Shown here in pieces: positions 1 through 25,525 of a DNA stretch of 25,525 nucleotides. Each line of letters begins with the position of its first letter. Position 1 is the stretch's first letter. This DNA is from a virus: the IMG/VR virus record IMGVR_UViG_3300017963_000708, positions 1 through 25,525 of that record. One strand, 5' to 3'. The position numbers were made by a program, and so were the translations under genes. The notes under the pieces are model-generated. The model ran no database searches. It was not told the DNA's origin and saw only the letters and a program-made list of their open reading frames with translations.

Positions 1-1
1 C

Positions 2-481
2 CTGATCGTGTCCTCCCTGGGTGCCCAGTATTGGCGGTTTTCATCCAATCCGCCTCCCCTCACAGATCCCAATGATGTGGTGAACATGGTTGCCTCCTTG
101 TCCAAGGAGGGGATCATCACCCCGGCGGAGGCCAGGCGGGAACTGTCACGGGTGGGATTCAGCCTGGACAAGATCGAGGAGCCCTGGACTAAACGGCCCC
201 TGGCCGTGACGTTCAGCGGTGTGGGATTCGATCCGGAGGAGGGTGAGCGTGTCACCCAGTCCAAGGACATGGTGATCCACGATCCGGAATCCCCGGATCC
301 ACTGACCCCTGAACAGGCCATGGCCCAACTGGAAACGATCATGGAACAGGCTGTGGAGGACGGGGAGGTGCCCGGTGAAATCCTCCAGCGGTTGAACCTC
401 CGCAGTATGCGCCAACGCCTCCTCCCCGGATTCCAGGAGGACACGGACAGCCCGCCGTCCCGGGAGGACGAGGATCTGTGA
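2..481 (+). CDS. Portal protein, C-terminal fragment (5' end outside window)
   Basis: The reading frame is open from the first bases of the window, so this is the 3' end of a gene that starts upstream. The visible ~159 residues contain a segment of the form NMVASLSKEGIITPAEARR, followed by an acidic, proline-rich tail. A 'V..L.k.GiitpnEAR' helix near the end is typical of phage portal proteins of the PBSX XkdE/SPP1 kind. The portal is the dodecameric ring at one capsid vertex through which DNA is packaged and ejected. Position supports the call: the next gene is a MuF minor head protein, which normally follows the portal. It ends in TGA immediately before the GTG start of that gene. Only the tail is visible, so the subfamily is uncertain. 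Confidence 0.75.
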   Translation: MIVSSLGAQYWRFSSNPPPLTDPNDVVNMVASLSKEGIITPAEARRELSRVGFSLDKIEEPWTKRPLAVTFSGVGFDPEEGERVTQSKDMVIHDPESPDPLTPEQAMAQLETIMEQAVEDGEVPGEILQRLNLRSMRQRLLPGFQEDTDSPPSREDEDL

Positions 482-2950
482 GTGGGCAGGATCATCACAC
501 AGGCGATCCCGTTCCGGATCCCGTTCACTGACCTTCCAGGCCAGCGTCAACAGTCCAAGGGTTTCCGACTCCGGGTAAGGAATGCCAAGGGCGATCTGGC
601 GGAGGTGTACCACCTCCGGGACAGGCCCAGGCTGATGTACCTCCGCGGGGCGATCCCGGAGGGGTGTGCGGCCGAACTGGATCAAGCTGTGTACCTGGTG
701 GGCAAGCGGCGCGTGTACGTGACGATCGCCCAGTATTTCAACCTGTCGGGCGATGCTGTGGCCACGGTCCTGGAACGATTCGTGAAGGCCAAGGGCCCCA
801 GCATTAACACCCCGGAAGGTGTGGATGGTTTCGTGGATTCCCTGGCGGCGGACCTGTTGAAAGCCACGGAGGAAAAAAACGAGGCGGGCCTTCGTGCGGC
901 ACTGCGGACGATCGAGAAAAACAAAAACATGATCACCGCGGAGGAACACGCACGGCTGGCCAAGCTGATCGCCAACAACTGGGCCAACGCTGTGGCCGGG
1001 ATCGAAAACACCACCGGGTACGTGATCGCCCTCCAGGATGGTGGCATGGCCGCGGTGGCCGCCGCACGCCAGGCCACGATCGAGGAGTACGGCTGGGAAA
1101 AGGCGATCAGTTTCGCACCGAATCTGTCCGATGAATCCGCGATCATTGAAATGGCGGGCAACCGCGGATTTTTCGTCAAGGACGCATACGGCCTCCGGGA
1201 GGGACGCACCGCACGCAAGGCACAGTCCATCATGTCCGGGATGTTGAAACAGGGGCTGGGCCGGGAGGAAATGGCCGTGGCCCTCCAGGATCAGCTTGGC
1301 GATTACATGAAACGGGAGGATCTGAATTACTGGACCACGGTTGCGGATAACCACATCACGCGCACCAGGTCATGGGGCAACCTTTCGAGCATGGCGGACG
1401 CGGGGCTGTGGACGTTCACGGTGGAGGCCGTGCTGGATGAGGCCACCACGGATATTTGCCGGTTCATGCACGGCAAGGAGATCAGCATCCCGCAAACCCA
1501 GTCCCTGATGTTGAACGCGGACGCGGCCCCCAGGCACATGGACAAGGTAAACCCGTTCATGCGGTCCAAGGGTGGCCCGGGTGGAACCACGATCCTCCAG
1601 GTGCCCCACTGGAAAGGCAACAAGCAAACCTTCAAGACTGTGGCCACGGCCAAGGAGACGGGGTTCGGAATCCCCAACGCCACCGGCAAGTGGAACACCA
1701 AGATCGGCGGGGCCGATATGCCCGCGAATGGGATCGGCGCACCTCCATATCATCACAGGTGCCGGTCCACGCTGATCCCCACTGGCGGGCAGATCCCCAC
1801 CCAGGTGCCCCGGCCACGTGGTCCAAAAAAGCCACCCAAGCCGAAACCGAAAAACCCACGTGTGAAGCCACCGCCACCTCCGCCTCCACCTCCGCCACCG
1901 GAGGTGAAGCCAGCGGAGGCACCCAAGCCAGCGGAGCCCTACCATTCCGCGTTCAAGCATGAGGCCCCGAACACGCACGGCATGAGGTGGGACGAGGCGG
2001 AGGAAACGATGCTGGCCCACTGGGACGCCCGCCTCCCCGATGAAAAAGCGGACTGGGCCTCCTTCGTGGCGGACGCCAAGGGCCTGGAACCTGGCAACCG
2101 ATCCGATTTCAAAAAGTTGGCGCACAAGTTTGTGTCCGAAACAGGCAAGGGCACCACCAAGGGCGCGTGGGGAAAGCCAGGCACAACCCAGGGCCACAGG
2201 TTTGCGAAGGGCACCACCAACGTGAAGCGGGACGCCCGGCCGGAAATCGAGGGCAAGAAAACAACCACCAAGCCCATGCACCCGGTACGCCTGGCGGACG
2301 GCACAGTGAAGTATCCCAAGGAGGTCAGGGAAGCTGACAAGATCATGCGGGAGGTCAATTCTTGGGTGGACGCGGACACGATCGCGGAACGCGGGATCCA
2401 GCGTGCGGCCGGGGACAAGCTCCTGGCGGAATCCTGGCACCCGGAAAACCAGCGGTTGACGCTGTGGTGGTCCAAGCGTCAGGGCGTGGGAGGATTCTAC
2501 GCGGGAAGCCACGCGCCCAAGCTGTACGATCGGAGCCTGTCCAGGGGGATGCGAGTAAAGCGAAGGCAACACCTGGCCATGAAGGCGTGGTCTGATCGCC
2601 ATGGCGGGGAGGAGGCGTGGGAACGGTATCAGTACGATCTGGCCCATGAGTGTGGGCACGTCCTCCAGGAAATGAACCCGAACGCCAACCACCTTGGCCG
2701 GGCGATCATGAGCCGGAAGATCAAGGCCACGGGTGCCAGGAAAACGTGGAACCCCAACGGTGAATATTGGTACTATCCTGAAACCCGCAGCGTGATCAAT
2801 TACACGTCCGCCACATACGATGGGTGGCCGCCTGGCGTCGAGTACCCCAGCGAAGGCATGGCCCAGTTTTGGAAAAACCCCATGGAACTGTACGAGGCGG
2901 ACCCGGAGCATTTCTTCTATATCACCTCACTGTTGCGCGGGGGGATCTGA
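482..2950 (+). CDS. MuF-domain minor head protein fused to a C-terminal HEXXH metallopeptidase-like domain
   Basis: 822 aa from a GTG that directly abuts the portal stop, with GAGG-type purine-rich sequence upstream. Residues ~1-440 form the head-morphogenesis part. The MuF core is seen as VLDEATTDICRFMHGK around residue 316 and PPYHHRCRSTL near 420. Residues 463-473 are eleven consecutive prolines, inside a Pro/Lys-rich linker that separates the second half. The C-terminal half is unrelated to ordinary MuF proteins and contains H722-E723-C724-G725-H726, a zincin HEXXH motif. A SEGMAQFW segment with E791 follows about 65 residues later and is a possible third zinc ligand. MuF proteins are internal capsid proteins that can be ejected with DNA, and MuF-toxin fusions are known in prophages. 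A peptidase effector released into the host, or a virion maturation protease, is therefore plausible. Substrate unknown. Confidence 0.85.
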   Translation: MGRIITQAIPFRIPFTDLPGQRQQSKGFRLRVRNAKGDLAEVYHLRDRPRLMYLRGAIPEGCAAELDQAVYLVGKRRVYVTIAQYFNLSGDAVATVLERFVKAKGPSINTPEGVDGFVDSLAADLLKATEEKNEAGLRAALRTIEKNKNMITAEEHARLAKLIANNWANAVAGIENTTGYVIALQDGGMAAVAAARQATIEEYGWEKAISFAPNLSDESAIIEMAGNRGFFVKDAYGLREGRTARKAQSIMSGMLKQGLGREEMAVALQDQLGDYMKREDLNYWTTVADNHITRTRSWGNLSSMADAGLWTFTVEAVLDEATTDICRFMHGKEISIPQTQSLMLNADAAPRHMDKVNPFMRSKGGPGGTTILQVPHWKGNKQTFKTVATAKETGFGIPNATGKWNTKIGGADMPANGIGAPPYHHRCRSTLIPTGGQIPTQVPRPRGPKKPPKPKPKNPRVKPPPPPPPPPPPEVKPAEAPKPAEPYHSAFKHEAPNTHGMRWDEAEETMLAHWDARLPDEKADWASFVADAKGLEPGNRSDFKKLAHKFVSETGKGTTKGAWGKPGTTQGHRFAKGTTNVKRDARPEIEGKKTTTKPMHPVRLADGTVKYPKEVREADKIMREVNSWVDADTIAERGIQRAAGDKLLAESWHPENQRLTLWWSKRQGVGGFYAGSHAPKLYDRSLSRGMRVKRRQHLAMKAWSDRHGGEEAWERYQYDLAHECGHVLQEMNPNANHLGRAIMSRKIKATGARKTWNPNGEYWYYPETRSVINYTSATYDGWPPGVEYPSEGMAQFWKNPMELYEADPEHFFYITSLLRGGI
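1868..1900 (+). repeat. Polyproline tract (11 codons) in the MuF-peptidase linker
   Basis: Eleven successive proline codons (mixed CCA/CCG/CCT) encode residues 463-473 of the MuF fusion protein, flanked by Pro/Lys-rich sequence on both sides. This is a rigid, extended linker marking the boundary between the head-assembly half and the peptidase-like half. Such a tract would normally need EF-P to be translated efficiently, so expression of the C-terminal domain could depend on EF-P in the host (inference). Confidence 0.85.
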
Positions 2951-3301
2951 ATGGCCATCGTTGCAACAGGCTGGATCACGCTGGACGGCAAGGACCGGAT
3001 GGAGGTCACGCTGTCCGATCGTGGAAAGCTGAGTTTCAAGGGTGACGGTCCGGCGGACTGGGCCAACGTGGTCCTGGAGGAATACGGGGAATTTTTCGTG
3101 TACGTGAACGGAGGGGCGTGGCCCCTCTTGCCTGTCACCCAGGCCACGTTCCCCGATTTTCTCAACAAGGTGGCCACGCTGGCCTGGCGCAACACGGGCG
3201 TGGATTGGAAATGGAGGGTCAAGGAAGGGGACGTTCCGCCGGACACCGCCTCCCCCATCGGGCTGGATGGTGAGATCCCGGATCGATCGGGCTGGTACTG
3301 A
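2951..3301 (+). CDS. Small conserved-looking phage protein of unknown function
   Basis: 116 aa. The ATG follows the TGA of the MuF-peptidase gene with no gap, so the two are probably translationally coupled. The protein is soluble-looking, with no signal peptide or membrane segment. It begins with alternating beta-type residues (TGWITLDGKDRMEVTLSDRGKLSFKGDGPADWANVVLEEYG) when read as two adjacent blocks, WITLDGKDRMEVTLSDRG and KLSFKGDGPADWANV. Small proteins with a similar 'G.L.F.GdGpa' pattern occur next to head genes in other phages as I recall, so this is more likely a head-cluster accessory protein than a dedicated immunity protein. Its position directly after a putative toxin domain makes immunity worth testing. 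No function can be assigned. Confidence 0.7.
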   Translation: MAIVATGWITLDGKDRMEVTLSDRGKLSFKGDGPADWANVVLEEYGEFFVYVNGGAWPLLPVTQATFPDFLNKVATLAWRNTGVDWKWRVKEGDVPPDTASPIGLDGEIPDRSGWY

Positions 3302-3308
3302 CGGCACG

Positions 3309-3338
3309 TTGACACGCGGGGAATGCGCGTGATAGTTT
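3309..3338 (+). promoter_or_regulatory. Promoter, family member 1 (TTGACA-N16-GATAGT)
   Basis: TTGACA at 3309-3314 is followed after 16 bp by GATAGT at 3331-3336; alternatively N18 and TAGTTT at 3333-3338. It lies in the 75-bp gap between the genes ending at 3301 and starting at 3377. The same -35/-10 pair with the same spacing occurs at 17202 and 18288, which makes this more than a chance match. The spacer edge carries an inverted repeat, ACGCG (3314-3318) and CGCGT (3326-3330). Expected transcription start is near 3344, leaving a leader of about 30 nt with the ribosome binding site GGAGGT at 3365. Confidence 0.65.
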
Positions 3339-3376
3339 TCCCACGTACACACCAAGGCATCCACGGAGGTGGGATC

Positions 3377-4300
3377 ATGACAACGGACAACGATCAGGTG
3401 GACAAGGCCATGTTGACGTGCGATCAGTGCGGGGCCACGTCCCCCGGCAAGCCCGGCGACACGTGCCCCAAGTGCGGGAAGGGCAAGCTCATGGCCAAGG
3501 CGGCCAAGGACGCCCAGGGCACGGACAACGCCCAGGACGGCACCTCCACGGACGCGGACGTGGAAAAGGCCGGGAAGCTGGAGGCCGGGCTCAAGTCGAT
3601 CGCGGACAAGGCCACGGCGATCATGGCCCAGGTCAAGGGCGGGAAGCTCACCCCACAGGTGGTGGCCTCCCTGGCCGGGCTGGCATCGGACGCCAAGGCC
3701 CTGGCGGGCCAGTACCCCAGCCCCAAGGTGGCGCGGGAATTCGCGGACGCGGACGCCTTCAACGCCTGGGTGGAGGAGGAGACGGCCGCGATCCTCACGG
3801 AATCCGATCCGCTGATGAAGGCCCTCCGCACCCAGTCCCTGGGTGAGTCCGTGGCGGAATTCCGGAAGGCTTCCGTCCGCTCGATCGAGGATCAGGAGGC
3901 GGGGAAGATCAAGATCAAGGTGTACATGGATCCCATGCGCGGCGCGGAGGAGCCCACGCCCCCCAAGACGGTCAAGACCCCCGGAACCCCCGGCAAGCCC
4001 AAGGGCGTGATGAAGGGGGAGGGCGATCCCGAGGACACCGCGGACAACAGCGATTCCCAGGACGGTGGCGATCCCCCGGCCGGGGAGGACGTGTCCAAGG
4101 GTGACGGGGACGGGGCCGGTGCATTCGCGGATCCCGTGGATGACGGCGCGTGGCCCCTCGACATGGGCGCGGATCCCACGTCGATCGCCAAGGGTGACGT
4201 GGACGTGGTGAACCGGAGGCCGGGCGCGATCTGTGATGACAACGTGGCCCAGCCCCCGGCCCAGCCCGCGGACGCGGACGCCAGCACGGACAGCAAGTAA
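3377..4300 (+). CDS. Zinc-ribbon head-cluster protein with C-terminal WPLDM motif
   Basis: 307 aa. An upstream in-frame ATG at 3323 exists, but ATG 3377 follows GGAGGT (3365-3370) and lies downstream of the promoter at 3309, so it is preferred. Near the N-terminus there are two CxxC pairs (CDQCG and CPKCG), forming a small zinc ribbon. The middle (~40-180) is Ala/Lys-rich and predicted helical. The rest is Pro/Asp/Gly-rich and acidic, with WPLDM at residues 259-263. The same WPLDM pentapeptide sits near the C-terminus of the scaffold-like protein at 8212. The location between MuF and the prohead protease suggests an internal head or assembly protein. Function unknown; the zinc ribbon could bind protein or nucleic acid. 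Confidence 0.75.
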   Translation: MTTDNDQVDKAMLTCDQCGATSPGKPGDTCPKCGKGKLMAKAAKDAQGTDNAQDGTSTDADVEKAGKLEAGLKSIADKATAIMAQVKGGKLTPQVVASLAGLASDAKALAGQYPSPKVAREFADADAFNAWVEEETAAILTESDPLMKALRTQSLGESVAEFRKASVRSIEDQEAGKIKIKVYMDPMRGAEEPTPPKTVKTPGTPGKPKGVMKGEGDPEDTADNSDSQDGGDPPAGEDVSKGDGDGAGAFADPVDDGAWPLDMGADPTSIAKGDVDVVNRRPGAICDDNVAQPPAQPADADASTDSK

Positions 4301-4302
4301 CC

Positions 4303-4310
4303 CCAGTTAA
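4303..4310 (+). promoter_or_regulatory. Intergenic octamer CCAGTTAA, copy 1
   Basis: CCAGTTAA lies 3 nt after the stop of the zinc-ribbon gene and 55 nt before the start of the 1280-aa fusion gene. The same octamer occurs in three other gaps (9879, 11302, 24525), always on the + strand upstream of a structural gene. I did not see it inside genes. Its role is unknown; a late-transcription or RNA-processing element is possible. Confidence 0.4.
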
Positions 4311-4333
4311 GCGCGGCCACCGTTGCACGGTCC

Positions 4334-4353
4334 CCTGGCGGTGGCCCGCCAGG
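4334..4353 (+). promoter_or_regulatory. Perfect 8-bp hairpin overlapping the ribosome binding site of the 1280-aa gene
   Basis: CCTGGCGG (4334-4341), a 4-nt loop TGGC, then CCGCCAGG (4346-4353) form an uninterrupted GC-rich stem. The right arm ends inside the AGGAGG (4351-4356) that precedes ATG 4365. In mRNA this stem would hide part of the Shine-Dalgarno sequence and could lower translation of the large protease fusion relative to its neighbours. There is no T-run, so an intrinsic terminator is less likely. Confidence 0.5.
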
Positions 4354-4364
4354 AGGCCAAGGTG

Positions 4365-7300
4365 ATGCCCGCCGATCAAGTTCCCACCCACGGTGTTTTT
4401 CTACCCAGCAAGCTGATCAAACGACTGGCCGAAGGCCGGGGTTTGGTGTTGCTGAACCCTGACCCGTCCATGTACCAGCCGGACACCACGTACCTGGTGG
4501 TGGACGCCGCCTCCGTGGTGGGGACCGTGACGCCTGGGGAGTCCCGGGCGGCCCCCGCGGAGGAGGCGTTCAAGCTGGACCACGGGTACAAGGCCCAGGG
4601 CATGGCCAAGCGGTGGCCGGACGCGGAAGAGGTCACGGTATGGCCCGTCGAGTTCAGCCCGCTGGTGGAACGTGTCCCGCTGGCGGTCCAGGCGTCCATG
4701 GAATACGGGGAGGTGTTTAAGGTGAGCCTGGACGCCCCCGTGGTTCCCCTCACGGCGGAGGCCGTCGAGGCCATCCGGGAGGCCAAGCGTGGGGCCCGCT
4801 CATGGGTTCAAGGTGTGGGCGCGTTCATGGGCGAGGTGGGTGGTCACGTGGGCCCGGCCACGGGAGCCCTCCTGGCGGTCATGCCCCGGGCATCCCAGGG
4901 CCTCCAGGACGCCCTGAAATCGATCGCAGTCCAGGGGGGTACAAGGGCCCCGGTTTCAGATTTCACGGCCCTGGTGGACCACCTGGGGCCCACCGTGCGG
5001 AAACTGGCCCAGCACCTCCCACCGGGCCCCCTCCAGGATGACATGGAGGCCCGTGCGGATTACCTGGAGGCCCTGGCCCCGGCCGTGCGGTACGCCAAGG
5101 CCGCCCTCCCCGCATTGAAGCTCCCGGATCCCCTGTGGGTGGTCAAGCGGTTGACCGCGGACAAGGAGGCCGGATTCCTGTCCGGGAGGCCCCGGTCCGC
5201 ACGTCAGGGCCGGGATCAGTACCTGGTGAATGAAAAGGGGATGAAGGAGGGCACCCCGGAGGTGTACGCCCAGCCGTATGCCTGGGCGATCGTCCGGACG
5301 GGTGAGCCCCGCCAGGTGGACCACGCGGATCTGGCCAGCCTCCCGCTGGATAGCTTCACGCGGGCGGAATGGAAGGATCGGACGGGTGACACGCCCTGGT
5401 ACATCCCGATCCAGTTGGTGCGGGCCCTCGATCCTCCGGTGGAACTGCGGGAGGCACCTCCAGGGAGGCGGTTTGCTTCCGGCCTGGACCTGGAGGCCGC
5501 GGCCGTCACCAAGGCGGACCTCCCCGATCCAACGGACCTCCGCACCATGGATCAGCGTCCCCTCCTGGTGGTGCATGATGAACTGGTGGCGGACTGGGAG
5601 GAACGGTACCAGGGCAACAGCAAGGTGCCAGGACGTGAGGATCTGATCAACGCGATCCTGTTCACCAGGCAAGAGATCGAGCGGCGCGGGACGGACCTCC
5701 CGGAACTGCCGGGCGCACTGGACGCGGAACTGGGCGCACTGGAGGGCGCGAAACAGAAACAGGCGCGTGCCACGGCCGAGATCAAGGCCGGAAGCGGAAA
5801 CACCCTCCCGCCGATCACACTGGCCCAGGTGCTGGACGGTATGCGGAAACCGATCGTGTTGAGGCGCGGGGTGGTGACCGTCACTGGATCGGTGTGCAAC
5901 CAGGGGGCCACGCGCAATGATGTGGACGTGTTGATCCAGGGCCCCATGGATGACGGGCTCCGCAAGGTGGTTGAATTCCGCCTGGGCCGATCGTTCCCAG
6001 CCACGATTTCACAGCGGCTGAGTTTCCTCCACGATCCGGAACTGGGCGGACCGTTCACGGATCATGTGGAGGCTTTTGACCTGGTGTTGGTGCCACGCGA
6101 TCGGCATGACCTGATCGAAATGCGGGCGGTGGAAAAGGCGGGCGATCCCCTCCTGGATATGCCCCCGAAACGCGGTCCCCGCCAGGCCGTGTTCCAGTAT
6201 CACTGGCGTGGGAAAACCCTCCACGGGGATCTCCGGTTCAAGGTGGGATCTGATTTCCTGGTGGGATGGACCCTCCTCCTTCAAAAGCCGGGCGTTCCGG
6301 AGGCGGACACCGTGGCCAATGCGCGTGACCTGGCCCGCACGTTCAACGCGGACGGTGGCCGGTACAACAAGGACATGGTGGCCCCGGAGGGGATCCAGGC
6401 CACGCCCAAGAAACGGCAACCCGTCGAGTGGTTGCACGTGACCGGGGAACACATCGAACCTGGGGAGGTGGGTGCCACCACCAACCTCCCGGGGATCATC
6501 GTGGAGGTTCCGGGTGGTCCTGAATTTGTGGAACTGGGGGTGCAGAAGGCATGGTTCCATGAATATTTCCTGACGGGCGGGGACAAGCTGATCGGGAGGC
6601 TCATGTTCCGGCAGTTGCCCCAGTCAAGCCAGTCGGATCAGCCATTCTGGCGTGCCATCATGTCCAAGGAATTCCTCCCCTCCGTGCTGGATCGGCGGGC
6701 GGTCAACACCAAGTCCATGCCCCCGGATGGGTACTCATGGATCCCCGTGAGCCTGGAACGGGTCACGCCCAAGGAATTCAGGTACTGGGAACACAAGGGG
6801 GAGGAGGCCCGCAAGATCCGGGACGCCCTGGTGGACGCCCGTTTTTTCACCAAGGACAACGTGAAGATCGTCAACGGGCAGTTTGCCCGCGTGGACAGCA
6901 CCCGGAAATATCACCTGTATATCCCGGATGGCATGGAGGCCCGGGATGTGGTGAAGCAACCGGAACGCGCACCATGGGTGATGGTTCACCAGGTGTGGAA
7001 AGGCCAACAGGTCACGCGCACCGGACCGTCCAGGGAGGTGTGGAGGTTCGGGCTGGAACGCAAGGGCCATCCGGTCCAGTTTGAATTGCAGTCCGATCCG
7101 GATGAAACGGGCACCGTATCCGCGATCATGAAACCGTTGAAGGGCAACGCCCTGTGGGATCTGGAGGGTGAGATCGAACCCGGCAAGGCGTACGGCGGGG
7201 ACGTGTTTAACAACACCAAGGCCACACCGTCCGTGATCACCAGGCTGGACAAGGGCACCGCCACGATCCTGGAGGATGGCCCTGGGCGCGTTCAGTTGCG

Positions 7301-8207
7301 CCTCCGCGGGGACAAGCTGCGGGGCGTGTTCACGCTGGAACAGGAGGAGGAAGGATCCGATCAATGGATGTGGTCCCGCGTCGAGGGTTCCACGCCACAG
7401 GTGGACAAGGAGGATCCCGTCGAGGAACCCAAGGTGGAGGAACGCCAGATCGCGGCCAAGGCGATCGAGGGCGCGGAGGGATCCATGGACATGGCCGTGG
7501 GCCCTGTCCCTGATCCTGTCATGTGGTCCAACGTGGTGGAGGTCGGAGGGGAATCGTACGTGGCGATCGGAGCGGTCGGAGCGGACGCTGGCGTGAGTGC
7601 CGGGGACGTGATCGCGGTCAACGTGCTGGACGTGACGTACAAGCGGGACGCGGAGGGGAAGCAACACCTCCGCTGTGGAGGTTCGATCGTCAAGGCCGGG
7701 GCAGATCAGCTTGTCCCGTTCACACCGGCCCAGGTGCTGGACCTCCTCCGCCCCGCCGAATTCAACAAGTACGTTGACACGGTGATCGGCAACCTGTTAA
7801 AAATCGTAAAGGCTGATCAGGACGGCCAAGGCGCAAGCGATCGTTGTTTCGTGTTCGGGGAGGTGCTGGTGCCCAACATCGGGACAACGGAAGGCGAGGA
7901 CAGTCAAGGTGACACGTACACGGTGCAGGATGTGGAGGAGGCGTGTTACAGTTTCATGCGTCATGGACACCGCCACGGCCTCATGCACAGCCAGTTCATT
8001 GACGGCAAGATCACCCTCCTGGAAAATTACCTGATGCCCATGGACGTGACCTTGAAAGATCAAGGCGGACAGGATCGCACGATCCCCAAGGGTACCTGGA
8101 TGATGAAATGCGAGGTGTTGGACCCCGAGTTGAAGGCCGCGGTGCGGGCCGGTCAGTTGACCGGGTTTTCCGTGGGTGGATCGGGAATCCGGACACGTGT
8201 AGGATAA
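4365..8207 (+). CDS. Giant fusion: Pol-beta-like nucleotidyltransferase + LigD phosphoesterase-like segments + XkdF-type prohead protease
   Basis: 1280 aa. ATG 4365 follows AGGAGG by 8 nt; the TTG at 4323 is rejected. Residues 1-480 are unrecognised, with a helical Lys-rich part near 450-480. A nucleotidyltransferase signature follows: GS at 508-509, DVD at 519-521, and D572 in VEAFDLVLV, which is the Pol-beta-type metal triad. Residues ~610-630 read FQYHWRGKTLHGDLRF (H613, H620, D622, R624), resembling the LigD 3'-phosphoesterase motif QxHxxxxLHyDfRle. Residues ~974-993 (GRVQLRLRGDKLRGVFTL) resemble the C-terminal strands of that domain, preceded by a second, degenerate copy near 870. A 'GDVIAVNVLDVTYK' stretch near 1080 looks OB-fold/ligase-like. 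Residues ~1160-1280 match the XkdF putative serine protease, with H1208 in LMHS and S1269 in GFSVGG as a likely catalytic pair. The order (before scaffold and capsid genes) fits a maturation protease. The role of the DNA-repair-like half is unknown. Confidence 0.8.
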   Translation: MPADQVPTHGVFLPSKLIKRLAEGRGLVLLNPDPSMYQPDTTYLVVDAASVVGTVTPGESRAAPAEEAFKLDHGYKAQGMAKRWPDAEEVTVWPVEFSPLVERVPLAVQASMEYGEVFKVSLDAPVVPLTAEAVEAIREAKRGARSWVQGVGAFMGEVGGHVGPATGALLAVMPRASQGLQDALKSIAVQGGTRAPVSDFTALVDHLGPTVRKLAQHLPPGPLQDDMEARADYLEALAPAVRYAKAALPALKLPDPLWVVKRLTADKEAGFLSGRPRSARQGRDQYLVNEKGMKEGTPEVYAQPYAWAIVRTGEPRQVDHADLASLPLDSFTRAEWKDRTGDTPWYIPIQLVRALDPPVELREAPPGRRFASGLDLEAAAVTKADLPDPTDLRTMDQRPLLVVHDELVADWEERYQGNSKVPGREDLINAILFTRQEIERRGTDLPELPGALDAELGALEGAKQKQARATAEIKAGSGNTLPPITLAQVLDGMRKPIVLRRGVVTVTGSVCNQGATRNDVDVLIQGPMDDGLRKVVEFRLGRSFPATISQRLSFLHDPELGGPFTDHVEAFDLVLVPRDRHDLIEMRAVEKAGDPLLDMPPKRGPRQAVFQYHWRGKTLHGDLRFKVGSDFLVGWTLLLQKPGVPEADTVANARDLARTFNADGGRYNKDMVAPEGIQATPKKRQPVEWLHVTGEHIEPGEVGATTNLPGIIVEVPGGPEFVELGVQKAWFHEYFLTGGDKLIGRLMFRQLPQSSQSDQPFWRAIMSKEFLPSVLDRRAVNTKSMPPDGYSWIPVSLERVTPKEFRYWEHKGEEARKIRDALVDARFFTKDNVKIVNGQFARVDSTRKYHLYIPDGMEARDVVKQPERAPWVMVHQVWKGQQVTRTGPSREVWRFGLERKGHPVQFELQSDPDETGTVSAIMKPLKGNALWDLEGEIEPGKAYGGDVFNNTKATPSVITRLDKGTATILEDGPGRVQLRLRGDKLRGVFTLEQEEEGSDQWMWSRVEGSTPQVDKEDPVEEPKVEERQIAAKAIEGAEGSMDMAVGPVPDPVMWSNVVEVGGESYVAIGAVGADAGVSAGDVIAVNVLDVTYKRDAEGKQHLRCGGSIVKAGADQLVPFTPAQVLDLLRPAEFNKYVDTVIGNLLKIVKADQDGQGASDRCFVFGEVLVPNIGTTEGEDSQGDTYTVQDVEEACYSFMRHGHRHGLMHSQFIDGKITLLENYLMPMDVTLKDQGGQDRTIPKGTWMMKCEVLDPELKAAVRAGQLTGFSVGGSGIRTRVG
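7475..7487 (+). promoter_or_regulatory. Possible internal translation start for a stand-alone protease
   Basis: GGAGG (7475-7479) stands 5 nt before an in-frame ATG at 7485 inside the 1280-aa gene. Initiation there would give a 240-aa protein containing only the OB-like segment and the XkdF-type protease, without the nucleotidyltransferase and phosphoesterase-like parts. Internal starts in head protease/scaffold genes are well known (lambda C/Nu3). This is a prediction from ribosome-site quality only. Confidence 0.3.
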
Positions 8208-8211
8208 GGCC

Positions 8212-9837
8212 ATGAGCGCAACGGCGTTGAAGATCGAGAAGGGCAAGGACGGGACGTACCGCCTCACCTCCATGAGCATTCAGGAGGTGAGCCTTGTTGA
8301 TCGCGCCGCCAACAAGCGAAAATTCCTTTTCGCCAAGCGGGAGGACACCATGCCAGGTGCAGAGTTGAAGGAATCCCAGGACGGAACACTGGTGCTGGAA
8401 AAGGATCAGGGCACGGACACGGACACGGACCCGGGACAGGACGCTGGCCAGGATGGTGACGTGGCCAAGGGGATCGATCTTCCAGCGGCGCGGAAACAGG
8501 AACTGGCACCGCTGGCCCACAGGCTGGTGGAACAGGCCCTCCACATCCACAACCAGATCGTGGGTGCCAAGGAGGTCAAGGAGGGCGGTGCGATCCCGGA
8601 CAGCCTCACGGAAGAGGTCAAGGCCGCCAAGGGATCGCTGGGTGAACTGAGCGCGGCGATCATGGGCCAAGCGGAAGGGGACGCCACGGCAAGTGACACG
8701 GCGGGTGATGCACAGGTGGAGGGTGATGGTGCCGGGACTGCCTCCGCGGCACAGGCCAAGTCCACCATGTCCAAGTCCGAAGGCGCGGAGGAGGTAGATA
8801 TCCGCAAGGCGGCCGAGTTACACGCGAAGCTCCTCCAGGAACACGTGGACGCAATCTCAGCCTTGGCGGACGAAATCGCCAAGGCGGAAGGCATGGATCT
8901 GGAGGAACTGAACGCCAAGATCCGCGCCATGTCCGAACTGGGATGGAAACTGGAGGACGTTGCGGAAGTGGTCAACGTGAGCAAGGCGGCCGGGGACACG
9001 ATCGATGTGTCTAAGGTGGCCAAGCTACACGCCCAGCTACTGAAGGAAAAGATCGACGCGATCAAGGGCGTGGCGTCCGATATCGCGGGCAACGCGGCCT
9101 CCATGGACCTGGAGGATCTCCAGGGGAAGATCCGCACCCTCCGGAGCATGGGGTGGAGGGTGGAGGACGTTGCGCTGGTGGCCAACGTGTCCAAGGCTTC
9201 CGCAAGCAAGGCGGACAGCGGAAACGCGCCAACGGATGCACCCAGCACGGGACAGGACGCTGGGATCGTGGATGCCCTCACGGAGGAGGACATGGCGGCC
9301 ATGGCGGCCGGTGAACTGCCGGACACGCTGGCCAAGGTGGGGCGCAAGATGAGCGGCCGCAACCTGTCCATGTTCCAGGGTGCCCTGGACAAGATCGCCA
9401 AGGAACTGGAGCAACTGTTCAACCTGTACCGGGCCCTCCTGCCCGCGGCGGAACAGGGCAAGGCGGACGCCCTCCACAAGCGGCTGGTGGAGGACATGGG
9501 CCTCCCGGAAGTGCCCAAGGACAACGCGGGTGGATCGTTCACCTGGCCTGACAGTCCGGTGGGTGAGTACCCGGACGCGGCCCAGCCACCGGCCAAGGAG
9601 ACGCTGGCCACCCTCGAAAAGTCGATCGCGGACAAGGCGGAGGAGGTCAAGGCACTGCGGGAAAAGCTGGCCAAGGCCGAACAGGAGGCCGCCACGGTTC
9701 CGCCCCCGTCGAGTGCCCAGCCGGACGGCCACCAGGCCGGACCCGTGGCCAAGGGATCCCAGTCGGATGAAGGCTGGCCCCTGGACATGAACGCCTCCGA
9801 GTACCGCCAGAAGGTTGCCAGGGGGGAAACAACCTGA
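8212..9837 (+). CDS. Scaffold-like head assembly protein with protease-linked N-terminus and WPLDM tail
   Basis: 541 aa. ATG 8212 lies 4 nt after the protease stop. The first ~45 residues carry SIQEVSLVDRAANKRKFLF, an 'EVSLVD.aAN' motif that in many phages belongs to the end of XkdF-type protease polypeptides. An in-frame ATG at 8350, preceded by GGGAGG (8339-8344), could start a shorter protein. The remainder is highly charged and Ala/Glu/Lys-rich with long predicted helices and coiled-coil character, as expected for a scaffold. It includes two 69-residue repeats (residues 197-265 and 266-334). A second coiled segment near 460-490 precedes WPLDM at residues 522-526, 15 residues from the end. 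The place immediately upstream of the major capsid gene supports a scaffold role; the function is inferred, not proved. Confidence 0.7.
   Translation: MSATALKIEKGKDGTYRLTSMSIQEVSLVDRAANKRKFLFAKREDTMPGAELKESQDGTLVLEKDQGTDTDTDPGQDAGQDGDVAKGIDLPAARKQELAPLAHRLVEQALHIHNQIVGAKEVKEGGAIPDSLTEEVKAAKGSLGELSAAIMGQAEGDATASDTAGDAQVEGDGAGTASAAQAKSTMSKSEGAEEVDIRKAAELHAKLLQEHVDAISALADEIAKAEGMDLEELNAKIRAMSELGWKLEDVAEVVNVSKAAGDTIDVSKVAKLHAQLLKEKIDAIKGVASDIAGNAASMDLEDLQGKIRTLRSMGWRVEDVALVANVSKASASKADSGNAPTDAPSTGQDAGIVDALTEEDMAAMAAGELPDTLAKVGRKMSGRNLSMFQGALDKIAKELEQLFNLYRALLPAAEQGKADALHKRLVEDMGLPEVPKDNAGGSFTWPDSPVGEYPDAAQPPAKETLATLEKSIADKAEEVKALREKLAKAEQEAATVPPPSSAQPDGHQAGPVAKGSQSDEGWPLDMNASEYRQKVARGETT
8800..9213 (+). 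repeat. Two tandem 69-codon repeats in the scaffold-like gene
   Basis: Repeat 1 starts IRKAAELHAKLLQEHVDAI (residue 197) and repeat 2 starts VSKVAKLHAQLLKEKIDAI (residue 266). Both continue through MDLE(E/D)L, KIR, GW(K/R)(L/V)EDVA and (V/A)NVSKA, in register over their whole length. The period is exactly 207 nt. The DNA has diverged while the protein pattern is kept, which points to an old duplication under selection. Each unit looks like a helical hairpin, so duplication would lengthen a rod. Confidence 0.85.
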
Positions 9838-9878
9838 TACAAGGATCAAGAGCAACCACCACACGGCCGCCAGGGCCA

Positions 9879-9886
9879 CCAGTTAA
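9879..9886 (+). promoter_or_regulatory. Intergenic octamer CCAGTTAA, copy 2, in the 117-bp gap before the capsid gene
   Basis: The gap 9838-9954 is one of the two longest in the window and precedes the most highly expressed gene expected here, the major capsid protein. It contains CCAGTTAA at 9879, a possible long-range pairing of CAGGGC (9871-9876) with GCCCTG (9902-9907), and the ribosome site GGGAGG at 9941. I see no TTGAC/GATAGT promoter of the kind found elsewhere in the window. Confidence 0.4.
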
Positions 9887-9954
9887 CCGCAAGTAAAACC
9901 TGCCCTGGGTAGAACACGCAAGGAACGCGGAAGTACACCAGGGAGGTACCCCAC

Positions 9955-10884
9955 ATGACAAACGCGGAAGTGATCCGCAAGGCGGACATGGTACTGAATG
10001 ACCTCCTCACCGGAGGCGGTCTGCTGCAACCCGAACAGGCGCGGCGGTTCATGCGGCTGGCGATCGATCGATCGGTCATCCTGCCCATGACCTCCGTTGT
10101 CCCCATGAAGAGGCCCAGTCTCCTGATCGACAAGATCAGGTTCGGTTCCAGGATCCTCCGTGCGGGCACGGAATCCCAGGCCCTCCCCGTGGGGGAACGG
10201 TCCAAGCCGGATCTGTCCCAGGTCCAACTGGACACCCACCTGATGCGGGCGGAGGTTCGCCTGTCGTCGGAGGTGCTGGAGGACAACATCGAACAGGCCA
10301 ACTTCAAGGACACCCTGATCCAACTGATCGCGGAGCGGGTGGCCCTGGACCTGGAGGATCTGCTGATCAACGGGGACACCGGATCGGCCGATCCGTTCTA
10401 TGCCCAGTTCGATGGCCTTCTGAACGCCATCACCACGTATGTGTACAACCACGGCGGCCTGGCGTACTCCAAGGCGGTCACCAAGTCCATGTTGAAGCTG
10501 ATGCCCACCGAGTTCCTCCAGGACCGGGCGGCAATGCGCGTGTTCTATTCCCAGGACGCGGACACGGATTACCGTGACCTGATCGCGGAGCGGGCCACCA
10601 ACCTGGGGGATGACACCTTCAAGGGCAACCGCCCGATCGTCACGTACGGTGTCCCCCACGTTCCGGTGTCCAAGTTCCCGGAGACGCTGGCCCCCGGCAC
10701 ATACACCAACGCGGTGCTGATCGATCCGAAAAACCTTCAGGTGGGATTCTGGAGGCAGATCCAGATCGAGACGGCCAAGAACATCAGCGCGGGCGTGCTG
10801 ATCATCGTGGTGACCCTCCGCATGGGATTCGTCCTGGCGGAGGAAACCGCGGCGGTCAAGGCCATCGGGATCAACGTGGCCTGA
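9955..10884 (+). CDS. Major capsid protein (HK97 fold)
   Basis: 309 aa, the usual length for a small HK97-fold capsid subunit. ATG 9955 follows GGGAGG by 8 nt. Recognisable features in order: an N-terminal helix ending LLTGGGLLQPEQARRFM; a beta-rich segment with IRFGSRILRAGTESQALP; the long spine helix region ending in LDLEDLLINGDTGSADP, the 'aie.aiinGdg' signature of this family; a P-domain with the sequence RAAMRVFYSQDADTDYRDLIAERATNLGDD when read in two blocks (RAAMRVFYSQDADTDYRDL, IAERATNLGDD); and a C-terminal strand MGFVLAEETAAVKAIGINVA. It has no long N-terminal delta domain, so scaffolding probably comes from the separate protein at 8212. It forms the icosahedral shell. Confidence 0.9.
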   Translation: MTNAEVIRKADMVLNDLLTGGGLLQPEQARRFMRLAIDRSVILPMTSVVPMKRPSLLIDKIRFGSRILRAGTESQALPVGERSKPDLSQVQLDTHLMRAEVRLSSEVLEDNIEQANFKDTLIQLIAERVALDLEDLLINGDTGSADPFYAQFDGLLNAITTYVYNHGGLAYSKAVTKSMLKLMPTEFLQDRAAMRVFYSQDADTDYRDLIAERATNLGDDTFKGNRPIVTYGVPHVPVSKFPETLAPGTYTNAVLIDPKNLQVGFWRQIQIETAKNISAGVLIIVVTLRMGFVLAEETAAVKAIGINVA

Positions 10885-10929
10885 TACCCTCACGGGTACC
10901 ACCCTGGCGAACTAGCAAGGAGGATCGAC

Positions 10930-11256
10930 ATGGCGATCAGTGCAACCAACGCGGCGAGGGCTGGCAAGGATCCTTCCGCCCCCACCTTCGTGGATTTCGT
11001 GGACGTGACCCTGGACAACGCCTATCCCGGCGGAGGCTGGCCCCTGGACCTCACGGACTATCTGCCCCACGGGGCAACGGTCCTGGAGGTGCTGGCTCCC
11101 CCGCACGTGGGCACGGGGTACGTGCCCGTGTACGACAAGGCCAACAGCAAGCTGGTGATCCTGGAGTCCGGCGGGGCCACCAACCCGCTGGTGGACCTGA
11201 CCACCGCCGCCGCCATGGACGGTGAAGTGGTCCGCCTCACGGTGCTGTCCTACTAG
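10930..11256 (+). CDS. Capsid decoration/head-associated structural protein
   Basis: 108 aa with an AAGGAGG ribosome site, directly downstream of the capsid gene. The sequence is beta-rich: VDVTLDNAYPGGGWPLDLTDY, here given only as its parts VDVTLDNAYPGGG and WPLDLTDY, followed by a conserved-looking YVPVYDKANSKLVIL and a C-terminal strand VVRLTVLSY. Short proteins with 'DvTld.sYptGGepl', 'f.yD.ankklk' and a final 'vrvla' strand are common immediately after phage major capsid genes and are thought to be outer capsid or decoration proteins. The assignment rests on this pattern and on position. A short 5-bp hairpin (TACCC/GGGTA, 10885-10898) lies in the gap upstream. Confidence 0.65.
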   Translation: MAISATNAARAGKDPSAPTFVDFVDVTLDNAYPGGGWPLDLTDYLPHGATVLEVLAPPHVGTGYVPVYDKANSKLVILESGGATNPLVDLTTAAAMDGEVVRLTVLSY

Positions 11257-11280
11257 GACTCCAACGCCAACGGCAACCCC

Positions 11281-11309
11281 GGCGGGGCCATGAGCCCCGC
11301 CCCAGTTAA
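11281..11309 (+). promoter_or_regulatory. GC-rich hairpin followed by CCAGTTAA, copy 3
   Basis: GGCGGGGC (11281-11288), loop CATGA, GCCCCGCC (11294-11301) form a perfect 8-bp stem, immediately followed by CCAGTTAA (11302-11309) and then the AAGGAGG ribosome site of the next gene. The stem lacks a downstream T-run. It could be a weak terminator, an mRNA-stability element between the decoration gene and the next gene, or part of a recurring hairpin-plus-octamer element. Confidence 0.5.
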
Positions 11310-11321
11310 GGAGGCCCCACC

Positions 11322-11852
11322 ATGAGTTCAGAAACCAGGCACGTGCGGTTGAAGCCGTACGATCCCCGTGCGGGGTACGTGTTGAAGGCGTACGCGGTCA
11401 ACGTCGGCCGCAAGCTCCCGGCACGTTTCGACGCGGGGAAATGGTACGAGGTTCCCAAGGTCATGGCCGATTACCTGTCCACGGTCCGTGAGCGGGAAAA
11501 CAAGCCCCACAGCCCCCTGGCATTCGACGTGTGCAAGGACGCCAAGGACGCCAAGGCCCTCCTCCGCCGGGAGGAGCTGGAACGGCAACGGGGCAAGAAA
11601 CCGGAGGACGCGGTGGACATGGCCACGGCCCTGACCACTGGCGATCTGGCCCCGCCCAAGCCCGCGGCCCTGGCCGGGAAACCGGAAATCGACCTGACGG
11701 ATCCGGACCTGGACGCGGACGTGGAGGAGGACGAGGATCCGGAACCGGAACCTCCCCGCCGGAAGCGGAAGCCCAAGGCCAAGCCCAAGGCCAGCAAGAA
11801 GGCCAAGCCCAAGGCCAAGGCCAAGAAGGCCACGGCCAAGCGGAAGCGGTAA
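11322..11852 (+). CDS. Head-cluster protein with histone-H1-like Lys/Ala/Pro tail
   Basis: 176 aa. The start is supported by AAGGAGG at 11308-11314. Residues 1-85 form a small mixed domain (RLKPYDPRAGYVLKAYAVN, then a helical segment around DYLSTVRERENKPHSPLAF). Residues 120-145 are acidic (Asp/Glu-rich, 'DLDADVEEDEDPEPEP'). The last ~30 residues are almost only Lys, Ala, Pro and Arg in KPKAK-type repeats, resembling the tail of histone H1 or AlgP. The N-terminal part resembles small phage proteins encoded between capsid and connector genes. The basic tail would be expected to bind packaged DNA or RNA, balanced by the acidic block beside it. A similar Lys/Gly tail is present on the protein at 21252. 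No firm function. Confidence 0.65.
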   Translation: MSSETRHVRLKPYDPRAGYVLKAYAVNVGRKLPARFDAGKWYEVPKVMADYLSTVRERENKPHSPLAFDVCKDAKDAKALLRREELERQRGKKPEDAVDMATALTTGDLAPPKPAALAGKPEIDLTDPDLDADVEEDEDPEPEPPRRKRKPKAKPKASKKAKPKAKAKKATAKRKR

Positions 11853-11859
11853 CCAGCCG

Positions 11860-12135
11860 GTGGCCGACAATCCCTCCCAGGGTGAATTCCACACCAGCGA
11901 TCTGTCCATCGCCGCGTGGTTGCGCGTGCGTGGGTTTGAATTGCTGGGGTGCGGTTTAAAGGATGGGAGGAGGGGCCGTCACTGGTACAAGTTCGCGGAT
12001 CCGGACGGCAAGGCCCAGGACGTGGCCAACCAGTTTGCCAATTCGGAAATGGCCCAGTTCGATGCCCACCTCCGCCGGTTGAAATCGCTGGTGTACTCGA
12101 CGCGCAAGATCCCTCCCCGCAGTCCGATCCGTTGA
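11860..12135 (+). CDS. DUF5659-like small protein
   Basis: 91 aa from GTG 11860, 7 nt after the preceding stop and without a clear Shine-Dalgarno, so probably translationally coupled. The pattern FHTSDLSIAAWLRVRGFELLG, given here as FHTSDLSIAAWL and RVRGFELLG, then WYKFADPDGKAQDVANQF and a C-terminal helix with LRRLKSLVYS, matches my recollection of DUF5659: an N-terminal 'fkTsDlylAayLl.rGfel' followed by 'f.F.d.....l...y..g'. These small proteins occur in phages and mobile DNA and have no proven function. It ends just before the inverted-repeat regulatory region of the next gene. Confidence 0.65.
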   Translation: MADNPSQGEFHTSDLSIAAWLRVRGFELLGCGLKDGRRGRHWYKFADPDGKAQDVANQFANSEMAQFDAHLRRLKSLVYSTRKIPPRSPIR

Positions 12136-12145
12136 CGTGGCAATC

Positions 12146-12177
12146 CCCATGATCCCGGTGTAGGCTGGGATCATGGG
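12146..12177 (+). promoter_or_regulatory. 11-bp perfect inverted repeat spanning the start codon of the sigma-region-4-like gene (candidate operator)
   Basis: CCCATGATCCC (12146-12156) and GGGATCATGGG (12167-12177) are exact inverted copies separated by 10 nt, and the right arm contains the ATG start (12173-12175). The loop holds TAGGCT (12161-12166), a possible -10. Upstream are TGGCAA (12138-12143, N17 from TAGGCT) and TTGACG (12132-12137). Transcription from this -10 would start close to the ATG, giving a leaderless or near-leaderless message, which agrees with the lack of a Shine-Dalgarno. A dimeric repressor on this dyad would cover both promoter and start. The encoded protein itself has a helix-turn-helix, so autoregulation is possible. 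Confidence 0.6.
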
Positions 12178-12718
12178 TGGCGGTCCATGGGGTACGGAGG
12201 AGGTGGCGGTGTTGGCCAGCCACCTGGGCACCGTTCCCGTGGATGACCTGGCGTACAGGCTGGGCCGTGAGCCCGCGGAAGTGCGGGCCCGGGCCCTGGC
12301 CCTCGTTTTGGATTCCAAGCCATCCACGTGTCCCCTGGGCCCCATCACGGCCGAAATTGCACAGGCCCTCCGCCCCCGAACATGGGGCGAATGCGAAAAC
12401 GGCCCACGGCCGTGCCCATGGGTTGGTTGCCGGTACCACCTGGTGTGGGAAGCGATCCGGCGGGCCATGAAGGTGCCACCCCGGAAGTTTCCCAAGCTGG
12501 AGGACCGTGATGTGATCCGGCACCTGTCCAAGATGGGGGACACGTGCGCCCTGGATCTGGTGATGAAACGGGGACCGTACACGTTGCATCAGATCGGGGT
12601 GATGTGGGGGATCACCCGTGAGCGGGTCCGCCAGGTGGAGGCCATGGCCAAGCGGTCATACGCTACCGCGGCCATTCGCATGGGCCAGCCATGGTTGATT
12701 GATCTGATCGGCCTGTGA
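12173..12718 (+). CDS. Sigma-70 region 4-like helix-turn-helix protein
   Basis: 181 aa. ATG 12173 is inside an inverted repeat and lacks a Shine-Dalgarno, so the start is reasonable but leaderless. Residues 1-50 resemble a small HTH/SANT-like segment (VPVDDLAYRLGREPAEVRARA). A central conserved-looking motif RPRTWGECENGPRPCPWVGC contains Cys residues arranged C-x6-C-x4-C. Residues ~136-161 (YTLHQIGVMWGITRERVRQV) are a clear sigma-70 region 4 helix-turn-helix, the part that reads the -35 element. There is no sigma region 2, so it cannot be a complete sigma factor. The 'RPrtrgdC..G.RPCPwv.C.yhL' plus region 4 layout resembles proteins I recall from deltaproteobacteria (Myxococcota and relatives). 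Likely a transcription regulator of phage or host genes. Confidence 0.75.
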   Translation: MGGGPWGTEEVAVLASHLGTVPVDDLAYRLGREPAEVRARALALVLDSKPSTCPLGPITAEIAQALRPRTWGECENGPRPCPWVGCRYHLVWEAIRRAMKVPPRKFPKLEDRDVIRHLSKMGDTCALDLVMKRGPYTLHQIGVMWGITRERVRQVEAMAKRSYATAAIRMGQPWLIDLIGL

Positions 12719-12748
12719 TAACCTCGCCACGATCCGCTGGAGGTGGAT

Positions 12749-14107
12749 GTGGCACAATCCGGAAAGATCAAGGCGTACGTGATCGGGGCAGTGGCGCTGA
12801 GTGTTTCGATTGGGGGGGGGATCACCGCGTACCACATGCTGAAAAATGGTGATGCGGTTGGATTTGCGATCGACTGGCCACCGGAGAATGCCGGGTTGTC
12901 CTCCATGAATGACGCGGGGACTACGGTGTGTGTTCCGCCTGTGGTTCCGTGTCCAGAGGGCAGTGATTTGGACACGCGGGATTTCACGGGCCGGGCGGAT
13001 CCTGGTGCCGTGGTCACACTGTACCGGAACAATCGCGCCACATTGATCGGTACCACCACCGCTGGATCGGATGGGGAATGGACTGTGCCCGGTGCAATCA
13101 TACCGGAGGGGACCCACACGATCATTGCGGAGGCAAAGCTGGGCGCGAAGATCACCACCGTGAGTCATTCGATCTTTGTGGACACCACCTCACCAACCTG
13201 GGCTGATGCCTGGGACGTGCCGGACGGGATTGACGCGGTGGGGGGGATCTATTTGCACGGATGCGGGTGCCCGGACTGGTGCTGGCCCGCGGAGACGGCT
13301 TGGACCACGCTAGAATCCTGCACCCCGTCACCAGGGTATAGGTGTGGGCCCACGGGGGATTGTCACACGGATTATTCCGCCGCTGATTACCAGGAATGCA
13401 AGGCCAGCCGCCGTGCCGGGTGTTTGCGTGTTTCCACGCCACAGGTGGTGGACAACGGAGTGGTGCGGTTGTTGGAGATCCACACCAGCACGTACCATGA
13501 GGCCGGGTGCTGGCGGGTTCCTGGCACACCGGGATACTCGATCGAAAAAAATAGTAGCAACAGCACAACCACCCGATTCTACATCAACGGTTACACGTCC
13601 GCAGATCAATGGGTGGCCGGGGACACCGTGCTCCTCGAGGATTGTCAGGCCACCTGTGCGCTAACCGCGGACGAGGAGCGGGCCGTGTCAGCCCGAGCTC
13701 CGAACTATCTGGACGTGACACCGGCCGCTAGCGCGGATCTTGATGATTGTTGCATTCATAATCTATCGCGTGTGGCGATCATTGACGATCCTATCGGATA
13801 TCCTCCATGGGATCTTTTAGTTGGGATGTTGATCGAGGCGAAGGCTAGTGCGAGGAATGCAACCGTGGCGGGAATCACAGGGACCGGCCCATGGTCGGTG
13901 ACATTCACCGCGCCGTTTTTTGATCATGCGCCGGTTGGAATGTTGTACAACGCGGCCGTCCCCACGGACGCGCAAAGTGAGGCGTGGTGGGATCAAACTG
14001 GGATGCCGGATTGGGTGGACAACTATCAGTGCGTGATCCCGCCGAATGTTGTAGATGCGGAAACGGGTGGCCCAGCGGCATGTGTGCCCAAGAGTGAATG
14101 GAAATGA
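12749..14107 (+). CDS. Membrane-anchored, Ig-like, cysteine-rich protein of unknown function
   Basis: 452 aa. GTG 12749 lies 4 nt after GGAGGT (12739-12744); a GTG at 12743 in the same frame overlaps that site and is less likely. Residues ~7-30 (IKAYVIGAVALSVSIGGGIT) form one membrane segment after a short basic N-terminus, giving an N-in orientation with the bulk outside the cytoplasm. Residues ~77-147 look like a bacterial Ig-like domain (FTGRADPGAVVTLYRNN, then GEWTVPGAIIPEGTHTI and FVDTTSPT). The remainder is rich in cysteine (17 in the whole protein by my count, e.g. GCGCPDWCW and DDCC), Trp and Thr, with beta-strand character. It fits disulfide-stabilised export, unusual inside a virion gene block. 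It could be a moron altering the host surface or an odd virion fibre. Codon choice is less GC-biased than in the capsid genes. Confidence 0.65.
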   Translation: MAQSGKIKAYVIGAVALSVSIGGGITAYHMLKNGDAVGFAIDWPPENAGLSSMNDAGTTVCVPPVVPCPEGSDLDTRDFTGRADPGAVVTLYRNNRATLIGTTTAGSDGEWTVPGAIIPEGTHTIIAEAKLGAKITTVSHSIFVDTTSPTWADAWDVPDGIDAVGGIYLHGCGCPDWCWPAETAWTTLESCTPSPGYRCGPTGDCHTDYSAADYQECKASRRAGCLRVSTPQVVDNGVVRLLEIHTSTYHEAGCWRVPGTPGYSIEKNSSNSTTTRFYINGYTSADQWVAGDTVLLEDCQATCALTADEERAVSARAPNYLDVTPAASADLDDCCIHNLSRVAIIDDPIGYPPWDLLVGMLIEAKASARNATVAGITGTGPWSVTFTAPFFDHAPVGMLYNAAVPTDAQSEAWWDQTGMPDWVDNYQCVIPPNVVDAETGGPAACVPKSEWK

Positions 14108-14625
14108 GCACGGCGGCGCGGATAGGGGAAGCGTACCGGGATCAACGCATGTACCTGTTGCGCCGTGCGACAGCACTGGTGGGAGCGTGTGATGCGGAGG
14201 ACGTGGTGCAAGAGGCTGTACTGGTGGCGCTGCTGAAGTCCCAGGAGGATGGCATTCAGTACCCGCGTTCGTTCCTGGGTGGCGCTGTGGGGTGGAAGGG
14301 CATGGAGAACCGGCAGAAACGATCCCGCAGACTGCAACGGGAGATCCCCGCGCTGGAGGAACTGGCCGAATACGAGGAGGCGATCCTGGATCACCTGTCC
14401 CCTGAGCGGATATTTGAAGCGGCACGGAATGTGGACAGGATTGATGCGATGATCGCACGGATGCCAGCGGATCACAGGGAGGCGTTTTTGGATCTGTTGC
14501 AGGGGAAACCGTACACGGAGATTGCACGCACGGTGGGATGGTCGGTTGGTAAGGTGTGGAATCACATGGCGGACCTGAAGGCGCGGCTGGCCGGATCGAT
14601 CGATTGGCACGGAGCGGAACAATGA
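14104..14625 (+). CDS. ECF-type (sigma-70 family) sigma factor
   Basis: 173 aa from ATG 14104, which overlaps the preceding TGA as ATGA; an in-frame ATG at 14098 is the alternative. Region 2 is visible at residues ~10-50 (LLRRATALVGACDAEDVVQEAV), here cited as RRATALVGACDAEDVVQEA, with the DAEDVVQEA core typical of the -10 recognition helix. Region 4 is at ~115-160 (MPADHREAFLDLLQGKPYTE, then IARTVGWSVGKVWNHMADLK). The length and the two-domain layout without region 3 fit the extracytoplasmic-function class. No zinc-binding anti-sigma gene lies beside it; the next gene encodes an exported protein. A sigma factor inside a late structural block suggests a phage-specific transcription switch. 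Its target could be the TTGAC/GATAGT promoter family, but that is unproved. Confidence 0.8.
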   Translation: MSTAARIGEAYRDQRMYLLRRATALVGACDAEDVVQEAVLVALLKSQEDGIQYPRSFLGGAVGWKGMENRQKRSRRLQREIPALEELAEYEEAILDHLSPERIFEAARNVDRIDAMIARMPADHREAFLDLLQGKPYTEIARTVGWSVGKVWNHMADLKARLAGSIDWHGAEQ

Positions 14626-15149
14626 AATGTCCAACCACCCTTCTGGTGTTCATGTTTGCGGTTCCGTGTGCGGGTGTGACAGAAACAGCCCCGGAGATCC
14701 TGCACTTGGTGATCGAACAGCGGCGGCCATGCACGTGCGCGGAGCAGGTGCGCCAGGGATTGCGTACGGAGGAATTCTCCGCGTGCGAGTTGGACCCGGA
14801 GGTGCGGGGAACGGTGCTTGTGATTGGCGGCAGGAAGGTGCCCCAGGTTCAGCGGAGGGATGATCCGGGAAGCGAATGGGAACACGTTGGCCCGCGGGTG
14901 TTTAGTGAGCGGGAATCCAATGGGCTGTTGCACTTTGCGACTGTCCTCCGCATCGTGTACCCGGAGGATGACGCGCCACTTGAGGTATTGGAAGGCAAGC
15001 GCACAGGCCCGGTGTGGGTGTACACGATCCGCAATGTGCGCGGGCGGCGCGCGGTGCGGGTGTACGTGGGGGACACGGCCGAGTACGTGCGTTTGAACTG
15101 CGTGGTGGACGGGGCCATGCTATCGTGCGAGGATTACCTGGAGGTTTGA
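14622..15149 (+). CDS. Small exported protein of unknown function
   Basis: 175 aa; ATG 14622 overlaps the sigma factor stop as ATGA, so the two genes are translationally coupled. The first ~20 residues (MKCPTTLLVFMFAVPCAGVT) form a short signal peptide: one Lys, a hydrophobic run, then CAG. Proline before the cysteine argues against a lipoprotein. The mature part has a cysteine pair CTC near residue 39, further cysteines near 54 and close to the C-terminus (NCVVDGAMLSCEDY), and several beta-strands. Disulfides outside the cytoplasm are likely. Coupling with the sigma gene suggests a periplasmic or surface partner or sensor, but no family is recognised. Confidence 0.6.
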   Translation: MKCPTTLLVFMFAVPCAGVTETAPEILHLVIEQRRPCTCAEQVRQGLRTEEFSACELDPEVRGTVLVIGGRKVPQVQRRDDPGSEWEHVGPRVFSERESNGLLHFATVLRIVYPEDDAPLEVLEGKRTGPVWVYTIRNVRGRRAVRVYVGDTAEYVRLNCVVDGAMLSCEDYLEV

Positions 15150-15150
15150 A

Positions 15151-15549
15151 ATGCCGTACCTGAGCAACGTACTGGACAACGCGGTCATGCACTTGGTGAA
15201 GGAACCGATGCCCACGGAGCACCGTGGTGGGAGTGGCGAACCGGCAGTGGATCCCGCGCCACCCGTGGACGCAACACCAGCGTGTGATGGTGCGGGGTGG
15301 GCAAGTGTGATCGCCTCCTGGACGCGCACGGGTGGTGGACCCACGCCCACGTTGGATCTCCAGGTGCTGTTGTGGGATCCCGTTGCGCTCGAATGGAACA
15401 CGGCGGACACGATCATGAGCGTGGCCCCTGGACAACTGGTTGTGCTACCCGTGGGCGGGTGCAGGTTCTATGCGAAGATCGTTGGTGTCACTGATGTGAC
15501 GGGGATCGGCGCGTGGAAGGTTCTTGTACGTCCATGGGACAGGAGGTAA
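15151..15549 (+). CDS. Hypothetical structural-type protein with Pro-rich linker
   Basis: 132 aa. ATG 15151 is preceded by GGAGGT (15140-15145) lying within the end of the previous gene. There are three parts: a short N-terminal helix (LSNVLDNAVMHLVKEPM), a Pro/Ala/Gly-rich linker (EPAVDPAPPVDATPACDG), and a beta-rich C-terminal half (ASVIASWTRTG, LDLQVLLWD, VVLPVGGCRFYAKIVGV, IGAWKVLVRPWD). It looks like a small modular virion or surface-display protein, with an N-terminal docking helix and a beta-sandwich head. It lies upstream of the fibre-like gene at 15826 and may be part of the same appendage. No family is recognised. Confidence 0.55.
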   Translation: MPYLSNVLDNAVMHLVKEPMPTEHRGGSGEPAVDPAPPVDATPACDGAGWASVIASWTRTGGGPTPTLDLQVLLWDPVALEWNTADTIMSVAPGQLVVLPVGGCRFYAKIVGVTDVTGIGAWKVLVRPWDRR

Positions 15550-15553
15550 GACC

Positions 15554-15826
15554 ATGGCGATCCCAGTGAACATCAGTGAAACTGCGTTGGGTGCAGCGTG
15601 GAGCAAGGTGGTGGACAAGAAGGATCGCGTCCGGAGTGGATCGCTTGTTGGATCCGCTGGCTTGCGGGCGGAGATTGCGTGGGACAACATCGGGACCGCG
15701 GCCATGGTGATCCCACCGGAGGCGATCGATTTCGAGTTGCCCATGTACAGGGAGCTGTGGGCGAGGGCGGAAGGTGGAGCTGTCGGTCCTGCTGAACTGC
15801 ATGGGCAGTTGTCGGAGATCGACTGA
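15554..15826 (+). CDS. Small hypothetical protein upstream of the fibre-like gene
   Basis: 90 aa. ATG 15554 is chosen because AGGAGG (15541-15546) precedes it; the longer TTG start at 15524 would overlap the previous gene. The stop TGA shares its last base with the ATG of the next gene (TGATG), so the two are coupled. The sequence begins IPVNISETALGAAWSKVVDK and contains a strand-turn region (LRAEIAWDNIGTAAMVIPP), with no membrane or export signal. Position suggests an adaptor or chaperone for the next protein. Function unknown. Confidence 0.55.
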   Translation: MAIPVNISETALGAAWSKVVDKKDRVRSGSLVGSAGLRAEIAWDNIGTAAMVIPPEAIDFELPMYRELWARAEGGAVGPAELHGQLSEID

Positions 15827-16941
15827 TGGCCTCGCCATTCGTTGCTGATGACATCCGATACAAGCAAAAGGATCTGATGCGTGTGATCGCTGGTGGTAGC
15901 ACGCAAATCCTCTGTGACCCGGACGGGCACGGCGATTTCCTCCACCCCGCGGATGCCCTTGCTGCAATCACGGATGAGGGACCTGCGAAGAGGTACACGT
16001 TGCTTTGCAATGGCCACTTTGCTGGGAAACAAGTCGATCTACGACGGCATTTTATTTTGGCCGCATCACGTGGTGGATTCGGCCCATCGGGGTTTGGTGG
16101 GGAGATCCGATACGATGCCGGACACGCTGTGCGAATGGCACCAGCGGACGCCAGTATTAGCGGGGTGCGGATCCTGGCTGATTCCGGGGATCCATCCCAT
16201 GCGGCCCTGTACGTGACGGATGATGGTCTTGGTGCTCACACCTTTGAGTCATTCGTCAAGGATTCGTACATCCAGGGAATGGCTGGGTGCAGGGGGCTTT
16301 TGGCAGAGCATTTGATCCCGGATGCCAATTTGATCTGCATATATGCTGGGGTGGATGGGAGTGCTGGTGGAGCACCAGCGATCCATGTCGAGGACGGCGG
16401 CGTGATCATGTTTCTGGGTGGCGGTGGTGGTGATGCGGCCACGGGGCTGTCCATTGGCCCAGGTGGCCTGGCGCTTGTCGGGGGCCCGTTCAACGTGTCG
16501 GCGGATCCTGTAGCTGGGCGCGTGGTGGACAACGACGGTGGATTTTTCATTTGCATGGAAAGTCTGCTAGGTGAGGCGGCGAGCGGGTACCGGGGCAGAA
16601 ACGGTGCGTTCGGCGTGCTGGCCAAGGTTCAGACATTCGGAGGGTACAGTGGGCTTGCTGTGGAGACGGATGCGGGCAGTCCATTGTTCATAGGTGACGT
16701 GAGCATGGATGGCATGGGAGCAACGGTGCCATACAGTAATTGGCTTGTTGCTGGCCCGCTGTTTCAGCTATTTACGGGATTGTGTATGGCGGGAACCACG
16801 GTGCCAGATCAGCGGCCAGCGAACGCACCGGAGGGCTTTCTATTCCTGGCCAGGGATCTTGGGGTGGCCGGTGTGGGCCTTCCGCTGTGGAGGACTGCCG
16901 GAGGCCAATGGGTGGACGCAACCGGAACGGTGGTTCCCTAG
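15826..16941 (+). CDS. Beta-helix-like fibre/spike protein
   Basis: 371 aa, start overlapping the previous stop. The N-terminal ~20 residues are short and helical. The body is a long series of Gly/Ala/Asp-rich short strands and turns with glycine runs (FLGGGGGDAATGLSIGPGG), suggestive of a right-handed beta-helix or similar elongated beta-structure. The C-terminal segment ends GLPLWRTAGGQWVDATGTVV, resembling the 'G.PlWw.g..WvdatG' endings I recall from phage fibre and head-fibre proteins. It is probably a receptor- or surface-binding virion appendage. It lies far from the tail-fibre end of the cluster and near the capsid genes, so a head fibre is possible. No enzymatic motif is seen. Confidence 0.6.
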   Translation: MASPFVADDIRYKQKDLMRVIAGGSTQILCDPDGHGDFLHPADALAAITDEGPAKRYTLLCNGHFAGKQVDLRRHFILAASRGGFGPSGFGGEIRYDAGHAVRMAPADASISGVRILADSGDPSHAALYVTDDGLGAHTFESFVKDSYIQGMAGCRGLLAEHLIPDANLICIYAGVDGSAGGAPAIHVEDGGVIMFLGGGGGDAATGLSIGPGGLALVGGPFNVSADPVAGRVVDNDGGFFICMESLLGEAASGYRGRNGAFGVLAKVQTFGGYSGLAVETDAGSPLFIGDVSMDGMGATVPYSNWLVAGPLFQLFTGLCMAGTTVPDQRPANAPEGFLFLARDLGVAGVGLPLWRTAGGQWVDATGTVVP

Positions 16942-16952
16942 GAGGATTACAC

Positions 16953-17180
16953 ATGCCAATGTGGGATGCAATTTTAAGGGTTGATTACGGGGCCCTGATC
17001 AAGCAACGCATGGCCTTGGCGGAATACACGGATTGCGGGGCGTACGAATCGGCCAACGGTACCCCGGAGGAGGGAGCCGCAATCTACTGCACTAGCATGG
17101 GCTGTCCGTGCCGGTACGATGGGCAGCGATGGATCGTGGTTCGCACTGGTGCTGGATTGAAGTCGTGCGAGATCGATTAG
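16953..17180 (+). CDS. Small cysteine-containing protein
   Basis: 75 aa. ATG 16953 follows GGAGG (16941-16945), just after the TAG of the fibre-like gene; longer readings upstream overlap that gene and lack a ribosome site. The C-terminal half holds five cysteines, DCGAYE, YCTSMGCPCRYD and SCEID, around a beta-hairpin with RWIVVRTG. This could bind zinc or, less likely without a signal peptide, form disulfides. It is the last gene before a promoter, hence the probable end of the island operon. Function unknown. Confidence 0.55.
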   Translation: MPMWDAILRVDYGALIKQRMALAEYTDCGAYESANGTPEEGAAIYCTSMGCPCRYDGQRWIVVRTGAGLKSCEID

Positions 17181-17201
17181 TGGTGTAGGGTTTTTAGAAC
17201 C

Positions 17202-17231
17202 TTGACTGATCACCCCGGGCCCCGATAGTAT
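17202..17231 (+). promoter_or_regulatory. Promoter, family member 2 (TTGACT-N16-GATAGT)
   Basis: TTGACT at 17202-17207 and GATAGT at 17224-17229 are 16 bp apart (alternatively TAGTAT at 17226-17231 with 18 bp). The sequence GATAGTATG is shared exactly with the promoter at 18310. The spacer carries a CCCGGG dyad (17214-17219), so this member also has a symmetrical GC-rich spacer. The 80-bp gap holds no other signal besides the AGGAGG of the next gene. Expected product: mRNA starting near 17237. Confidence 0.7.
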
Positions 17232-17260
17232 GGGGGCGCATTCACAACAGGAGGCGAGAC

Positions 17261-17860
17261 ATGGCCGATCCTTTCAAGTGTGACGATCTGGAGGTAGCAA
17301 CCTCCGCGCAAGCGGGAACCGTGGACAGCACGGTGGGGGACGTGACCTCCGCCGCCAAGCTGGTGGCCACCACCAACGTGGAGTGCGTGGACGTGGACGC
17401 CACGGGAGACGTTTCGGGCGATACCGGGACGTTCACGAGTGCCGCAACGGTGGGAGGTGTCGGCGTGGCCCTCCGTGGAACCGAACTGGATTCGGTCCAC
17501 AAGGAACTGGCGGCCCCGTTCACAAGTGCCGGTGGAGGCGCGTGGGAAACCGTGGACACGGCAGTGGTGCCCATGTCCGTGGACGGCACGATCATGGCGG
17601 TGGCCTCACTCGACGCGGAGGCCGCTGCGGCCGTGGCCGTGGCCCCCAACTTCCGCCTGGTGATCGACGGCAATGCCATGGGCGCGGTGTCCGTGGATCT
17701 CCTGGCCACCCAGGCCGCACTGGCCGCGGCGGTGAACGGCCTCCAGGCGGCCATCACGGCCGGGGCCATCAACGTGGAACTGCAAGTGCAGGATGACGGT
17801 GTGACGGCCGTTACCGTCAACCACGCCCTGATCACGGCGATCGGGCTGGTACAGAAGTAA
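17261..17860 (+). CDS. Fibre/decoration-like structural protein
   Basis: 199 aa with AGGAGG and ATG 17261, downstream of its own promoter. The N-terminal third contains GDVSGDTGTFTSAATVGGVG, a 'GdvsgdtGtFtgavtvgG' motif typical of trimeric beta-strand shafts in phage fibre proteins. The rest alternates Ala/Val-rich strands and helices (LLATQAALAAAVNGLQAAI) and ends in GLVQK. Codon use returns to the strongly GC-ending style of the capsid genes, which together with a dedicated promoter suggests high expression. Likely a virion surface protein; whether it sits on head or tail cannot be told. Confidence 0.55.
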   Translation: MADPFKCDDLEVATSAQAGTVDSTVGDVTSAAKLVATTNVECVDVDATGDVSGDTGTFTSAATVGGVGVALRGTELDSVHKELAAPFTSAGGGAWETVDTAVVPMSVDGTIMAVASLDAEAAAAVAVAPNFRLVIDGNAMGAVSVDLLATQAALAAAVNGLQAAITAGAINVELQVQDDGVTAVTVNHALITAIGLVQK

Positions 17861-17891
17861 CCGCCGGGCGATCCGGTAAAGGAGGCATGAC

Positions 17892-18248
17892 ATGGCCGGT
17901 GGAAAGAATTTTCCAGACGAGGATCTCCCGGGCAATTACTTCGCGGGACAGAAGCACATCACGAGGGAGCCCGATGATTACCCGGACCTGGATCAAATGC
18001 TGAACGCCCTCCGCGCTGGCGGTGGCGTGAGGATGGGATCCGGTACCGTGGTCACCCCGGGAACGTCCGTGGCGGTGGTGTTCCCGGAACCGTTCCTGGC
18101 CGGTGCCACGGTGCGCGTGGTGGCCACGGCCCAGGGGCAGAATGTCAACGTGTACCCCACGGCGATCACCGTGAACGGATGCACGCTGAACATCAGCGGT
18201 GCCCTGGGCGTGGACTGTGTGGTGACCTACACCGCGTTTGCGGAATAG
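17892..18248 (+). CDS. Small structural protein with a lectin-like beta C-terminus
   Basis: 118 aa from ATG 17892 (AAGGAGG upstream; ATG 17887 is out of frame and opens only a short ORF). The N-terminal ~45 residues are polar and contain YPDLDQMLNALRAGGG. The C-terminal ~70 residues are a run of beta-strands (GTVVTPGTSVAVVFPEPFLA, then VRVVATAQGQNVNVYPT and VVTYTAFA). The pattern 'tvvf..pF...p.V.vta.......n....ng' followed by a final strand resembles small beta-sandwich receptor-binding or H-type-lectin-like domains in phage fibre proteins. It shares the operon with 17261. Function inferred only from the fold-like pattern. Confidence 0.5.
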   Translation: MAGGKNFPDEDLPGNYFAGQKHITREPDDYPDLDQMLNALRAGGGVRMGSGTVVTPGTSVAVVFPEPFLAGATVRVVATAQGQNVNVYPTAITVNGCTLNISGALGVDCVVTYTAFAE

Positions 18249-18287
18249 CATCAGGCGCGGTCCCACCAGTTCATCCACACCATTGAA

Positions 18288-18317
18288 TTGACGCCCGCCC
18301 TCCCGGCGGGATAGTAT
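18288..18317 (+). promoter_or_regulatory. Promoter, family member 3 (TTGACG-N16-GATAGT) with inverted repeat in the spacer
   Basis: TTGACG at 18288-18293 and GATAGT at 18310-18315 are separated by 16 bp (or TAGTAT at 18312-18317 after 18 bp). The spacer contains CCCGCC (18294-18299) and GGCGGG (18305-18310), a perfect 6-bp inverted repeat with 5-nt centre. The TSS would fall near 18323, immediately before the GGAGG (18324-18328) that serves ATG 18335, so the leader would be extremely short. It starts the connector-tail transcription unit. Confidence 0.7.
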
Positions 18318-18334
18318 GCCCATGGAGGTTGGCC

Positions 18335-19117
18335 ATGGGTTATTGCACGCTCGATCAGATCAGGACAGAAGAGGGCCTCCCACTACCGCCTCCAGCGGGG
18401 GACGGCCCCACGGATGCCCGCGTGCTGGCCATGATCGAGGTTGCCTCCGCGCTGATCGACCGCTGGACAAACTGGTGGTTTGAACCCAGGGATCAAACGT
18501 ACCTTCTGGACGGCCCTGGCGATTCGAGATCGCTTTATTTCCCTGCCCCGATCGTGGCCATCACATCCGTGGAAAAACTCGACGCCCAGGGCAATGTCAC
18601 GCACACGTACGATCCCGGGGATTATGTGGTGTACAACCGACACCTCCAGGACAACGGCCCGGACGATCGGCGCAACTCACGGATCGAGTATCAACAGGCT
18701 GGCCCGCTATCCCTGGACGGGATCGTGTACAAGGAGCGGTTTTACGGCGGGGGCCCCACGTTCATGGCGTGGCCACGTGGCCAGCAAAATATCAAGGTGG
18801 TGGGAAGGTTCGGATACACCGATCCGGATCCCACTGGCGTGGACCCGGAGGGGGTCACCCCGGAAGCGATCCGGAGGCTGTGCCGTCTCCTCACGTTGCG
18901 GGTTGTGTGGCCCGCGTACAGCCACGGGGATCTAAATGAGATCATGGACCGTGGACGCCTCACGGATGAAAAGACCCGGGATCAGTCCTGGAAAAAGGCG
19001 TGGCCGTGGACGGAACGCCTGGCGGGTTCCACGGGGATCGGGATGTGGACCGGGGATCCTGAAATCGATCTGTTACTGATGACCTATCAACGCCCCATGG
19101 GAATCGCGGCGATCTGA
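18335..19117 (+). CDS. Head-tail connector (gp6/gp15-like adaptor)
   Basis: 260 aa. ATG 18335 is preferred over the TTG at 18329 because GGAGG lies 6 nt upstream of it. The N-terminus YCTLDQIRTEEGLP and the helix ARVLAMIEVASALIDRWTNW match the pattern of HK97 gp6/SPP1 gp15-type adaptors ('yat.eelr...g......d..l...i..As..Id..tg..F'). A beta-insert with YFPAPIVAITSVEKLD and DPGDYVVYN follows, and then C-terminal helices (EGVTPEAIRRLCRLLTLRVV). The adaptor binds the portal and extends the channel toward the tail. Its stop overlaps the next start (TGATG). Confidence 0.75.
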   Translation: MGYCTLDQIRTEEGLPLPPPAGDGPTDARVLAMIEVASALIDRWTNWWFEPRDQTYLLDGPGDSRSLYFPAPIVAITSVEKLDAQGNVTHTYDPGDYVVYNRHLQDNGPDDRRNSRIEYQQAGPLSLDGIVYKERFYGGGPTFMAWPRGQQNIKVVGRFGYTDPDPTGVDPEGVTPEAIRRLCRLLTLRVVWPAYSHGDLNEIMDRGRLTDEKTRDQSWKKAWPWTERLAGSTGIGMWTGDPEIDLLLMTYQRPMGIAAI

Positions 19118-19623
19118 TGTGGGTACCTCTTCACAACCCGGTCATGGCGATCGTGGACGCGGTGGACAGCGCGGCAACACGGACCTTCGATCCTCCGGGG
19201 GAGGACACCGGGGGCTTTGATGACCTCCTGGAACAGCCAGCCGTGTACCGTGATCCGGGAACCGGGGAACGGCGCACCGCGATCCAGACCACGGAGCGCA
19301 AGTTTCTGGCCCAGGTTGAAATGGACCTGGAGGCCCTCAAAAGGATGACGGAGGCGGGGGACATTCCGGATTTCGATCTGGTGCTGGTGGCACACGTCCG
19401 GGATCTGAAACGGCGCGGGTACGTGAACGCGGACGGCTCATGCGTGATCCAGGTTGGTGATCGTGTCCGTGAATTGCAACACCCCAGGCGTTCGGAAATC
19501 ATGGATCGTTTCGAGGGCAACCACACCCTGTGGATCGATGAGGTTCGATCCGCGTCCTGGGGATTCAGCGGGAGGCGTGACCTTTTCCTGTTTTTCTGCA
19601 CCAAGAAAACGGAGCCCATCTAG
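19117..19623 (+). CDS. Head-closure (stopper)-like protein
   Basis: 168 aa; ATG 19117 overlaps the adaptor stop. Position, directly between an adaptor and a gpG/gp10-like protein, is that of the head-closure or stopper protein of SPP1 gp16/HK97 gp7 type. The sequence has central helices (KFLAQVEMDLEALKRMTEAG) and a beta-rich part with FDLVLVAHVRDLKRRGYVN, a 'GDRV' turn and WIDEVRSASWGFSGRRDLFL, consistent with a small beta-barrel that may close the DNA channel. The similarity is not distinctive enough for a firm family name. Confidence 0.5.
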   Translation: MWVPLHNPVMAIVDAVDSAATRTFDPPGEDTGGFDDLLEQPAVYRDPGTGERRTAIQTTERKFLAQVEMDLEALKRMTEAGDIPDFDLVLVAHVRDLKRRGYVNADGSCVIQVGDRVRELQHPRRSEIMDRFEGNHTLWIDEVRSASWGFSGRRDLFLFFCTKKTEPI

Positions 19624-20261
19624 TGCCGTCAGGCATGAAAATGGATCCGCTGGCCATGCGTGCCGTGTTGGCGGCTTTGGATCCCAAGTCGAAAACCAAG
19701 GCACTGCGGCAAGCGATCCGCAAGGAGGCCCAGGGGCTCCGGTCGATCATGGTGCAGTCATTCCGCCTCCAGAAGGGGGGCACCAGGAAACGGTGGGCCA
19801 AGCTGTCCAAGGCCACGATCGCGTTGCGTCGATCGGAGGAAATGAAACAGAAGGGTGGACGGGTCAAGGGCACCAAGGCGTTGATCGCCACAGGACAGGA
19901 ACGTAAGGCGATCCAGGTCATGCCACCCAGGGGTGATTCCTGGGGGGAGCTATTCATCGGGATCCCGCGTGGCACCAGGCGCAAGGGTGGCGGCGGGTCC
20001 ATGATCAACATTGCCTTGATCCATGAATATGGCGCGGTGATCCGTCCCACGATGAAACAGAAGGCATGGTTTTGGGGGGCAATCAGCAAGAGCAATACCC
20101 CCCAGGCGCGTGCCATGCTGGCGCAACAGAAACAGCGCGGACGGTCCCGTGGCACGTCGATCTGGATCATTCCTCCACGTCCCAACATCGGGCCGTCCAC
20201 GGAACTGTGGGGGGACGGCCTGGACAGTAGGATCCAAGCTCACCTCCAGGCGGATCTGTGA
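19623..20261 (+). CDS. Virion morphogenesis protein (gpG/HK97 gp10-like tail completion)
   Basis: 212 aa from GTG 19623, whose G is the last base of the preceding TAG. The sequence is very basic. It contains KRWAKLSKATIALRRSEEMK, like the 'W.pls..t...r' of Mu gpG-type tail completion proteins, then ALIATGQERKAIQVM, a strand-turn IPRGTRRKGGGG and IHEYGAVIRPTM. The last, 'a..hefG', is a hallmark of the gp10/gpG superfamily. These proteins join tail to head. The C-terminal RNIGP-type ending (PPRPNIGPSTELW) also fits, as 'pRpflgp' precedes the terminal helix in the family. Confidence 0.75.
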   Translation: MPSGMKMDPLAMRAVLAALDPKSKTKALRQAIRKEAQGLRSIMVQSFRLQKGGTRKRWAKLSKATIALRRSEEMKQKGGRVKGTKALIATGQERKAIQVMPPRGDSWGELFIGIPRGTRRKGGGGSMINIALIHEYGAVIRPTMKQKAWFWGAISKSNTPQARAMLAQQKQRGRSRGTSIWIIPPRPNIGPSTELWGDGLDSRIQAHLQADL

Positions 20262-20270
20262 GGAGGACAC

Positions 20271-21239
20271 ATGGCGGTACCAACGATCACCACCGTGACA
20301 CCCAGCAACCTGATCGCCACCACGCGGGAACAGGTGATCATCACAGGTACCAATTTCAACCTGTGGCCTGATATCCCGTTTCCCAACGCTGGCGTGGCCG
20401 TGATGTTTGTTTTCAACGGGGAGGAATTCCTGGCGGATCACATCGGGGTGATCACGGACACGGAGATCCGTTGCACCGCGTTTCACTACATGGGCGATCA
20501 CAAGGCAAGTCCATGGACCGGGGACGTGCGAGTGTACAACCTCCAGGCGGACGGAACCCCGGTGCCTGGTGAGGTGGCCACGCTGGTGGATGCTGTCACG
20601 TACCGGCCGGACGATCACTTGCCTGGTGACACCGGGCAGTGGGGCCTCCTGGTGCGCGTCCTCCGTGAGTACCTCCGCCTGTTGAAGGTGACCCTCCGGG
20701 ACATTCCGATCGGGATTGCATCGCACACGGACTATCACCCCCAGGGCGTGATCGTTCATTACGACATTGATCTCCCGGCAGTTGGGATCGCGGACGTGGG
20801 CGCGGATATCCAGCCCCATACCCCGTACGATCCGGACCGGGATCGGACGGAGGGCCAGGAGGAGGTGTACCTCCGCACACAGTACCTGTGGCTGAGATTG
20901 TCCCTCCTCCCCCTGTCGGAAAACGTGGACGAAACCCTATCCCTGACGGAAACATTGATGCGTTTCGGACAGCGTGTGCGCCAGGTGCGTGTGCCCAAGG
21001 GGCCAGGGTCCACAGATCGGATCGTCCTCCGTCACTACCTTGACCCGGCTCCTGAGTTTGTGTTTAATGCTGGTATTGGAACGTCCCAAGCGGCGTTCAC
21101 TGTGAGGCTAGGCCCGGTGCCAATCGAAACGCCAGAAATCACCGATCGACTGTATCCGCTGGAGGAGGCCCTGGTACACGCCTGGGCCAATGTCGATCGG
21201 ACCGGGCCGGAACGTGAAACCACGATCCTGGAACCGTGA
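20271..21239 (+). CDS. Tail terminator-like protein with N-terminal IPT/TIG domain
   Basis: 322 aa with GAGGAGG and ATG 20271. Residues 1-95 are an IPT/TIG Ig-like domain: PTITTVTPSNLIATTREQVI, then ITGTNFN, FNGEEFLADHIGVITDTEIR and VRVYNLQADGTPVPG. This is the classic 'P.I.sisP......G..v.ItG.nF' layout. Residues ~115-322 form the second part, with LVRVLREYLRLLKVTLRDIP, a region LWLRLSLLPLSENVDETLSL and the repeated strand layout VFNAGIGTSQAAFTVRLGPV. By position (after gpG-like, before sheath), this corresponds to the tail terminator or tail completion protein. A TIG domain on a terminator is unusual and may protrude at the head-tail joint. Confidence 0.65.
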   Translation: MAVPTITTVTPSNLIATTREQVIITGTNFNLWPDIPFPNAGVAVMFVFNGEEFLADHIGVITDTEIRCTAFHYMGDHKASPWTGDVRVYNLQADGTPVPGEVATLVDAVTYRPDDHLPGDTGQWGLLVRVLREYLRLLKVTLRDIPIGIASHTDYHPQGVIVHYDIDLPAVGIADVGADIQPHTPYDPDRDRTEGQEEVYLRTQYLWLRLSLLPLSENVDETLSLTETLMRFGQRVRQVRVPKGPGSTDRIVLRHYLDPAPEFVFNAGIGTSQAAFTVRLGPVPIETPEITDRLYPLEEALVHAWANVDRTGPERETTILEP

Positions 21240-21251
21240 CCGGAGGCCGGA

Positions 21252-21701
21252 ATGCACACCCACGTTAAGATCGTCAACAGGACGCCCGGGCCCCTCACGA
21301 TCATGAACACCTGGGGCAAACAGGTGGAAATGATCCGGGCCCGCACGGTGTGGAAAAAGGGGGACGAGGGGCTGGTGAAATCGTTTGTCAAGGACGTGCG
21401 CCAGGTACCCACCTCCTTTTGCCTGATGCCCAAGGAGGAGGCCACCCTCCCACGGGCAGCGGCCAACGCGGATCAGATCGTGGGCCTCCATCGGGCGGGC
21501 ATGATCAGCGTGTCCCCTGTGACCGTCGAGGATGCCCCCCAGGCCCCGGCGGAGGAGGAGGGGGCCAAGGACACCTCCCCGGCCCCGAAGGCCACGGAGG
21601 AGGCGCGTGAGGGCTCACAGGACGCCAGCAAGGGGGACGGCAAGGACACCGGCAAGAAGGGCCGGGGTAAGGGTACGGGCAAGGCCAAGGCCAAGGACTA
21701 G
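21252..21701 (+). CDS. Small tail-cluster protein with acidic then Lys/Gly-rich tail
   Basis: 149 aa; GGAGG lies 5 nt before ATG 21252. Residues 1-85 form a compact beta-rich domain (VKIVNRTPGPLTIMNTWGKQ, then SFCLMPKEEATLPRAAANAD and VGLHRAGMISVSPVTVED). The last 60 residues are Pro/Ala/Glu-rich, then KGDGKDTGKKGRGKGTGKAK, a low-complexity basic tail like that of the protein at 11322. It sits directly before the tail sheath gene. Small proteins with an N-terminal 'v.i.N.t...l.l....g....l.P.e' domain often precede sheath genes. The exact role is unknown. Confidence 0.55.
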   Translation: MHTHVKIVNRTPGPLTIMNTWGKQVEMIRARTVWKKGDEGLVKSFVKDVRQVPTSFCLMPKEEATLPRAAANADQIVGLHRAGMISVSPVTVEDAPQAPAEEEGAKDTSPAPKATEEAREGSQDASKGDGKDTGKKGRGKGTGKAKAKD

Positions 21702-21730
21702 GGCCGGGCCAGCAACACCGGAGGGTCACC

Positions 21731-23941
21731 ATGAGTGCAACGCAAGGCGCGTCCAGGACGATCATCGAACGGCTCCCACCCAGCCTGAAAAGCCTGGTGG
21801 GCGTTGCCACGTCCACGATCCACCTCACCGGGGTGGCATTCAAGGGTCCGGTGGGCCAGGTCACGGGGCCATACGGAGCGTGGTCCGGTTTCAAGAAGGT
21901 GTACGGTGGCCTGATCACCACGTCATACCTGCCCGTGACGGTGTGGGCGATCATGCGGGCACCGCGTGGCCTCAAGAGGGTGTACATAACCCGGGTTACC
22001 CACTTCACGGACCCGGACGATTACACCACCACCACGGCTGTGGCGGGTACCCTGAACCTGGCCGGGAACACCACCCTCCCCACCCAGGGCGCGGTCACCA
22101 GCGGCAGTGTGGGGCCGTTCAACCTGGACCACGGGCAAACCCTGGTGATCCACTGCGACGAGGATCTAGGTGGTCCCGACACGATCACCTTCAACGGCAC
22201 CCCGGCCCAACTGGTGGGTGCCCCCTTCGTGGGTGGCCTGGCCCCGGCGGACGCCCTCACGTTTTACACGGACGCGGATCCCGATCCCCAGGTGGTCACC
22301 TTCACGGGTGGTGAAACCATCCAGCAAACCGTGGATCTGATCAACGCCTCCGTGGCCGGTGCCCGTGCCGTCAACGTGGGCCCGGGCGTGTCGATCGATA
22401 TCTTTTCGGACACGGAGGGGACGGATGGCCGGGTGCAGATCAGCGCGGAGGCCCCCCCTGGCGTGGCCGCCAAGATCGGGCACGTGACAGGCCCGGCCGC
22501 CGTGGGCGGTGGCAACGTCCAAAACATCGACTCCGTGACATTCGCGGAGGCCAAGGCACTGATCGAGGCGGGCGTGGTCAACCCCGTCACTGGCGTGGTG
22601 GTCACGGAAGAGGTGACCGGCGAGATCACGATCACGTCCCAGCGTGCGGGCGGTGGCCTGGGGTCCAGTGTCCAGATCGAGGTGGCCTCCACGGCCGCCG
22701 GGTTCGGATTCGACAATCTCCTCCACCAGGGCACGGCCGGGTCCGTGGCCACGGTGGTGGTGATCGATTCCAAGTACCCCGGCGATCACACCCTCACGAT
22801 CGATGTGGAGGATCCCACGGACGGGGACGCCACACACTACAAGATCAAGGTGTACCAGGCCGGGGAACTGGTGGAGACGTGGGACGATCTGCCCCCGGAC
22901 AGCGGGGCGGATACCATCGTGAATGACGCGGACGTGGGATCCGCGTGGATCACCCTCACGGATCAGGGCCTGGGGTTCCGGCCCACCAACGTGGCCGCCC
23001 AGGCCGTGGCTGGCGGGTCCGCCGGGCTGGTGGGCCTGGTGGATGCGGATTTCATCGGGGACGCGGGGATCAGGTCCACGCGCCTCCTCCCGGATTACAT
23101 TGCCATGCGGGCGGTTCCGGGATGGGCCACGGCCGTGGTTCAGCCGGACCTGGTGACCTGGTGCGAGCAAACCAACAGCTTTGCGGTGTTGGCGGGTGCG
23201 TTCGGGTTCACCGTGGCCGGTGTCCGCACGTACGTGAAAACCACGGCGGGGTTGAAGGGGCTTTCCGAGTACGGGGCCTTTTATTGGCCCAACGTGAAGA
23301 TCGCCAATCCGGACGTGGACGTGTACGGGGATGACGATCAGATCCTGGTGAACGCGGAGGGGCCGGTGCTGGCCTCGATCATCGTACAGGACGCCAAGCC
23401 GGGCGGTGTGCATGAGGCGGCGGGCGGACTGGAAAACGGCCGCCTGTGGGGCGTCACGGACGTGGAAACGGAGGCCGTGTACGATGAGGTGGAACGGGAC
23501 AAGCTGTACCCGGATCGGATCAACATCATTCACCACATGGGTGAAGGGGAGCCGTTTTTCATTGACGGTTCCCGCACGCTGGCGTCCGGCGGTCCGTTCC
23601 CATCGATCGGTGAATCCCGCGGTGTGATCTACATCACGGAAACCGTGCGCCAGTACGCGGACCCCAAGCGGCACAAAAACATCACCCTCCGCCTCCTGTC
23701 GGAACTGCGGAACACGATCGACCTGTTCCTCCGCAAGGAGGCCCAACTGGGTGCCTTTTTCACGGCGGACCCGGCCCGGGCATATTACGTGGACACAAGC
23801 GAGAACGTGAACCCGCCCTCCGAGCGGGCCAAGCACGTCCTCCACGTGGTGCTGGGGCTCAACAAGGCGGAACCCGCGGAGTGGATCGTCCTGGAGGTCA
23901 CCAAGGACACCCGCGCACTGTTCGAGGAATTGGGCCTGTAA
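21731..23941 (+). CDS. Contractile tail sheath protein
   Basis: 736 aa with GGAGGG and ATG 21731. The C-terminal ~250 residues are recognisable as sheath: WPNVKIANPDVDVYGDDDQI near 520, DKLYPDRINIIHHMGEGEPF, ESRGVIYITETVRQYADPKR, ITLRLLSELRNTIDLFLRKE and a final strand EWIVLEVTKDT. These fit the conserved subtilisin-like sheath fold. The middle (~135-325) is a large insert with two beta-rich modules of the form TVDLINASV...VSIDIFSDTEG and FAEAKALIEAGV...ITITSQRAGG, probably surface domains outside the core. It polymerises around the tube and contracts to drive injection. The tube gene follows directly. Start choice is supported by a good ribosome site. Confidence 0.9.
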   Translation: MSATQGASRTIIERLPPSLKSLVGVATSTIHLTGVAFKGPVGQVTGPYGAWSGFKKVYGGLITTSYLPVTVWAIMRAPRGLKRVYITRVTHFTDPDDYTTTTAVAGTLNLAGNTTLPTQGAVTSGSVGPFNLDHGQTLVIHCDEDLGGPDTITFNGTPAQLVGAPFVGGLAPADALTFYTDADPDPQVVTFTGGETIQQTVDLINASVAGARAVNVGPGVSIDIFSDTEGTDGRVQISAEAPPGVAAKIGHVTGPAAVGGGNVQNIDSVTFAEAKALIEAGVVNPVTGVVVTEEVTGEITITSQRAGGGLGSSVQIEVASTAAGFGFDNLLHQGTAGSVATVVVIDSKYPGDHTLTIDVEDPTDGDATHYKIKVYQAGELVETWDDLPPDSGADTIVNDADVGSAWITLTDQGLGFRPTNVAAQAVAGGSAGLVGLVDADFIGDAGIRSTRLLPDYIAMRAVPGWATAVVQPDLVTWCEQTNSFAVLAGAFGFTVAGVRTYVKTTAGLKGLSEYGAFYWPNVKIANPDVDVYGDDDQILVNAEGPVLASIIVQDAKPGGVHEAAGGLENGRLWGVTDVETEAVYDEVERDKLYPDRINIIHHMGEGEPFFIDGSRTLASGGPFPSIGESRGVIYITETVRQYADPKRHKNITLRLLSELRNTIDLFLRKEAQLGAFFTADPARAYYVDTSENVNPPSERAKHVLHVVLGLNKAEPAEWIVLEVTKDTRALFEELGL

Positions 23942-23962
23942 CCCAGGTCAAGGAGGATCATC

Positions 23963-24427
23963 ATGGACGTGAGAGGACGCCCGGCCAACTTTTATGACAA
24001 GGCGCGTTTCCTGGTGGAAATCGATCTGGTGACGTACGCGGGTTTTCAGTCCGTGTCCGATGTGTCCGGCGCATTCGCGGGCAAGATGTACCACGACGGT
24101 GCCTCCCCCACCCCGTTCAAGAAGGCGGGGAAGGAGACGTATCCCAACGTGACGCTGGAACAGGGGGCCTCCGAGGACCGCGATCTGGAGGACTGGTGGA
24201 ACCTGGTACGTTCCAGCGTCCGCGGATACGGTGTGGTGCCGGAAGCCTACAAGCGCAACGTCACGATCGTACAGATCGATGAGGCCGGGGACCGCCAGCG
24301 GGAGATCGTCCTGTTCAACGCGCACCCGGTCAACATGGTCATGGGTTCATGGGACGCCACGGATCAAGAAGGTTTCGTGATCAAGTCCCTGGAACTGGCA
24401 TACGATGAACTGGAGATCGTGAGCTAG
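23963..24427 (+). CDS. Tail tube protein (T4 gp19-like)
   Basis: 154 aa with AAGGAGG before ATG 23963. The pattern is that of gp19-family tube proteins: ANFYDKARFLVEIDLVTYAG at the N-terminus ('nf.v.id.l..agF'), FQSVSDVSGAF, then VTLEQGASEDRDLEDWWNLV ('tLkrG.t.d..l..W'), VTIVQIDEAGDRQREIVLFN and a terminal LELAYDELEIV ('e.lelay..i'). The subunits form the inner tube through which DNA passes, covered by the sheath encoded just upstream. Length and position are standard for a myovirus. Confidence 0.93.
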   Translation: MDVRGRPANFYDKARFLVEIDLVTYAGFQSVSDVSGAFAGKMYHDGASPTPFKKAGKETYPNVTLEQGASEDRDLEDWWNLVRSSVRGYGVVPEAYKRNVTIVQIDEAGDRQREIVLFNAHPVNMVMGSWDATDQEGFVIKSLELAYDELEIVS

Positions 24428-24451
24428 GCCACCTTCCCCCTCCAGCACCCG

Positions 24452-24504
24452 CCCCTATCACGGCGGTGCCTTGGCCCCCTATCAGTGGGATTGCCACTGG
24501 CACC
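24452..24504 (+). promoter_or_regulatory. Structured intergenic element: CCCCTATCA direct repeats and nested hairpin
   Basis: The 120-bp gap between tube and gp26-like genes contains CCCCTATCA twice (24452-24460 and 24476-24484, 24 bp apart). It also has a nested stem made of GGTGCC (24465-24470)/GGCACC (24499-24504) and CAGTGG (24483-24488)/CCACTG (24494-24499). A T-run is absent. This could limit read-through after the abundant tube message, act as an operator, or protect mRNA ends. Confidence 0.45.
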
Positions 24505-24524
24505 ACGTCAACAACAACACCACG

Positions 24525-24532
24525 CCAGTTAA
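24525..24532 (+). promoter_or_regulatory. Intergenic octamer CCAGTTAA, copy 4
   Basis: CCAGTTAA lies 16 nt before ATG 24548, just downstream of the nested hairpin ending at 24504 and upstream of the GGAGG ribosome site (24537-24541). As at 11302, the octamer lies between a hairpin and a Shine-Dalgarno sequence. Confidence 0.4.
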
Positions 24533-24547
24533 ACACGGAGGTGAACC

Positions 24548-25264
24548 ATGGCGATCACAGTGACCTGTCCCAGTGGATTGAAGGGCGAAATCCGCAAGCC
24601 CAAGGTGCGGGACATTAACGAGTTGCGGAAGGGCGGTAACTCGATCCAGGCATACACCAAGCTGTTGCGGACGTGCTGGGAACGCACGCTGGAAAAGGGC
24701 GTGTACGCCTGGGAGGGCGATCCCAACAACGTGCCGTGGTCGGAGGTGCTGTCCGGGGATCGGTTCTACCTCCTCCTCCAGATCCGCGTGGCCCTGTTCG
24801 GCCCGATCTACAAGTTCCACGTGTCCTGTGGATCGTGCGGTTCCAGGTTTGCGTGGGAGGTCAACGTCCTGGAGGATATCGAGGTGAAGCCCTTGACGGA
24901 TGAGGCCAAGGAAATCCTCCGCGGACAGGACAAGCTGTTTTCCTGCACCACCCTGGACAATCGGGAGGTCACGTTCCGGGCTGGCACCGGGCGCATGGAG
25001 GCGGCGATCGATGATCAGGAGGAACCCCTGATCAAATTCGTGTTGCCCCGCATCCACACCCTGGATGGACAGGCGCAACCGAAACAGATCCGGGAGGCCC
25101 TCCTCGACATGGATCAAGACGTTTTCGACGCCCTCCAGGCGGACATGGCCGTGAGCGAATGCGGCCCGGACACGTCGATCCTGGCGCGGTGCCACTGCAA
25201 GGCCACCAGCATGGTGGATCTCCCTTTCGACCGAACCTTTTTCTATCCTCGATCGGGAAGCTGA
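24548..25264 (+). CDS. Zinc-binding baseplate/tail-assembly protein (T4 gp26-like)
   Basis: 238 aa with GGAGGT and ATG 24548. The N-terminus ITVTCPSGLKGEIRKPKVRD is followed by helices (INELRKGGNSIQAYTKLLRT, then RFYLLLQIRVALFGPIY). A zinc site is formed by FHVSCGSCGSRFAWEV (CxxC) and a distal CHC near residue 214, in ILARCHCKATSMVDLPFD. This pattern, 'r.l.l..lR..t.G..y.f...C..Cg..f.w...l', is that of T4 gp26-like baseplate/tail-assembly proteins. It lies between tube and tape measure, where tail assembly chaperones are encoded. The stop overlaps the start of the next ORF. Confidence 0.7.
   Translation: MAITVTCPSGLKGEIRKPKVRDINELRKGGNSIQAYTKLLRTCWERTLEKGVYAWEGDPNNVPWSEVLSGDRFYLLLQIRVALFGPIYKFHVSCGSCGSRFAWEVNVLEDIEVKPLTDEAKEILRGQDKLFSCTTLDNREVTFRAGTGRMEAAIDDQEEPLIKFVLPRIHTLDGQAQPKQIREALLDMDQDVFDALQADMAVSECGPDTSILARCHCKATSMVDLPFDRTFFYPRSGS
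25237..25243 (+). other. Candidate -1 ribosomal frameshift site (C TTT TTC)
   Basis: In the frame of the gp26-like gene the codons are ACC-TTT-TTC, 20 nt before its stop. A -1 slip on CTTTTTC would enter the frame of the next ORF, which is open across this point, and fuse the two proteins. Tail assembly chaperone pairs upstream of tape measure genes commonly use -1 frameshifting. The site is not a canonical TTTTTTC, and a TGATG overlap offers simple re-initiation instead. Confidence 0.25.
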
Positions 25265-25476
25265 TGGAGGATCTGTTGCCACTGCCCACGGAAAAGGCCC
25301 TCCGCAAGTCGATCGCGGAGGTGTGTTACCAGTATCCACAGGTGGGCGGTGTCAACATTGACGTGGGCACGTGCATGGACCTGGATCTGGATGAACTGAT
25401 CGAGTACGCCCAGCACCAAAACCAGATCCGGCGGGAACTGGTACAGGCCATGAGGCGGAGCCAGCAAGGCAAGTGA
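25264..25476 (+). CDS. Small helical tail-assembly-type protein
   Basis: 70 aa; ATG 25264 overlaps the previous TGA. The frame is open further upstream (from 25159), but that part is antisense-quality overlap and lacks a ribosome site. The sequence is hydrophilic and helical (EKALRKSIAEVCYQYPQVGG, then LDELIEYAQHQNQIRRELVQ). Size and place, directly before the presumed tape measure, fit the second member of a tail assembly chaperone pair, made either alone or as a frameshift extension of the gp26-like protein. Confidence 0.65.
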   Translation: MEDLLPLPTEKALRKSIAEVCYQYPQVGGVNIDVGTCMDLDLDELIEYAQHQNQIRRELVQAMRRSQQGK

Positions 25477-25477
25477 C

Positions 25478-25525
25478 ATGGCGGCAGGATTCGGCACCAC
25501 AGTGAAGTTTTCCGCGGAAGCGGAG
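25478..25525 (+). CDS. Start of probable tape measure protein gene (3' end outside window)
   Basis: ATG 25478 lies one base after the preceding TGA (25474-25476) and opens a frame that runs to the window edge, encoding MAAGFGTTVKFSAEAE. The position after tube and tail-assembly genes is where the tape measure gene is expected in myoviruses, but 16 residues cannot prove it. Confidence 0.5.
   Translation, partial: MAAGFGTTVKFSAEAE

Follow-up and report, generated by a model that had tools for sequence, protein, structure and literature searches.

A single gene in the window, the whole 25,525-nucleotide stretch of viral DNA analyzed here, was found to join a putative minimal Pol-beta-type nucleotidyltransferase (NTase), two LigD-type phosphoesterase (PE) domains, the remnant of an ATP-dependent ligase and an XkdF prohead protease in one chain of 1280 amino acids. 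Judged from its sequence, the product is a polyvalent protein, since disparate enzymatic domains are united in a single chain that is encoded among virion genes. We see an even chance that it serves as a polyvalent head protein whose protease-borne end-healing cassette enters the prohead and acts on the viral DNA ends after ejection.

Domains of the fusion protein

The gene (4365..8207, + strand, as are all features below; coordinates are positions in the window and residue numbers those of the 1280-aa protein) is one open reading frame. It starts with ATG at 4365, AGGAGG lies ~10 nt upstream, and the GC content by codon position over the whole gene (0.69/0.44/0.80) shows a coding-type bias. 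The single protein of the original prediction is therefore real, and the residues named there (G508, S509, D519, D521, D572, H613, H620, D622, H1208 and S1269) were found at their places. When the single protein sequence was searched directly against Pfam, PHROG and PDB, XkdF alone was detected. This prohead serine protease domain (Peptidase_S78_2, aa 1159-1274, 7839..8186) matches PF14550 with E 4.8e-16 and 59.3 bits against a cut-off of 24. Its catalytic H1208 and S1269 are both conserved and the top viral fold matches include XkdF proteins, which bears out the predicted protease end. The N-terminal region (aa 1-480, 4365..5804) ends in a helical stretch at about aa 400-440 that is common to relatives. 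It was modeled poorly by AlphaFold (AF2; mean pLDDT 59), no PDB fold match was obtained from that model, and aa 1-245 share only 25-28% identity with the relatives L107 and L008.

The AF2 model employed for the other domains covered residues 478-1280, with full-length alignment rows for the fold. The LigD-type 3′-phosphoesterase domain PE1 (aa 603-825, 6171..6839) was modeled with pLDDT ~92. Foldseek of the 478-1280 model gave seven PDB matches with E<1e-3, all of them LigD PE structures, and a profile of PE1 and the second PE-like domain, PE′, found only 3p4h and 3p43, both LigD-type PEs, in the whole PDB sequence set. The Pfam family PF13298 was detected in 13 of 52 family members (best E 1.5e-7); in the window it matches 7047-7337 (aa 895-991, within PE′) with E 0.0015, at 13.4 bits below the gathering cut-off of 31.1. 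The LigD phosphoesterase segment of the original prediction is thus confirmed as a fold.

PE1 keeps Q611, H613, H620, D622 and R624, the last four corresponding to the LigD metal triad His42/His48/Asp50 and to Arg52; R624 is present in 80 of 81 relatives. The metal triad and the DxD motif of the NTase are kept across about 60-80 diverse sequences, many of the PE1 loci having been retrieved with a pattern that contains the triad; of the ~13 found otherwise, only L020 and L021 lack it. The catalytic Asp and His residues, whose loss had been named beforehand as the refuting outcome, are retained in close homologues. At the phosphate site, however, two residues that P. aeruginosa LigD cannot do without (PMC8656161), His84 and Tyr88, align with Q685 and W689. 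The replacement is family-wide: at the first position 66 of 87 sequences have Q or E, and at the second all 87 have W. PE1 is therefore a divergent subfamily for which LigD-like chemistry is not assured, and the agreement with the LigD active site extends to the metal triad but not to the phosphate site.

PE′ (aa 866-1008, 6960..7388), which accounts for the PE-like strands predicted near residue 980, was recognized by the 3p4h/3p43 profile match and by PF13298. Its metal-binding residues are gone in the window, and the triad is kept in 13 and lost in 50 of 63 relatives. We take it to be a catalytically degenerate second PE.

The NTase (aa 484-600, 5814..6164) is a domain of only ~115 aa, with neither polymerase thumb nor fingers. 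Its motif residues are conserved among the relatives (G508 in 62/62, D519 in 62/64, D521 in 63/64, D572 in 47/63), whereas residue 509, originally read as part of the motif, varies between S, P and N even among the closest relatives. Profile matches remain subthreshold: PF01909 is hit with E 0.03 and PF14792 with E 0.016, and all 46 PDB matches are Pol X-family polymerases (DNA polymerases beta, X and TdT, none of them protein-modifying NTases) but with E 0.3-1.1. Among the 50 Foldseek matches listed for the AF2 model there was no NTase. The conserved motifs suggest, at a subthreshold level of profile similarity, that the domain belongs to the Pol-beta superfamily.

Between PE′ and the protease lies an OB domain (7455..7724). 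Its similarity to the segment located after the ligase core of the sister lineage L008 (34.5% over 139 aa, E 5e-24) substantiates the OB-like stretch predicted near residue 1080. As L008 keeps a ligase core ahead of this OB domain, that of the window is the remnant of an ATP-dependent ligase without its adenylation core.

Relatives and loss of the ligase core

About 78 distinct relatives were found, viral and proviral, bacterial and archaeal, among them a Myxococcales provirus (L037), in which NTase, ligase, OB, PE, PE′ and adenine methylase modules are shuffled. A ligase core is present in 62 of 83 related loci, with the catalytic lysine in 60 of 64. It is a full PF01068 core, located between or beside the NTase, PE and OB modules, scores above the Pfam cut-off in many of the relatives scanned, and is nearly always the sole PF01068 match in the viral record. 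Motif I of the XkdF-fused ligases is mostly KxNG rather than KxDG. Many relatives also carry adenine methylases (DNA N6-adenine enzymes) in the same polypeptide. It is the ATP-dependent ligase core amid these domains that identifies the set as a LigD-like end-processing kit, in agreement with the DNA-end-processing modules of the original prediction. A standard Ku-LigD system of non-homologous end joining (NHEJ) was considered and rejected, since Ku (PF02735) was not found in 25 records, which are mostly fragments. A Pyr_excise match in L015 (E 6e-5, 27 residues) was judged spurious, as it sits in the shared helical segment.

An ATP-dependent ligase core with motif I is absent from the window and from the 52-kb L004 record, and no ligase was found elsewhere in the records of the window, L004 and L011, which are fragments. 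Several lineages have no ligase core. As the core was lost in the window lineage, the window protein cannot itself seal DNA. Within the ligase-less clade, NTase (62-83%) and PE1 (67-81%) are conserved on par with the protease (65-84%), and PE′ and OB drift.

The link to the capsid protease extends over the family. The cassette shares its chain with an XkdF protease in one large clade and in several scattered clades, 33 of 83 loci altogether, and in most of the unfused loci checked a separate head protease gene lies directly downstream of it. For instance, the next gene gives a head-maturation-protease match in L018, L066, L094 and L104, and a weak one in L014. Genes for TerL, portal or capsid proteins surround the cassette in the loci checked.

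Proposed role and alternatives

That the cassette is fused to the capsid protease or lies just upstream of it suggests that this virus loads repair enzymes of its own into the particle and delivers them. The C-terminal XkdF protease would carry the LigD-like end-healing cassette into the prohead, where it would mature the capsid and cut the cassette free. The freed cassette would remain in the virion until ejection and enter the next cell together with the genome. There PE1 would process 3′ ends by Mn-dependent removal of 3′-phosphates or terminal ribonucleotides, and nucleotide addition or fill-in would be the task of the Pol X-type NTase. Where a ligase is built in, as in most relatives, it would then seal, leaving the incoming genome repaired, circularised or protected; in the window lineage, with its ligase core lost, sealing would be left to the host. 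Polyvalent proteins and the Dar proteins of phage P1, described below, serve as precedents.

Alternatively, the cassette might act during assembly, healing nicks and 3′ ends at or in the prohead before release, whereupon the protease would remove it. The position of the gene between portal and capsid genes and the fusion to a protease whose activity is confined to the prohead are consistent with such a role, but we consider it unlikely, because the adenine methylases in the same polypeptides fit the protection of DNA in a new cell better and late DNA repair needs no fusion to a prohead protease. RNA, such as host tRNAs cut by defence nucleases, is an equally unlikely substrate in our estimation. 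The PE would then heal the 3′ ends, the NTase add and the ligase seal, and this would agree with 3′-ribonucleotides being substrates of PE enzymes, with the KxNG form of motif I and with subthreshold RNA_ligase (PF09414) matches of the L018 and L035 ligases (0.021 and 4e-5). Nevertheless, every scored ligase core matches the PF01068 DNA ligase family far better, the same-chain methylases are DNA enzymes, and the sole PDB matches of the NTase, though weak, are DNA polymerases.

Two further alternatives concern the activity of the domains. Loss of the PE′ metal residues in 50 of 63 relatives, the replaced His84 and Tyr88 in PE1 and the disappearance of the ligase core from several lineages speak for the view that NTase and PE are catalytically inert and contribute to the head protein only structurally or by binding DNA. 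The residue conservation disfavors this, as the PE1 triad and the DxD motif persist in diverse sequences (many retrieved by the triad-containing pattern) and, where the ligase has been lost, the conservation of NTase and PE1 still matches that of the protease; we judge it improbable. Least probable of all, in our opinion, is the transfer of NMP to host proteins by the NTase, unrelated to DNA ends. Such transfer was proposed for the minimal Pol-beta NTases of other polyvalent proteins in PMC5512222 and would suit a domain with neither thumb nor fingers, but the NTase is consistently joined to PE and ligase, and its weak matches are to DNA polymerases rather than to protein-modifying NTases.

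Extending the preferred role of packaged end-healing beyond the window is more tentative. A large group of uncultured tailed viruses, bacterial as well as archaeal, may carry in the virion a Ku-independent LigD-like end-healing machine, composed of Pol X-type NTase, tandem PE, ligase and often adenine methylases, as cargo of the maturation protease, so that the ejected genome would arrive with enzymes repairing, circularising and marking its ends; we lean somewhat against a claim of this breadth. If it is true, ejected linear genomes would not depend solely on host ligase and recombination in the first minutes of infection. Prohead proteases are accompanied by ligase, PE, NTase and methylase modules in ~80 viral sequences, and this recurrence makes the question testable and offers a route to annotating many large unnamed head-cluster genes. 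Should prohead proteases be cargo carriers, they might also provide a tool to load enzymes into capsids.

Related systems and neighbouring head genes

Like the window protein, the polyvalent proteins known from phages and conjugative elements combine several enzyme domains of unrelated kinds in a single polypeptide whose gene lies amid head genes. According to Iyer et al. (2017, PMC5512222), their assemblin-like peptidase is always C-terminal, and the domains they contain include Pol-beta NTases and DNA methylases; term searches of that paper found no mention of LigD, nor any module corresponding to a LigD-type PE or an ATP-dependent DNA ligase. Bacterial LigD (POL-PE-LIG; PF13298/PF01068) shares the PE fold and metal triad, and most relatives likewise pair PE with an ATP-dependent ligase core and OB, a polymerase-type NTase replacing POL. 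In contrast to LigD, the viral proteins have tandem PEs, a Pol-beta-type NTase where LigD has its primase-like POL, replaced His84/Tyr88, no Ku and a capsid protease fused or adjacent, and in the window the ligase core is missing.

A homologue occurs in the archaeal virus ANMV-1 (AJP62006.1, KP703175), annotated as 'ATP-dependent DNA ligase'. Its PE and PE′ align with those of the window protein (28% over 468 aa), as does the NTase, but it has a ligase core, another module order and no XkdF fusion. The main text of the 2015 ANMV-1 genome paper mentions no ligase, and a scan of viral contigs for close relatives of this protein gave no match. The Dar proteins of phage P1 (DarA, DarB, Hdf) are similarly large, tied to head morphogenesis and co-ejected with DNA; DarB (~2000 aa) travels in the virion and is co-ejected, and the prohead protease cleaves DarA. 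They differ in being anti-restriction proteins from separate genes, with no end-repair domains described in the consulted part of the source (PMC12810830). Stand-alone XkdF prohead proteases (PF14550; e.g., of Pseudomonas phage Kassivere) share the protease family and the slot between portal and capsid, but have ~155-180 aa and no cargo domains. Some XkdF matches in cultured phages are labeled 'DNA methyltransferase'; the one in Kassivere has 154 aa, occupies the position of a stand-alone XkdF protease and is too short for a methylase fusion.

The neighbouring genes belong to the same head cluster. An HK97-fold major capsid protein (9955..10884; phrog_1623 1e-90, PF05065 2e-9) is preceded by a scaffold-like ORF (8212..9837), which opens with a EVSLVDRAANKRKF motif and at aa 16-45 matches the N-terminal part of phrog_3017, a head maturation protease, with E 1.2e-4. 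The same arrangement of protease, scaffold-like ORF and capsid gene is present in L004. Upstream, 482..2950 encodes a MuF-like minor head protein (phrog_13868 1e-30; PF04233 subthreshold, 1.7e-4) with a C-terminal HECGH zincin-like motif, read by eye, and is probably a second polyvalent head protein.

The fusion gene and its relatives

The fusion gene (4365–8207, + strand) opens with an ATG at 4365, preceded ~10 nt upstream by AGGAGG, and its 1280 codons carry a strong coding-type GC pattern throughout, which establishes the predicted 1280-aa protein as the product of a single real gene. It sits within the head-to-tail cluster of a tailed phage, the record being a 25.5-kb IMG/VR fragment. A MuF-like minor head protein (482–2950), which has a zincin-like HECGH motif in its C-terminal part as well as a long Pro/Lys linker, is probably a second polyvalent head protein in the cluster. 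A scaffold-like ORF (8212–9837) lies 3′ of the fusion gene, followed by an HK97-fold capsid protein (9955–10884) and genes for a head-tail adaptor, a tail sheath, a tail tube and the baseplate, which mark the virus as one with a contractile tail. The EVSLVDRAANKRKF motif, N-terminal in phrog_3017 head maturation proteases, opens the next ORF (within 8207–8330) and not the fusion gene; the related locus L004 has the same layout. An HTH-like ORF (phrog_323, 12173–12718) and a sigma-factor-like ORF (phrog_1740, 1e-9; 14098–14625) also lie amid the structural genes.

Single-sequence searches recognised only the C-terminal XkdF protease that had been predicted (PF14550, E 4.8e-16), and relatives were therefore gathered before domain assignment. 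A tblastn search led to a protein of the archaeal virus ANMV-1, annotated 'ATP-dependent DNA ligase', which shares with the window protein, in alignment, the nucleotidyltransferase (NTase), the first LigD-type 3′-phosphoesterase (PE1) and the second, degenerate one (PE′). Alignment-based scans yielded 17 viral loci and five from bacterial or archaeal assemblies, and a broader scan 75 viral loci overlapping the 17. With profiles built from these relatives and identical proteins merged, PE1 is present in 83 loci; the PE1 tree comprises 78 different sequences.

Nucleotidyltransferase, phosphoesterase and ligase

With moderate confidence, residues 484–600 are taken to be a minimal Pol-beta-type NTase. 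G508, D519, D521 and D572, which played no part in selecting relatives, recur in 62/62, 62/64, 63/64 and 47/63 of them, respectively. These residues are where the original prediction placed them; the second residue of its GS motif is not constant (S, P or N inside the closest clade). All 46 PDB profile matches are X-family DNA polymerases (Pol beta, TdT, Pol X), but at E 0.3–1.1, and PF01909 (0.03) and PF14792 (0.016) match a few members.

The LigD-like phosphoesterase segments were borne out by structure prediction: in an AlphaFold2 model of residues 478–1280 (mean pLDDT 79; PE1 and PE′ ~92), exactly seven PDB fold matches fell below E 1e-3, all LigD PE structures. Searched against the whole PDB sequence set, the PE–PE′ profile found two matches, 3p4h and 3p43, both LigD-type PE. 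PF13298 matches PE1 in 13 of 52 family sequences (best 1.5e-7) and the window PE′ at E 0.0015. H613, H620, D622 and R624, equivalent to the LigD metal ligands and Arg52, are kept throughout the relatives, the triad being partly selected among loci from the largest scans, whose patterns contain the metal motif itself. Loci found through the PKEFRYW pattern or whole-protein similarity keep it too, except L020 and L021, where the part bearing it is absent. PE1 has Q685 (Q or E in 66/87) and W689 (W in 87/87) where LigD of P. aeruginosa has the essential residues His84 and Tyr88 (PMC8656161), so PE1 is a distinct PE subfamily whose chemistry may differ from that of LigD. PE′ has the full triad in 13 of 63 cases and lacks it in the window. 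In L035, a stand-alone PE′ protein (9840–10604) has the HFDLR triad intact and a C-terminal helix-turn-helix match.

Many relatives match the ligase core PF01068 above cut-off. Residues 1034–1165 align with the stretch following that core in L008 (34.5%, E 5e-24); the OB-like stretch noticed near 1080 is thus what is left of a ligase. In the PE1 phylogeny, a ligase-less group (support 98/95) unites L004 and L107 with the window and its two identical-domain copies; L008, beside it (100/100), retains the ligase. PF01068 has no match in the rest of the window record or in that of L004. After ligase loss, NTase and PE1 are as conserved as the protease. Motif I is KxNG in most XkdF-fused ligases, for example those of L008, L009, L012, L013 and L037, and KxDG in most others; 15 of 16 KxNG-type ligases are XkdF-fused. 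Segments resembling decayed methylase C-termini lie between PE1 and OB or PE′ in L010 and L012, where L037 has an intact methylase.

Linkage to the capsid protease and proposed role

XkdF and PE1 share a polypeptide in 33 of 83 loci, comprising one large clade and several scattered cases. Among unfused loci, the following gene matches a head maturation protease in L018, L066, L094 and L104 and weakly in L014; L049 and L056 gave no match. L035 has a weak match two genes downstream, its order being terminase, portal, cassette (the NTase, PE and ligase/OB modules), separate PE′, protease and capsid protein.

The cassette's polymerase-type NTase, 3′-phosphoesterase and ligase mirror the polymerase, PE and ligase labour split of LigD (PMC8656161), but Ku was absent from 25 records. 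Fusion to a protease working inside the prohead suggests that the protease carries the cassette into the particle. Polyvalent head proteins are a known general kind, thought to be injected along with DNA, and their assemblin-like peptidases are always C-terminal (PMC5512222); in phage P1, the ~2000-aa DarB is packed into the particle and DarA is cut by the prohead protease (PMC12810830). From these precedents, the fusion and the LigD-like set, we propose that the cassette would be packaged, cleaved and co-ejected with the viral DNA, whose ends it may heal; a ligase carried in the chain would do the sealing, and in the lineage of the window the host would. These steps are inferred, whereas the domain identities, their conservation, the linkage to the protease and the loss of the ligase were observed directly. 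In a search of open-access literature, PMC5512222 was the sole match for a prohead protease coupled with DNA ligase, phosphoesterase and similar terms, and it does not mention LigD; priority is not certain.

Chains reach 2052 aa, as in L037, whose chain includes three adenine methylases. By eye, the 1970-aa chain of L038 has an ADP-ribosyltransferase-like insert, without Pfam match, between the second methylase and the NTase. C-terminal domains in L015 (~7181–7663) and L021 (~9694–10158), with a GVWNG...GEL/GTY..SFS/GFS pattern, look like another prohead protease type and have no PHROG match. The slot for stand-alone XkdF in Pseudomonas phage Kassivere (L043, 2378–2842), and in similar loci, is occupied by a 154-aa protein annotated as 'DNA methyltransferase', a name probably inherited from the phrog_1530 description.
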